Shown here piece by piece: positions 1-24,024 of a stretch of DNA of 24,024 nucleotides; within the stretch, counting starts at the first letter, position 1; every line of letters starts with the position of its first letter. The notes under the pieces are model-generated. The model was not told the origin of the DNA. It ran no database searches and saw only the letters and a list, made by a program, of their open reading frames with translations. A program made the position numbers and the translations under genes. This DNA comes from a virus: the IMG/VR virus record IMGVR_UViG_3300044640_000685, positions 1 to 24,024 of that record, one strand, 5' to 3'.

Positions 1-1
1 A

Positions 2-844
2 ATGCAGGTTTTAACAGGCAAAGAACAAGCTTTTGTACAACTTAAAAAAGACTTTGATGAGTATGAAAAAAACAAACTTATCAAAGAAAAATACGAATTG
101 AGTATTGAAAGTTGTGATTTAAAGATTGGTGGTTTAAAAGGTAAGTTGGATCGTTGGGGTGATGTTCAGGATAAGATCAAAGAGAATACTAAGATTGACG
201 AAATGTTAATCAAAGCTGACTTAAGATTGGATGAACTTGATCATCTTAAAAGACAAAAAAACACAAACATTACAAACAACGAATACCAAATCAAAACTTG
301 TAACGAAAAGATTGAAAACAATGAAAAGTTAATTGTTAAGATCAAAGAGGAAGAGTCAAAAGAAAAGATTTACAAAATCTATATGGAAGCCTTCGGTAAG
401 AATGGATTGTCAAAAATTATTATGAAAACAATGATGCCTTTGATTAACTCTGAATTACAAAGATTGATGGAAGATAGTTGTTACTTCAAATTGGAAATTA
501 GAATTAACGATAAGAATGAAGTTGAATTCTTGATGATTGATAATAGTACTGGTATTGAAAAATTAATGGTGTCAGGTTCAGGTTACGAAAGAACAATTGC
601 ATCATTAGCGTTGAGATCCGTGTTGAGTAAGGTATGTTCATTACCAAAACCAAATGTCGTTGTGTTCGATGAGGTGTTTGGTAAAATTAGTAATGAAAAC
701 TTAGAAATGGTATCTGAGTTCTTTATCAAGATTAAAGATTATTTTGAGAAGATCTTTGTTATCACACACAATCCAATGGTTAGTCAGTGGGCGGATACTA
801 TTGTTAAAATCAAAAAAGAAAATAATGTATCAAAAGTTTTGTAG
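2..844 (+). CDS. 46: gp46-like recombination endonuclease ATPase subunit (SbcC/Rad50 family), C-terminal part
   Basis: This is the C-terminal portion of an SMC/Rad50-type ATPase that, with a gp47-like nuclease, would process DNA ends during phage recombination-dependent replication. The frame is open to the window edge and the Walker A half is missing, so the true start is upstream and the ATG at 2 is probably internal. Residues 1-125 (of the visible part) are Lys/Glu-rich coiled coil. The C-terminal ATPase lobe follows: an ABC signature at about 190-197 (V-S-G-S-G-Y-E), Walker B at 218-224 (NVVVFDE) and the switch histidine at 256 in FVITHN. The canonical LSGGE signature is altered to SGSGYE, as in T4-type gp46 proteins. 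The stop overlaps the -33 box of the next promoter. Family assignment is secure; the T4 gene number is by analogy. Confidence 0.88.
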   Translation: MQVLTGKEQAFVQLKKDFDEYEKNKLIKEKYELSIESCDLKIGGLKGKLDRWGDVQDKIKENTKIDEMLIKADLRLDELDHLKRQKNTNITNNEYQIKTCNEKIENNEKLIVKIKEEESKEKIYKIYMEAFGKNGLSKIIMKTMMPLINSELQRLMEDSCYFKLEIRINDKNEVEFLMIDNSTGIEKLMVSGSGYERTIASLALRSVLSKVCSLPKPNVVVFDEVFGKISNENLEMVSEFFIKIKDYFEKIFVITHNPMVSQWADTIVKIKKENNVSKVL

Positions 845-869
845 TTTGTTGGATTTATCACTATATTTG
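838..869 (+). promoter_or_regulatory. Bacteroidota-type promoter for the sigma-factor operon
   Basis: A -33 box TTTG (838-841) and a -7 box TATATTTG (862-869) are separated by 20 bp and match the known Bacteroidota consensus TTTG-N19-21-TAnnTTTG. The -7 box is followed by TA, as in the other three copies in this window. Transcription would start about 6-8 nt further on and reach the ATG at 891 after a short leader. The -33 box overlaps the end of the gp46-like gene. Confidence 0.8.
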
Positions 870-890
870 TAGAACATTTAAAACTAACAT

Positions 891-1415
891 ATGAATTTCT
901 TACTTTTTGTATACCACACTGAAGATATGAAAACCCCCGATGAAACAACTGCAAACATTGGGGGTGAATTATCCAAGATAATGTCATCAAATCAAATTAA
1001 ATATATGTTTGGGGATAGACACGCAATCTATCACTTCGCAAGTGATTTTTCGGTTGATGAGATTGATGATTTTTTATGTTTAGTATCTGCTGAATTTGAA
1101 AACTTTAATTATTTCTTAACTCAAAAAACCAAAACTATCAAATCTAATTTTGATGAAGACAACTTATTACATTTGCTTACGTTAAGGAATACAAATAAGA
1201 AAAAACAAACACCACCAAGGAAGATTGAATTTAACTTGGAAATGAAAGGTGGTGAAGAGTTCTCTCGTATCGCGGAAAAAATTATGACTTTCCTACCCAA
1301 AAAAGAATGTGATTTAACAATGGACGAACTTTTAGATAAGATCGGTTCTGAAGGTATGGATTCATTAAGTAAAGAAGAAAAAAGTAAATTAGACGAATAT
1401 TCAAAAAACTATTAA
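891..1415 (+). CDS. hypothetical protein with DUF6576-like C-terminal segment
   Basis: This 174-residue soluble protein has no recognisable catalytic motif. The last ~32 residues (TMDELLDKIGSEGMDSLSKEEK) resemble the short C-terminal element, I believe DUF6576, found on Bacteroidota rhomboid and other proteins (consensus roughly LDKIsekGydSLtkeEk), which supports a Bacteroidota host. The N-terminal ~100 residues look like a mixed alpha/beta domain. It is the first gene after a host-type promoter and is separated by only 8 nt from the sigma-factor gene, so the two are probably co-transcribed. It might modulate the sigma factor, but nothing in the sequence shows that. Confidence 0.8.
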   Translation: MNFLLFVYHTEDMKTPDETTANIGGELSKIMSSNQIKYMFGDRHAIYHFASDFSVDEIDDFLCLVSAEFENFNYFLTQKTKTIKSNFDEDNLLHLLTLRNTNKKKQTPPRKIEFNLEMKGGEEFSRIAEKIMTFLPKKECDLTMDELLDKIGSEGMDSLSKEEKSKLDEYSKNY

Positions 1416-1423
1416 TTAAACGT

Positions 1424-2224
1424 ATGAAAGACAAAAACTTGGGAATTCCAATTAATCAAGAAGAGATTCAACACTATCTAAAAGATATTCGTAGAATTAA
1501 AGTAATGACACCTGACAGAGAAAAAGAACTGGCAGTTAAGATGAAGTCTGATGATACTCCAAAACACGAGAGAGAGAAAATCGAGTCTGAATTGTTAGTT
1601 GGTAACTTACGTTTTGTTATTACGGTAGCAAAACAATATCAGAATCAAGGATTGGATTTATCGGATCTTATTGCCGAAGGGAACTTAGGGTTGATGAAAG
1701 CAATTAAGAATTTTGATTGGAACAAAGACTTACGTTTTATTTCATACGCGGTGTGGTGGGTTAAACAATCTATTATCCAATCTTTGAACGACAACGCAAG
1801 AACTATACGACTACCGGTTAATGTTGTTCAGGACCTACATAAGGCAAAGAAAGAGATTGAAGTATCTGGTAAGGAATTGGATTCTAAGTTCACATCACTA
1901 CCATCTATGATTGATTTGGATATGACTATCAACGAGGAAGGTGATACATTGGTAGACATGATTGCTAACCCTGATGCTCTTTCACCTGATGCGGGATTCA
2001 ACACTAAAGATATGTTAAAGAACAAATTAATATCCTTATTGAATGTGTTGGACGATAGAGAAAAGGTGATCATTGAAGATTATTTTGGTCTAACGGGAAC
2101 ACCAAGAACACTTGAAGATATTGGTGGGGACTTTGGTTTAACTAAAGAACGAGTTAGACAGATCAAGGAAAGAGCCCTTAGACGATTGAGAAATGAAAGT
2201 TCAGAATTATTTGATTATTTATAA
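1424..2224 (+). CDS. RNA polymerase sigma factor, sigma-70 family (RpoD-like)
   Basis: This 266-residue protein has the architecture of the short Bacteroidota RpoD. Residues 11-40 are region 1.2. Residues 61-131 are region 2, including NLRFV, the core-binding helix AEGNLGLMKAI and the -10-reading YAVWWVKQSI. Residues 132-190 are a divergent region 3. Residues 200-256 are region 4, with a helix-turn-helix (about 230-249, LTKERVRQIKERALRRLR) for -33 recognition. It would redirect host RNA polymerase to phage promoters. A sigma gene close to gp46 recalls the T4 neighbourhood where the late sigma gp55 lies, but this protein is a near-complete housekeeping-type sigma rather than a reduced gp55. 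It sits behind a host-type promoter, as expected for a regulator made before late genes. The family call is certain; a late-transcription role is inferred. Confidence 0.95.
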   Translation: MKDKNLGIPINQEEIQHYLKDIRRIKVMTPDREKELAVKMKSDDTPKHEREKIESELLVGNLRFVITVAKQYQNQGLDLSDLIAEGNLGLMKAIKNFDWNKDLRFISYAVWWVKQSIIQSLNDNARTIRLPVNVVQDLHKAKKEIEVSGKELDSKFTSLPSMIDLDMTINEEGDTLVDMIANPDALSPDAGFNTKDMLKNKLISLLNVLDDREKVIIEDYFGLTGTPRTLEDIGGDFGLTKERVRQIKERALRRLRNESSELFDYL

Positions 2225-2236
2225 AAAAATAAAAAC

Positions 2237-2683
2237 ATGGGAAGTGTAATTGAGTTCATTGACTGTCCAAATTGTGGGCAAGAAGCTTATAGTGACTTTT
2301 ACTATAAATCGGGCGAACAATACGTGAATTGTAGTAACTGTGGTTATCATCACTCACAATATTGGAAGAGAAATGAGGAGGGTGAATTTGAAACATTAGA
2401 TGGTACTGATAATTATCACTTTGATAATTTGATCATGGTTGAAGAAGAATTAAAAAATCCTTATGGATCTTACAGATTAAAAACTTACCATTCACCGGCA
2501 CATCAAGTTGGTTCATTTGAAAATGAAGAACAGTACAATGAATTCAAAAAAAGTATTGAAGGTGATGTTGAAATAGAGTCCTGTTCAATATCAAGATTTA
2601 TTGATGGGGAGATCAAAATAGAGACGTTAATTGATAATGAACCTAAGGTTGATTTGGATGGATTTACAATTGAAGATCGTTAA
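2237..2683 (+). CDS. zinc-ribbon protein of unknown function
   Basis: This 148-residue acidic protein has one N-terminal zinc ribbon: CPNCG at about residues 10-14 and CSNCGY at about 32-37. The four cysteines could bind a single Zn(II). The rest is Glu/Asp-rich with no known motif. Small zinc-ribbon proteins in phages often bind nucleic acid or RNA polymerase. Its position 12 nt after the sigma gene makes a transcription-related role possible but unproven. There is no terminator after it: the next promoter (2695) begins 11 nt beyond the stop, so read-through into the ncRNA is possible. Confidence 0.85.
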   Translation: MGSVIEFIDCPNCGQEAYSDFYYKSGEQYVNCSNCGYHHSQYWKRNEEGEFETLDGTDNYHFDNLIMVEEELKNPYGSYRLKTYHSPAHQVGSFENEEQYNEFKKSIEGDVEIESCSISRFIDGEIKIETLIDNEPKVDLDGFTIEDR

Positions 2684-2694
2684 TTTAAAAAAGA

Positions 2695-2726
2695 TTTGGC
2701 AGATTGAAATAAAATACTTATATTTG
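2695..2726 (+). promoter_or_regulatory. Bacteroidota-type promoter of the putative ncRNA
   Basis: TTTG at 2695-2698, a 20-bp spacer and TATATTTG at 2719-2726 give a full match to the Bacteroidota consensus, with the same spacing as the promoter at 838. No protein-coding gene lies downstream on this strand before the terminator at 2843-2874. The expected start site is about 2731-2735. Confidence 0.82.
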
Positions 2727-2730
2727 TAAG

Positions 2731-2874
2731 ACAAACGAAAAGGGTTGAACCGAGATTACCCTTACAACTCGGCGGAATGAGACACGATGTTCTCAAGGTG
2801 AAACTCCTCAATCTTATCCTTGCGATAAGATGAAACTACACTCCCCCATTGGTACCAGTGGGGGTTTTATTTTT
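2731..2874 (+). ncRNA. putative novel structured small RNA (~140 nt)
   Basis: A host-type promoter lies just before this segment and a strong intrinsic terminator ends it. The segment is visibly less A/T-rich than the rest of the window. Complementary arms can be traced by eye. AAGGGT (2740-2745) pairs with ACCCTT (2758-2763). CCGAG inside that loop (2750-2754) pairs with CTCGG (2768-2772), giving a possible H-type pseudoknot. TGAGA (2778-2782) pairs with TCTCA (2791-2795). ATCTTATC (2811-2818) pairs with GATAAGAT (2824-2831), an 8-bp hairpin. The terminator is 2843-2864. The heptamer TGAAACT occurs twice (2799-2805 and 2831-2837), the second just after the 8-bp hairpin. It matches no RNA family I recognise (not tRNA, tmRNA or 6S). 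The start is inferred from the promoter. Confidence 0.7.
2843..2874 (+). terminator. Rho-independent terminator of the ncRNA
   Basis: CCCCC (2843-2847) pairs with GGGGG (2860-2864), and the stem extends inward through A-T, T-G, T-A and G-C pairs to a GTAC loop, about 9 bp in all. TTTTATTTTT follows at once. The hairpin has no T-tract on the minus strand, so it serves the plus-strand RNA only. It also overlaps the end of the converging gene 2873-3307. Confidence 0.9.
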
Positions 2875-3307
2875 ATATCCAAATTACAATTTGGTCCTTA
2901 CCCACTCTAAATGGATTCTCTCTTGATTCTCTAAATACAGTCCATACCTCTAACACCCAATTTGTACCTGACACATGGATGGGATTTAAAGGAATTGCTA
3001 ACTCCCATTTTTCTGACTTAATAACAAATGGTTCTCGATTTAATATCTCACGGTTAATTATTTTTTCAGCAATTTCAGTTTTAGCCAACATAATGAACTC
3101 CCTTAACTCCCTATTTTCAATAGGTCTTTGGTTGTACTCAACACCATTAAATTTTTTACCTTCTAATTCAGGTCGTGTTGATCTATCAAAAGCGTGAGAC
3201 CTACGATCCACTTCTAAATTAAATGTGACTTCAATAGTACTAACTATCTGTGCTATCCTCTTTTCTAAGATTAAAACCTTACGTATTGATTCTCTAAGTA
3301 ATGACAT
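2873..3307 (-). CDS. hypothetical protein with N-terminal amphipathic segment and HAxxR motif
   Basis: This 144-residue protein opens with an amphipathic helix (MSLLRESIRKVLILEKR) containing L-R-E and I-L-E, similar to the N-termini of other genes here and to T4 capsid-targeting peptides. The rest is mixed alpha/beta with an R-S-H-A-F-D-R motif near residue 36 and C-terminal beta strands (WVLEVWTVF). An early H-A-x-x-R followed by a beta-rich C-terminus faintly recalls phage BECR-type nuclease domains; I treat this only as a hint. It is a single minus-strand gene with a TATTTATA motif 5 nt before its ATG, divergent from the membrane protein gene at 3357 and convergent with the ncRNA. Confidence 0.82.
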   Translation of the reverse strand: MSLLRESIRKVLILEKRIAQIVSTIEVTFNLEVDRRSHAFDRSTRPELEGKKFNGVEYNQRPIENRELREFIMLAKTEIAEKIINREILNREPFVIKSEKWELAIPLNPIHVSGTNWVLEVWTVFRESRENPFRVGKDQIVIWI

Positions 3308-3312
3308 AATTA

Positions 3313-3320
3313 TATAAATA
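3313..3320 (-). promoter_or_regulatory. TATTTATA motif, candidate phage late promoter
   Basis: TATTTATA on the minus strand lies 5 nt before the ATG of gene 2873-3307. It is one of nine sense-oriented copies placed before genes that lack a host-type promoter. Confidence 0.4.
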
Positions 3321-3331
3321 CCTTATATTGA

Positions 3332-3339
3332 TATTTATA
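3332..3339 (+). promoter_or_regulatory. TATTTATA motif, candidate phage late promoter
   Basis: TATTTATA lies 17 nt before the ATG at 3357. The wider sequence TATTTATAAATA contains the motif on both strands, so it could serve either divergent gene. Its reverse complement, TATAAATA, is the T4 late promoter consensus, so orientation needs experimental proof. Confidence 0.45.
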
Positions 3340-3356
3340 AATACAGAACAATTATT

Positions 3357-4541
3357 ATGAAAGAAAAATTTTTACCTTGGTTTTTATTATTTTGTGCATT
3401 AGGGTTATCAGGGACCGCAGCATATTATAGCGTTATGGGTCTATCCGTAGTATTTATTGGGGTGGCACTACCTGTCATTATTATGGGTAGTTTTTTAGAA
3501 ATATCTAAGATTGCAATTGCAACATATCTACACGATAAATGGAAACAAACTTATGGAGTATTGAAAATATATCTTACCATCGCCCTTATAGTACTATCGT
3601 TGATCACATCACTTGGAATCTATGGGTTATTAAGTACTGGGTTTCAAGAAAATATTGCGAAACTTGAAATCAATCAAAAACAAATTACAAACATTGAAGT
3701 TAAGAAATCACGTTTTGAAGAAATTAAAAGTGAACTTCAAAAAGAAAAGAATGTTTTAGATAAAGACATATCCAAATTGAGAGATGGGTTATCAAATAAC
3801 ACCACAACACAATCTGTCGATAGAACTACAGGTCAAATAGTTACGAGAGCAAATAACGCTAATCGTAAATCATTTGAGGATCAATTAAAGATGACTACGG
3901 AAAACAGGGAGAAGGTTTCAGGACGCATTGACGCAATGAACGATAGTATTACCAAATTAGATATAGACATCCTTAATATGGAGTCTTCAGAACTTGAAGG
4001 TAGTGAACTTGGATCCATTAAATACATTAGTGAATTATCTGGTTGGGGAGTTAAAGAGGTTGCAAACTTATTCATTTTACTTTTAATTTTTGTGTTTGAC
4101 CCATTGGCAATTACATTAGTTATTGCTACCAACCAAGCGTTTAAAAATGGTAGAAAAAAAGAGGAGGAGACCCCCCAAGTTACCCCCCAAGTTACCCCCC
4201 AAGTTACCCCCCAAGTTGAACCGATAATAATTGAGAAAATTGTTGAGGTTGAGAAGATTGTTGAGGTTGAGAAGATTGTTGAGGTAGAAGTACCTGTAGA
4301 TAGAATTGTTGAGGTAGAAAAGATTGTTGAGGTAGAAAAGATTGTTGAAGTACCTGTTGTTGTACAAAGAGAAACTTTAGAAATAAGTGAAGAAAGAAGT
4401 TGGGAGTCAACACCTATTGATGAGTTATTTGAAAGTGAGGAAAATTACATGATTAGTAATGGGACAGGTGGTGAATCAACAACTACCACAACAACTAACG
4501 ATGGGATTAAACGATTAGTTTATAAAAAGAGTGATGAATGA
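3357..4541 (+). CDS. multi-pass membrane protein with coiled coil and TPQV / EKIVEV repeats
   Basis: This 394-residue protein has hydrophobic segments at about 8-26, 28-48, 70-93 and 235-258. A long charged coiled-coil segment (about 96-215) lies between the third and fourth. The last segment carries the phrase F-D-P-L-A-I-T-L-V-I, which I recall from membrane proteins of other T4-like marine phages. The tail after residue 265 is low-complexity: four TPQV units (272-287), then EKIVEV units (about 293-333) interrupted by VPVDR, then a Ser/Thr-rich end. It immediately precedes the endolysin and overlaps its start, so a role in the host envelope or lysis (holin-like or envelope anchor) is plausible, but it is much larger than a normal holin. 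Function unknown. Confidence 0.88.
   Translation: MKEKFLPWFLLFCALGLSGTAAYYSVMGLSVVFIGVALPVIIMGSFLEISKIAIATYLHDKWKQTYGVLKIYLTIALIVLSLITSLGIYGLLSTGFQENIAKLEINQKQITNIEVKKSRFEEIKSELQKEKNVLDKDISKLRDGLSNNTTTQSVDRTTGQIVTRANNANRKSFEDQLKMTTENREKVSGRIDAMNDSITKLDIDILNMESSELEGSELGSIKYISELSGWGVKEVANLFILLLIFVFDPLAITLVIATNQAFKNGRKKEEETPQVTPQVTPQVTPQVEPIIIEKIVEVEKIVEVEKIVEVEVPVDRIVEVEKIVEVEKIVEVPVVVQRETLEISEERSWESTPIDELFESEENYMISNGTGGESTTTTTTNDGIKRLVYKKSDE
4170..4217 (+). repeat. four tandem 12-bp repeats (ACCCCCCAAGTT)
   Basis: Four perfect copies of ACCCCCCAAGTT start at 4170, 4182, 4194 and 4206 and encode TPQV repeats. Each contains a C6 run, striking in such A/T-rich DNA. Unit loss or gain keeps the frame; slippage within a C6 run would break it. 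Confidence 0.95.
4229..4352 (+). repeat. 18-bp imperfect tandem repeats encoding EKIVEV
   Basis: Units resembling GAGAAGATTGTTGAGGTT recur about six times, interrupted once by a VPVDR-coding segment. They encode an alternating acidic/hydrophobic tract that probably forms an extended or coiled stalk. Codons differ slightly between copies (GTT or GTA, AAG or AAA), so the array is older than the 12-bp one. Confidence 0.9.
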
Positions 4542-5136
4542 TAAGGAGATTATAAAATTCGGAGATTTCAATTACGAAGGGGAGGAACAAAGTAAAACTC
4601 AAATTATCTTATCCCATACCTCAAGATTTGCAATAGACTATATTAATAGTTTGAAATATCGTTATGGGAAAAAATACAACAAAGTCCCGAATTACATAGT
4701 TACTCGTGATGGTAAGATAATTGAATTGTTATCACCAACCAAATATTCAAAATATGTTAAAGATGAAAACATATCTAAGAAGTCAATTACGGTTTCATTA
4801 GAAAATTTAGGTTGGTTGGAAAAAGAACCTTTAAAAAACAGATACATTAACTGGATTGGTAATATTTATAATGGAAAGGCTTTTGAGCGTAAGTGGAGGG
4901 ATTATTTTTTATGGCAACCATATACTGAAGTTCAAATTGATAGTACCATATTAATATGTAAAAAACTAATGGAAGATTTTAACATTAGTAAAAAATGTGT
5001 GGGACATAACACCAAAGTTAATGGGGTTAATAAATTTGAAGGTATTGTAACCAGAAGTAACTACACCACAGATGTTACGGATCTAAGTCCGGCATTTGAT
5101 TTTGATTATTTTAAAAAAAGTATAGAAGATGAATAG
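4534..5136 (+). CDS. N-acetylmuramoyl-L-alanine amidase (amidase_2/PGRP fold), putative endolysin
   Basis: This 200-residue zinc amidase should cleave the MurNAc-L-Ala bond of host peptidoglycan at lysis. The fold is shown by IILSHTSR (zinc ligand H28), VPNYIVTRDGKI (51-62, with Tyr54 at the T7 lysozyme Tyr46 position), VGHNTK (zinc ligand H158) and D-L-S-P-A-F-D-F at 183-190. That last motif corresponds to the AmpD-type DPGPxF motif, with D183 as third ligand. A 30-residue insertion (about 95-128) sits before the second histidine. There is no signal peptide, so it needs a holin-like partner or another exit route. I chose the ATG at 4534 over the GTG at 4531. It overlaps the membrane-protein gene upstream and the next gene downstream. 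Confidence 0.85.
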   Translation: MNDKEIIKFGDFNYEGEEQSKTQIILSHTSRFAIDYINSLKYRYGKKYNKVPNYIVTRDGKIIELLSPTKYSKYVKDENISKKSITVSLENLGWLEKEPLKNRYINWIGNIYNGKAFERKWRDYFLWQPYTEVQIDSTILICKKLMEDFNISKKCVGHNTKVNGVNKFEGIVTRSNYTTDVTDLSPAFDFDYFKKSIEDE

Positions 5137-5725
5137 ACACGATGAAATAAAAAATTTATTAGAGGCATCTAAAAAATTATTAAACAGAAATTTAATTAGT
5201 GAGGATATTAACCATATCAGAAAAAATCACGGATTAATTGTTGAACAAGATGATGATATTTCTGCGGAAGAAGGTCCTAGAGAGTATGAAACTGCGGACA
5301 CTGAAAAAGATAAAAAGGATGATGTTGATACCATTAAATCAGATAAGTCAAAGGCTTATAGAATATCAGGTGGTATTATTGTGATTCACGGAAAAGATAA
5401 ATCTGATTTACAATTAACAACAGACGACAAAAAAGCTTTCCAAGAAACTATGGATGAGTTTGTTACTGAGGTTTCGGAAATCGTGGATTTTAATAAACTA
5501 AATTTATATTCCAACAACGTTGAGTGGTCAGGTAAAGTGACTGAGTTAGATGTTGAGTTTTTCTATTCAATTGGAGAAACAAACGGTATATACATTAACG
5601 GTACAATGACTAAAATAGATGATGACTATTTGGAATTCTTAAATAATTTGAGACAATATTATGAGAAATTCAAATCTAAATGGTCTAAAGTTATTGCGGC
5701 AAGAAAGAAAACACCAGAAGCATGA
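5129..5725 (+). CDS. conserved phage protein, possibly virion-associated
   Basis: This 198-residue protein overlaps the endolysin gene by 8 nt. The N-terminal 40 residues are helical and contain three I/L-x-E sites (LLE at 10-12, ISE at 23-25, IVE at 37-39); the last precedes an acidic linker (QDDDISAEE). The C-terminal domain (about 75-190) starts YRISGGIIVIHG and contains EWSGKVTELDVEFF and a Trp/Lys-rich end. I recall similar domains as conserved hypotheticals in marine phages, without a function. The layout (cleavable-looking leader, acidic linker, compact domain) suits a packaged internal protein, which is inference. Confidence 0.82.
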   Translation: MNRHDEIKNLLEASKKLLNRNLISEDINHIRKNHGLIVEQDDDISAEEGPREYETADTEKDKKDDVDTIKSDKSKAYRISGGIIVIHGKDKSDLQLTTDDKKAFQETMDEFVTEVSEIVDFNKLNLYSNNVEWSGKVTELDVEFFYSIGETNGIYINGTMTKIDDDYLEFLNNLRQYYEKFKSKWSKVIAARKKTPEA

Positions 5726-6075
5726 GACAATTTTTAAGTAGAAATTACAAGTACGTTTTAATTGTTGTGGGAGCAATAGTTTTTTATGTATTAATGGTAG
5801 ATCTTATGAAACCATCAAATGGTATGACAAAAGAAGATCTAAAAAAGATAGAACAAATTGATAAAGACATTAATTTGTTGATTGAGAATCAAAAGAAATT
5901 GGATGAGTCAATCAATGAATATAAAAATGAGATTAAAAAAATAGATTCAACTATATCTAACATCAAGGTTAAGAAGGAAGTGGTAAATAATTACTACGAA
6001 CAAAAAGGAAAAGAGATCAAAGATGCGAATGTAAAACAAGTTGATAGTTTATTAAGATCAAGATATAAATTTTAA
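5722..6075 (+). CDS. small single-pass membrane protein with coiled coil (inner-membrane-spanin-like)
   Basis: This 117-residue protein has an N-terminal membrane anchor (about 11-27, KYVLIVVGAIVFYVLMV) preceded by basic residues, then a Lys/Glu-rich coiled coil to about residue 85 and a basic tail. That is the topology of phage i-spanins (N-in, periplasmic coiled coil), and it lies two genes after the endolysin. It overlaps the previous gene by ATGA and the next gene follows after 2 nt. The spanin role is suggested only by topology and position; sequence similarity to known Rz proteins was not visible. Confidence 0.8.
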   Translation: MRQFLSRNYKYVLIVVGAIVFYVLMVDLMKPSNGMTKEDLKKIEQIDKDINLLIENQKKLDESINEYKNEIKKIDSTISNIKVKKEVVNNYYEQKGKEIKDANVKQVDSLLRSRYKF

Positions 6076-6077
6076 TT

Positions 6078-6488
6078 ATGAAGAATATATTAACGGTATT
6101 ATTTCTTTTGGTGTCAATGACATCTTTTAGTCAAATTAAAAAAGTTGACACAACTGAAATATGTTTACCATATAGTGTTGGTAAACAAATTATGTTAGAT
6201 CTTAATAGATTAGATTCGACAACGGCAATCCTTAAATTAACTGAAACTGAAGTTATTGAACTAAATAAAAAGATAGATGCTCAGCAAGGTATCATTGGTA
6301 ATTTAGAAGATAAAGTTAAGATAGGTGATACTATTATTCAGAAAACTAACGAGAAATTTGAGATAGTTGATAGAATAAATAAAAATTTAACCGTTGAAAA
6401 CAAAAAATTAAAGAGAAAGAATGTAATTATAGAAATAGTCTCAGGTGTTTTAATTGGGGCATTAACATATAAAGTAGTAACACAATAA
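6078..6488 (+). CDS. secreted coiled-coil protein with C-terminal membrane segment
   Basis: This 136-residue protein starts with a clear signal peptide (MKNILTVLFLLVSMTSFSQ) of the form common in Bacteroidota, where cleavage typically leaves an N-terminal Gln. There is no lipobox cysteine, so it is not a standard o-spanin lipoprotein. A coiled coil spans about 55-112 and a hydrophobic Gly-rich helix occurs at about 115-133. With signal peptide and C-terminal anchor it would expose a periplasmic coiled coil tethered to the inner membrane. Together with the preceding gene it could form a spanin-like pair or an envelope-modifying complex. Its last base is the first base of the next gene's ATG (TAATG). 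Confidence 0.82.
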   Translation: MKNILTVLFLLVSMTSFSQIKKVDTTEICLPYSVGKQIMLDLNRLDSTTAILKLTETEVIELNKKIDAQQGIIGNLEDKVKIGDTIIQKTNEKFEIVDRINKNLTVENKKLKRKNVIIEIVSGVLIGALTYKVVTQ

Positions 6489-6733
6489 TGGCACTATCAC
6501 AAACAGATAAAAAAGAAATTGAAACTTTAATAAGAAAAGAATTGAAAGATTTCTTAGGATCTACAACTGCCAAACAATTTGAAGATAAGTTAATCGAAAA
6601 AGTCGCTAAAGACATGAAAAGGGGTAAACTAGAAGGTAACGTTAAGGATATTGTTGTAAAATCGTTTAGAGAATTTTTTACAATGATGTTCCACCAAAGA
6701 AGTTTCTGGGAATCTAAATTTAGAAGTTCATAA
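6488..6733 (+). CDS. small conserved phage protein, unknown function
   Basis: This 81-residue helical, Lys-rich protein has no transmembrane segment. It begins with an acidic/basic helix (TDKKEIETLIRKELKDFL) and ends with an aromatic motif (F-T-M-M-F-H-Q-R-S-F-W). It is linked to both neighbours by TAATG overlaps, indicating translational coupling in the 3357-7512 operon. I cannot assign a function. Confidence 0.8.
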   Translation: MALSQTDKKEIETLIRKELKDFLGSTTAKQFEDKLIEKVAKDMKRGKLEGNVKDIVVKSFREFFTMMFHQRSFWESKFRSS

Positions 6734-7512
6734 TGGAAAATATAACATCACAACTTAAAGATATGATATCAAGTCAGCTATCAGGTAATCCTGATGCTAG
6801 AAGTAATGCACTAAAAGGTCTAAGAGATGTGAAAGAAAATAATGAGGAAGGAAACAAAAGAAACTCTCCTCAGGATTATTTGAAAGATTCAAATGGATTG
6901 AAATTGGTTTTTGAATTAGCAAAACAAAAAAGAACTAATAAAGCAACTATCAGAAAAGAAATTAAAAAATTATTAAAAAACCCTGAAGAGATTAACGACT
7001 TCTTGAACTCAATACTTTCGTTTGTTAAATCAAAAAAAGGTAGTGATAAAGATGAGACAAAAGAAGCCACAGGATCGGGTAGTGCTGGTGGTTATTCAGC
7101 TCCACTATTCGGTAAAGAAATGAAAGAAACAAAAGAAGAATATTGTGATTCTTGTGATAGAGTTAAATCCAAATGTGTTTGTAATAGACCAAGAAGAACA
7201 GAAACAAAAGAAGCCACAGGATCGGCATCATCAGGTCAATACTCAGGACCCTCGATATGGGCAAAGTCAACCAAGAAAAAAGATTGGGCACCAAAACGTA
7301 AAACACAATTACCTGGTGGTAAGTTTGTCCAAGTTAAGAAAAAATGTAAAAAGTTCCCTTATTGTAATCAAGGGGATATTAACGCAATTAAAATGTTTGA
7401 AAACGAGACTCTTTCAAAAGTAATAAACGATTTATCAATTAGATATCAAATACATGAAGATTTCATTAGGGGAATAATCTTTAATGAAATGTCAAAAAGG
7501 AATTTAATGTGA
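6733..7512 (+). CDS. repeat-containing Cys-rich phage protein (ETKEATGS repeats)
   Basis: This 259-residue basic protein has a helical N-terminal domain (1-100). Two copies of a ~21-residue segment follow, TKEATGS-x-S-x-G-x-Y-S-x-P, at about 109-129 and 158-178. Between the copies is a small Cys cluster (C138, C141, C148, C150) that could bind one zinc. The C-terminal domain is basic, with GGKFVQVKKKCKKFPYC (about 195-211). The duplicated Gly/Ser segments look like flexible linkers or processing sites of the kind seen in phage head-core proteins. Function unknown. It is the last gene before a TATTTATT motif. Confidence 0.82.
   Translation: MENITSQLKDMISSQLSGNPDARSNALKGLRDVKENNEEGNKRNSPQDYLKDSNGLKLVFELAKQKRTNKATIRKEIKKLLKNPEEINDFLNSILSFVKSKKGSDKDETKEATGSGSAGGYSAPLFGKEMKETKEEYCDSCDRVKSKCVCNRPRRTETKEATGSASSGQYSGPSIWAKSTKKKDWAPKRKTQLPGGKFVQVKKKCKKFPYCNQGDINAIKMFENETLSKVINDLSIRYQIHEDFIRGIIFNEMSKRNLM
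7057..7225 (+). repeat. 22-bp direct repeat pair
   Basis: An identical 22-bp sequence beginning ACAAAAGAAGCCACAGGATC occurs at 7057-7078 and 7204-7225, encoding the duplicated TKEATGS segments. Exact identity at third positions suggests recent duplication or gene conversion. Confidence 0.93.
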
Positions 7513-7520
7513 TATTTATT
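7513..7520 (+). promoter_or_regulatory. TATTTATT motif, candidate phage late promoter
   Basis: TATTTATT directly abuts the TGA of the upstream gene and lies 14 nt before the ATG at 7535, the same spacing as the copies before 13277 and 12321. Confidence 0.45.
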
Positions 7521-7534
7521 AAATAAAAATAACT

Positions 7535-8767
7535 ATGAACAATTATTTAAAAAATAAAATCCAAAAACTTATTAACGAAACTTTGGAAGATAAGGCTTAC
7601 GAGGTTATGGAAAAATTAAAATTTAACAAACCTGGTAGTTCATTTGATTATGTTGAAGAAGGTGAAATGTGTGAACAATGTGGTGGAGAAGTGAAAGAGG
7701 GGGAGCAATGTGAACAATGTGGAACCAAAGGTGGATCTGAAGTAATGGAAAAATTACACGGAAACCAAAGTAAACTTGATAAAAACCGTAATAATAGAAT
7801 AGACGCCGAAGACTTCAAAATGTTGAGAGGTAAAAAAAGAGAAACCAAAGAAGGTAACTCACAAGAATGTATGGAATGTGGTAGTTCTGAGGTATATGAA
7901 GGTGAGTGTAAAGAATGTGGTTATAATAAAGGGTCTGAAGTAATGGAAAAATTACACGGTAACCAAAGAAAAATAGATAAGAATAAAAACGGTAAAATTG
8001 ATAAAGAAGACTTCAAGATGTTAAGAAAAGAAGAAGATGGTATTAATGAAAGTGTGTTTTATGAATTATCTACAATGGTAAATGGTAAGAGAGAAAAACT
8101 TTTATTCACTGAGGGTCAGTTCGAAGAAATTATTGAAAATATTGTTCTAAAGGAAGAAAGTAAATTCAGTAAAGGTAAAACTCCAGCAGGATATGCTGAA
8201 TATGAAAGTTCTGTTAAAAAGTCCAAAAAAGAAGAAGAGGACTACATGAAAAGTTTAAGTAAAAAAATGAAAGATTATTTAAAAGACGGATCTAAAGGTG
8301 AGTATACTGAATCACCAAAACATTTCCCTAAAGGAAATGGTGAATTAGAAAAAATGACTAAGAAGGCATATATTCCATCAGGAGCGGTTGAAGACTACAT
8401 TGATAACTTTACTGCTGCAGGTTTAGAGAACTTAGATTATGATGAAATCCATCCGAATGAAGATTGGGTAACTGATAACATTGAAGGATCATCAAAGACA
8501 GGTAATAACCCTGAATGGGCAAATGCGGTTGAAACACCAAACAACAAAAAAAGAAACAAAATTAGAAAAGATAATTTATTAGGTAAAATGAAACGTAAAG
8601 CCTACAATAAATCAGCTCAACCTGTTGTTAACGATAAGGCTGGTGAAGATGAAGGTGATAAAATTATGACTAAGTTAGAATCAATTGATGAAAAGAAAAA
8701 ACAAAAAATCAATGAAGATTTTAATCGTATAATGAACTTAATGTCTTATAAGAAAAACACTCAATAA
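7535..8767 (+). CDS. virion-like protein with two zinc-ribbon plus EF-hand modules
   Basis: This 410-residue, very Lys/Glu-rich protein begins with MNNYLKNKIQKLINE (I-N-E at 13-15, a possible prohead-protease site). Two tandem modules follow, offset by exactly 66 residues. Module 1 has C46/C49/C59/C62 and a calcium-binding-type loop at 82-93 (D-K-N-R-N-N-R-I-D-A-E-D). Module 2 has C112/C115/C125/C128 and a loop at 148-159 (D-K-N-K-N-G-K-I-D-K-E-D). Both loops place D, N, N and a hydrophobic residue at EF-hand positions 1, 3, 5 and 8, with Asp at 12. A helix S-E-V-M-E-K-L-H-G-N-Q precedes each loop, and AYEVMEKLKF at 21-30 looks like a remnant third copy. Residues 172-205 form a VFYELSTMVNGK domain; the C-terminus is disordered. 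Possibly an internal or scaffold protein. Metal binding is inferred. Confidence 0.85.
   Translation: MNNYLKNKIQKLINETLEDKAYEVMEKLKFNKPGSSFDYVEEGEMCEQCGGEVKEGEQCEQCGTKGGSEVMEKLHGNQSKLDKNRNNRIDAEDFKMLRGKKRETKEGNSQECMECGSSEVYEGECKECGYNKGSEVMEKLHGNQRKIDKNKNGKIDKEDFKMLRKEEDGINESVFYELSTMVNGKREKLLFTEGQFEEIIENIVLKEESKFSKGKTPAGYAEYESSVKKSKKEEEDYMKSLSKKMKDYLKDGSKGEYTESPKHFPKGNGELEKMTKKAYIPSGAVEDYIDNFTAAGLENLDYDEIHPNEDWVTDNIEGSSKTGNNPEWANAVETPNNKKRNKIRKDNLLGKMKRKAYNKSAQPVVNDKAGEDEGDKIMTKLESIDEKKKQKINEDFNRIMNLMSYKKNTQ
7736..7968 (+). repeat. 35-bp near-identical direct repeat within a 198-bp duplicated module
   Basis: Positions 7736-7770 and 7934-7968 match at 34 of 35 bases and lie 198 bp (66 codons) apart. 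They encode the SEVMEKLHGNQ helix of each zinc-ribbon/EF-hand module. Synonymous positions are conserved too, pointing to recent duplication or ongoing homogenisation. Confidence 0.9.
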
Positions 8768-8797
8768 TTTACAATTACATAATTGAATATTATCATT

Positions 8798-8831
8798 GTC
8801 CATAGGTACTAATCTATGGACAATTTTTTTA
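8798..8831 (+). terminator. hairpin plus T-tract overlapping the start codon of the next gene
   Basis: A perfect 8-bp inverted repeat, GTCCATAG (8798-8805) and CTATGGAC (8814-8821) with an 8-nt loop, is followed by AA and eight T residues (8824-8831). This has the form of an intrinsic terminator for gene 7535-8767. Unusually, the right arm contains the ATG (8816-8818) of the next gene, so folding would either end transcription or hide the start codon. No other terminator separates these genes. Confidence 0.65.
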
Positions 8832-9286
8832 ACTACATATCGAAACAATTAAGACAGGAAGATATAGAGATTTGGTTTAACTCCCATAATATCATTCCTG
8901 AGAAAATGGAATTGTATTATGATTTCTCCGTTTCTATCCATAAATTAATTATTGAAACATATCTCGGAGACGATGATGGAGGTTATGATGAAACTAAAGT
9001 TTCAATGACCGATGAGGATAAAACCAAACACTTTGATTGGTGTTGGGATAAAACGGTAGATAGTTTTAATTCTGAAAACATCATATTCAATAAAAGAGGG
9101 GAACACTACGAGTACTTCCAATCCTTCTTTACCGAAATTTATTACAATCAATCCGATAAAAATATTAAAGACTCTATAAATATTTTCTTTAGAGATATCT
9201 TTGATTTGGATAAACCATTTACCCAATCTGATTTAGATATGATACTCAATATCTATCGTAGTTTGGATAAAAATTTGGTCCTATAG
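8816..9286 (+). CDS. conserved phage hypothetical protein
   Basis: This 156-residue acidic, aromatic-rich, probably all-helical soluble protein contains HFDWCWDKTV and DLDMILNIYRSLDKNL. I recall similar proteins in Bacteroidota T4-like phages but no function. The ATG at 8816 lies in the 3' arm of a hairpin (8798-8821) and is followed by a T8 run coding for Phe-Phe, so its expression may be controlled by that structure. The next in-frame Met (about residue 31) would remove a conserved-looking start, so I keep 8816. Confidence 0.8.
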   Translation: MDNFFNYISKQLRQEDIEIWFNSHNIIPEKMELYYDFSVSIHKLIIETYLGDDDGGYDETKVSMTDEDKTKHFDWCWDKTVDSFNSENIIFNKRGEHYEYFQSFFTEIYYNQSDKNIKDSINIFFRDIFDLDKPFTQSDLDMILNIYRSLDKNLVL

Positions 9287-9349
9287 TATTTACTAAGGTG
9301 AGTTAGTAGGGTATTATTGACTTACATAAACAATATAATATATTAAAAA

Positions 9350-9523
9350 ATGGAAACGTTAGAACAAATTAAAACACTAGTTGAACAATTAAGTGCTGAC
9401 ACAACTAAGTTTTTTGCTGGTAATAAAAGTGCTGGAACAAGAGCGAGAAAAACTTCTCAAGAGTTGAAAGCTTTGTTACAAACATTAAGAGGTGAAATCT
9501 TAGATGCTAAGAAAAATGACTAA
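9350..9523 (+). CDS. histone H1-like (Hc1 family) DNA-binding protein
   Basis: This 57-residue basic helical protein (METLEQIKTLVEQLSAD... to KKND) contains the core F-x-x-G-N-K-S-A-G-T-R-A-R-K-x-x-Q-E-L-K, typical of the short histone H1/Hc1-like proteins common in Bacteroidota (usually ~57-60 residues), where the region reads GNKAAGTRARKxLQELK. It would bind DNA non-specifically and could compact phage DNA or alter host nucleoid structure. It was probably acquired from the host. A weak variant of the late motif (TATTTACT, 9287-9294) lies 55 nt upstream. The next gene's ATG overlaps its end. Confidence 0.85.
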   Translation: METLEQIKTLVEQLSADTTKFFAGNKSAGTRARKTSQELKALLQTLRGEILDAKKND

Positions 9524-9710
9524 TATTGAGACAATATATCTATTTATGTTCATTTTTTCAATTCTGTCAGTTTTCAGAGTTGTTGTAAAATTTATATTTT
9601 CCCTATTACAAACATCTCCTGAAAGATTGGTGATGAGTAATAGGGAAATATTATTCCAAGGTATTACATTGTCTTATGTTATAACTTACACAATACAAAA
9701 TTTTTTATGA
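9516..9710 (+). CDS. small membrane protein
   Basis: This 64-residue protein has two hydrophobic stretches (about 5-30 and 47-63) separated by a polar loop (TSPERLVMSNRE). The ATG at 9516 overlaps the previous stop by 8 nt; an in-frame ATG at 9504 would add four residues and cannot be excluded. It overlaps the next gene by ATGA. A two-helix membrane protein of this size could be holin-like, but it lies far from the endolysin and no motif supports that. Confidence 0.75.
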   Translation: MTNIETIYLFMFIFSILSVFRVVVKFIFSLLQTSPERLVMSNREILFQGITLSYVITYTIQNFL

Positions 9711-10135
9711 GTTTTTTTACTGAATTTAATGCTTTATCACCATACTTACAATCTGTAAGGAAATTGAAGACATATCTATCTTTTGATATTCATTTTCCTA
9801 ATACTTGGAAAATACCTAAAAAGTTTGTCGATGAAGAAACATTATTAGAGAATGAATCTGGTGAACCAGATAAAAGATTCTTTTCATTTGTTAGTACATT
9901 TAATGAAGAACAAGTTGAAAAAATATTTAATAACCTGAGAAACATTATTAAATATAATAAAGAGAGAGAGGAAAAGGATAGATTATTCCAATCTAAAGTT
10001 AATGAGTTAAAATCTATTTTTGAAAAACAAAATTTAGATAATTTACAAGCGTTAAAATTTGAAATTTCCGACGATCAAAAAATTGAATTAGAAGATGGAG
10101 AAGAAAACACAGACCCAGTTAGAAACTCAAATTGA
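9707..10135 (+). CDS. hypothetical protein with C-terminal coiled coil
   Basis: This 142-residue protein has an N-terminal globular part with aromatic residues (SFDIHFPNTWKIPKKFV, about 25-41), then a long charged helix (about 68-115) likely to form a coiled coil, and an acidic tail. It starts by ATGA overlap with the membrane protein gene and overlaps the next reading frame by 41 nt. I recall homologous hypotheticals in other phages but no function. Confidence 0.8.
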   Translation: MSFFTEFNALSPYLQSVRKLKTYLSFDIHFPNTWKIPKKFVDEETLLENESGEPDKRFFSFVSTFNEEQVEKIFNNLRNIIKYNKEREEKDRLFQSKVNELKSIFEKQNLDNLQALKFEISDDQKIELEDGEENTDPVRNSN

Positions 10136-10295
10136 GTGGTTGAATAACGAATTGGAAAAAGATAGGATTGAGGTTGAGAGAGAAAAGAGTAAATTCATCA
10201 ACCAAATCAAACAATTAAAAAAAGAAGACATTGTTAAAGTAAATGTTGAAAAAATGACATTATGGAAGAGAATCAAGAAAGTGTTGTTGGGGTAA
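10095..10295 (+). CDS. small coiled-coil protein with basic amphipathic C-terminus
   Basis: This 66-residue, almost entirely helical protein (heptad-like residues 8-45) ends in MTLWKRIKKVLLG, a Trp plus basic amphipathic tail resembling membrane-surface anchors. Its start lies inside the previous gene (41-nt overlap), unusual for this otherwise minimal-overlap cluster, so a downstream TTG start (about 10140) is possible. The next gene ends with a similar W-F-K-R-M-I-K-N-S-L-K tail. Confidence 0.68.
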   Translation: MEKKTQTQLETQIEWLNNELEKDRIEVEREKSKFINQIKQLKKEDIVKVNVEKMTLWKRIKKVLLG

Positions 10296-10564
10296 TGGAA
10301 AAATTGGCAATGATAACAGATGCCACCCAATCCTTATTTCCTAATGGGAAAACTGCATTAGTATTTGAATTACCTGAAACGGATTTTAAAGAGGTTCAAA
10401 AGAATTTCAGAGAAATTGATAGAGAGTATAGAAAATTCAAAGTTGACATTTCAGGAGTTGAAGTAATTTTCATATTAGAAAATTCATATGGGGAGGAAGA
10501 AAAACCAGTTGAGGTTAAAAAAGAAGGTTGGTTTAAGAGAATGATTAAGAATAGTTTAAAGTAA
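10295..10564 (+). CDS. hypothetical protein with basic amphipathic C-terminus
   Basis: This 89-residue protein is read from the ATG at 10295, joined to the previous stop by TAATG, the same coupling seen at 6488 and 6733. An ATG at 10262 would add 11 residues overlapping the previous gene and is less likely. The predicted fold is a small alpha/beta domain (TALVFELPETDFKEV, then VEVIFILENSYG). The tail GWFKRMIKNSLK mirrors the tail of the upstream neighbour. Its TAA at 10562-10564 directly abuts the stop of the convergent gene at 10565. Confidence 0.75.
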   Translation: MEKLAMITDATQSLFPNGKTALVFELPETDFKEVQKNFREIDREYRKFKVDISGVEVIFILENSYGEEEKPVEVKKEGWFKRMIKNSLK

Positions 10565-11200
10565 TCATCTTTTATACGTCGTATACGTTCTATACAATTT
10601 AGATTTAGGGATCCCACCCTTTTCCAAGATATCGTAAAGGTATTTCTTTTGTGATTTACTTGAGTCAGGAACCAAGATACAATCTATTCTATTCTTATCT
10701 TGTAAGAACTTACCTAACACATCAAGGAATCTACCCGACTCACTCACAGACTTCAACGAGAAACAATCAAACTTATCGTCATTCTGTACTACGATCTTAT
10801 TATTAATTTTAGATACTAGTTTTAAACCATCTTTTGGTAAGTATTTTTTAATAAAATGGTCAAATGAAATTTTAGATGAGGTTTGTATATCATAAAGTAA
10901 TTCCTCGGTTAAAAATTCGGACACAGATAAAATAGTGTAATCACTATCATCCAATTCAACCTTAACCTGTCTACCCAATTTATCTTTAATAAAATAGGAA
11001 TCAAAATTCTTAGAGTTCTTTTCAAGAATACCTATTTCAAACGAACAAGATTTACCATTTTCAAATAGGGTATTGAATTTAATGTTTTTATTTGATATGA
11101 TTTGGTTATCGTAAAATTTTTTTGCGTTTTCATAAGTCTTAAACGACTTTATTATTTTTTTTCTTTCTTTATTTTTGAATAGTACGATTAAATAGTTCAT
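10565..11200 (-). CDS. conserved phage hypothetical protein
   Basis: This 211-residue protein has an N-terminal part of alternating strands and basic segments (MNYLIVLFKNKERKKI), a middle F-I-K-D-K-L-G-R-Q-V-K-V-E-L segment and a Lys-rich C-terminus (SSKSQKKYLYDIL, GIPKSKLYRTY). I recall related uncharacterised proteins in Bacteroidota phages. I chose the ATG at 11200 over an in-frame GTG at 11212. It converges on 10295-10564 with no intervening base and no visible terminator, so the two transcripts must overlap. It is divergent from dnaJ, with a 45-nt A/T-rich gap. Confidence 0.8.
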   Translation of the reverse strand: MNYLIVLFKNKERKKIIKSFKTYENAKKFYDNQIISNKNIKFNTLFENGKSCSFEIGILEKNSKNFDSYFIKDKLGRQVKVELDDSDYTILSVSEFLTEELLYDIQTSSKISFDHFIKKYLPKDGLKLVSKINNKIVVQNDDKFDCFSLKSVSESGRFLDVLGKFLQDKNRIDCILVPDSSKSQKKYLYDILEKGGIPKSKLYRTYTTYKR

Positions 11201-11245
11201 AATATTGATCACTCTTTAATTAAGTATATTAATTTTTTTTTATAA

Positions 11246-12154
11246 ATGAATAATGACAATTATTATAGTGTATTAGGTGTTGATGAAAAGGCGACTCAGG
11301 ATGACATTAAAAAAGCATATAGAAACTTAGCAAAGGAGAATCACCCAGACAAAGGTGGTGATGAAGAAAAGTTTAAAAAAATCAATGAAGCTTATGATAC
11401 CATAGGTGATGAGGTTAAACGTAAAAATTACGACAACAGAAAGAACAACCCATTTGGTGGTAACTTCTCAGATATGTTTAATATGTTCAACCAACAGAGA
11501 CAACGTCAAGAAAACCATACAAGTGTAATAACAGTAAACATTGGAGTGTTAGATTCTTATTTAAGTAGAAACAAACAAATCACGTATAAAAGAAAAACAA
11601 ATTGTAATGTTTGTACTGGTACTGGTGGGGAAAAGAGGATCTGTACGGTTTGTAATGGTGTAGGTAGTGTTATGAGACAAATGGGTAGTGGAATGTTTGT
11701 ACAAGTGGTTAATATGGCTTGTGAGACTTGTTCAGGTACCGGTAAAATAACAATCAATGCTTGTTATGGTTGTAGTGGATCAGGAACTAAAGATGAAATG
11801 AAAACATTAGATATTAAAATACCTCATGGTATTGAAGATGGTCAATTCATACGAATGTCTAATGTTGGTGATTTTAAAAATGGTAGGTTCGGGGACTTGG
11901 TCGTAAGGATTAATCTTATGGAAGAAAATGGGTTCTTTAAGAATGGACCACATTTAGTTTACAACTCTTATTTAAAATATGAGGATCTAATGAAGGAAGA
12001 TATAAACATACCTCATCCTGATGGTGAGCTAAATATTAAATTACCTAAGTTAATGGATAGTTCAAAACCCTTGAGGGTGAGAGGTAAGGGGTTTAAAGTA
12101 GATCAACTTGGTGACCTACTAATTAATCAGATTGTGAGATTTGAGAGACCTTAA
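11246..12154 (+). CDS. dnaJ: DnaJ-type (class A) co-chaperone
   Basis: This 302-residue Hsp40 would stimulate the ATPase of host DnaK and deliver substrates. It has a J-domain (residues 5-65) with the catalytic HPD at 33-35, a short Gly/Phe-Asn linker (68-84), a complete zinc domain with four CxxCxGxG motifs (C120, C133, C159, C173 as first Cys of each) and a C-terminal substrate-binding domain (about 185-300). Bacterial DnaJ is usually ~370 residues; the shortening is in the linker and C-terminus (dimerisation region), all catalytic parts being present. Phage J-proteins are often J-domain only, so a full class A protein is notable. Its stop overlaps that of the converging small membrane gene. 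Confidence 0.95.
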   Translation: MNNDNYYSVLGVDEKATQDDIKKAYRNLAKENHPDKGGDEEKFKKINEAYDTIGDEVKRKNYDNRKNNPFGGNFSDMFNMFNQQRQRQENHTSVITVNIGVLDSYLSRNKQITYKRKTNCNVCTGTGGEKRICTVCNGVGSVMRQMGSGMFVQVVNMACETCSGTGKITINACYGCSGSGTKDEMKTLDIKIPHGIEDGQFIRMSNVGDFKNGRFGDLVVRINLMEENGFFKNGPHLVYNSYLKYEDLMKEDINIPHPDGELNIKLPKLMDSSKPLRVRGKGFKVDQLGDLLINQIVRFERP

Positions 12155-12321
12155 AATAAGGACATGATGTCTTTATATAAGGAAACTGCTCCGTAGATTG
12201 ATAATGCGAACATTAGACCACCAACAATAAAGACAAATCTTTGTGTTTTACCTGTGGTTTGATTACACTTTCTACATCCTGTTACTTGTGTTGCTTGTTC
12301 TTTCATTTCCTCTTCCATCAT
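12151..12321 (-). CDS. small membrane protein with CxxC motif (56 aa)
   Basis: The minus strand encodes MMEEEMKEQATQVTGCRKCN, then QTTGKTQRF, then a hydrophobic helix (about 30-48, VFIVGGLMFALSIYGAVSL) and YKDIMSLF. One transmembrane segment follows a short cytoplasmic head with C-R-K-C, which could bind metal in a dimer. A TATTTATT motif lies 14 nt before the ATG, exactly as for two longer genes, which supports it as real despite its size. The stop overlaps the dnaJ stop, tail to tail. Function unknown. The second Met is an equally good start. Confidence 0.75.
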   Translation of the reverse strand: MMEEEMKEQATQVTGCRKCNQTTGKTQRFVFIVGGLMFALSIYGAVSLYKDIMSLF

Positions 12322-12335
12322 TTCTTTTTATTAAT

Positions 12336-12343
12336 AATAAATA
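12336..12343 (-). promoter_or_regulatory. TATTTATT motif, candidate phage late promoter
   Basis: Minus-strand TATTTATT lies 14 nt before the ATG of the 56-aa membrane protein. It sits back to back with the host-type promoter of the methylase in a 72-nt divergent spacer. Confidence 0.42.
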
Positions 12344-12349
12344 TTGTGA

Positions 12350-12381
12350 ATTGACTTATAAAGATAAAATAACTACTTTTG
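12350..12381 (+). promoter_or_regulatory. Bacteroidota-type promoter for the methylase gene
   Basis: ATTG (12350-12353), a 20-bp spacer and TACTTTTG (12374-12381) match TTG-N20-TAnnTTTG, followed by TA as in the other copies. The expected start site is only about 6-10 nt before the ATG at 12394, so the mRNA is almost leaderless. Confidence 0.75.
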
Positions 12382-12393
12382 TATAAAAAAAAT

Positions 12394-13233
12394 ATGTTAA
12401 GTTATATTGGAGGTAAGAGTAAAATTGGAAAGTGGATTGTCCCTTTCTATGATAAAAATATGGAAACATACGTTGAAACTTTCGGGGGAATGTTTTGGTG
12501 TTTCTTCAACATGGACCTTAGTCAGTTCCCAAACCTAAAGAAAGTAGTTTATAACGATTTCAATCCTCTTAACCATAATCTATTTGAATGTATTAAGAAT
12601 CCTGAAAGATTATTGGAATCAATTAACTCAATCCCATGTCAAAAATTTGGTGAGGAGATCACCCCATCAATTTATAAGGAACAATTTATCAGCTTTCAGG
12701 CTGAAATATTTGGTGAAAATTTCAGCGTAGAACCTGGTAATTATGATATTGCTGCTAAATATGCGTATGTTCTAACACAAGTATTCTCAGGGTCTAAACC
12801 TGAAACAAGTTCATTCATTGACTTAAAAGGTAAGTATAAGTCAAAATACCTAACATTCAGAGATAAGTTAATGAAACCTGATTGGGTGGAACATTTCTTA
12901 AGAATAAGTGATGTAGAGAATATGGACTTTGCTGATGTAATTGAAAAATATGATTCACCAACGACTTACTTCTATGTTGATCCACCTTATTGGAAGACCG
13001 AGAACTATTACTCCAACCATGATTTTGATAGAGAAGACCACGAGAGACTTTCAAAGTCACTAAAAGGTATGGAAGGTAAGTTCAGTTTATCTTACTATGA
13101 TTTTGAGATTCTACACGAATGGTTTCCTGAGGATCAATACAAATGGGAGAAAAAGGAATTTGCTAAAGCTGCTGCAGCTAAGAAGGGTACAAAACAAAAT
13201 ATGGGTGAGGAATTATTAATAATGAATTACTAA
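12394..13233 (+). CDS. dam: DNA adenine methyltransferase (Dam/MT-A70-unrelated, D12 class)
   Basis: This 279-residue SAM-dependent N6-adenine methylase has the D12 class order: N-terminal LSYIGGKSKIGKWI (2-15), SAM-binding YVETFGGMFW (26-35), YNDFN (53-57) and the catalytic DPPYW at 196-200. It may protect phage DNA against restriction or mark it; GATC sites are frequent across the window, so there is no sign of site avoidance. I chose the ATG at 12394: an upstream in-frame TTG at 12379 lies inside the promoter -7 box, whereas 12394 gives the family-typical start. The usual FxGGG reads FGGMF and recognition specificity cannot be read from the sequence. Confidence 0.88.
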   Translation: MLSYIGGKSKIGKWIVPFYDKNMETYVETFGGMFWCFFNMDLSQFPNLKKVVYNDFNPLNHNLFECIKNPERLLESINSIPCQKFGEEITPSIYKEQFISFQAEIFGENFSVEPGNYDIAAKYAYVLTQVFSGSKPETSSFIDLKGKYKSKYLTFRDKLMKPDWVEHFLRISDVENMDFADVIEKYDSPTTYFYVDPPYWKTENYYSNHDFDREDHERLSKSLKGMEGKFSLSYYDFEILHEWFPEDQYKWEKKEFAKAAAAKKGTKQNMGEELLIMNY

Positions 13234-13254
13234 TCATTTTTTACACTACGGGAA

Positions 13255-13262
13255 TATTTATA
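13255..13262 (+). promoter_or_regulatory. TATTTATA motif, candidate phage late promoter
   Basis: TATTTATA lies 14 nt before the ATG at 13277, in a 43-nt gap after the methylase gene. Confidence 0.45.
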
Positions 13263-13276
13263 ATAAAAACTTTACT

Positions 13277-15172
13277 ATGGAATTACTTAAGGTATTAACA
13301 TCTGTCATTAAAGAAAATACAACCGAAAAACGTGTTGTGACTGAGGCGATGTCTGAAAAAGTCGTTAAATTCTTAATTGACAAATACAAACCTACAACTA
13401 AAGATACGGAAGAACAAATTATAGCGGTTATAAACGCATTTGATAAATATAAAAATGGGTTACCACAAGAACAAAGAGATATTACTAAATTAACATATGC
13501 CGTTGTTAAGAATATTGTATTAGCAAAAGAGATTAAAAAACAGGAAAAGAATATATTCAAAAAATATATGGAAGCAAATAAGGGAGCCGATAAAAATGCG
13601 GTTAAATTAGCTTTACGTAAATTCTATGAGTTATATCCTATTTTACCTGCGGCTCAAAGAGACGTTCTTAAAATGCCTTATTTAAAACTTACTGAGTTTT
13701 TACAAAGTAAGTTTAACACCATGTTAACTGCCGCAGCACTTAAGAAATTTAAGGAAGAGGGAGTTCAAGTAACGCCTGAACAATTAATTTATTATGTGTC
13801 AACATATTTGGATCTATATCATAGATTACCGGCAACATTACCACCATTATTGTTTATGAGTTTTGATGATCTTGAACATACATTAGATGGTATGGGTGAT
13901 TTAACTGACGACATTAAGGATAGTAAGGATGATTATAATGATATTGAAACCATATATGATGACGATAACTTATTGATCTTCAAACCAAGTGGTAAAGAAC
14001 AATGTATTAGATTGGCTAACGGAAGAAGTTGGTGTATTTCTAAATCAGGTGGTGGTAATATGTATTACAACTATCGTTTGAATCATAACTTAACAATTTA
14101 TTATGTTATTGATAAAGACAAATCATTTGGGGATTTAAACTATGCAGTTGTTATCTTAGTTGAACCTTACGGTGGTAAGAGAATTGCCGATGGTCAAAAT
14201 ATGGCTGGTGGTTATTCAGGACACAAGAGAGAAGCTTGGGCTACGATTGTAAGTAAAGTTCCAAAATTAGAAGGTAAGGAACATTTGTTTGTTGCGGATC
14301 CATTGTCTCAAGAGGAACAAAGAGAGATGAATAACTATAAAAATGCTAGTATTCAGAGTGATGCTATAAAAGAACTTGGTAGTGAACAAGCGGCAGAAAT
14401 GTGGCTTGAGATTGCAAGTCCTGATTTAACATACAGAGGTAACGGTAATGACATTTATCGTAATTTTACTGAAAACCTTAAACACAAGTACTTAGGTCTT
14501 GGAATGGACTTGACTGCAGATATGATCAATAATTCTGAACCTAGTGTATTGAAATACTACGCGGCTAGAAAACTACAAGGTTTGATGTCTAAAAGTTTAG
14601 GTCAATTAACTGATACTGATATTGCATTCATTAATAGTCCTATCATGAGGGAAAATAAGAAAAAATTAAAAGAAAAATACTCAGGTCAGTTAGGTGGTGT
14701 TACTAGTGGTCAGGCTGATTATGTCGGACTTGAATATCCAAAAGATGATAATTCTAAGTACGTTGCATTATTCGGGTTTGATGATTTCTTTGAACACATT
14801 CCAGTTAATACAAAAATGATTCAGATGGAGAATACAAGTAAAACTCCAATTGCTTTGGATATACCGGAAAGTATTGGTAAATTAACCGAATTAAAAACAT
14901 TGATCATAGATAATATGGTTAAATCAATTCCTGAAAGTATTCGTAATTGTACTAAGTTGAAATTTATTAATTTACCTAACAACCCTCAATTGGAAAGTAT
15001 TCCCGAAGCATTCGCGGAATTACATTGTTTGAATTTCTTATCAACAGAAAATTCAAATCCTAATATGAGAATCCCTAGTAAGTTAGAGGAATATATGGTA
15101 GATGATGAAGGATTCTGGTATATTAATTTCCCTCCTGAATTGAAAAAACATTGTGGACCTGTAAGATCGTAA
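13277..15172 (+). CDS. large phage protein: helical repeats, WCIS domain and leucine-rich repeats
   Basis: This 631-residue protein starts with MELLKVLTSVIKE (I-K-E at 11-13, a possible capsid-targeting peptide). Three helical repeats of ~60 residues follow (key segments 50-81, 113-144, 173-204), each with Tyr-rich helix, L-P and a K-L-x-Y or M-x-F/Y turn. Residues about 225-300 form a domain with GRSWCISKSGGGNMYYNY and LTIYYVIDKDKS, which I recall as a widespread but unnamed phage domain (often KWCIS or KWCTA). Residues about 525-600 are leucine-rich repeats (IPESIGKLTELKTLII, IPESIRNCTKLKFINL, IPEAFAELHCLNFL). LRRs usually bind protein. Function is unknown; a packaged or host-interacting protein is a reasonable guess. 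Confidence 0.87.
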   Translation: MELLKVLTSVIKENTTEKRVVTEAMSEKVVKFLIDKYKPTTKDTEEQIIAVINAFDKYKNGLPQEQRDITKLTYAVVKNIVLAKEIKKQEKNIFKKYMEANKGADKNAVKLALRKFYELYPILPAAQRDVLKMPYLKLTEFLQSKFNTMLTAAALKKFKEEGVQVTPEQLIYYVSTYLDLYHRLPATLPPLLFMSFDDLEHTLDGMGDLTDDIKDSKDDYNDIETIYDDDNLLIFKPSGKEQCIRLANGRSWCISKSGGGNMYYNYRLNHNLTIYYVIDKDKSFGDLNYAVVILVEPYGGKRIADGQNMAGGYSGHKREAWATIVSKVPKLEGKEHLFVADPLSQEEQREMNNYKNASIQSDAIKELGSEQAAEMWLEIASPDLTYRGNGNDIYRNFTENLKHKYLGLGMDLTADMINNSEPSVLKYYAARKLQGLMSKSLGQLTDTDIAFINSPIMRENKKKLKEKYSGQLGGVTSGQADYVGLEYPKDDNSKYVALFGFDDFFEHIPVNTKMIQMENTSKTPIALDIPESIGKLTELKTLIIDNMVKSIPESIRNCTKLKFINLPNNPQLESIPEAFAELHCLNFLSTENSNPNMRIPSKLEEYMVDDEGFWYINFPPELKKHCGPVRS

Positions 15173-15174
15173 AA

Positions 15175-15468
15175 ATGAACGTAGATATTGAAATTTATAT
15201 TAGTCAACTAATAACTTTTTTTGAAAATAACCCAGGTGACTTTATGGATCTTGTTGGTGAAGTTCAAAAAGAAGAGTTCTTTCAAAAACTGAAAGAAAAG
15301 TCTATCGATAATCACAATAAAGGTGAGGACTTTATATTGACCAAACAACAGATTATTGATGTTGTTGTTGAACTTAAGGCACCTGAACTTAACCAAAAGT
15401 TAAGTTATGCAAATAAGGTTGAAGGGTTTATCCAAAAGAGTAAGTTTGGAGACATCATATTAAATTAA
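15175..15468 (+). CDS. small conserved phage protein
   Basis: This 97-residue acidic helical protein (MNVDIEIYISQLITFFENN, then GEDFILTKQQIIDVVVEL) has no known motif. The ATG at 15175 comes 2 nt after the previous stop; an in-frame TTG at 15151 would overlap and is unlikely. I recall similar hypotheticals in marine phages, often with the same NPxD and LTKQQ-like segments. It probably shares the transcript of the 631-residue protein. Confidence 0.8.
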   Translation: MNVDIEIYISQLITFFENNPGDFMDLVGEVQKEEFFQKLKEKSIDNHNKGEDFILTKQQIIDVVVELKAPELNQKLSYANKVEGFIQKSKFGDIILN

Positions 15469-15485
15469 TTTTTTTCATGTAAAGG

Positions 15486-15516
15486 CTTGTGGAATCCAAA
15501 AAAATTCCTACCTTTG
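15486..15516 (+). promoter_or_regulatory. Bacteroidota-type promoter for the DUF932 gene
   Basis: CTTG (15486-15489), a 19-bp spacer and TACCTTTG (15509-15516) match the consensus and are followed by TA. The spacer contains a small dyad, GGAAT (15491-15495) and ATTCC (15504-15508), ending right at the -7 box, which could be an operator. Confidence 0.8.
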
Positions 15517-15540
15517 TAATGTAATCTAAAAAATAATTAT

Positions 15541-16296
15541 ATGATCTATACTCCAGAATTAATCAAGTCAACTGCACCATCTATCTTCGCAACATCTCCA
15601 TCTTCAAAGATGACGAACAAGTATGAGTTTGTCCCTACGGACAAGATCATGGAATACTTCGATAGAGAAGGTTGGGAAATTTCATCAGTGAAACAAAATG
15701 GTAGAGGTATTCATGCCTTACACGAAGTTAAGTTCCGTAATGGACAACTTCCAGCGGTTGGTGATACTTTGGTTGAAGCGATCATCAAAAACTCACACAA
15801 CGGGATGTCAGCGTTCTCAATGAGTGCAGGACTTCACCGATTGGTTTGTAGTAATGGTTTAACGGTACCAACATCAGTGGCTGACCAATTTCGTATCCGT
15901 CACAAAGATTTCCAACTTGACGACGTTAAAATGTTAACTGAGAGTTTCGCAAAGAAACTACCAATGATCCAACACTCTGTTGGACGAATGATGGAACGTC
16001 AACTTACTATGGATGAGAAAGTGGTGTTCGTACAGAAGGCATCTAAACTTAGATGGGCAACAGGTTCAGTACCGTCAACACTTGACTTGGCTGACTTGTT
16101 AACACCTAACCGTACTGAGGATGAAGGTGATGACCTTTGGAAAGTATTCAACGTAGTACAAGAGAAATTTGTACGAGGTGGAGTAGAGTACAGATCACAA
16201 AGTGGTCGTAAGACAGGGTTGAGAGGTTTGAAAAACATTATGGCGGTAAACGCAATAAACACAAAACTTTGGGAGACTGCTGAGTCAATGATCTAA
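15541..16296 (+). CDS. DUF932 family protein
   Basis: This 251-residue member of the phage/plasmid DUF932 family is recognised by its N-terminal segment (FVPTDKIMEYFDREGWEISS), the central HEVKFRN and the Ser/Gly-rich AFSMSAGLHRLVCSNGLTVP (about 97-116). The biochemical role of the family is unknown. The gene has its own host-type promoter and strong terminator, so it is monocistronic. Its codons are visibly less A/T-biased than those of its neighbours (many C-ending codons), which may reflect high expression or separate acquisition. Confidence 0.9.
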   Translation: MIYTPELIKSTAPSIFATSPSSKMTNKYEFVPTDKIMEYFDREGWEISSVKQNGRGIHALHEVKFRNGQLPAVGDTLVEAIIKNSHNGMSAFSMSAGLHRLVCSNGLTVPTSVADQFRIRHKDFQLDDVKMLTESFAKKLPMIQHSVGRMMERQLTMDEKVVFVQKASKLRWATGSVPSTLDLADLLTPNRTEDEGDDLWKVFNVVQEKFVRGGVEYRSQSGRKTGLRGLKNIMAVNAINTKLWETAESMI

Positions 16297-16303
16297 AAGA
16301 AAC

Positions 16304-16328
16304 GTGGGGTTAACTACCCCACTTTTTT
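16304..16328 (+). terminator. Rho-independent terminator after DUF932 gene
   Basis: GTGGGGT (16304-16310) pairs with ACCCCAC (16316-16322), a 7-bp G/C-rich stem with a TAACT loop, followed by T6 (16323-16328). Confidence 0.92.
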
Positions 16329-16339
16329 AATTTACAAAA

Positions 16340-16663
16340 ATGTTCACAAGAGAAAACGATTTTTTAGAAATACTAAAGGAAAGACACGGTAAATTATATG
16401 GTATAATAAAGGTTAATAGTGTATTGGAATTAACGCCTAAAATATTAATAGAAAAGAAATTTGAAATTGAATATTTGGATAGTGTTGAACATGAATACGA
16501 ACTAAAACATTTGGAGGGAATTTTTAGACATAAATCTGGTTTTTACTTATATTTATCTAAAATGGAGGTCGATGATAAAACGTATGAACTTAAAATATAT
16601 TACGACATGGGCCAATTAAACGAAGTATCATTCTTCATTAAAAACTTATCAAAAATTAAATAA
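16340..16663 (+). CDS. hypothetical protein
   Basis: This 107-residue protein is rich in alternating charged and hydrophobic residues, suggesting a beta-sheet domain (FEIEYLDSVEHEYELKHL, YELKIYYDMG). I do not recognise it. It starts only 11 nt after the T-tract of the DUF932 terminator, leaving no room for a separate promoter after it; expression must come from read-through or from a promoter overlapping the DUF932 end. It is followed after 2 nt by thioredoxin, so they are likely co-transcribed. Confidence 0.78.
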   Translation: MFTRENDFLEILKERHGKLYGIIKVNSVLELTPKILIEKKFEIEYLDSVEHEYELKHLEGIFRHKSGFYLYLSKMEVDDKTYELKIYYDMGQLNEVSFFIKNLSKIK

Positions 16664-16665
16664 AA

Positions 16666-16980
16666 ATGGAAATTACAAGTGTTGAGTTACAGGAAAAAAT
16701 TAACTCAGGTAAAAAAGTTATCGTAGAATTTTGGGCTGAATGGTGTGGTCCATGTAAAATGATGAAACCTATCTTTGAAAGGGTTGCATCAGAAAATACA
16801 ACTGATGTTGAAATGCACACAATGAATGTGGATTTAAATAAAGAAGTTGGTATGTCCTTGGGTATTAGAAGTATCCCAACTATTAAGGTATTTGATAATG
16901 GTGAAATGATTGACACTAAAGTTGGAGTTATGAATGAAGTACAAATAAACGGGATGGTAAAAGACCTGATCAATGGATAA
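16666..16980 (+). CDS. thioredoxin
   Basis: This 104-residue protein is a standard single-domain thioredoxin. It has the WCGPCK active site at residues 26-31 (redox cysteines C27 and C30), the buried VEFWAEW strand before it and the cis-proline loop SIPT at 69-72. It would reduce disulfides in the cytoplasm, for example serving a ribonucleotide reductase, or could be a replication cofactor as in T7. Its end overlaps the glutaredoxin-like gene by 8 nt, so the two are translationally coupled. Confidence 0.95.
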   Translation: MEITSVELQEKINSGKKVIVEFWAEWCGPCKMMKPIFERVASENTTDVEMHTMNVDLNKEVGMSLGIRSIPTIKVFDNGEMIDTKVGVMNEVQINGMVKDLING

Positions 16981-17260
16981 GTTGGCAATCATCTTTTCAA
17001 TGAAGTCATGTCCTCATTGTAAAATACTTAAGGAGATGTTAGATAAAGAAGACATACCTTATGTTGATAGAGATATTGATGAACATAGTGATGAATACGA
17101 TATGTTCGTATCAATAACTAAAAATGAATATGTACCTGCATTTATGTTAATTGAATCACCAGGTAAAGAAAATTCAAAAACTGAACTATATGCGCCTGAA
17201 AGGGATTTCAATGAACTTGATGAAGGTGTTACAATCATTAAAGAATTTTACGAAAGATAA
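16973..17260 (+). CDS. glutaredoxin-like protein
   Basis: This 95-residue thioredoxin-fold protein has a CPHC active site at 13-16 following LAIIFSMKS, and the cis-proline Y-V-P-A at 53-56. The CPHC centre is nearer to NrdH/DsbA-type redoxins than to classical CPYC glutaredoxin. Residues 62-75 form an insertion (SPGKENSKTELYAP). Encoded directly after thioredoxin, it likely forms a dithiol system for nucleotide reduction or envelope proteins; no partner is visible in the window. Confidence 0.88.
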   Translation: MDKLAIIFSMKSCPHCKILKEMLDKEDIPYVDRDIDEHSDEYDMFVSITKNEYVPAFMLIESPGKENSKTELYAPERDFNELDEGVTIIKEFYER

Positions 17261-17264
17261 TAAA

Positions 17265-17289
17265 AAACCCCACCTTATGAGTGGGGTTT
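17265..17289. terminator. bidirectional Rho-independent terminator
   Basis: AAACCCCAC (17265-17273) and GTGGGGTTT (17281-17289) form a 9-bp stem with a CTTATGA loop. A run of A precedes it and CTTTTT follows, so it can stop transcription from both the glutaredoxin operon and the converging gene 17294-17983. Confidence 0.93.
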
Positions 17290-17293
17290 CTTT

Positions 17294-17983
17294 TTAGAAT
17301 ATAATTACATCTTCCAATCGGTCCTGAACCAAGTATGGTTTTTCTCCCTCAGGATTCAATATATCTTGGGTAATGTCATAAGACTCCATTCTATTAGAGA
17401 AGTCCTCTAAATCAAAGTCAAATACATCTAATATTAATGATTTGATTGTTTTTGAATCATACATTGAGTTGGTGATGACTTTAATGTCCATTTCATCTTC
17501 TACTTTAGGTAAGAAATGGATAAACATATTGTCCGATCCTATTGTAGATGAAATTTGATTAAGTATATAATGTGAATAGTAAACCATAGATCTACCTGTA
17601 CGTAAACTATAACCATAAGGAAACTCGGAACTAATTGAAATTTCACCAAATGATTCATTTTCCTCCACGAATACATTCTTGTTAGTGTCAACCCAACCTG
17701 TTTCAATGGGGACTATATCAACTCCGTATTTAATTATATTGATCACATTAAAATGTTCTAAACCTAAAGATTTAAGTATGTCCTTATAGGTTTCATTGAA
17801 TTCATTTTTTAATTCATCAATGTTAAGTTCTATTTCACTCGTGGTCTGACCATTTAACACCATGAATACTTCACAATCTGTGATTTGTATAATTGATCTT
17901 TCTTTTGGGTCAATTTTAGACACAATGAAATCGGCAAATAAATTCACTATGCCTCTTCTTGAATTTTTATTGATTAATCTCAT
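17294..17983 (-). CDS. hypothetical protein
   Basis: This 229-residue acidic protein has a basic N-terminal helix (MRLINKNSRRGIVNLF) and mixed alpha/beta body with GWVDTNKNVFV and EFPYGYSLRTGRSMVYYSHY (about 123-143). I do not recognise a family. It is separated from the next upstream minus-strand gene by 51 nt holding a TATTTATA motif, and ends at the bidirectional terminator. Confidence 0.8.
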   Translation of the reverse strand: MRLINKNSRRGIVNLFADFIVSKIDPKERSIIQITDCEVFMVLNGQTTSEIELNIDELKNEFNETYKDILKSLGLEHFNVINIIKYGVDIVPIETGWVDTNKNVFVEENESFGEISISSEFPYGYSLRTGRSMVYYSHYILNQISSTIGSDNMFIHFLPKVEDEMDIKVITNSMYDSKTIKSLILDVFDFDLEDFSNRMESYDITQDILNPEGEKPYLVQDRLEDVIIF

Positions 17984-18020
17984 ATCTTTTTTTGTAATGA
18001 ATATGAGTTTTGAATGAATA

Positions 18021-18028
18021 TATAAATA
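18021..18028 (-). promoter_or_regulatory. TATTTATA motif, candidate phage late promoter
   Basis: Minus-strand TATTTATA lies 37 nt before the ATG at 17983, the longest spacing of the nine copies. Confidence 0.35.
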
Positions 18029-18034
18029 GTTTAG

Positions 18035-19129
18035 TTAAATATAGTCTCCGAATATATCATTTATATCTTTATTAACTAAACGAAAATCTGGATAATCAGG
18101 TATTCTAAAGTCTAACCAATCGTATACATCTTCATCCATTAATTGTTTCATCATACCTGTGTAACTACCGTGATAGTCTAACTTATCTTCATTGTATTCA
18201 CTACCTAAACGGTCGGAAAGGAATTTAATGACATCACTTTTAAAGTCACGTATTTTAACATATTGTAACCATTTAGTTTTTTCTCCTGATTGAATTTGTT
18301 GATCAATTATTCTACCAACAAAATATCTGTCTAATTCTGACCATATTAAACTATATAATTCACTTTGATATGCCCCATTATATGCGTTATTATAGATACT
18401 ATATAATTCACTTTTTAATTCAGACAAGTCATCACTTAGAAGTTCATTCATAGCATCCTCATCCTTAATGAGTTCACCCAAGTCTTCTTCTTTTATAATG
18501 AAATAACCTTCAGTCCCCTGTTCTTCAGATAAACCTTCAAAAAATTCTGAATCATAATTTTCTAATGATAATTCAACGTTACCAATTTCTCTGAATATAT
18601 AATTTTTTAATTTTATGATATTTTCGGGATCCAACTCATCAATGACATCTCTATAAACATTATTTGTTGAATCATAAAAATCTTCATAATAGTCTTCTTG
18701 TAAGACACGTTCGGCAACATCTTTTGCGGTGGCATCACGACCACTATCGTCAAAAAGTTCCGCAAGTTCTTCTCGATCCCTTAAGAATAGATAATAACCA
18801 TCTGATTTTTTTTCAACGTCAGTAATAAGATTTCCTGATACCCACTCCAACCAAGTTTCGGGATCTTGTTGTATTTTATATAATAGAAAATCATTCTCAA
18901 GAATTTCTGGTATGTCCTTATATTCAAATTTATCTAAAATTTTTGTTTTAACTAAAAAATCAAATGATGGTACATTATCGTAAGGTATATTAGATAAGTT
19001 TAATTCATCAATTAGACCTTTTCTAAGTATAAAACTTAAAAATACCTCAATCTTATTATTAAATATTTTGGATATACCACCCCAATTACCTTCGTTAAAT
19101 TCTTCTATAATTTCTTCAATATCGTTCAT
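18035..19129 (-). CDS. large acidic phage protein, unknown function
   Basis: This 364-residue, strongly acidic protein is rich in Asp, Glu and Tyr. The ATG at 19129 (MNDIEEIIEEFNEG) lies just after the TATTTATA motif; an in-frame upstream ATG would place the start inside the preceding terminator and is rejected. Recognisable segments are KDVAERVLQEDYYEDFYDST, AYNGAYQSELYSLIWSEL and a C-terminal RIPDYPDFRLVNKDINDIF. I recall these phrases from uncharacterised phage proteins. Its composition resembles the large acidic protein at 19416-20951. Function unknown. Confidence 0.85.
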   Translation of the reverse strand: MNDIEEIIEEFNEGNWGGISKIFNNKIEVFLSFILRKGLIDELNLSNIPYDNVPSFDFLVKTKILDKFEYKDIPEILENDFLLYKIQQDPETWLEWVSGNLITDVEKKSDGYYLFLRDREELAELFDDSGRDATAKDVAERVLQEDYYEDFYDSTNNVYRDVIDELDPENIIKLKNYIFREIGNVELSLENYDSEFFEGLSEEQGTEGYFIIKEEDLGELIKDEDAMNELLSDDLSELKSELYSIYNNAYNGAYQSELYSLIWSELDRYFVGRIIDQQIQSGEKTKWLQYVKIRDFKSDVIKFLSDRLGSEYNEDKLDYHGSYTGMMKQLMDEDVYDWLDFRIPDYPDFRLVNKDINDIFGDYI

Positions 19130-19133
19130 AATA

Positions 19134-19141
19134 TATAAATA
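19134..19141 (-). promoter_or_regulatory. TATTTATA motif, candidate phage late promoter
   Basis: Minus-strand TATTTATA lies 4 nt before the ATG at 19129 and directly follows the T-tract of the terminator of the upstream small gene, as if insulated from it. Confidence 0.42.
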
Positions 19142-19170
19142 TAAAAAAAGGTGGAAAATACTTCCCACCT
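19142..19170 (-). terminator. Rho-independent terminator after the MGCGCKN gene
   Basis: On the minus strand AGGTGG (19170-19165) pairs with CCACCT (19154-19149) and the stem can extend by G-T, A-T and A-T pairs to a GTAT loop. A run of seven T residues follows (through about 19143). The minus-strand small gene ends 22 nt before it. Confidence 0.88.
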
Positions 19171-19192
19171 CAACTTTTTAACCAATCACCGA

Positions 19193-19333
19193 TTACTTTT
19201 TGTTGTAATACTTCTCAACAATTTTCTTTACCGACTCTTGAACCGAAGATTGATTCGCCGCTGGTTGTTGTGGAGCTTGTTGAGGTGCCTGAGCATTTTG
19301 TTGATTTGCTTTATTCTTACATCCGCATCCCAT
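19193..19333 (-). CDS. 46-aa MGCGCKN-type phage protein
   Basis: The minus strand encodes MGCGCKNKANQQNAQAPQQA, a Pro/Gln/Ala linker, and a helical end (SVQESVKKIVEKYYNKK). The Cys pair near the N-terminus and the low-complexity middle recall tiny proteins starting MGCGC in other Bacteroidota T4-like phages. It has its own TATTTATA motif (28 nt upstream) and its own terminator, so it is a complete small transcription unit. Function unknown; the cysteines might bind metal or be modified. Confidence 0.82.
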   Translation of the reverse strand: MGCGCKNKANQQNAQAPQQAPQQPAANQSSVQESVKKIVEKYYNKK

Positions 19334-19361
19334 AATATTTGTTTTAAGAGGTTTATTTGAT

Positions 19362-19369
19362 TATAAATA
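19362..19369 (-). promoter_or_regulatory. TATTTATA motif, candidate phage late promoter
   Basis: Minus-strand TATTTATA lies 28 nt before the ATG of the 46-aa gene, in the divergent spacer shared with the gene at 19416. Confidence 0.42.
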
Positions 19370-19402
19370 TCAGTTAGGGTTCATATTTTGTAAACCATTT
19401 AA

Positions 19403-19410
19403 TATTTATT
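19403..19410 (+). promoter_or_regulatory. TATTTATT motif, candidate phage late promoter
   Basis: TATTTATT lies 5 nt before the ATG at 19416. Confidence 0.42.
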
Positions 19411-19415
19411 GTAAT

Positions 19416-20951
19416 ATGAAAAAAGTTGTTAGAATTAATGAGAACGATTTAATTGGATTAATAAGGAATATTATTATTGAACAAGATGATAATGTTGAAT
19501 ATGAAGATTTCACACCAGAAGAGTATATGGACTTACTAAAGTCTGTTAATTATAAAGCACAAGCAATCCCTAAATTTCCTGATTTTAGAGGTAAAAAAAT
19601 AAGGGTTAACGGTAATTTAAATTTAAGAGGTTTAAAACAAATAAGTAATTTGGGTGAGTTAATTGTAACTGGTGATTTAAATGTTGCGTACACAAATATA
19701 TCAACTCTTGAAGGAGTTACGGTTGGTCGTGGTTTGAGTTATTGGGACACACCATACGCTAAAGAACTTGAAAGAAGGAAACAACTAGCTTTGAGACGTG
19801 AAGCGGAACAAAGACGAGAAGACGATGAGTGGAACCCAAATAATCCTGAAATTGACGATCAAGGTTTAATGGCAAATGCGGTATTTGATTACATGGTTCA
19901 ACAGGGAGAAATAGATTATTTAACTGATTCGGAACGTGAAGATTTAAGGAATTTAGAAAAAAGAATGGAAGAACTTGAAGAACGAATACAAAATGAGGAA
20001 AATCCTGACATTATTGATGAGTTAGACTCTGAACGAAATGATTTGGAGTATGACATTGATGAACTTAAGAATAAAGATAACGATGTATATGGTTTATTAC
20101 CTGAAGGAACACATTATGAATTATCTACATTTAGATCCATACATGATGGTACCAATGGTGATGTTTATGCCGTAGGTACTGAAAGTGAGGCGGATGATTC
20201 GATTAAAGAGTATTATGATGAAATGGTAAATGATCTTAACAATTTTGATAAAAGTACATTAAGTTATCATATTGATGGTGATGATGTTGCCGAATATTAT
20301 GAGGACATGATTCGTGAATGGGTTACTGAAGATCCTGAAAATTATGATGTTAGTAGAGAAACTAGTCGTAGACAAGATAAAGAAATTGAAGAACTAGAAA
20401 ACAAAAAAAAATCTCTTGAAATTGAGAGTTATTTGATTTCAAGTGGAGCTAGGTCACCATTAACTGAGGAAGAGGTTGAAAGTTTAAAGTACTTCAAATT
20501 TACTGATTATATGGATAATGTTTTAATTGTTGAATGGTCCGAAAATAAATGGCAAATATATCAAAACGGTAAAAAAGTTGAGTTAGTAACTTATGAAGAT
20601 GAGGATGAGGACGGTGAACATGAATCGGACAACGATTCAAGGATTGAAGAGATTGAGAGTGAAATAGAAGATATTGCGGTTGAAATACAAGATATAAAAG
20701 ATGAACCTGATGGTGATTTAAATGATGATGAGGTAGAAGAAGCGGTAGAAGATAGGCTACAACAAATTAAAGATGACCCAATAAGTTGGTTAGATGAAAT
20801 GGGAGACCAATATGAAAATTTTGTTGATAGAAGAAGTTTATTGGATGATTTAGTTAGTGATAGTGACTATGGAACTATAAGTAGTTATAATGGTGATTAC
20901 GATGAAGTTAATGTGAACGATTCAACTTTTATTGTAATGAGAATTGAGTAA
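19416..20951 (+). CDS. large acidic virion-like protein with N-terminal targeting-like peptide
   Basis: This 511-residue acidic protein opens with MKKVVRINENDLIGLIRNII followed by I-E-Q-D-D. This short leader, basic then amphipathic and ending I-I-E, resembles leaders I recall on many uncharacterised phage proteins (KKxIRLTExDL) and the capsid-targeting peptides that T4 prohead protease cuts after I/L-x-E. Residues about 62-112 hold beta-helix/LRR-like turns (VNGNLNLRGLKQIS, VTGDLNVAYTNIS). The remainder is coiled coil and Asp/Glu-rich segments. A compact C-terminal domain contains DDPISWLDEMG and FIVMRIE. Function unknown; packaging into the head is inferred. Confidence 0.85.
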   Translation: MKKVVRINENDLIGLIRNIIIEQDDNVEYEDFTPEEYMDLLKSVNYKAQAIPKFPDFRGKKIRVNGNLNLRGLKQISNLGELIVTGDLNVAYTNISTLEGVTVGRGLSYWDTPYAKELERRKQLALRREAEQRREDDEWNPNNPEIDDQGLMANAVFDYMVQQGEIDYLTDSEREDLRNLEKRMEELEERIQNEENPDIIDELDSERNDLEYDIDELKNKDNDVYGLLPEGTHYELSTFRSIHDGTNGDVYAVGTESEADDSIKEYYDEMVNDLNNFDKSTLSYHIDGDDVAEYYEDMIREWVTEDPENYDVSRETSRRQDKEIEELENKKKSLEIESYLISSGARSPLTEEEVESLKYFKFTDYMDNVLIVEWSENKWQIYQNGKKVELVTYEDEDEDGEHESDNDSRIEEIESEIEDIAVEIQDIKDEPDGDLNDDEVEEAVEDRLQQIKDDPISWLDEMGDQYENFVDRRSLLDDLVSDSDYGTISSYNGDYDEVNVNDSTFIVMRIE

Positions 20952-20992
20952 TAACTTTACTGAAGGTGATATTATTCTTATGTTTATGATTA

Positions 20993-21781
20993 ATGGCACG
21001 GAAGAAAAAAATAGAATTTGTAATGGACACCGATTGGATGTTCGAAAAGCCAATTGATAGAGAACATAAAGAGTATAAATTACTTTCATATTTTCAACGT
21101 ATGGGGGAAAAGTTAGACAATATGGAACTTTACCCTGGGTTTATAGAATTATCATTACATTTAGCAAACATTCAAACTCTTATCAGGGATAAGAAAATTA
21201 TATATACGAATAAGAAATTTAATTCGGTTGACGATGAACTTTTGGTGAAAGACCTTAAAGTTAAAAGTGTTCCTGATATGTCAACTGATGAGTACGAAGA
21301 GTTCACAAAAATTTTACAATACACCGCACCAAGAATGTTGGAATACTTCAACATTGCAAAATCTGTGTGGACAATAGTTTTTGATAGTATTGAAACAAAA
21401 TACAGAAAAAACAAAAAAGAAATTTTATCTAATAAAGGGTTCTTCTTTCATTTAGATAAAAGGGACAACAAATATTATGTTTGGGAATATGAGGTATCAC
21501 CAGCAGCAAAAAAATCACCTGAAAGTAAAACAAATGTCAAATTAATTTATTGTGATGATAAAAACAAATTGACTATACCAAAGATAATAACTACATTTTC
21601 TGAAGCCGAAAACAAAACAAAATTACCGGTATTAGAGATGATAAGTAGAGGTGATTTCCCAATTGAAGAAACATTATTACCGTTGTTCAAAAGAAAAACA
21701 ATAATGTTAATTAATCAGGCGAGAAATTACACGATTGAACAAGAGGAAAAGAAAAAAGAAAAAGAATTTTTAGAAGATTAA
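20993..21781 (+). CDS. conserved phage hypothetical protein
   Basis: This 262-residue, Lys-rich, mostly helical protein begins ARKKKIEFVMDTDWMF, contains ELSLHLANIQTL (about 48-59) and ends in a charged helix (EQEEKKKEKEFLED). I recall close relatives in Bacteroidota T4-like phages without function. It is the first gene of a tightly packed block that continues to the window end; the 41-nt gap upstream shows neither promoter motif clearly, only an A/T-rich stretch. Confidence 0.82.
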   Translation: MARKKKIEFVMDTDWMFEKPIDREHKEYKLLSYFQRMGEKLDNMELYPGFIELSLHLANIQTLIRDKKIIYTNKKFNSVDDELLVKDLKVKSVPDMSTDEYEEFTKILQYTAPRMLEYFNIAKSVWTIVFDSIETKYRKNKKEILSNKGFFFHLDKRDNKYYVWEYEVSPAAKKSPESKTNVKLIYCDDKNKLTIPKIITTFSEAENKTKLPVLEMISRGDFPIEETLLPLFKRKTIMLINQARNYTIEQEEKKKEKEFLED

Positions 21782-21782
21782 A

Positions 21783-21965
21783 ATGAGTTTCAACAAAAGA
21801 ATTTTAAAGAAAGAAAACATCCTTATTCACTTAAATGATATTATGACTTATTTAAATGCCGATGCAATTATTTGTACCGACGATTTTTCGCGCAAAGTCT
21901 ATAGGATGTATACCGAAGGTTTTACCAAAGAGGAAATAATAAATGTTATAAATAAAATGAAATGA
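21783..21965 (+). CDS. small helical protein (60 aa)
   Basis: This 60-residue protein starts 1 nt after the previous stop and overlaps the glutamine synthetase gene by ATGA. The second half (YRMYTEGFTKEEIINVINKM) looks like a helix-turn-helix-like or UBA-like bundle, too short to classify. Its tight coupling to both neighbours supports it as a real gene. Confidence 0.75.
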   Translation: MSFNKRILKKENILIHLNDIMTYLNADAIICTDDFSRKVYRMYTEGFTKEEIINVINKMK

Positions 21966-23233
21966 AAGTTAAGTTAGAATATGTGTGGATCGACGGATAT
22001 ACACCTGAACCAAACCTAAGAAGTAAAGTTAAAATTATGGACTATGAACAAATTAAAAATTGTTTGGTTCTAAATAATTTTCCTGAATGGAACTTTGATG
22101 GGTCATCAACATTACAAGCGGAAGGTAATAGTTCTGATTGTATTTTAATGCCTGTTAGACATTATTTTTGTGATAATACAAATACGATTTACGTGTTGTG
22201 TGAAGTAATGAATTCTGATGGTACACCACACGAAACTAATACAAGATCAAAACTAATTGGAGATCAAGAAGATTTGTGGTTTGGATTTGAACAAGAATAC
22301 TTTATCTATGATAGAAAAAACAAATGTATTTTAGGTCACGATGAAAACAACTTGGAACCACAAGGTAAATATTATTGTGGTGTTGGTGAATATGTTTCAG
22401 GAAGAGATTTTGTTGAGGAACATATGGATATGTGTTTAAAATACGGAATTGACATTACAGGGATCAACGCTGAGGTTGCGTTAGGTCAATGGGAATATCA
22501 AGTATTTTCAAAAGGTAAATTAAAGGCGGGTGATGATTTGTGGATGACTAGATACTTCTTGTATAAAATCTCTGAAAAATATAATTATGGTATTGACCTA
22601 CATCCAAAACCAATCCAAAAAGGTGAGTGGAATGGTTCAGGTCTCCACACAAACTTCTCCACAGATAAAATGAGAAATGATGGTAATGAAGAATATTTTA
22701 TGTCATTGTTTAATGCGTTTGAGGTAAGGCATGAAGCTCATATTAAAGCTTACGGGTCAGATAACAATCTCCGTTTAACTGGTAAATTTGAAACACAATC
22801 AATTGATAAATTTAGTTGGGGTGTTTCAGATCGAGGGGCATCAATTAGAGTTCCAAAAGAGACTGCTGAAAATTGGAAAGGTTATGTTGAAGATCGTAGA
22901 CCAGGATCAAATGCGGATCCGTACAAGATTATTATTGAGATTGTTAAATCATTGGATGCAACTAAACAAATCTATGGAATGAAACATATGATGAATAAAC
23001 TTGTTGATATTGAAGGATTAAGTGAAAAATATAGAACTATATCTGGTGATGAGTTATTAAAAGAATATAAAAATGATGATGATTATGAGGTTAATGAGGA
23101 CACTATGAGGTCAAAGGCGAATATTGAACCTGAAGTAATAAAATTTGACACAGAGTCATTAATAAAATCTTCATCATTACCTGAAGAACTTAAAAAGATA
23201 ATGTTAAACGCAGATAAAGTTGAAATAAAATGA
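21962..23233 (+). CDS. glutamine synthetase, type II (eukaryote-like GSII)
   Basis: This enzyme makes glutamine from glutamate, ammonia and ATP. The 423-residue protein has the GSII beta-grasp start YVWIDGY (7-13), WNFDGSST (43-50), metal-binding GFEQEYF (108-114, E110 and E112), GQWEYQ (175-180), the ATP/ammonia loop NGSGLHTNFS (224-233), RLTGKFET (271-278), SDRGASIRVP (289-298) and EDRRPGSNADPY (310-321), so all catalytic elements are present. Bacteroidota GSII proteins are about 340 residues; this one carries ~80 extra C-terminal residues, Asp/Glu/Lys-rich and of unknown role. It is ATGA-coupled to DUF3310 and a nucleotide-sugar enzyme. A phage GS is an unusual auxiliary metabolic gene. 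Confidence 0.95.
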   Translation: MKVKLEYVWIDGYTPEPNLRSKVKIMDYEQIKNCLVLNNFPEWNFDGSSTLQAEGNSSDCILMPVRHYFCDNTNTIYVLCEVMNSDGTPHETNTRSKLIGDQEDLWFGFEQEYFIYDRKNKCILGHDENNLEPQGKYYCGVGEYVSGRDFVEEHMDMCLKYGIDITGINAEVALGQWEYQVFSKGKLKAGDDLWMTRYFLYKISEKYNYGIDLHPKPIQKGEWNGSGLHTNFSTDKMRNDGNEEYFMSLFNAFEVRHEAHIKAYGSDNNLRLTGKFETQSIDKFSWGVSDRGASIRVPKETAENWKGYVEDRRPGSNADPYKIIIEIVKSLDATKQIYGMKHMMNKLVDIEGLSEKYRTISGDELLKEYKNDDDYEVNEDTMRSKANIEPEVIKFDTESLIKSSSLPEELKKIMLNADKVEIK

Positions 23234-23448
23234 GTGAACAAGTAAATCACCCTCAACATTACGGAGGATCAGAAAACCCATATGAGGCTATCAAGGTAAT
23301 TGATGCTTGGGAATTAGGATTCTCATTGGGAAATACAGTTAAGTATATATCAAGAGCCGGTAAGAAAGAATCGGATAAAGAGTTACAGGACCTTAAGAAA
23401 GCGTTATGGTACTTGCAACATCATATAGAAACATTAGAGAAAAAATGA
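23230..23448 (+). CDS. DUF3310 protein (T7 gp1.7-like nucleotide kinase family)
   Basis: This 72-residue protein is a minimal DUF3310 domain: NHPQHYG (6-12), YEAIKVIDAWELGFSLGNTV and KYISRAGKK, then DLKKALWYLQHHIE. The family includes T7 gp1.7, reported to be a nucleotide kinase, but most members are uncharacterised and this one is shorter than gp1.7. It overlaps glutamine synthetase (ATGA) and the next gene (ATGA). Confidence 0.92.
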   Translation: MSEQVNHPQHYGGSENPYEAIKVIDAWELGFSLGNTVKYISRAGKKESDKELQDLKKALWYLQHHIETLEKK

Positions 23449-24024
23449 AAATAGTAGTAACAGGAGGAGCGGGGTTTATTGGTTCCGCATTTATAAACCA
23501 CCTATTAGATAACTTTGAATGTGATGTTATTTGTGTTGATAAACTAACATATGCTGGTCGTAGAATGAATCTTAAACACAATGTTTCTTTTTTACAAAAA
23601 GACATTTGTGATGTAACGGCAGATGAACTTGGTGATTTTGATTACATCGTTCACTTTGCGGCTGAGTCTCACGTCGACAATTCAATTAAAAATGGGTTAC
23701 CATTTGTTAGAACTAATGTTGAGGGGACATTTAATTTATTGGAAATATCAAGAAAAAATAAAAACATTAAAAAATTCATACACATTTCAACCGATGAGGT
23801 ATATGGTGATATGGATGAACACATCGCAATTAATCATACCGCAACTGAGGGTGATGATCTTAAACCAAGTTCATATTATTCGGCAACAAAGGCGGCTTCA
23901 GATTTGTTAGTGTTATCTGCAAATAGAACTTATGGTTTACCATATCTAATTACAAGAACTTGTAATAACTTTGGTGAACATCAGTTTGAAGAAAAATTCT
24001 TACCTACAATTGCAAGATCTATTA
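23445..24024 (+). CDS. rmlB: dTDP-glucose 4,6-dehydratase (RmlB family), N-terminal part
   Basis: This frame runs off the window end (193 residues visible of about 330). It is a short-chain dehydrogenase/reductase: NAD-binding GGAGFIGS (7-14), DKLTYAGRRMNL (32-43), HFAAESHVDNS (70-80), catalytic STDEVYG (115-121, D117/E118 giving the dehydratase acid and base) and YSATK (Y145, K149). It converts dTDP-glucose to dTDP-4-keto-6-deoxyglucose, the branch point to rhamnose and other deoxysugars. It overlaps DUF3310 by ATGA. It suggests that nucleotide-sugar genes continue downstream, for virion or host-surface glycans. Confidence 0.93.
   Translation, partial: MKIVVTGGAGFIGSAFINHLLDNFECDVICVDKLTYAGRRMNLKHNVSFLQKDICDVTADELGDFDYIVHFAAESHVDNSIKNGLPFVRTNVEGTFNLLEISRKNKNIKKFIHISTDEVYGDMDEHIAINHTATEGDDLKPSSYYSATKAASDLLVLSANRTYGLPYLITRTCNNFGEHQFEEKFLPTIARSI

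Follow-up and report, generated by a model that had tools for sequence, protein, structure and literature searches.

A structured RNA gene with a conserved pseudoknot in a variable genomic slot of probable T4-like phages

Introduction

To our knowledge, few structured phage RNAs that are conserved across many genomes are known, and most of these have no function assigned to them. We analysed a 24,024-nt stretch (the window) that makes up positions 1 to 24,024 of the virus record IMGVR_UViG_3300044640_000685, a 24-kb record of the IMG/VR type. Downstream of a sigma factor gene, the window contains an interval bounded by a promoter-like and a terminator-like sequence. Is this interval, here termed RNA-A (2731-2874), a gene for a structured RNA, and if so, what might that RNA do? 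Related loci are designated by L-numbers (e.g., L097).

The window has an overall G+C content of 0.31 and encodes an SbcC-like protein, a sigma-70-family factor, DnaJ, and a Dam-like methyltransferase. Three of the five large related records tested encode a T4-type Gp23 capsid protein. The carriers of RNA-A are probably large T4-like phages, and promoter type is the sole pointer to a Bacteroidota host. A 423-aa protein encoded at 21962-23233 resembled glutamine synthetase by eye; its database match was just a PHROG without known function.

Results

Promoter, body, and terminator of RNA-A

The original prediction placed a perfect promoter and a strong terminator around ~140 nt that contained no convincing gene and were richer in G+C than the surroundings. 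Each of these elements was found (Table 1). The promoter is an exact TTTG-N20-TATATTTG match, from which transcription would be expected to start at ~2731-2734. In the AT-rich window this motif occurred 3 times versus 1.5 times expected, and 21 of 100 shuffled sequences also reached 3. Chance alone can account for this count in the window, but the motif reappears in those homologues that need it. The stretch 2682-2735 was 85% identical to positions 420034-420087 of LR745206.1, a 635-kb uncultured phage record, where it forms the promoter before a tRNA-like gene; five places in that record were matched. The terminator stem differs in sequence among relatives, but the stem itself is kept.

No convincing ORF was present in the ~110 nt between promoter and terminator, and the longest plus-strand ORF starting within RNA-A (26 aa) begins at 2830. 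G+C content of 2731-2872 was 0.44, compared with 0.31 for the window, and 0.6% of 142-nt stretches were equally GC-rich. The heptamer TGAAACT, expected to be repeated, occurs at 2799-2805 and 2831-2837. Folding of the single sequence gave z = -1.8, with 14 of 200 shuffled sequences equally stable in a folding model limited to nested pairs. On the window sequence alone, the case for an RNA gene is modest; the comparative evidence is decisive.

Table 1. Positions of RNA-A, its structural elements, and neighbouring genes in the window
Feature	Position	Strand	Description
Sigma-70-family factor (phrog_351, F1)	1424..2224	+	Upstream neighbour of RNA-A in many relatives
Small zinc-ribbon-like protein	2237..2683	+	Separates sigma from RNA-A in the window; Pfam PF14354, E 1e-4
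Promoter, Bacteroidota type	2695..2726	+	TTTG 2695-2698, 20-nt spacer, TATATTTG 2719-2726; exact match
RNA-A gene	2731..2874	+	~140 nt; element shared by ~90 IMG/VR contigs; covariance model 116 bits (window sequence itself part of the model)
P1 (H-type pseudoknot)	2741..2762	+	AGGGT 2741-2745 with ACCCT 2758-2762
P2 (pseudoknot)	2750..2772	+	CCGAG 2750-2754 with CTCGG 2768-2772; 100% of cells paired
P3 hairpin	2778..2795	+	Loop with conserved GA; two-sided exchanges in four pairs
P4 hairpin	2796..2808	+	3 bp, loop TGAAACT
P5 hairpin	2809..2832	+	Followed by single-stranded TGAAACT 2831-2837
Intrinsic terminator	2843..2874	+	9-bp GC-rich stem 2843-2864, then TTTTATTTTT
F11, convergent small protein	2873..3307	-	Adjoins RNA-A in 32/71 loci; N-terminal LxE motif
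F0, membrane-protein-like gene	3357..4541	+	Late-type TATTTATA motif upstream; usual downstream border of the slot

Homologues of RNA-A

The exact 15-mer CTCGGCGGAATGAGA was found in 44 IMG/VR stretches, some of them true relatives and the rest chance matches. Relaxing the pattern in two ways yielded 38 and 89 stretches. When P2 was freed to any pyrimidine-purine pairing, 89 stretches were again obtained, and the family therefore seems bounded at ~90 IMG/VR contigs. Covariance model R1 scored RNA-A at 73-118 bits. RNA-A was single-copy in each of eight records of 51-292 kb.

Blastn of four family members against 50,697 phage records (INPHARED) did not detect the RNA-A body; three queries matched only partially, over the promoter, the terminator, or other short segments, and the fourth matched nothing. 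The query from the window hit four records; no record name pointed to a T4 relative, and the RNA-A body was left unmatched in all four. A scan of ~85,000 GTDB species genomes gave one chance match in an actinobacterial genome; the pattern used recovers less than half of the family, and rare prophage copies may have been missed.

An undescribed RNA had been proposed, and at the gathering threshold Rfam 15 gave no match for the window and eight related loci. A relaxed scan of the window RNA up to E 10 returned six chance-like sub-threshold matches only, and relaxed scans of the RNA-bearing stretches of related loci returned matches of the same kind or none. L10_leader, one such sub-threshold match, was rejected as an identity; it aligned mainly via the terminator. 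No description of RNA-A was found in titles and abstracts of a literature whose subscription papers lay mostly outside reach. RNA-A is new as a family; phage non-coding RNAs as a kind are already known.

Fold and covariation

An H-type pseudoknot (2740-2745 with 2758-2763; 2750-2754 with 2768-2772) was predicted before homologues were available. In an alignment of 54 distinct homologous cores, described by a five-helix model (P1-P5), this pseudoknot was kept, with compensatory changes in P1 and P2. The two further hairpins of the original prediction correspond to P3 and P5, both of which covary strongly. The model paired 96% of cells, compared with 32-50% when partners were slid by 1-3 columns, and two-sided changes numbered 143 versus 49.5 in shuffles.

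Compensatory changes were present in every helix. The outer P1 pair is A-U in 27 and U-A in 18 of the 54 cores, and the inner P1 pairs are near-constant. P2 shows a single compensatory change, C-G to U-A, in L052. P3 swaps nearly its whole stem (GAGA/TCTC to GGTG/CACC), with an additional C-G/G-C change at 2783-2789. The closing pair of P4 is A-U in 28, G-U in 16, and G-C in 9 of 54 cores. The P5 pair 2814-2828 gave the strongest covariation in the alignment. The top four pairs by APC-corrected mutual information were all model pairs; the fifth, 2746-2757, is U-U in some cores and C-A in others, and would lengthen P1 by one non-canonical pair.

We also applied a tree-aware null, in which the changes of each column were redistributed on the tree. 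Across all column pairs, the P5 pair 2814-2828 alone was significant. With E-values scaled to the 28 pairs of the model instead, 0.05 was passed by six pairs, which belong to P1, P3, and P5. The pairs of P2 and P4 failed this null; P2 hardly varies, and P4 varies via G-U. Covariation in the related phages thus lends statistical support to P1, P3, and P5, and for P3-P5 it is not an independent test, as these helices were derived from the same alignment.

The CGGAA linker (2773-2777), directly 3′ of P2, is conserved. Where sigma proteins were 67-84% identical, 33-37 of the 37 pseudoknot bases (2741-2777) were identical, which may reflect a protein- or ligand-binding core or recent horizontal transfer. 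The P4 loop appears T-loop-like (UGNRA), with variants UGCAA, UGAGA, and GGAA. A Cas13b-repeat-like reading of GTTG...TTACAAC was rejected; in L019, L050, and L052 the additional pairing of GTTG with CAAC is disrupted.

The promoter count, which was not above chance, and the weak single-sequence fold would suit a spacer in which promoter-like and terminator-like sites had arisen at random. The ~90 homologues with compensatory changes refute that explanation, to which we assign practically no probability. RNA-A is almost certainly a real RNA gene.

Genomic setting and mode of transcription

The setting was surveyed across 71 distinct loci. Wherever sigma is present, RNA-A lies on the strand of the sigma operon, usually in a variable slot between sigma and F0. 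Its upstream neighbour is sigma, the zinc-ribbon-like protein, a cytosine methyltransferase, F17, F30, or none. Downstream neighbours are F0 (the co-oriented next gene at roughly half of the loci), F11, and F17, and the downstream gene is convergent in ~30 of 71 loci. RNA-A and its terminator persist despite these changing neighbours, and no protein was common to all RNA-A-bearing loci. In six loci (L134, L138, L142, L153, L155, and L174) the context is different, with no sigma and with F11 beside RNA-A. The zinc-ribbon-like protein, which occupies the slot in 16 of 71 loci, has weak, below-cut-off similarity to Lar (restriction alleviation). Accessory genes nearby encode, at various loci, N6/N4 and C5 DNA methyltransferases, an Eco57I-type methylase, and a PD-(D/E)XK nuclease. 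This methyltransferase-rich context hints at a possible counter-defence role of RNA-A.

Forty-three copies of RNA-A start 0-17 nt past an upstream stop codon, often that of sigma, and only two of these have a stray TAnnTTTG. Twenty-six copies lie farther from the upstream gene. In 20 of these, TAnnTTTG is found at a distance of 11-25 nt upstream; for L030 and L032, the match falls within an upstream stretch resembling RNA-C (described below). Because nearly all gene-adjacent copies lack the box and most separated copies have it, RNA-A appears to be made either as the 3′ end of an operon or from a promoter of its own. The original reading of a stand-alone, structured RNA that had escaped description is supported by the homologues, with a refinement here: RNA-A has its own promoter in the window, whereas in most relatives it has none and trails the upstream gene.

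The gene-adjacent position in 43 of 71 loci raises the alternative that RNA-A is a 3′-UTR module whose role is to protect and terminate the mRNA of the sigma operon, or which is a processing product of this mRNA, and which does nothing of its own in trans. Domains of this kind are rare in bacteria, but precedents exist (PMC2864571) and count in favour of this alternative. However, in 20 of the 26 separated copies a dedicated promoter box is present and no ORF lies between it and the terminator, some copies have no adjacent sigma (L134, L138, L142, and L155), and the related phages L088 and L113 have just a plain terminator after sigma. We consider a 3′-UTR module unlikely. A bare transcript-end element would need no promoter of its own, and a free trans-acting RNA is therefore favoured; the comparison of loci makes action in trans probable.

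RNA-A as an accessory gene

RNA-A was present in 46 and absent in 72 of 118 sigma-anchored loci; these extended at most 5 kb per side and some contigs ended sooner, so that a few absences may be truncations. On the sigma tree, the loci with enough sequence required at least six gains or losses of RNA-A. L094 and L097 have identical sigma proteins, and RNA-A is present in L097 only. RNA-A is thus an optional accessory gene, as indicated by these gains or losses and by the difference between L094 and L097.

Comparison of sequences shows that RNA-A is a gene with the fold described and that it is distributed as an accessory; it also reveals two apparent ways of securing transcription.

Promoter classes and timing

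In 45 of 51 loci, TAnnTTTG lies ahead of F3, the gene that opens the sigma operon. A TATTTATA/C motif was found at ~3333-3345 of the window and upstream of F0, F11, and F17, never before sigma, and is a candidate late promoter of these phages. TATTTATM was located upstream of F0 in 46 of 60 loci, F17 in 7 of 8, F11 in 19 of 32, and sigma in 0 of 58; it resembles the T4-type late promoter, TATAAATA. RNA-A is placed in a pre-late class because it uses TAnnTTTG and the late-type flanking genes use TATTTATM. To judge from these promoter classes, RNA-A is probably made before the late genes. In two exceptions, L146 and L171, late-type motifs rather than TAnnTTTG precede RNA-A, and timing there may differ.

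F11 and F17 as possible partners

F11 flanks RNA-A in 32 of 71 loci, including the unrelated contexts L134/L138 and L142/L155, and F17 is present in eight further loci. Single members show weak similarity to DUF4258 (F11) and MuF_C (F17). These associations would suit an RNA that serves the adjacent F11 or F17 protein as antitoxin or chaperone, in the manner of type III toxin-antitoxin systems. Against this, 26 of the 46 RNA-A-bearing sigma loci have neither F11 nor F17, 13 of the 72 RNA-A-lacking loci have one of them, RNA-A is single-copy with no repeat array, and the predicted F11 model (pLDDT 82) had no significant PDB match. The co-occurrence counts rule out F11 as an obligatory partner, and the antitoxin or chaperone reading is distinctly improbable. 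The predicted F17 model (L148 13247-13780) had a pLDDT of 39.

F11 (2873-3307) and F17 (L148 13247-13780) share an N-terminal LxE like that of T4 prohead-protease sites and a conserved His. Both are candidate packaged or injected proteins.

Other RNA-like units in the same slot

Three other RNA-like units were observed. RNA-B (L097 5840-5980, L094 5620-5780, L100 2613-2755, and L064, L069, and L076 near 7510-8390) is promoter-driven, ORF-poor, ~130 nt long, and structured by eye, with 74-76% identity between two subgroups. It occupies the slot where RNA-A is absent, adjoins RNA-A in L097, and had no Rfam match.

RNA-C (L097 6040-6172; also L007, L148, L151, L172, L184, and L061) is a conserved unit with core GTCGGGAAGCTTACTCCTGGGGTCGTAAGTCGTCG, located directly upstream of the F17 gene and equipped with a terminator. 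A remnant precedes RNA-A in L030 and L032. RNA-C had no Rfam match, and its identification as a tRNA or tmRNA was rejected, as ARAGORN found none.

RNA-D (L190 6256-6355, L051 807-900, L171 2176-2262, and L106 5815-5863) is ~70 nt long and consists of two hairpins sharing one loop, GTCAGAATAC. It is conceivable that RNA-D acts as a repeated-loop sponge.

Discussion

The best explanation that we can offer, tentatively, is that RNA-A is a trans-acting, pre-late, structured accessory RNA that binds a host protein. Its transcription by host RNA polymerase would precede that of the late genes and would start either at a dedicated promoter or upstream in the sigma operon, whose last stretch it would then form; the terminator would fix where the RNA ends. 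The near-invariant pseudoknot and the CGGAA linker would be the working part, with P3-P5 and the terminator as scaffold. RNA-A would then bind a host protein, such as a defence or RNA-processing factor, and block or redirect it, in takeover or counter-defence. Protein binding, taken as a claim of its own, is a possibility that we hold with similar or slightly greater reserve.

A base-pairing regulatory sRNA would instead use single-stranded TGAAAC seeds against host or phage mRNAs. TGAAA is near-invariant 3′ of P5 and frequent in the P4 loop, as such seeds might be; however, conservation is highest in the pseudoknot and linker rather than in linear segments, and the sequence in the P4 loop is variable. 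That the best-conserved bases lie within the folded pseudoknot and its linker also makes an antisense role less likely. We regard a base-pairing sRNA as rather unlikely.

RNA-A often adjoins the phage sigma gene, as might be expected if it were a 6S-like RNA, or one that binds RNA polymerase or sigma and shifts host transcription; binding of RNA polymerase was among the roles originally proposed. However, no 6S model, including 6S-flavo (RF01685), matched up to E 10; the fold is a pseudoknot with short hairpins rather than a long hairpin with a central bubble; and sigma relatives are often without RNA-A (72 of 118 loci). We give this reading a low probability.

A riboswitch or attenuator would control the downstream gene by conditional termination. 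It would account for an aptamer-like pseudoknot before a terminator and for the co-oriented F0 that follows at roughly half of the loci, but the next gene is convergent in ~30 loci, F0 has its own late-type motif, the terminator stems vary, and no conserved antiterminator was seen. This is very improbable. Both a repeat-type antitoxin and a riboswitch are disfavoured because RNA-A is single-copy and has no constant partner or downstream gene.

The protein-binding RNA that we prefer could be taken further: RNA-A may found a new class of counter-defence or takeover RNAs, in which a rigid pseudoknot captures a host protein, encoded in an interchangeable ncRNA slot with the unrelated RNA-B, RNA-C, and RNA-D of T4-like Bacteroidota phages. 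We put this forward as speculation that is more likely to fail than to hold. With ~90 homologues, a comparative fold, a pattern of gain and loss, and the L094/L097 pair, the role of RNA-A will be directly testable once a phage is isolated. Phages seem to exchange ncRNA genes in this slot, close to DNA methyltransferase genes, and further RNA-based counter-defence could be sought there.

Several known systems resemble RNA-A in part. Riboswitches hold a conserved leader position before a co-oriented gene, whereas the downstream neighbour of RNA-A varies and is convergent in ~30 of 71 loci. Type III antitoxin RNAs of the ToxI, CptI, and TenpI kind share with RNA-A the H-type pseudoknot, in which P1 and P2 are paired nearly throughout. 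However, such antitoxins have tandem repeats and a downstream endoribonuclease of ToxN/AbiQ fold, whereas RNA-A has one copy in each of eight records and no constant neighbour, and F11 and F17 gave no ToxN-type match. Phage T4 encodes RNA C and RNA D, small stable RNAs without known function, in its tRNA cluster. They and RNA-A are small RNAs in T4-like phages; no tRNA was found near RNA-A, in the window or in twelve related loci, and RNA C and RNA D are set apart from it by description, not by sequence.

The abiF motif (RF03085; PMC12373285) is likewise a structured RNA carried by phages, and it is partnered by a defence protein; RNA-A has no Rfam match and no constant adjacent protein partner. 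The STAXI motif (PMC2864571) resembles RNA-A as a pseudoknot RNA with anti-restriction genes among those nearby, but its pseudoknots are repeated two or three times, whereas RNA-A has one pseudoknot and no Rfam STAXI match. Racrs (PMC10651486) are small phage ncRNAs that sequester a host defence protein, as proposed here for RNA-A. They mimic CRISPR repeats (PMC10651486); in RNA-A no repeat-like unit was recognised, as judged without a repeat library. Phage PhiTE pseudo-ToxI (PMC3475682) has a repeat sequence resembling a known antitoxin, whereas RNA-A is a single copy of ~140 nt that has its own promoter or forms an operon end and has no Rfam match. Pseudo-ToxI and Racr RNAs work by mimicry (PMC3475682, PMC10651486). 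ToxI is a pseudoknot RNA, and counter-defence by RNA is the kind of mechanism that we propose for RNA-A.
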